This document shows, piece after piece, positions 1 through 17,632 of a stretch of 17,632 nt of DNA. The translations under genes and the position numbers were made by a program. Numbering within the stretch: the first letter of the stretch is position 1; every line of letters begins with the position of its first letter. The DNA is taken from positions 1 through 17,632 of the forward strand of contig JASAON010001372.1 of assembly GCA_030849065.1 (NCBI GenBank), in the 5' to 3' direction. The notes beneath the pieces are model-generated. The model searched no databases. It saw only the letters and a program-made list of their open reading frames with translations, and had not been told where the DNA came from. Source of the DNA: Jaenimonas drosophilae (lineage: Eukaryota; Euglenozoa; Kinetoplastea; Trypanosomatida; Trypanosomatidae).

Positions 1-536
1 ACATGTGTGGGGGAGTGCAGGTGCACTGGAGATGGTTCACTTCTGTCCGAGAGACCGAGTGGTCAGATTTTGTGCTGTCTTGTTGTGTATACACGTTGTT
101 GCGTGCTCAAGGGCATTTCAAAAAGAAAAAAAAAGAGATGAAGGATGAAGTTTTGTTGATGCACGACAAAGTTTGGTGCCTGGTAGTGTATCTGTTATAA
201 GGCTTCTCTGTTCTTTTCTTGGTGGTGTTTCTCTGCGTAGTGTGCTGCTCGATTTGTGGGCGTGAACGTTTTGCGCCACGCAGAGGGCAGGCTTCTAGTC
301 TTTGGTCCTGACGGAGTAGTATCGTGTAGGTGAATAAGTGGGGCACATCCAAAAGCGCGCTGTAGTAGAGCTGCTTCTGTTAAGGAAGGCACAATCATTG
401 CGTGCCCATCATAGTGGAACTCTCTGTTGGCGTTGAAGATACCAGTGACGTAGTGTGTGCCGTTCGTAAGGAGGTTCCAAGACGTTTGAGCAAAGTGACA
501 AACGAATTGAAAGACAAGACACATTTTTAGTAGAAG
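1..536. other. Intergenic region and 5' leader of the first gene
   Basis: No convincing gene is seen on either strand. The segment holds an A-rich stretch near 119-136 and a pyrimidine-rich tract at about 203-235 ending in GTAG at 237-240. From 241 to the gene start at 537 there is no ATG in any frame on the + strand, as expected of a trans-spliced 5' leader. A long open frame runs antisense through here and across the first gene, but it reads as a low-quality shadow of the + strand gene. Confidence 0.6.
203..240 (+). promoter_or_regulatory. Candidate spliced-leader acceptor for the gene at 537
   Basis: A CT-rich run interrupted by a few G residues ends in GTAG (AG at 239-240). In kinetoplastids a polypyrimidine tract followed by the first AG directs trans-splicing. 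The next ATG on the + strand is the annotated start at 537, which supports the pairing. Smaller pyrimidine patches nearer the gene (about 368-382) are alternatives. Confidence 0.4.
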
Positions 537-1847
537 ATGCTGCGCTCGACCTTCCCGCGTCGCATGCTTCGGGCAAGCCCGTTGCTTCGTGTGTGGGTGG
601 CGGAGGAGGATGATCCACATGCTCCGCCCACCACGTTTAAGAACGTGAAGCCTGGCCGTTTGCTGCGCTTGTGGCGCCAGATCCGCCACCGTGCATGGGT
701 GTGGTACACGTGGGATGAGGAGTGGGTCTCTCCATCGACGGAGGGCTATCTTCATCAACAACGCCTGGAGCAGGTATGCTTTGCTCCGCTCTCCGCCTAT
801 GGCATGGTGCCCGGCAGCTACTGTGATCCGCTGCTGTACAACACGAAGAACACCTCCCCATTCCGCTGGCATGTGGCCAACGTGGCGAGCGATATTGTGG
901 GCCACTGGTACATGGAGGCGGATGAGATCCAGCGCATCAAGGAGTGGACCCCCAAGGACCCCAATGATCCCATGGAGATGTTTCCTCGCCCGCCACAGAC
1001 GTTGCTCAAGTGGGATGAAAGCGTGGATGAGCACGGCAACCGCACCTTCCGGTACAAGTACTGCTACGACTTTATGGGGCCAACAGGCAAGTGGGAGGCC
1101 TACCCGCGCTACCCGTTTTCGCACATTTATCAAGGCAGCCCAGACCACCATGGACGTGCCGAGGGCTACGGCTTCAAGCAGGGCCACCTGCTGCGCTGCA
1201 ATGCCGAGGAGGAGGAGGTGCTCCGCCGCATCATGGAGGAGGAGGATAAGGAGTGGGAGATGGTGAAGCGCACGGAGGTGGTGCAGGAGCCGTGGTCGTA
1301 CCCGGGCAAGATCCGTCCCGGAGACTTTCGTGGAGCGGTGGAGCGCGCCAAGGCCCGCTTCCGCGATCAGATTCGTCAAGGCAAGGAAACGGATCCGAGT
1401 GAGGATCCAGAGTATGATCTGGTGCGTTCGGGTGAGTACGTGGAGCCGCAGGATGGTCCACGTTCCGAGTGGCGCCACCTGTGGACGAGCACACGTGATG
1501 AGGAGAACAAGAAGTTCCCAGACTACCAAGTCACCTTCAATGACGGCCTGCGCTTTGAGGATCATGAGGGCCGTCCTCCGGTGCACCCGGAAAGCCACTA
1601 CGAAGATGCTCCCAAGATGGCGCCCTACAGGCAGTATGAGGCGGCGGACTCTGCCGCGGCCATCGCCGATGCGGCACGGGAGAAGGCCGCACTAGATGCC
1701 TCCTTCGCGGAGGCGATGGAGCAGCACCGCAAACGGTATGGCGAGACGGCGGGTGCGCCACAGGGCCCGAAGCCGCCACTGCCAACAGGATGCCCGCCCA
1801 TGGGAAGTAGCGCCTCCTCTAGCACCACACCGAAGCCACCAGGATAG
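537..1847 (+). CDS. Putative mitochondrial protein, function unknown (436 aa)
   Basis: I do not recognise the family with confidence. The first 20 or so residues are rich in Arg, Ser and Leu with no acidic residue until about residue 23, the pattern of a mitochondrial targeting peptide. Residues 38-65 are basic and aromatic, with several Trp and Arg. The middle is rich in Trp, Tyr, Pro and Gly, as in many kinetoplastid mitochondrial ribosomal or respiratory-complex subunits. Residues about 222-246 form a strongly charged Glu/Arg helix. The last 40 residues are Ala-rich and then Pro/Ser/Thr-rich and probably disordered. A segment near residues 161-190 (DEHGN, later KWEAYPRY) faintly recalls complex I NDUFA12, too weakly to name it. 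The start is the first ATG after the splice-acceptor candidate, 297 bases downstream. No membrane segment is evident. Sure that it is a gene; unsure of its role. Confidence 0.85.
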   Translation: MLRSTFPRRMLRASPLLRVWVAEEDDPHAPPTTFKNVKPGRLLRLWRQIRHRAWVWYTWDEEWVSPSTEGYLHQQRLEQVCFAPLSAYGMVPGSYCDPLLYNTKNTSPFRWHVANVASDIVGHWYMEADEIQRIKEWTPKDPNDPMEMFPRPPQTLLKWDESVDEHGNRTFRYKYCYDFMGPTGKWEAYPRYPFSHIYQGSPDHHGRAEGYGFKQGHLLRCNAEEEEVLRRIMEEEDKEWEMVKRTEVVQEPWSYPGKIRPGDFRGAVERAKARFRDQIRQGKETDPSEDPEYDLVRSGEYVEPQDGPRSEWRHLWTSTRDEENKKFPDYQVTFNDGLRFEDHEGRPPVHPESHYEDAPKMAPYRQYEAADSAAAIADAAREKAALDASFAEAMEQHRKRYGETAGAPQGPKPPLPTGCPPMGSSASSSTTPKPPG

Positions 1848-1874
1848 TACATGAGCGAGATGCTTGTGCTTCTT

Positions 1875-1946
1875 TATATATATATATATATATATATGCG
1901 GGGAGGTGTGTGTGTGTGTACGTGTTGTGTGCGTGTGCGTGTGTGG
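1875..1946. repeat. TA run followed by TG-rich microsatellite
   Basis: An uninterrupted alternating TA tract covers 1875-1897. It is followed after a short G-rich spacer by a mostly TG tract with GTGTGC variants to about 1946. It lies just after the stop of the first gene, in what should be its 3' untranslated region or the adjoining spacer. Confidence 0.9.
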
Positions 1947-2403
1947 CGGAAAAGGGAGGTGCGTTGATGCCCGTGCAGAAGCGGCTTCCTCCTCGGCTCT
2001 ACGGCCACTGCCACCGCACCCTTCACACCCCTGTCGGTGGCGTTGCGTTTGCGCACTCGTTGAGAATCTACCTGTGTGTGGCGATGTGTGTTGCGTGTGT
2101 CTGTGTGGGTGATGAGGATCCTCCAGCTTAGCATTGTAGTATGAAGCCATAGGTCTAGGCCCATGAAGATGGGTAGCCATGAAACTGATGACTCGTAAAG
2201 AAAAAAAAACAACAAAAAAACACTCAACAACAACAAAAAAGAATTCTTCCCGTGCCCAACATCCCTGATTCCTCTTCTACTACACACCTTCACCAAGTTT
2301 GAGGTGTTGGAAATGGGAGGGGGTCGGGGGAGGGCGATGCGATGGAATGTGTACGTGGATGCGCTCCGTGTCCTTCTGCATGATACATGGCACACACCTG
2401 ATT

Positions 2404-2438
2404 CGTTTTTTTTTTCTTACACACTCCATCCATCAAAG
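2404..2438 (+). promoter_or_regulatory. Candidate spliced-leader acceptor for the gene at 2693
   Basis: A T-rich tract (2404-2418, about ten consecutive T) is followed by pyrimidine-leaning sequence, and the first AG is at 2437-2438. The following 254 bases have no ATG until 2693, which fixes both the acceptor and the start codon. Confidence 0.55.
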
Positions 2439-2692
2439 CATTGAGAGAAGCCACGGTGGAGGAACGCAGTGCAAAGTTGGCACTGCCTCGCCATTGTGCA
2501 TCCATTGTGTTGTTTGCGTGGTCGTGGTTCAGCTGACACACACCCATCATAATCATTATCATTATCATCATTAGTTTTTGGGTGTGGCGTGTGATAGACG
2601 CAACATAGAGAGAGCACGTGTGCGAGCATCATAAATTGTTCCTGGCAGCAACGCTCACACGTACTCACGTGTTGGCACCCATCCACCCGGTC

Positions 2693-5600
2693 ATGGACGC
2701 ACGCACATGGAGCACGGCGGGTTCGTTGCACCGTACCATTGCACCTTCATCCTCATCCTCATCCTCATCACAGACAAACCACCGCTCCGCGGAGTTGTGT
2801 TCTGATGGAGATGCCGTGCAACGCTTCACCACTGCCCCCACCCACAAATCGCCCCCAGCCTACGGTGAAGGTCTCTCGCAGTATCTTCTCGAGGTGTCGG
2901 AGCGCATTGGGCTGAGCTGCTCCACTGACAGCAATTCTGTGAAGGAGGAGGCGGAGGAGGTTCGTGCTCCACTGAAGCGGTTGCGACGTCTGTATCTTGG
3001 CGATGCGCCATGCACGCCATCTTCAGCTACTACTACTGTTACTACCAGTACTACTACTGCTGCTGCTGCTGCTGCATCCACAACAACATGTACGTCCACC
3101 GCCGCTTCAATCAGCACCACCCCTGACGTAGCTCTCACCACGTCGAGCAGCGCAACCACAACACGACCACGTCTGTGGTTGGGGCCAACCTCATACGCAC
3201 CTGAGGCGAAGGAGGAGGAGGACCATCACAACACATCATCCACGGCAACCTCTCCGAGCATCGTCAGCCCCGCTCAGCCACCAACGTTGCGCTCCATCTT
3301 CTTGGATGCGGATCAAGCAACGTACGAGGCCCTCTGCACGGTAGGATTGAGCACCCTCATGCCCGCCATGGCTTCAACCACCTCTACATCCCTGACAGTT
3401 CCAAGCAGCGGTGATGTAGATGCACGTCTCGATCTTCTCGAGGAGGTGAAACTATGCAATATTGTGCCACTCCTCCCCCGCACCTTCGCGTGGCGCTCCT
3501 TGGTGCAGCAGGTCGTTCCCTGCACCGCTGTGGGAGCACCAACCACCACCACCACCACCGCAAGTAGCGATGCCAGTGTGTGTGGTGGCCATTGCTCGGG
3601 CCATGTGCGGGCAGCTCAGGCTGCACATCGAGAGCATCTTCTTCATCTCTCCGTTCTTCCCTCGCCGGGGACGTCGTCCACCTCCACATCCACGACGGGT
3701 GCAACCACCACCAACAACAACACCGGAGATGAAACATCTGTTCCGCCAGCCTCTGCCACGGACATACCCCCGTGGGAGCGCTTGTGGGGCAGTGAAACAC
3801 GTGGGGTGATGGTGGAGTGGTGCAGCGGCGGTGTTGGATATACAACCGACGTGGATGGCCTCCTCGAGGAGCAGCGACGACGTGCAGAGCGCACATACTA
3901 CTTCCCCATGACCTCTTATCATGCTCGTGGCCACCACCACCACCAACAGCAACAGCAAGAAGTTGTAGGTGCGAAGCGGCCACGCTCCATGATGGATCTC
4001 GATCTTCATCAGCCACCACATACGTTGCGTGGAGCGACCCTTCTGCAGTTGTGGTCGGCGAAGGAGTTTGCCGATGAGAAGATGGATCTGCAACACCACA
4101 ACACACGTGGCGCATCATCATCGACGATGGAGATGAAGACAGAGGAGGAGAAGGGATCCACCTACTCAACCGTGTTGGCTGTACCGCAACAACACCAACA
4201 TCACCACCAAATATGTTGTGGCTGCCATCACTGCCAGCCGTGGTCGGCGCGCTACGCACACGTTGCCCTTCAGTGCGTGGATCTCCAAGCCTACCTCCAC
4301 GAACTGCATCGAGTAAGTTCGTGGCCTCTCGATAACAACCGTCCGCGAGCTCGTCGATGGTTGGATTCTGATCATCAGCATCATCAGCATCATTATGCAT
4401 GCCCTCCACATGAGGTGAATATGCTTCATGTGTTTCCACGTCTGTTGCAGCGTGGTGACGCCAACACCAACACCAAATATCATGAAGATGATGATGATGA
4501 TGATGAGGTGCAATGGCTGGGGAACATCGCGCGTCGTACACGTGCCGTGGAGGTGTGTGCGTTGGAGGAGTGTGTTCTTGTGTGTCTCGCACCAGAAAAT
4601 CAGCCCTACCGCGCAGAGCTGCTGCCCCCGATGGAGGCCTTCATTCGTCTTCTCAGCTGCCGTTTGGCGCCGCGGGTGGAGATGGCGATGGAGGCGTGCG
4701 CCGATGTACGTGGCACACGTCTCGCCGAGGCGGTGGCGGAGGAGCTTCACACCACTCCAGAATCGCTGCACGCGTCCACCAACTTCATGATGTCCGAGAT
4801 GAATGTGTCACTGCCTCCACACAATCCTGTCGCGGCACGTCGGCGATATCGCCAACAGATGCGCGCATCCGTACAACAACATGTTGTTGGTGGTGATGGG
4901 ATGAGCTCCACGCTTCATTCATGTGCCACACGTGCGTGGGAGCATCTGTGTAGCTCCATTCCGCTCCTCGCTCATGATGATGAGGAGGCGAAGAAGGAGC
5001 GGCCAACCAAAGTGTTGTTGCTGGATGATGATGATGATGATGATGATGGTCAGGATGTTGGGAATGAGGATGAGGATGAGAATGATTTGGCAACACGATT
5101 GGCCAAGATGCACGCCGATGATGCGCTGAATTCCGCCGCGGAGGAGGTGGTTGGTGTTGTGGTGGAGGCCCTCCGCCACGTGCTTTACCGCCGCATCATG
5201 GTGATGTACGAGCTGCTGCGGTGGCTCGCCACACGTTTCGCCATGGGCCGCTCCAACCGTGAGTTGATGCTGCGCTATCGTCAGTGGTACGCAGAGACGC
5301 CATCTCCGGCGGCGGTGTTGCGTCTGCTGCACAAGTCTGCGTGTTTTCAGAGTGCGATGGTCCGCCGCTTCCCGCGCTACTTCTCATTTCTTGCGGATGA
5401 AGCAACAACACCTCCACAGAGCCCAATGACCCCGCCCTCCTACACATCGTCTAAACATCATCATCATCATTATCATTCACGTCGTGGTTTTGCGAGTGCC
5501 AACACAACCAGTGGTGAGCTCTCCGATGAGATGGACCACCACGCCTTCGTGCCGGAATCAGCCCTGCTGGAGGAATGCTACTGGAGCCGCTTTGCCGAAT

Positions 5601-5974
5601 GGGCAGCGCGAGGTAGCTCCACCACACACTCACCACATCATCTTGCACTGGCACCCGCACCTCCACCCACGATGTACGCCTCACCGCTTCCTCACGCGGC
5701 ACAACTTCCCTCGCCAACCTTCTCGAGCGCGAGCCATCGTTCGCCAACACTTGGCGGAGGTGATGCCTCCCCGACGAGCACCGATACATCTTCACCACAT
5801 AGCCCAGCAAGTACCACCACGCCATCATCCAGCGCCTACGCGACGCAACATCATTCTGCGGCGGTTGATGCCACCTTGCGTGTGGTTATGCGATCGCTGC
5901 AACACGATGGCCGAACAATGTCGCTGGATGAGATTGACCATCATAGCAGGCTGCCGCAGAGAATAACAGAGTGA
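2693..5974 (+). CDS. Large low-complexity-rich protein, function unknown (1093 aa)
   Basis: I do not recognise this protein. It alternates between complex, conserved-looking blocks and simple-sequence inserts. Inserts include a Ser run near residue 20, Thr/Ala/Ser stretches at about 110-165, His/Gln-rich patches, two Asp runs (about residues 599-605 and 776-784) and a His run near 923-927. More ordered Leu/Arg/Glu-rich blocks lie at about residues 200-275, 520-560, 610-730 and 815-905; the last two look helical. The C-terminal 150 residues are rich in Ser-Pro and Thr-Pro dipeptides, suggesting a phosphorylated disordered tail. No signal peptide or clear membrane segment is seen. The open frame extends upstream of 2693 but without an ATG, so the start is the first ATG after the splice-acceptor candidate. 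A scaffold role would fit the layout but is only a guess. Confidence 0.82.
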   Translation: MDARTWSTAGSLHRTIAPSSSSSSSSQTNHRSAELCSDGDAVQRFTTAPTHKSPPAYGEGLSQYLLEVSERIGLSCSTDSNSVKEEAEEVRAPLKRLRRLYLGDAPCTPSSATTTVTTSTTTAAAAAASTTTCTSTAASISTTPDVALTTSSSATTTRPRLWLGPTSYAPEAKEEEDHHNTSSTATSPSIVSPAQPPTLRSIFLDADQATYEALCTVGLSTLMPAMASTTSTSLTVPSSGDVDARLDLLEEVKLCNIVPLLPRTFAWRSLVQQVVPCTAVGAPTTTTTTASSDASVCGGHCSGHVRAAQAAHREHLLHLSVLPSPGTSSTSTSTTGATTTNNNTGDETSVPPASATDIPPWERLWGSETRGVMVEWCSGGVGYTTDVDGLLEEQRRRAERTYYFPMTSYHARGHHHHQQQQQEVVGAKRPRSMMDLDLHQPPHTLRGATLLQLWSAKEFADEKMDLQHHNTRGASSSTMEMKTEEEKGSTYSTVLAVPQQHQHHHQICCGCHHCQPWSARYAHVALQCVDLQAYLHELHRVSSWPLDNNRPRARRWLDSDHQHHQHHYACPPHEVNMLHVFPRLLQRGDANTNTKYHEDDDDDDEVQWLGNIARRTRAVEVCALEECVLVCLAPENQPYRAELLPPMEAFIRLLSCRLAPRVEMAMEACADVRGTRLAEAVAEELHTTPESLHASTNFMMSEMNVSLPPHNPVAARRRYRQQMRASVQQHVVGGDGMSSTLHSCATRAWEHLCSSIPLLAHDDEEAKKERPTKVLLLDDDDDDDDGQDVGNEDEDENDLATRLAKMHADDALNSAAEEVVGVVVEALRHVLYRRIMVMYELLRWLATRFAMGRSNRELMLRYRQWYAETPSPAAVLRLLHKSACFQSAMVRRFPRYFSFLADEATTPPQSPMTPPSYTSSKHHHHHYHSRRGFASANTTSGELSDEMDHHAFVPESALLEECYWSRFAEWAARGSSTTHSPHHLALAPAPPPTMYASPLPHAAQLPSPTFSSASHRSPTLGGGDASPTSTDTSSPHSPASTTTPSSSAYATQHHSAAVDATLRVVMRSLQHDGRTMSLDEIDHHSRLPQRITE

Positions 5975-5986
5975 AGGAGGAGGTGT

Positions 5987-6032
5987 TGTGTGTGTGTGAG
6001 TGAGTGAGTGAGTGAGTGAGTGTGTGTGTGTG
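5987..6032. repeat. TG / GAGT tetranucleotide microsatellite
   Basis: A TG run passes into about six GAGT units and back to TG. It starts within 15 bases of the stop of the second gene, so it should be transcribed in that gene's 3' untranslated region. Confidence 0.9.
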
Positions 6033-6252
6033 AGAATGTTGTTGTTGGCGTTGAGGTTTGTTGTTGGTTGTGCGGTCATTGTCTAAATACTTCGTGGATG
6101 AGGAGATGTCGGTGAGAGGGCATCCATTTTGTGGTGCTCCTTCCCTCTACACATGCATCATTCATCCACCTCAGCTGCATGATTCAGGATAGCCAGATAC
6201 CTGTGCCACCCACACTACATGTGCGCATGAAAAAAACAACAACAACAACAAT

Positions 6253-6280
6253 TCGTCTTCTTCTTATTCATCATGACTAG
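6253..6280 (+). promoter_or_regulatory. Candidate spliced-leader acceptor for the J-domain gene
   Basis: A CTT-rich tract (6253-6269) is followed by the first AG at 6279-6280. An ATG at 6273 lies before the AG and would be lost on splicing; the next ATG is the start at 6422. Confidence 0.5.
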
Positions 6281-6421
6281 CATCATCAACAGTTGTTACG
6301 TGTGTTGTGTTGTGTGCCTGACGTATTCATTCAGCACACTCTCGTGTAGCTCCACACACATCACCAACCACCACAAACAACAACACCACCATCACACATT
6401 AGTTAGAAGCCCCCCGTGCTG

Positions 6422-7165
6422 ATGGACGAACACTTCCGAGTGCTCGGCCTCCCGCGTGGCTGCAATGAGGCGGACCTGAAGAAGGCATACCGCCAAAAAG
6501 CGCTGCAGTACCATCCAGATCGCAACCCAGGTGGAGCGGATACCTTCAAGCGCATCAACGCCGCCTACGAGGCACTGACAACGCACATGAAGCGTTTTGG
6601 TGGCCGTGATAGTGGTGCGAGTGGGATGCGTGGGGCAGCCTCCTACACCAATCGTGGAACATCATCATCATCATCCCCATCTTCTGCACCTGCTAGTAGT
6701 GGTGCAGCCTATCAATACGCCCGCAACACACGTGGAGCGACGCATGGGCCGAGCTCTGCCGATGTACCACTCTTCACAGATGAGGAGCTCTTTGGCAACG
6801 CCGTGCCGGGCGGCTGGAACTTCAAGCCCAACACGAAAGGTCCGAGCGCACCCTTCCGTCGTGGCCCGGGTGGCGGCCTCGGCTCCACCTACAGCGGCAC
6901 AAGCAACAACATGGGTGGAGGTGGTGGTGATGATGATGGATTTGGCCCATCGCAGACGTTTCGGGATGCCGATGCACATTGGCGTCGCGCGCATGGCGAT
7001 CGGGTTCCGGTGAGCGCCTACAACGGCACGCCACTCCGCGGGCCACGCGTACCGCCCGCCTCCTTCGATGAGTTTACGAAGATGTTTGATGAATACACCA
7101 AAAACAACGGCGGTAGCACGCGGGTAGGCGGCGTCGGCGGCAGTAGTGCCACTTCTACTGCAGCC

Positions 7166-7196
<31 letters not shown>

Positions 7197-9130
7197 CTAA
7201 TGCGGAGAGCTCCCCACGTGTCTCAACGGCCGCGGCCGATGATCGTGCCTACCGCGATGCGGTCTGGAGCAACTTGGCGAAGCTGAAAACGGATGCAGAG
7301 CGGCGTGAGGCCCTCCGCAAAGAATGGAACCGTTTGCAATCTGATATACATGCCAAGATGCACGCCGGCAACGATGCTCAGCGGGAACGCGATCGCGAGC
7401 GACAAGCGAAGGAGCGAGAGCAAGAGGCGGTGCGCCGCAAGGAGGAGGAGAAGAAGAGAATGGAAGAGGTGTACCGGCGGCTGCAAAAGGAGGAGGAGGA
7501 AACGGCGCGCATGCTCAACGCCAAGCTGCGCCAACAAGCCGAGGCCGATGCGCAGGATCGCGTCCGTCGTGACAAGTCTAACCAACTCCATATTGATGCC
7601 ATTCTCCACGAGCGTCGGATGTTGCAGCGGCAGTTGTTTTTGTTGCGCTACACACCAGACCCGGCAGAGGTTGGGGACATGGCGGATATGGAGGTGTACC
7701 TCCTCTCGGACCTCCTCGCCGACATTGGTGATAAGCTGAATAAGGTGTTGGCGGCTCGCTTGGCACGTGGCCCATGCAGCCGTTGTGGGGATGAGCCAAA
7801 GAACGGCAATCGCGATGCCTTTGCGTGCCACCACGCATGTGTGTGCGATGGGTGTGATGGCAAGGCAACGGAGTGCCCCTTGTGTGGGGCGGCACCGGTA
7901 CGCATGCCGTATCCAAAAGAATCCCCGCTGAAGGAGTGGTCGCGGGCGGCGGATGCACCTGGAAGCGCCACCACCAACAACAACATAAACCGCAACAACA
8001 GCAACAACAAGACCAACAACACCTCCTCCACGCCGAACACGAGTGCGCGCTTTGATGGTGCTGGTGTTGGCCGTGCCGCACACACCACCACTGCAGGAAC
8101 TAGCTTTAGCGGCAGCACGGCGGCCTCCTCGCCTCACGCAGCGTCAGCGCCGATCCCTGGCGGATCACCAACCAGCAACATCTCATCGCCCGCCAGCACC
8201 TCGGGCGTTCCTGCCCCCGCAAGTAGCCGGGCCCCCACCACAACACCACTGAGCCACAACACCGCGACCAACCACGATAGCAACAACAACACAACACCAA
8301 CAACACCGCAGATGGCAGGTAGCCCTCTACGTGCGGGCACTGCTGCTTCTTCTGCTTCCGCTGCTGCTTCACCTCTATCCACGTCGGCCAAGCCAGCCAC
8401 ATCTTCTGCCGCACCCGCAGCTGCTCCCAGCAACAAGACCAACACCAGCAACAACGCCACTGCTGCACCAACGTCTGGAGTGAAGGTGAAGCCAACACCA
8501 GCAACACCTACACCAACCACCACCACCACCGCCACCACCACCACCAAAGCAGCACCGACTTCGTCTGCTCAACCTGTTGTGGCACCTGCCACCACAACTG
8601 CAGCCAAGAAGCCCGTCTTAACGCCCATCACCACGACCAACACCAAAGCACCGCCGGCAGCCAGCGCCACGAAGCAGAGCAGCAGCAGTACCAGCAGCAC
8701 AACGACTACAACAACCAGCAGCAGCACCAACTCCTCGGCTGCACGAGTACAGCCACAAGGCAAGCCACCTACTTCCACCACCAACACAACAACAACAACA
8801 ACAACGTCGAAGCCAGCCGTATCTGCAGCCAACAACACCAACACCAACACCACCACCAACAGCGTCAGTGGCGTACGTGCCAGCTCTACACCAGCAACTG
8901 CAAGTGCATCTCCCTCAACAACCAACACGGCACCAGCTCGCACAGCCTCATCCGCCGCCTCAAGCCCGAAGCGCTCTGACTCCACGCCCGCTGTTGTAAG
9001 CAGCACCGAACACAAACCGCCACAGACGTGCGTGGAGGCACCAACACTCACACCCATCACACCAGAGAAGCCACACTCCACCAACCCTAGCCCAGCCGCG
9101 AAGCTGCGTACGGTAGCTTCATCGCCGTAG
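6422..9130 (+). CDS. J-domain protein with an IAP/MUL1-type RING finger and disordered tail (902 aa)
   Basis: The N-terminus is a J-domain (about residues 3-60) with the invariant HPD at 31-33, the site by which J-proteins stimulate Hsp70 ATPase. A disordered Gly/Ser/Asn linker follows, including an Asn run near 249-258. A highly charged coiled coil spans about 275-405. A cysteine-rich module then has C452, C455, C469, H471, C475, C478, C485 and C488: C-x2-C-x13-C-x-H-x3-C-x2-C-x6-C-x2-C. The spacing from the third ligand on is that of C3HC4 RING fingers of the IAP/MUL1 type, which bind E2 enzymes as ubiquitin ligases. Residues about 505-902 are Thr/Ser/Ala/Pro/Asn-rich, without hydrophobic segments. 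There is no signal peptide, so the cytosol or nucleus is likely. The start is the first ATG after the acceptor; the frame is open a little further upstream but only through non-ATG codons. J-domain call near certain, RING call strong, ligase activity inferred. Confidence 0.9.
7167..7197 (+). repeat. In-frame AAC repeat encoding an Asn run
   Basis: About ten consecutive AAC codons in the linker between the J-domain and the coiled coil of the J-domain/RING protein. Confidence 0.9.
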
Positions 9131-9482
9131 GTACAGCGTTGATGGATGATGAAGGTTCTTGGATGATCATCACGATCATGATGATGATGGTGAAGATGAT
9201 GTTGGTGTGTCGCGTAGGGGGTTGATTAACGCCAAAATATGTTTTTTTTAGATGCGCGAGGGGCGGATGAGGATGAGGATGAAGAGGATGTGTGCCTGTG
9301 TGCTGGCACCAACCACACACACATCCTGGATCTTGTGCTCTCTCTGCCCCAACACCACCACCACCACCACCATTCATGTATGTGTGTGTGTTTGTAGAAA
9401 TTATCTCTTCTCCTCCCCTGCTCCATCGTACATGCGTGCGTCATGTGCGACATGATTTTGTCTTTTTTCTTCTTTTTCTGCA

Positions 9483-9512
9483 GTGCGTGTGCGTGTGCGT
9501 GTGCGTGTGTGT
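9483..9512. repeat. GTGTGC hexanucleotide microsatellite
   Basis: Tandem GTGTGC units grade into plain GT. They sit right after a T-rich, CTGCAG-containing stretch that could serve as a splice or polyadenylation signal. Confidence 0.85.
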
Positions 9513-9784
9513 TTTGTTTGTGTGTTCGTGTGTGCGTGGGGTCGTGCATAGCGATGCATCGCCATTGCAAGGAGCAAGCTATCCTCTGTGCCTCTGGCAC
9601 GTGATGGAGCTCATCTCTTCCTACACACATGCCTGAGTGCGTGTGTGCGTGGATGCCACATTCTTTCGTATCGATGATGATGCTCAACCACACCAACAAC
9701 ACCAACACCAACAACACTCATACACACACAAGAATAATCCCGCCGTTCATCTCCTCCCATCTTCATCGATATGATGCGGGAGGT

Positions 9785-9820
<36 letters not shown>
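9785..9820. repeat. Perfect ATG trinucleotide array (12 units)
   Basis: Twelve uninterrupted ATG units in the intergenic region. The same trinucleotide, as GAT or CAT, forms Asp and His runs inside the second gene. Confidence 0.95.
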
Positions 9821-9822
<2 letters not shown>

Positions 9823-10149
9823 GTGCAACGATGCCGACGGTGTTTTCGACGAAACACAACAGCACCAAATCGTACCAACATCATCGTATCATGATGTGCT
9901 TCAGCAACATATGTAGGATGTGTGTGTGCTTGTGTGCGTCATGCTGCGGCCATCACCTCATTCTTGTTGCGACGGTGATGGCCACTGTTGGAGCATCTCC
10001 CCTCGTGTTTATCGCCACCTTCATGGAGGGCCAACACAACGAAACTCCCCCAAACAACAAGAACAACATCATCATCATCACCCCGCAGCATCTCTCCACA
10101 TGGAGCGGTGGTTGACGTATATGCTGCATGCATCTCCCCACTACACCAT

Positions 10150-10189
10150 CTCTTTTTTCTTTTCCTTCTGCACATCATGGTGTTTTCAG
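10150..10189 (+). promoter_or_regulatory. Candidate spliced-leader acceptor for the gene at 10691
   Basis: A strong T/C tract (10150-10169) is followed by a second short one ending TTTTCAG (AG at 10188-10189). The next ATG on the + strand is the start at 10691, about 500 bases on. An acceptor nearer the gene is possible, for example after the CT-rich patch at about 10381-10401. Confidence 0.5.
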
Positions 10190-10274
10190 CAGGTTCGTTG
10201 TGTTCTTAACCGTCGCTGTGATTGGCGAAGATCTGCTCCACATAGAGGATCTCGCTCATCATCCGCACTAACCA

Positions 10275-10300
10275 CGCACACACACACACACACACACACA
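10275..10300. repeat. CA dinucleotide microsatellite
   Basis: Perfect alternating CA run in the putative 5' leader of the gene at 10691. Confidence 0.95.
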
Positions 10301-10500
10301 TACACAACCTACTAGAGCTCCTGATTGCGAAGAAGGAACCTGAAACAGAAGAAGGTTGCTGCACTCATACAGCCATCGCAGCCCTCTTCTTGTTCGTCCA
10401 TCATCATCATCATTATCTTAATCGCTATCACTGTTGTGCGTAGAATTTTTTTTTGTGATTGGTTGTTTGCGAACTCGTCCACGTGCGCAGAGGAAGTAGC

Positions 10501-10558
10501 AACACAAACACACACACACACAGACACACACACACAGACACACACACACACACACAAA
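10501..10558. repeat. Interrupted CA microsatellite
   Basis: A CA run broken by two CAGA interruptions, 130-190 bases upstream of the start codon at 10691 and therefore probably in its 5' untranslated leader. Confidence 0.95.
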
Positions 10559-10690
10559 CTGAGGCAGCAACAAACGCCATCCTCACTTTGTGTGGTTTCG
10601 GATTGGTGGATTGTTTCATTGTGGTGGCGTTGATCAGCATCTACGACCTCCAACACAACAAAACACCAACATCATCATCATCATTTCACG

Positions 10691-13600
10691 ATGAGCGCCT
10701 TCACGGATGCCAACGCGTTGACGTTCCGTGGCCGCTTTTATCCAAATGGCGATGCACGTGCGGTCTTTGATGGAGAGGTATCCATCGCACGCACCACCAT
10801 CACCGTTTCAAAGCGTGCCAACCTCTACGACACCAGCGCGCGCGGCGCCTCGCCCTTTGTTGGCATGGCCTCCGCCGCACTCATTCAGTTTTTCCGTGAT
10901 GGCACCGATGTCACCCTGATGCGCGGCAACAGCCTCCTCTTTGATAGCGCAACAAATGATGCGGAGCTCGCGCGTGGTGTGGCTGGAAGTGAGCGGAGCG
11001 TGCGCCTCTTGAATGATCCCGCCTCGTGGCTGCGGCTGCGCATCCAACTAAACACGCTCGCCGAGGGAGATGCCATGGTTGATGCTCTCACTCACCGCCA
11101 CGCAGAGGAATCGCTCAGCCCACCATCCGCCACCACCAACAACAACAACAACAACAACAGCAACCGTGCGTCGTCGGCGGTGCTCGATCCACGTTCACCG
11201 AGCCAGCGCAGCTCGCGCAACGCGCAGAGCAGCCATCTCCGTGAGGCCACGGGGAGTAGGATGTACCAACCCCATGACAGCAGCCGCCCCGTGAGCAGCC
11301 ACATCAGCGAGCATCCAGCGCGCGAGGAGCGCAGCATTCCTCCCGGAGCCCGCCACTTCACCCCACAACGAAGCACCGGAGCATCGGCCAACAACAACAT
11401 CAATAACATCAACAACAACAACGGTGATCGGGCAACGTCGCGTGCCTCCTCGGTGCGGAGCTGCCACCGAAGTCGCCGTGCGTCGAGCAGCCGTCATGGC
11501 AGCCGCCATCGCGATGTTAATCATGACGTGGAGTCGGTTGGCAGCAATGATTATGATCGTCGGCCATCGCGCAGCCGCTCTGCCGGCCGCCACCAACAAA
11601 CGCACACATACACAAGTGATAGCGCCTCTCCACGCAGCGTTGGCTCACGCCGCTCCGCCGCCAACAGCAACAGCAGCCCGAGCCAGCACCTCCTCCGCCA
11701 GGCCTACAAGCTCCTTCATCATCGTCTCCATGTTATGCAATATTTGCACAAGGAGATGGTGCATCAGGCCTACCTCGTGGAGGAGGCGAAGCTCGGCACA
11801 TCGCGTCGCGGGCGCTCCACCTCGCAATCACCGCGACGCAAACATCGCAGCCGAAGCCGCACCCCACACAGCCGCAGCCCGCGACGTACGGCGGAGGCGG
11901 AGGCGGCACGTTTGCAGGAGATTGATCAGCGTCTGGCAGAGGTGGAGGCGTTGCGGCGTGAAGCGGAGCGCGATCGGGAGGTGGCGGCGATGTTGCGGCG
12001 TGAGGCGGCAGAGCGCAGCCTCCGCGAGCCCGCCTCCTTCGTCTCTCAGCCTCCCAACAACAACAACAACAACAATGTTGGTGGCGATGGTGATTTGTAC
12101 GCCCTGGCCACCATCCCCAACCACAACGAGACCGCCTCACGCAACTCACGCATATCCAACGGAGGCCAACCCCCATATGGCTGCCGCAGTGCACCTCCCT
12201 ACAACAACAACAACAACAACATCAACCGCAACAACACCGCCGCGAGTAGCATCATGGATGGTGATGTGAGCTCCACCATCGTCCTCAGCCGCTTCCTCAG
12301 TGGTGGGGCATGGCAGCGCTTCTATCCGGCCTTTGAGAGCCACATTCGTTTCTGCGCACAGGTGGATGTTTGCCTCGCCCTGAAACAACCGCGCCGACGG
12401 GTGGCCATCACGAGCATCGGGGTGGAGAATCATCACCCGGAGAGTTGTGGGCTGCGCATCACGGCAGAGGTGCGGTGTGGGGAGGAGCTCCACCCCGATT
12501 CTGCGGAGCGGCGCCTAAAGAGCTGCCCCATGCGGTTGTTGCAGCGTCTATACGATAGCTACTCCATGCTTCTGCCGCCCGACGTAGTGGCGGGAGAGGA
12601 GGGTGAGGAGGCGATGCTTCTGCCACAGGAGGGGGGTGGCGCGGCGGGCGGAGCACGTACCAATCCTCGCCAACAACAACAACAACAGCAGCAGCAGCGA
12701 CCACCTATGGCCAGTGCTATCTCCCCCATCTCGAGCAGCGGAGCTTCACAACGCCGCCATGCTGCCTACCGCGGCTACCCACAGACCAACAACAACAGCA
12801 ACAAGCCCTCCTTGGATGATCGTGCGCTTCGTTCTGTGGATGATGGCACGGCCGCCCCACGTCGTGGAGCAGCGCCGCTCTCACGGAGCCGCCAACCCGA
12901 CCAGGCTGATGTGATGGAGAGTACGCGCTACCCACGCAACCAGCCCTACCGCGGTAGCTCCTACGCACCAAGTAGCAACAACAACAACAACAACAACTAT
13001 GGACGACGACCCTATCGTGATGAGGATGATGATCAGCGCAGCAACCGCAGTGATTGGCGTAGTCCGGGCATGTCTCAGGTTCTCCGTCGTGAGATGCAGC
13101 TCCTCGACGATGAGCGGGCGGCGGAGCGCAGCCTTGAAGAGGAGAGCCGCTTGCTCGATGAGGCACGTGCGCGCCGTCGCGACAGCCTCGCGAGCAGCAG
13201 CCGTGGAGGTGGCGCGCGTGCGCGCTCTGACCGCCGCAACATGGATGCCAAGCTCGAAGATGTTGTGGGTGAGGAGGCTGTGGAGCGTGCCGCACTCATT
13301 GTGGGTGCCGCACGGCAGCTAAAGACCCTCCTTGACGCCCATCGCCGTCGTGAGGCGCAGCTGAATTTGCAGGACGTGGAGGCCTACCGCCGCACCACGG
13401 TGCAGGAGCAGCAACGCTACGAGGCCGAGGCACTGCGCAAGGCGATGCGGGCCAAGGCCTCTGGCCACCCGGCACGCATGGAGCAGCTGCGTGAGGCGGA
13501 GCGCGCACACCGCGATGCTATTCTCCGCCAAGAAGCGACGCAGCGTGCGTCGTTCCTGCTCAGCGCCACGGCATTCTTGCGTGATTGTTGGAGTTATGAG

Positions 13601-14662
13601 GCGGAATCTGTGGAGCGGGAGGAGATGGCGGCGCGGCTCGCCATCGAGGCAGACGGCCTCGCCGGGTGGTCGCGCCTTCTTCTACGCCGCAAGGACGATC
13701 TCCAGTGGCTGAAGAAGCAGCAACAACAACGTGGCCGGTCTGTGGGGTGGAGGAACGCCGCACCCGGTGATGGCAGTGGCGACGTGCTCACCATGACGAA
13801 CGACCTCCACACGCAGGAACACGCCGAGCGCAGCGCCATCCTCCGCGAGGAGAGCCGCCGCCGCCTTCTCTTCCGGCGTGAGTGGCTCCACTACGGTGAA
13901 AACATTGATCGCGCACGCATCGAGGCGGAGGAGCAGCGCGCACGCGATGAGGTGGTTGATCGCCGACTGAGCCAAGGACGCCGCCACGTCGAGAAGCAGC
14001 TCGCGCAGCGCGAGGAGCTCCAGAGCCTTCGTAGTGAGGAAGATTTTTATCGTCGCGCCATTCTCTCCGATGAGCAGGATGCACGTGATGTGATTGGGGA
14101 GGTGATGGCCGCGGCGGTGAAGGAGATGATGTTGGCACGACGTAGTGAGGAGCGGGATCGCACCCTGGCCTCGGATGACAACACGTGGGACAACAACACC
14201 TCGGGCACCCCACGACGACGCCGGCTGAGCACTCCACGAACACAACCAAAGGCCTTTCACTACCTCACCTTCCTCCCCGAAGACATGGACTACCCACCTA
14301 ATGCCATCCTTGCCATTGAGGGCATGCTGGGCTGCAGCATTAATCGCAACCTGGAGGTGGTGAACGTGTGCCGCCCACTCCCCAAGGCCACGGATGAGGA
14401 TCTCCAGCTCCAGGCTGGTGATATGATTCTTGATGTGGCGGGCCACAGCCTTCACTCGCTCTCACACCTCCGCGAGGTGTTAGCAAATCGGGCGATGCAG
14501 ATCCAGGAGGAGGCCCGGCAGGAGTTCCCGGGGGTGGAGGAGAGCCAACTCACCGTCAACCCTGCACTTCAGAAGTATGTGGAGGTCCTCTGCGAGCATC
14601 ATAACTTCCTTGTGCAGGTACTCCGTGGCTGCGACATTTACCAAATTATTGTACGATCCTAG
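10691..14662 (+). CDS. Asn-rich, SR-containing coiled-coil protein with C-terminal PDZ-like domain (1323 aa)
   Basis: Residues 1-135 look like a compact beta-rich domain of unknown family. Asn runs and Ser/Arg-rich segments follow (about 245-320 and 372-400, with RS and SP dipeptides), then a charged helix (about 400-450). Residues about 526-592 form a second ordered block with the DVCLAL...RRRVAITSI pattern, similar to short alpha/beta modules I associate with large kinetoplastid cytoskeletal proteins. A Gln run encoded at about 12671-12697 precedes more Asn runs. From about 794 to 1150 lie long Arg/Glu helices with a recurring E..xR.AIL motif (around E865, E897, E935, E1046 and E1117). The last 115 residues resemble a PDZ domain: LG at 1213-1214, then a GDMIL loop (G1243, D1244) before VAGHSL, and a final VQVLRG strand. 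Together these suggest a cytoskeletal or flagellar scaffold; this is inference. The start is the first ATG after the acceptor candidate. No membrane segment or signal peptide is seen. Confidence 0.87.
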   Translation: MSAFTDANALTFRGRFYPNGDARAVFDGEVSIARTTITVSKRANLYDTSARGASPFVGMASAALIQFFRDGTDVTLMRGNSLLFDSATNDAELARGVAGSERSVRLLNDPASWLRLRIQLNTLAEGDAMVDALTHRHAEESLSPPSATTNNNNNNNSNRASSAVLDPRSPSQRSSRNAQSSHLREATGSRMYQPHDSSRPVSSHISEHPAREERSIPPGARHFTPQRSTGASANNNINNINNNNGDRATSRASSVRSCHRSRRASSSRHGSRHRDVNHDVESVGSNDYDRRPSRSRSAGRHQQTHTYTSDSASPRSVGSRRSAANSNSSPSQHLLRQAYKLLHHRLHVMQYLHKEMVHQAYLVEEAKLGTSRRGRSTSQSPRRKHRSRSRTPHSRSPRRTAEAEAARLQEIDQRLAEVEALRREAERDREVAAMLRREAAERSLREPASFVSQPPNNNNNNNVGGDGDLYALATIPNHNETASRNSRISNGGQPPYGCRSAPPYNNNNNNINRNNTAASSIMDGDVSSTIVLSRFLSGGAWQRFYPAFESHIRFCAQVDVCLALKQPRRRVAITSIGVENHHPESCGLRITAEVRCGEELHPDSAERRLKSCPMRLLQRLYDSYSMLLPPDVVAGEEGEEAMLLPQEGGGAAGGARTNPRQQQQQQQQQRPPMASAISPISSSGASQRRHAAYRGYPQTNNNSNKPSLDDRALRSVDDGTAAPRRGAAPLSRSRQPDQADVMESTRYPRNQPYRGSSYAPSSNNNNNNNYGRRPYRDEDDDQRSNRSDWRSPGMSQVLRREMQLLDDERAAERSLEEESRLLDEARARRRDSLASSSRGGGARARSDRRNMDAKLEDVVGEEAVERAALIVGAARQLKTLLDAHRRREAQLNLQDVEAYRRTTVQEQQRYEAEALRKAMRAKASGHPARMEQLREAERAHRDAILRQEATQRASFLLSATAFLRDCWSYEAESVEREEMAARLAIEADGLAGWSRLLLRRKDDLQWLKKQQQQRGRSVGWRNAAPGDGSGDVLTMTNDLHTQEHAERSAILREESRRRLLFRREWLHYGENIDRARIEAEEQRARDEVVDRRLSQGRRHVEKQLAQREELQSLRSEEDFYRRAILSDEQDARDVIGEVMAAAVKEMMLARRSEERDRTLASDDNTWDNNTSGTPRRRRLSTPRTQPKAFHYLTFLPEDMDYPPNAILAIEGMLGCSINRNLEVVNVCRPLPKATDEDLQLQAGDMILDVAGHSLHSLSHLREVLANRAMQIQEEARQEFPGVEESQLTVNPALQKYVEVLCEHHNFLVQVLRGCDIYQIIVRS
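11143..11163 (+). repeat. In-frame AAC repeats encoding Asn runs
   Basis: Uninterrupted AAC codons near residue 152-158 of the large coiled-coil protein. Similar AAC runs recur in the same frame at about 11391-11421, 12056-12075, 12203-12235 and 12976-12996. Confidence 0.9.
12671..12698 (+). repeat. CAA/CAG repeat encoding a Gln run
   Basis: The CAA repeat is read here as Gln rather than Asn, with the last units CAG. It lies in a Gly/Ala/Arg-rich linker of the large coiled-coil protein. Confidence 0.9.
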
Positions 14663-14882
14663 AAGAAAACACTACAGCACACAAGGACGAGGTGTGAGAG
14701 AGAGAGAGAGAGAAGCAGCATGCATCTCTCTTGTTGTGTTGATCGTGTTGGAGCTGTCGTTGAACAGCTTCCCTCCATCCAGCCAACGGAAGCCGCTCTC
14801 TTTCTTGGGTGTTGATGATGATGATGTTGTGTGCGTGTATAACCACCCAGGAGGTTCATTCAATAGATGTGCGCTCGTGCAC

Positions 14883-14912
14883 CTTGTTTCTTTTTTTGTT
14901 TCGTTTCGCTAG
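14883..14912 (+). promoter_or_regulatory. Strong splice-acceptor-like pyrimidine tract ahead of a mini-ORF
   Basis: About 28 bases that are almost all T with some C and a few G, ending in CTAG (AG at 14911-14912). It is among the best acceptor-like signals in the window, yet no long gene follows it. The first ATG is only six bases away at 14918. Confidence 0.5.
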
Positions 14913-14917
14913 AGTTG

Positions 14918-15043
14918 ATGGCGGTGGTGATGAATCATCCTATCGCTGCCACATGTAGTGTGCTTCGATGCCGATTGCTGATGGACGATGAGGTTGCTGC
15001 TCTTGTGCGCATGGAACGCGATGCTTCACTAATGGATCACTAG
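14918..15043 (+). CDS. Possible mini-gene, 41 aa, no known family
   Basis: An ATG six bases after a strong acceptor-like AG opens a 41-codon frame ending TAG at 15041-15043. The N-terminal half is mixed and slightly hydrophobic with two Cys. The second half (residues 20-40) is a charged, helix-like stretch containing LLMDDEVAALVRMERDA. There is no low-complexity content, unlike other short frames between genes. The stop overlaps the base of a stem-loop. It could be a real micropeptide, an upstream frame in a long leader of the amidohydrolase gene, or chance. Length alone gives little support; the acceptor position is the main argument. Confidence 0.3.
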   Translation: MAVVMNHPIAATCSVLRCRLLMDDEVAALVRMERDASLMDH

Positions 15044-15079
15044 CGGATCCCCAGAGGCTGGGAGCCTCATCCGATCCGC
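15043..15079 (+). other. Stem-loop: 7-bp outer and 6-bp inner stem
   Basis: GCGGATC (15043-15049) pairs perfectly with GATCCGC (15073-15079). Inside, GAGGCT (15054-15059) pairs perfectly with AGCCTC (15063-15068) around a GGG loop. A symmetrical 4x4 internal loop separates the stems. There is no T run after it, and kinetoplastid Pol II does not use bacterial-type terminators, so it is more likely an RNA or DNA structural element. Confidence 0.6.
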
Positions 15080-15105
15080 CTTACCCAGGTCTCATCATCA
15101 TCAAG

Positions 15106-15136
15106 GCACACACCACAGATAGAGTGTGGTGTGTGC
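15106..15136 (+). other. Stem-loop: perfect 12-bp inverted repeat, 7-base loop
   Basis: GCACACACCACA (15106-15117) is the exact reverse complement of 15125-15136, with loop GATAGAG. It is a CA/TG sequence and may have grown from microsatellites, but the non-periodic CCACA part pairs too. Confidence 0.65.
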
Positions 15137-15140
15137 GTGT

Positions 15141-15203
15141 GGGTCTCTGTCAGCACGTCCAAGAGCTCAACGGGCTACAGAGGTACCTTCCTATGGTAGA
15201 CCC
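15141..15203 (+). other. Composite stem-loop (imperfect 12-bp hairpin within an outer stem)
   Basis: CTCTGT (15145-15150) pairs with ACAGAG (15177-15182). The hairpin continues after a one-base bulge with AGC/GCT and CGT/ACG around an 11-base loop. GGGT (15141-15144) can pair with ACCC (15200-15203), enclosing a further small TACC/GGTA hairpin (15184-15198). It does not match a tRNA: there is no T-arm consensus. It could be part of a small structured RNA. Confidence 0.4.
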
Positions 15204-15376
15204 TACATGTGTGTTGGTCCTTATTTCTTCCACGCTTTTCCCATTTTTCTTTGCATTTCTGAACTGCGTACGTCCCCTCTGGGTGAGTTCCTTGGTGACC
15301 TCCCCCAATCACCACTCTCTCGTTTCCCACACACGGCAGCAGCACTCCACCCATGATTAGGCCATGCTATGTGCTT

Positions 15377-15393
15377 GTCGGGTGAAACCCGGC
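15377..15393 (+). other. Small hairpin, 7-bp stem with GAA triloop
   Basis: GTCGGGT pairs with ACCCGGC (one T-G wobble) around GAA. It lies upstream of the amidohydrolase acceptor candidate and so outside that gene's predicted mature mRNA. Confidence 0.4.
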
Positions 15394-15513
15394 CCTCACA
15401 CACTTCCATCACCATGAACTACCACTTCTGTAGTACAACTCTCTCTGCACTGCCACATACACACATACACATGTGTTCTGTGCCTGACACAAAGTCACTT
15501 GTTCACGTGTGCA

Positions 15514-15544
15514 CCTACTCCTTTCACCTTCTTCCTGTACTTAG
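15514..15544 (+). promoter_or_regulatory. Candidate spliced-leader acceptor for the amidohydrolase gene
   Basis: A C/T tract (15514-15542) ends in TTAG (AG at 15543-15544). The first ATG after it is 15615, which begins the conserved part of the protein. Earlier in-frame ATGs (15369, 15414) would be removed by trans-splicing. Confidence 0.65.
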
Positions 15545-15614
15545 ATCTTCAACCAGCTATCACAACCACTCACTACTACCTCCCACCCCAACCCCACCCC
15601 CACACACAATCATC

Positions 15615-16811
15615 ATGCCTGTGGATGCACTCATTGCTGAGGCCCGCGAGTCCCTCAAGATGGTCGTTGGCTGGCGCCGCCACCTCCACGCCCATCCCGA
15701 GCTCTCCAACAAGGAGTTCGAAACGGCAAAGTTCATCACGGAGACCCTGAAGAGCTTCGGCTGCCCCCAGCTGACCATCACCCACCCTGTGCCCACTGCT
15801 GTTGTTGCTGACCTGAAGGGTGGCGCCGGCGAGGGCCCCATCATTGCTCTGCGTGCCGACATTGATGCCCTTCCCATCGTTGAGGAGAGCGGCGAGGAGT
15901 TCATCTCCACAAAGGAGGGCGTGATGCACGCCTGCGGCCATGATTCCCACACCGCCATGCAGCTCGGCGCCGCCAAGATTCTCTGCGGGCACGTGAGCAA
16001 GATCCGTGGTACGGTGCGCTTTGTGTTCCAGCACTCTGAGGAGAAGCACCCCGGTGGCGCGCAGGAGCTCGTGAAGGTTGGTGTGATGGAAGGTGTCCAG
16101 AACATCTTTGGTATCCACGTTGTGCCTCAGATTCCATGCGGTGTGGTTGCTGTGAAGGAGGGCGTTCTGAGCAGCTGCAGTGACACCTTTACCATCATCA
16201 TCAAGGGAAAGGGCGGCCATGCCAGCAACCCTCACCTCCTTGTGGACCCCATCCCCGTGGCTGCTGAGGTTGTCCTTGCTCTTCAGACGATTGTGTCCCG
16301 CAAGATTGACCCCAAGGTTGCACCCGTGATCTCCATTGCCACGATGAATACCGGTGCTGAGACCCACAACGTCATCCCCAACGAGGTGAAGCTCATGGGA
16401 ACCATCCGCTCTCAGGACAAGGAGGTGCGTGAGTTCGTCCCCAAGGAGATTGAGCGCATTGCACGTGGCATTTCCGAAGCCCACAACGCCAACTACGAGT
16501 TCTGCATTGAGTATGGCTACGATATGGTGGTTAACGATGAGAAGCTGACGCAGCTGATGCGCGGCATGGCCCTGAAGGTTGTTGGCAGCGACAAGCGCAT
16601 CTTCACCCCCAAGGACCCCAGCTTTGGCGGCGAGGACTTTTCTGCCTACCAGCGTGTGGTTCCCGGCTTCTTCCTCGGCCTTGGCTGTGGCAACAAGGCT
16701 CGCGGCATCTGCGAGTCCCTCCACTCCTCCAAGTTCCGTCTGGATGAGGATTGCCTGCCGCTCGGTGTTGCCATGCACGTGGCTTTCATTGCAAAGCAGC
16801 TCATGGCGTAG
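15615..16811 (+). CDS. M20D-family amidohydrolase (N-acyl-L-amino-acid amidohydrolase / hippurate hydrolase-like), 398 aa
   Basis: The enzyme should hydrolyse the amide bond of N-acyl amino acids or short peptides using two divalent metal ions. Family marks, in order: [11 protein letters not shown] near residue 20; [10 protein letters not shown] near 79; the MHACGHDSH motif with metal ligands C107 and H109; FQHSEE with catalytic and metal-binding glutamates E142/E143; GIHVVP with H168; a dimerisation-domain stretch [10 protein letters not shown] near 198 and [10 protein letters not shown] after it; [23 protein letters not shown]; and the last ligand H370 in SLHSSKF. Length is typical (about 380-400). 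The exact substrate cannot be read from sequence. Similar genes in trypanosomatids closely resemble bacterial ones and are usually thought to have come by transfer; that is family knowledge, not shown here. It lacks the homopolymer runs of its neighbours. No signal peptide or clear targeting tail is seen, so cytosol is likely. All expected catalytic residues are present. Confidence 0.95.
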
Positions 16812-16986
16812 TGTCGGATGACATTTACCATCTCATCATCATGGGGGGAGATCATCATCAGTTCAATGAGGTCGGTGCACTTGCATTTGTACGTTCTGTG
16901 TTTTGAGTTGATCTCATACCTGTTTGATGTGTTCTAGTGTTTTTTTCTAGTGCAAATCACAATAATCTAGGTCTCCAGGGTAGGTT

Positions 16987-17103
16987 ATGTGGTTGTTGCT
17001 GGCTTGTTTTCTACGTTTGCTATTGCTTGTGTATCGTTGGGCTGCTTTACGGGAGGTCCGGTGGGGGATGACGCCACTATTTGCGGCAAAAGCCTCAGTT
17101 TAG
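16987..17103 (+). CDS. Possible 38-aa hydrophobic mini-ORF
   Basis: The first ATG after a T-run ending CTAG (16939-16950) opens a 38-codon frame. Its first 16 residues are almost all Leu, Ala, Cys, Phe, Val and Trp, like a membrane segment or signal peptide, with basic residues after. T/G-rich DNA produces such frames by chance, so the evidence is weak. Confidence 0.15.
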   Translation: MWLLLACFLRLLLLVYRWAALREVRWGMTPLFAAKASV

Positions 17104-17579
17104 ACCACCGATGTAAGCTACGTCGAGAGCAAGTGATTTTGTTTTTTTGGCGTACGCAGGTTAATGGAGCGAAGGATGATGCCGCTCTCCGACGGCACGT
17201 GGTAGATGTTCCTGACCGACGCACACATTCTACTCACACAATTCCTCCACCTACTCACGTACAACTGCCTGTTGGTTCATCTCTGTAACCTCTCCTGCCC
17301 TCAAACACACACCAAGAGAGGGAACGAGGAATGCAGCGAGTGACGTACGTTGGCTCCAAATATTATTCCTTTCGTTTATGATCGATGGTGAATGAGTGAT
17401 GAGCAAAACGTATGGATCATTCGCACAAATTACTTCGTCATTGAACGATGCTGCGATACCAACAGCATCACATTCATCATCATCATCACAATCTATATTT
17501 TCATTGTGACCTTGGTGTGAGAACGATGATGACGGCCACATGTTGTTGGCTGGGCCGGCATCTCGCTCCTCGTGAACCA

Positions 17580-17610
17580 GCTTCTTCTCTCCCCCCTGAT
17601 CCTACCGCAG
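17580..17610 (+). promoter_or_regulatory. Candidate spliced-leader acceptor for a gene beyond the right edge
   Basis: A C/T-rich tract ends in CGCAG (AG at 17609-17610), followed by ATGs at 17617 and 17630. This suggests the next + strand gene begins at or just past the end of the window; too little is present to identify it. Confidence 0.35.
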
Positions 17611-17632
17611 AGAGGCATGCACGTGCCACATG

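Follow-up and report, generated by a model that had tools for sequence, protein, structure and literature searches.

J-domain and RING finger in one polypeptide

One open reading frame of Jaenimonas drosophilae encodes, as judged from sequence comparison and structure prediction, a genuine J-domain and a genuine RING finger joined in one polypeptide. The window, i.e., the whole stretch of DNA that was analyzed, comprises 17,632 nucleotides of contig JASAON010001372.1 (assembly GCA_030849065.1, forward strand), to which all positions refer. We favor the reading that the protein is an Hsp70-recruiting co-chaperone with a RING that serves as a partner-dependent or non-canonical dock for the ubiquitin machinery, over an autonomous E3 ligase and a structural module, and we rate it slightly below an even chance.

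The frame lies on the + strand at 6422–9130 and codes for 902 residues. It runs uninterrupted from an ATG at 6422 to 9130, and the stop that precedes it in frame lies at 6404. The preliminary description had assigned both domains to the interval 6422–7930. The single uninterrupted frame was correct, but position 7930 corresponds to residue 503, and the open reading frame continues beyond it. The layout from the N-terminus is a J-domain, linkers, a long helix, pre-RING helices, the RING and a low-complexity tail. This tail (residues 504–902, 7931–9127, + strand) has 399 residues, is rich in Thr, Ser, Ala, Pro and Asn by composition, and gave no Pfam match.

The J-domain occupies residues 4–58 (6431–6595, + strand). 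Pfam PF00226 matched this segment with E = 3e-16 and 59.7 bits (cut-off 27.8), and a genome profile match was obtained at the same place. The intact HPD motif described earlier at residues 31–33 was confirmed. It was kept in 32/32 aligned rows (the window protein and 31 relatives) as well as in P0120 and P0121, that is, in 33/33 relatives. The central zinc domain and the C-terminal domains of DnaJ, which mark type I J-proteins, were not detected in the window protein by the Pfam scans. An N-terminal J-domain with HPD that, according to Pfam, is followed by neither the zinc region nor the C-terminal domains of DnaJ is a layout shared with the type III (class C) J-proteins. Eleven Hsp70-family matches were found in the same genome, one of them a fragment at a contig end; thus, partners for the J-domain exist.

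Two short motifs stand out between the J-domain and the helical part. Residues 115–133 (6764–6820, + strand; VPLFTDEELFGNAVPGGWN in the window) had a mean column entropy of 1.24 bits, compared with 2.28 and 2.65 bits in the flanking linkers. Residues 185–202 (6974–7027, + strand; AHWRRAHGDRVPVSAYNG in the window), around WRRAHGxRVPVSGY, form the best conserved stretch of the family, above both domains: their mean entropy was 0.99 bits, as against 1.14 bits for the J-domain and 1.73 bits for the RING. No Pfam family matched this motif over its cut-off. Values of 2.3–2.9 bits were obtained for the linkers and residues 266–385.

The AlphaFold2 model (mab818353f9f9) predicts one long charged helix, rich in Arg and Glu, at residues 291–410 (7292–7651, + strand). 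The charged coiled coil proposed earlier is supported to this extent, but according to the entropies its sequence shows little conservation as far as about residue 385. The conserved pre-RING helices follow at residues 386–449 (7577–7768, + strand), with an entropy of 1.75 bits and a mean identity to the window protein of 43%; they were helical in both models.

Relatives and conservation

A search with the 503 residues yielded 119 proteins. The first 31 aligned with the window protein from the J-domain through the RING, and the other 88, proteins with a Pfam J-domain, matched over 10–18% of the query. Since the search scored the 7985 candidates sharing most words, the count of relatives is a lower bound. 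Searching again with the alignment returned 142 proteins, and the best 120 of the 142 contained at least 33 family members (P0001–P0031, P0120 and P0121). At the edge of the family, the E-values jumped from 6.8e-93 to 1.3e-15.

Thirteen of the at least 33 relatives could be named, and all are trypanosomatids. They come from Trypanosoma conorhini, T. rangeli (two), T. cruzi marinkellei, T. vivax, T. congolense and T. grayi, and from Leishmania lindenbergi, L. mexicana, L. enriettii, L. sp. Namibia, Leptomonas pyrrhocoris and Lotmaria passim. From their kinship, we infer that the remaining 20 are kinetoplastid proteins. The relatives appear to form a family of orthologues that is trypanosomatid and probably kinetoplastid in extent. 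In the 34-row tree, the window protein paired with P0001 (support 81/89), and its position among the named genera was unsettled. Residues 386–503 used alone retrieved no protein at E = 0.001 among 262 candidates, a result that is uninformative, as known orthologues such as P0001 were missed too.

The only full-length match to the window protein in its own genome was the window itself; the others were partial and covered the J-domain end. Profile searches of this genome gave 70 J-domain and 30 zf-C3HC4_3 matches, with two same-strand J/RING pairs within 6 kb. The search was made with the zf-C3HC4_3 class, and the RING of the window protein was not among the 30, so equally diverged RINGs would be missed by this count. 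The closer pair, on contig C306, consists of two separate open reading frames and not of one protein: a weak J-domain frame lies beside a RING frame on one strand (L058, G000:C306:68200-71400). In the other pair, on C180, the matches are about 4.7 kb apart, and the open frames of 343 and 270 residues are too short for both domains.

Fold of the RING finger

The RING finger (C3HC4) spans residues 450–492 (7769–7897, + strand). Its ligands are C452, C455, C469, H471, C475, C478, C485 and C488, with the spacing C-x2-C-x13-C-x-H-x3-C-x2-C-x6-C-x2-C. The eight metal-ligand positions, which the preliminary description had read as having IAP/MUL1-like RING spacing, were recovered in the window protein and in 32/33 relatives (31/32 aligned rows, the window included, plus P0120 and P0121). 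That description had named orthologues lacking the RING cysteines as counterevidence. One such relative was found, the Leishmania-like P0024, which groups with L. mexicana in the tree (full support); it has lost C1 and C2, but its HPD motif and the remaining six ligands are intact.

The profile searches proposed at the outset had a divided outcome, with the J-domain over its cut-off and the RING below. The zf-C3HC4_3 profile scored 18.2 bits (E = 0.0022) against the 902-residue protein and 19.2 bits (E = 0.0011) against the 503 residues, under the cut-off of 27. Therefore, the RING assignment rests on the relatives, the family profile and the predicted fold. Matches to zf-C3HC4_3 at E ≤ 0.05 occurred in 25/32 proteins scanned, the best having E = 6.9e-5. 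P0121 scored 26.3 bits here, below 27, yet PF13920 is listed for it in the protein database.

Searched against solved structures, the family RING profile matched cIAP1 (E = 2.9e-6), cIAP2 (3.7e-6), MDM4 (2.8e-4) and XIAP (3.3e-4), and its nearest solved matches were mostly ubiquitin ligases. In a Foldseek search with the full-length model, J-domain matches ranked top and none reached E = 0.001. For this reason, the RING was predicted separately from the rest. The resulting model had a mean pLDDT of 91 and superposed on the RINGs of cIAP1, cIAP2, XIAP and IDOL over 44 residues at 1.6–1.8 Å; the absence of a family from this table of superpositions is uninformative. The model, profile and superpositions agree on an IAP-like RING with the cross-brace arrangement at residues 450–490, as the preliminary description had anticipated.

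The predicted fold, the ligand order and the best sequence-profile matches are shared with the RINGs of the IAP proteins, MDM2/MDM4 and IDOL. IAP and MDM2 RINGs dimerize through the C-terminal tail after C8. Here, 13/32 relatives end 5–7 residues after C8, apparently too short for a dimerizing tail; the window protein has its long tail there. The MUL1 link was made in the preliminary description. The Pfam match places the RING in the C3HC4 type 3 class shared with MUL1; none of the 35 solved structures matched by the RING profile is MUL1, which leaves kinship of the MUL1 type conceivable.

E2-contact residues

The RING of the window family departs from the usual residues at two sites. The first is the linchpin after C8, which is usually, though not universally, cationic in canonical RING E3s. 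In the 33 rows compared (the window included, P0024 left out), this site holds Gly in 21, Ala in 10, Ser in one and Glu in one, i.e., Gly or Ala in 31/33. The second is the residue before C2, which normally meets the E2 through a hydrophobic side chain. The same rows have Arg in 21, Ala, Cys and Val in three each, and Tyr, Thr and His in one each; the window protein has Arg, and the Val of a hydrophobic contact is present in just 3/33.

As controls from the same genome, we took the best 20 of its 30 zf-C3HC4_3 matches, of which 18 fitted the ligand pattern and two were dropped. The linchpin was Arg or Lys in 16/18. The residue before C2 was Ile or Val in 15/18, or 16 when Leu is counted in L040, where the ligand pattern caught an earlier cysteine pair and the true residue is Leu. 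These controls were chosen by profile score, which favors canonical residues, and the contrast with the family is perhaps somewhat inflated.

The preliminary description had assumed that the RING simply recruits and activates a charged E2. In this simple form, the assumption found no support, as two residues usual for this role are missing in nearly the whole family. Lacking a cationic linchpin and a hydrophobic residue at the E2 contact, the family sequences argue against a classic stand-alone E3.

Functional interpretation

Two readings compete with the co-chaperone that docks ubiquitin machinery. In the first, the protein would be an autonomous Hsp70-linked E3, the J-domain bringing Hsp70 and its client, and the RING binding a charged E2 and ubiquitinating the client. 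The intact J-domain and RING ligands agree with this, as do the active E3s (cIAP, XIAP and IDOL) among the nearest solved relatives. The Pro after C7, a residue often located at the E2 face of RINGs, is also kept in 32/32 rows. A non-cationic linchpin suffices in XIAP, which is reported to be functional with Tyr at this site (PMC12326332); the window-family RING may therefore be active. The same source describes a 36- and 24-fold weakening of E2~Ub binding for the Arg-to-Gly and Arg-to-Ala changes of the RNF38 linchpin, and the family residues are of this kind. Eight RNF38 linchpin variants were assayed there; all but Lys and Met were minimally active, Ala included, and Gly was absent from the assay (PMC12326332). 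Together with the departure at both sites from the 18 control RINGs and the relative without C1 and C2, this makes an autonomous E3 unlikely, though far from negligible.

In the second reading, the RING fold would be a structural zinc domain for protein interaction or dimerization, with no part in ubiquitin transfer; the J-protein would then have a specialized assembly role. The missing E2-activating residues and the loss of C1 and C2 in P0024 fit such a role, and the best conserved stretch, the 185–202 motif, belongs to neither domain and suggests a further conserved partner. Nearly all members nevertheless retain the zinc ligands and the Pro after C7, and ubiquitin ligases predominate among the solved matches nearest to the RING profile; we hold a purely structural role to be improbable, yet worth keeping in view. 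A chance pattern or fused neighboring genes in place of a real two-domain protein is extremely improbable, as the below-cut-off Pfam score of the RING alone is outweighed by the confidently predicted fold, by 0/200,000 shuffles of the 503 residues yielding a RING-HC pattern, and by the identical domain order across 33 relatives, which already contradicts it.

The favored co-chaperone reading can be put as a sequence of steps. The window protein would be the sole member in its genome of an orthologous J-domain co-chaperone family with a C-terminal IAP/MDM-fold RING. Its J-domain, given the intact HPD, would recruit and activate an Hsp70. The RING, carried on the conserved pre-RING helices, would serve as a docking site for the ubiquitin machinery and would depend on a second RING as partner, on dimerization or on a non-standard E2. 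Through the J-domain, the partner of the RING would thereby come to sit beside Hsp70-bound clients. Sequence and prediction show the two domains, their conservation, the fold as predicted and the absence of the two E2-related residues; every functional step here (Hsp70 stimulation, the ubiquitin link, the partner and the outcome for the client) is inferred. A wider claim, that a trypanosomatid-wide and perhaps kinetoplastid-wide co-chaperone couples Hsp70 client loading to ubiquitin marking in one polypeptide, with E2 engagement unlike that of standard RINGs, is tentative, and we regard it as rather doubtful.

Comparison with CHIP

CHIP (STUB1) is the known protein that the window protein might work like. 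Each combines a part that binds Hsp70 with a RING-like fold in a single chain whose middle is helical. They differ in their domains: CHIP has a TPR plus a U-box, and the window protein has a J-domain plus a zinc RING. A J-domain contacts Hsp70 otherwise than a TPR does. A Pfam scan of the window open reading frame down to E = 1 showed neither a TPR nor a U-box, and the protein is not a member of the CHIP family.

Five U-box matches were found in the genome. Their open reading frames had no TPR by Pfam at E = 0.1 in loci extending about 1.5 kb to each side, where the N-termini of at least L027–L029 may be cut. For three of the five, the solved-structure matches were confined to the U-box part. 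A CHIP_TPR_N search of the genome gave no match, and control genomes were equally silent. These searches thus leave room for a CHIP gene in this genome. The contrast with CHIP drawn in the preliminary description holds for the domain content of the window protein, but it is not a clean one, as a CHIP homologue has been reported in T. cruzi in the text available to us (PMC5976635). The word CHIP does not occur in the available text of a T. brucei HSP90 co-chaperone paper (PMC9538636).

Literature and significance

We found no description of a J-domain (DnaJ) and RING pairing in the open-access literature searched. In the available text of a Leishmania J-protein review, the whole word RING is absent (PMC9141911). 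The main text of a T. cruzi ubiquitin survey does not have DnaJ among the domains accompanying RINGs (PMC5976635), and neither DnaJ nor J-domain appears in the available text of a trypanosomatid ubiquitin review (PMC7958763). Table 1 of the Leishmania review lists J17 (LINF_120015200) as a type II protein of 608 residues with the J-domain at 4–70, no zinc finger, no remarks and no mention of a RING (PMC9141911). J17 is probably the orthologue, being the best fit in that table by length and J-domain position.

If Hsp70 is indeed coupled to ubiquitin transfer in this protein, chaperone triage would gain a direct J-domain route besides the TPR and U-box of CHIP. Major parasites belong to the lineage with this possible triage route. 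Should the RING be inactive, a conserved RING fold would have been retained without the usual E2-activating residues.

Other open reading frames in the window

Four further open reading frames were inspected. For the 436-residue frame at 537–1847, Pfam gave nothing at E = 1, and no relative of solved structure was found at E = 0.01. The 1093-residue frame at 2693–5974 contains many simple repeats (runs of Ser, Thr, His, Gln and Asp), with no Pfam match over the cut-off. The 1323-residue frame at 10691–14662 gave two matches below the cut-offs, a weak one to PDZ at the C-terminal end and a very weak one to a FAZ1 conserved domain. The frame at 15615–16808 resembles an M20-family amidohydrolase or carboxypeptidase gene (Pfam E = 2.7e-37), and its nearest solved chain is yxeP (E = 8.6e-80).
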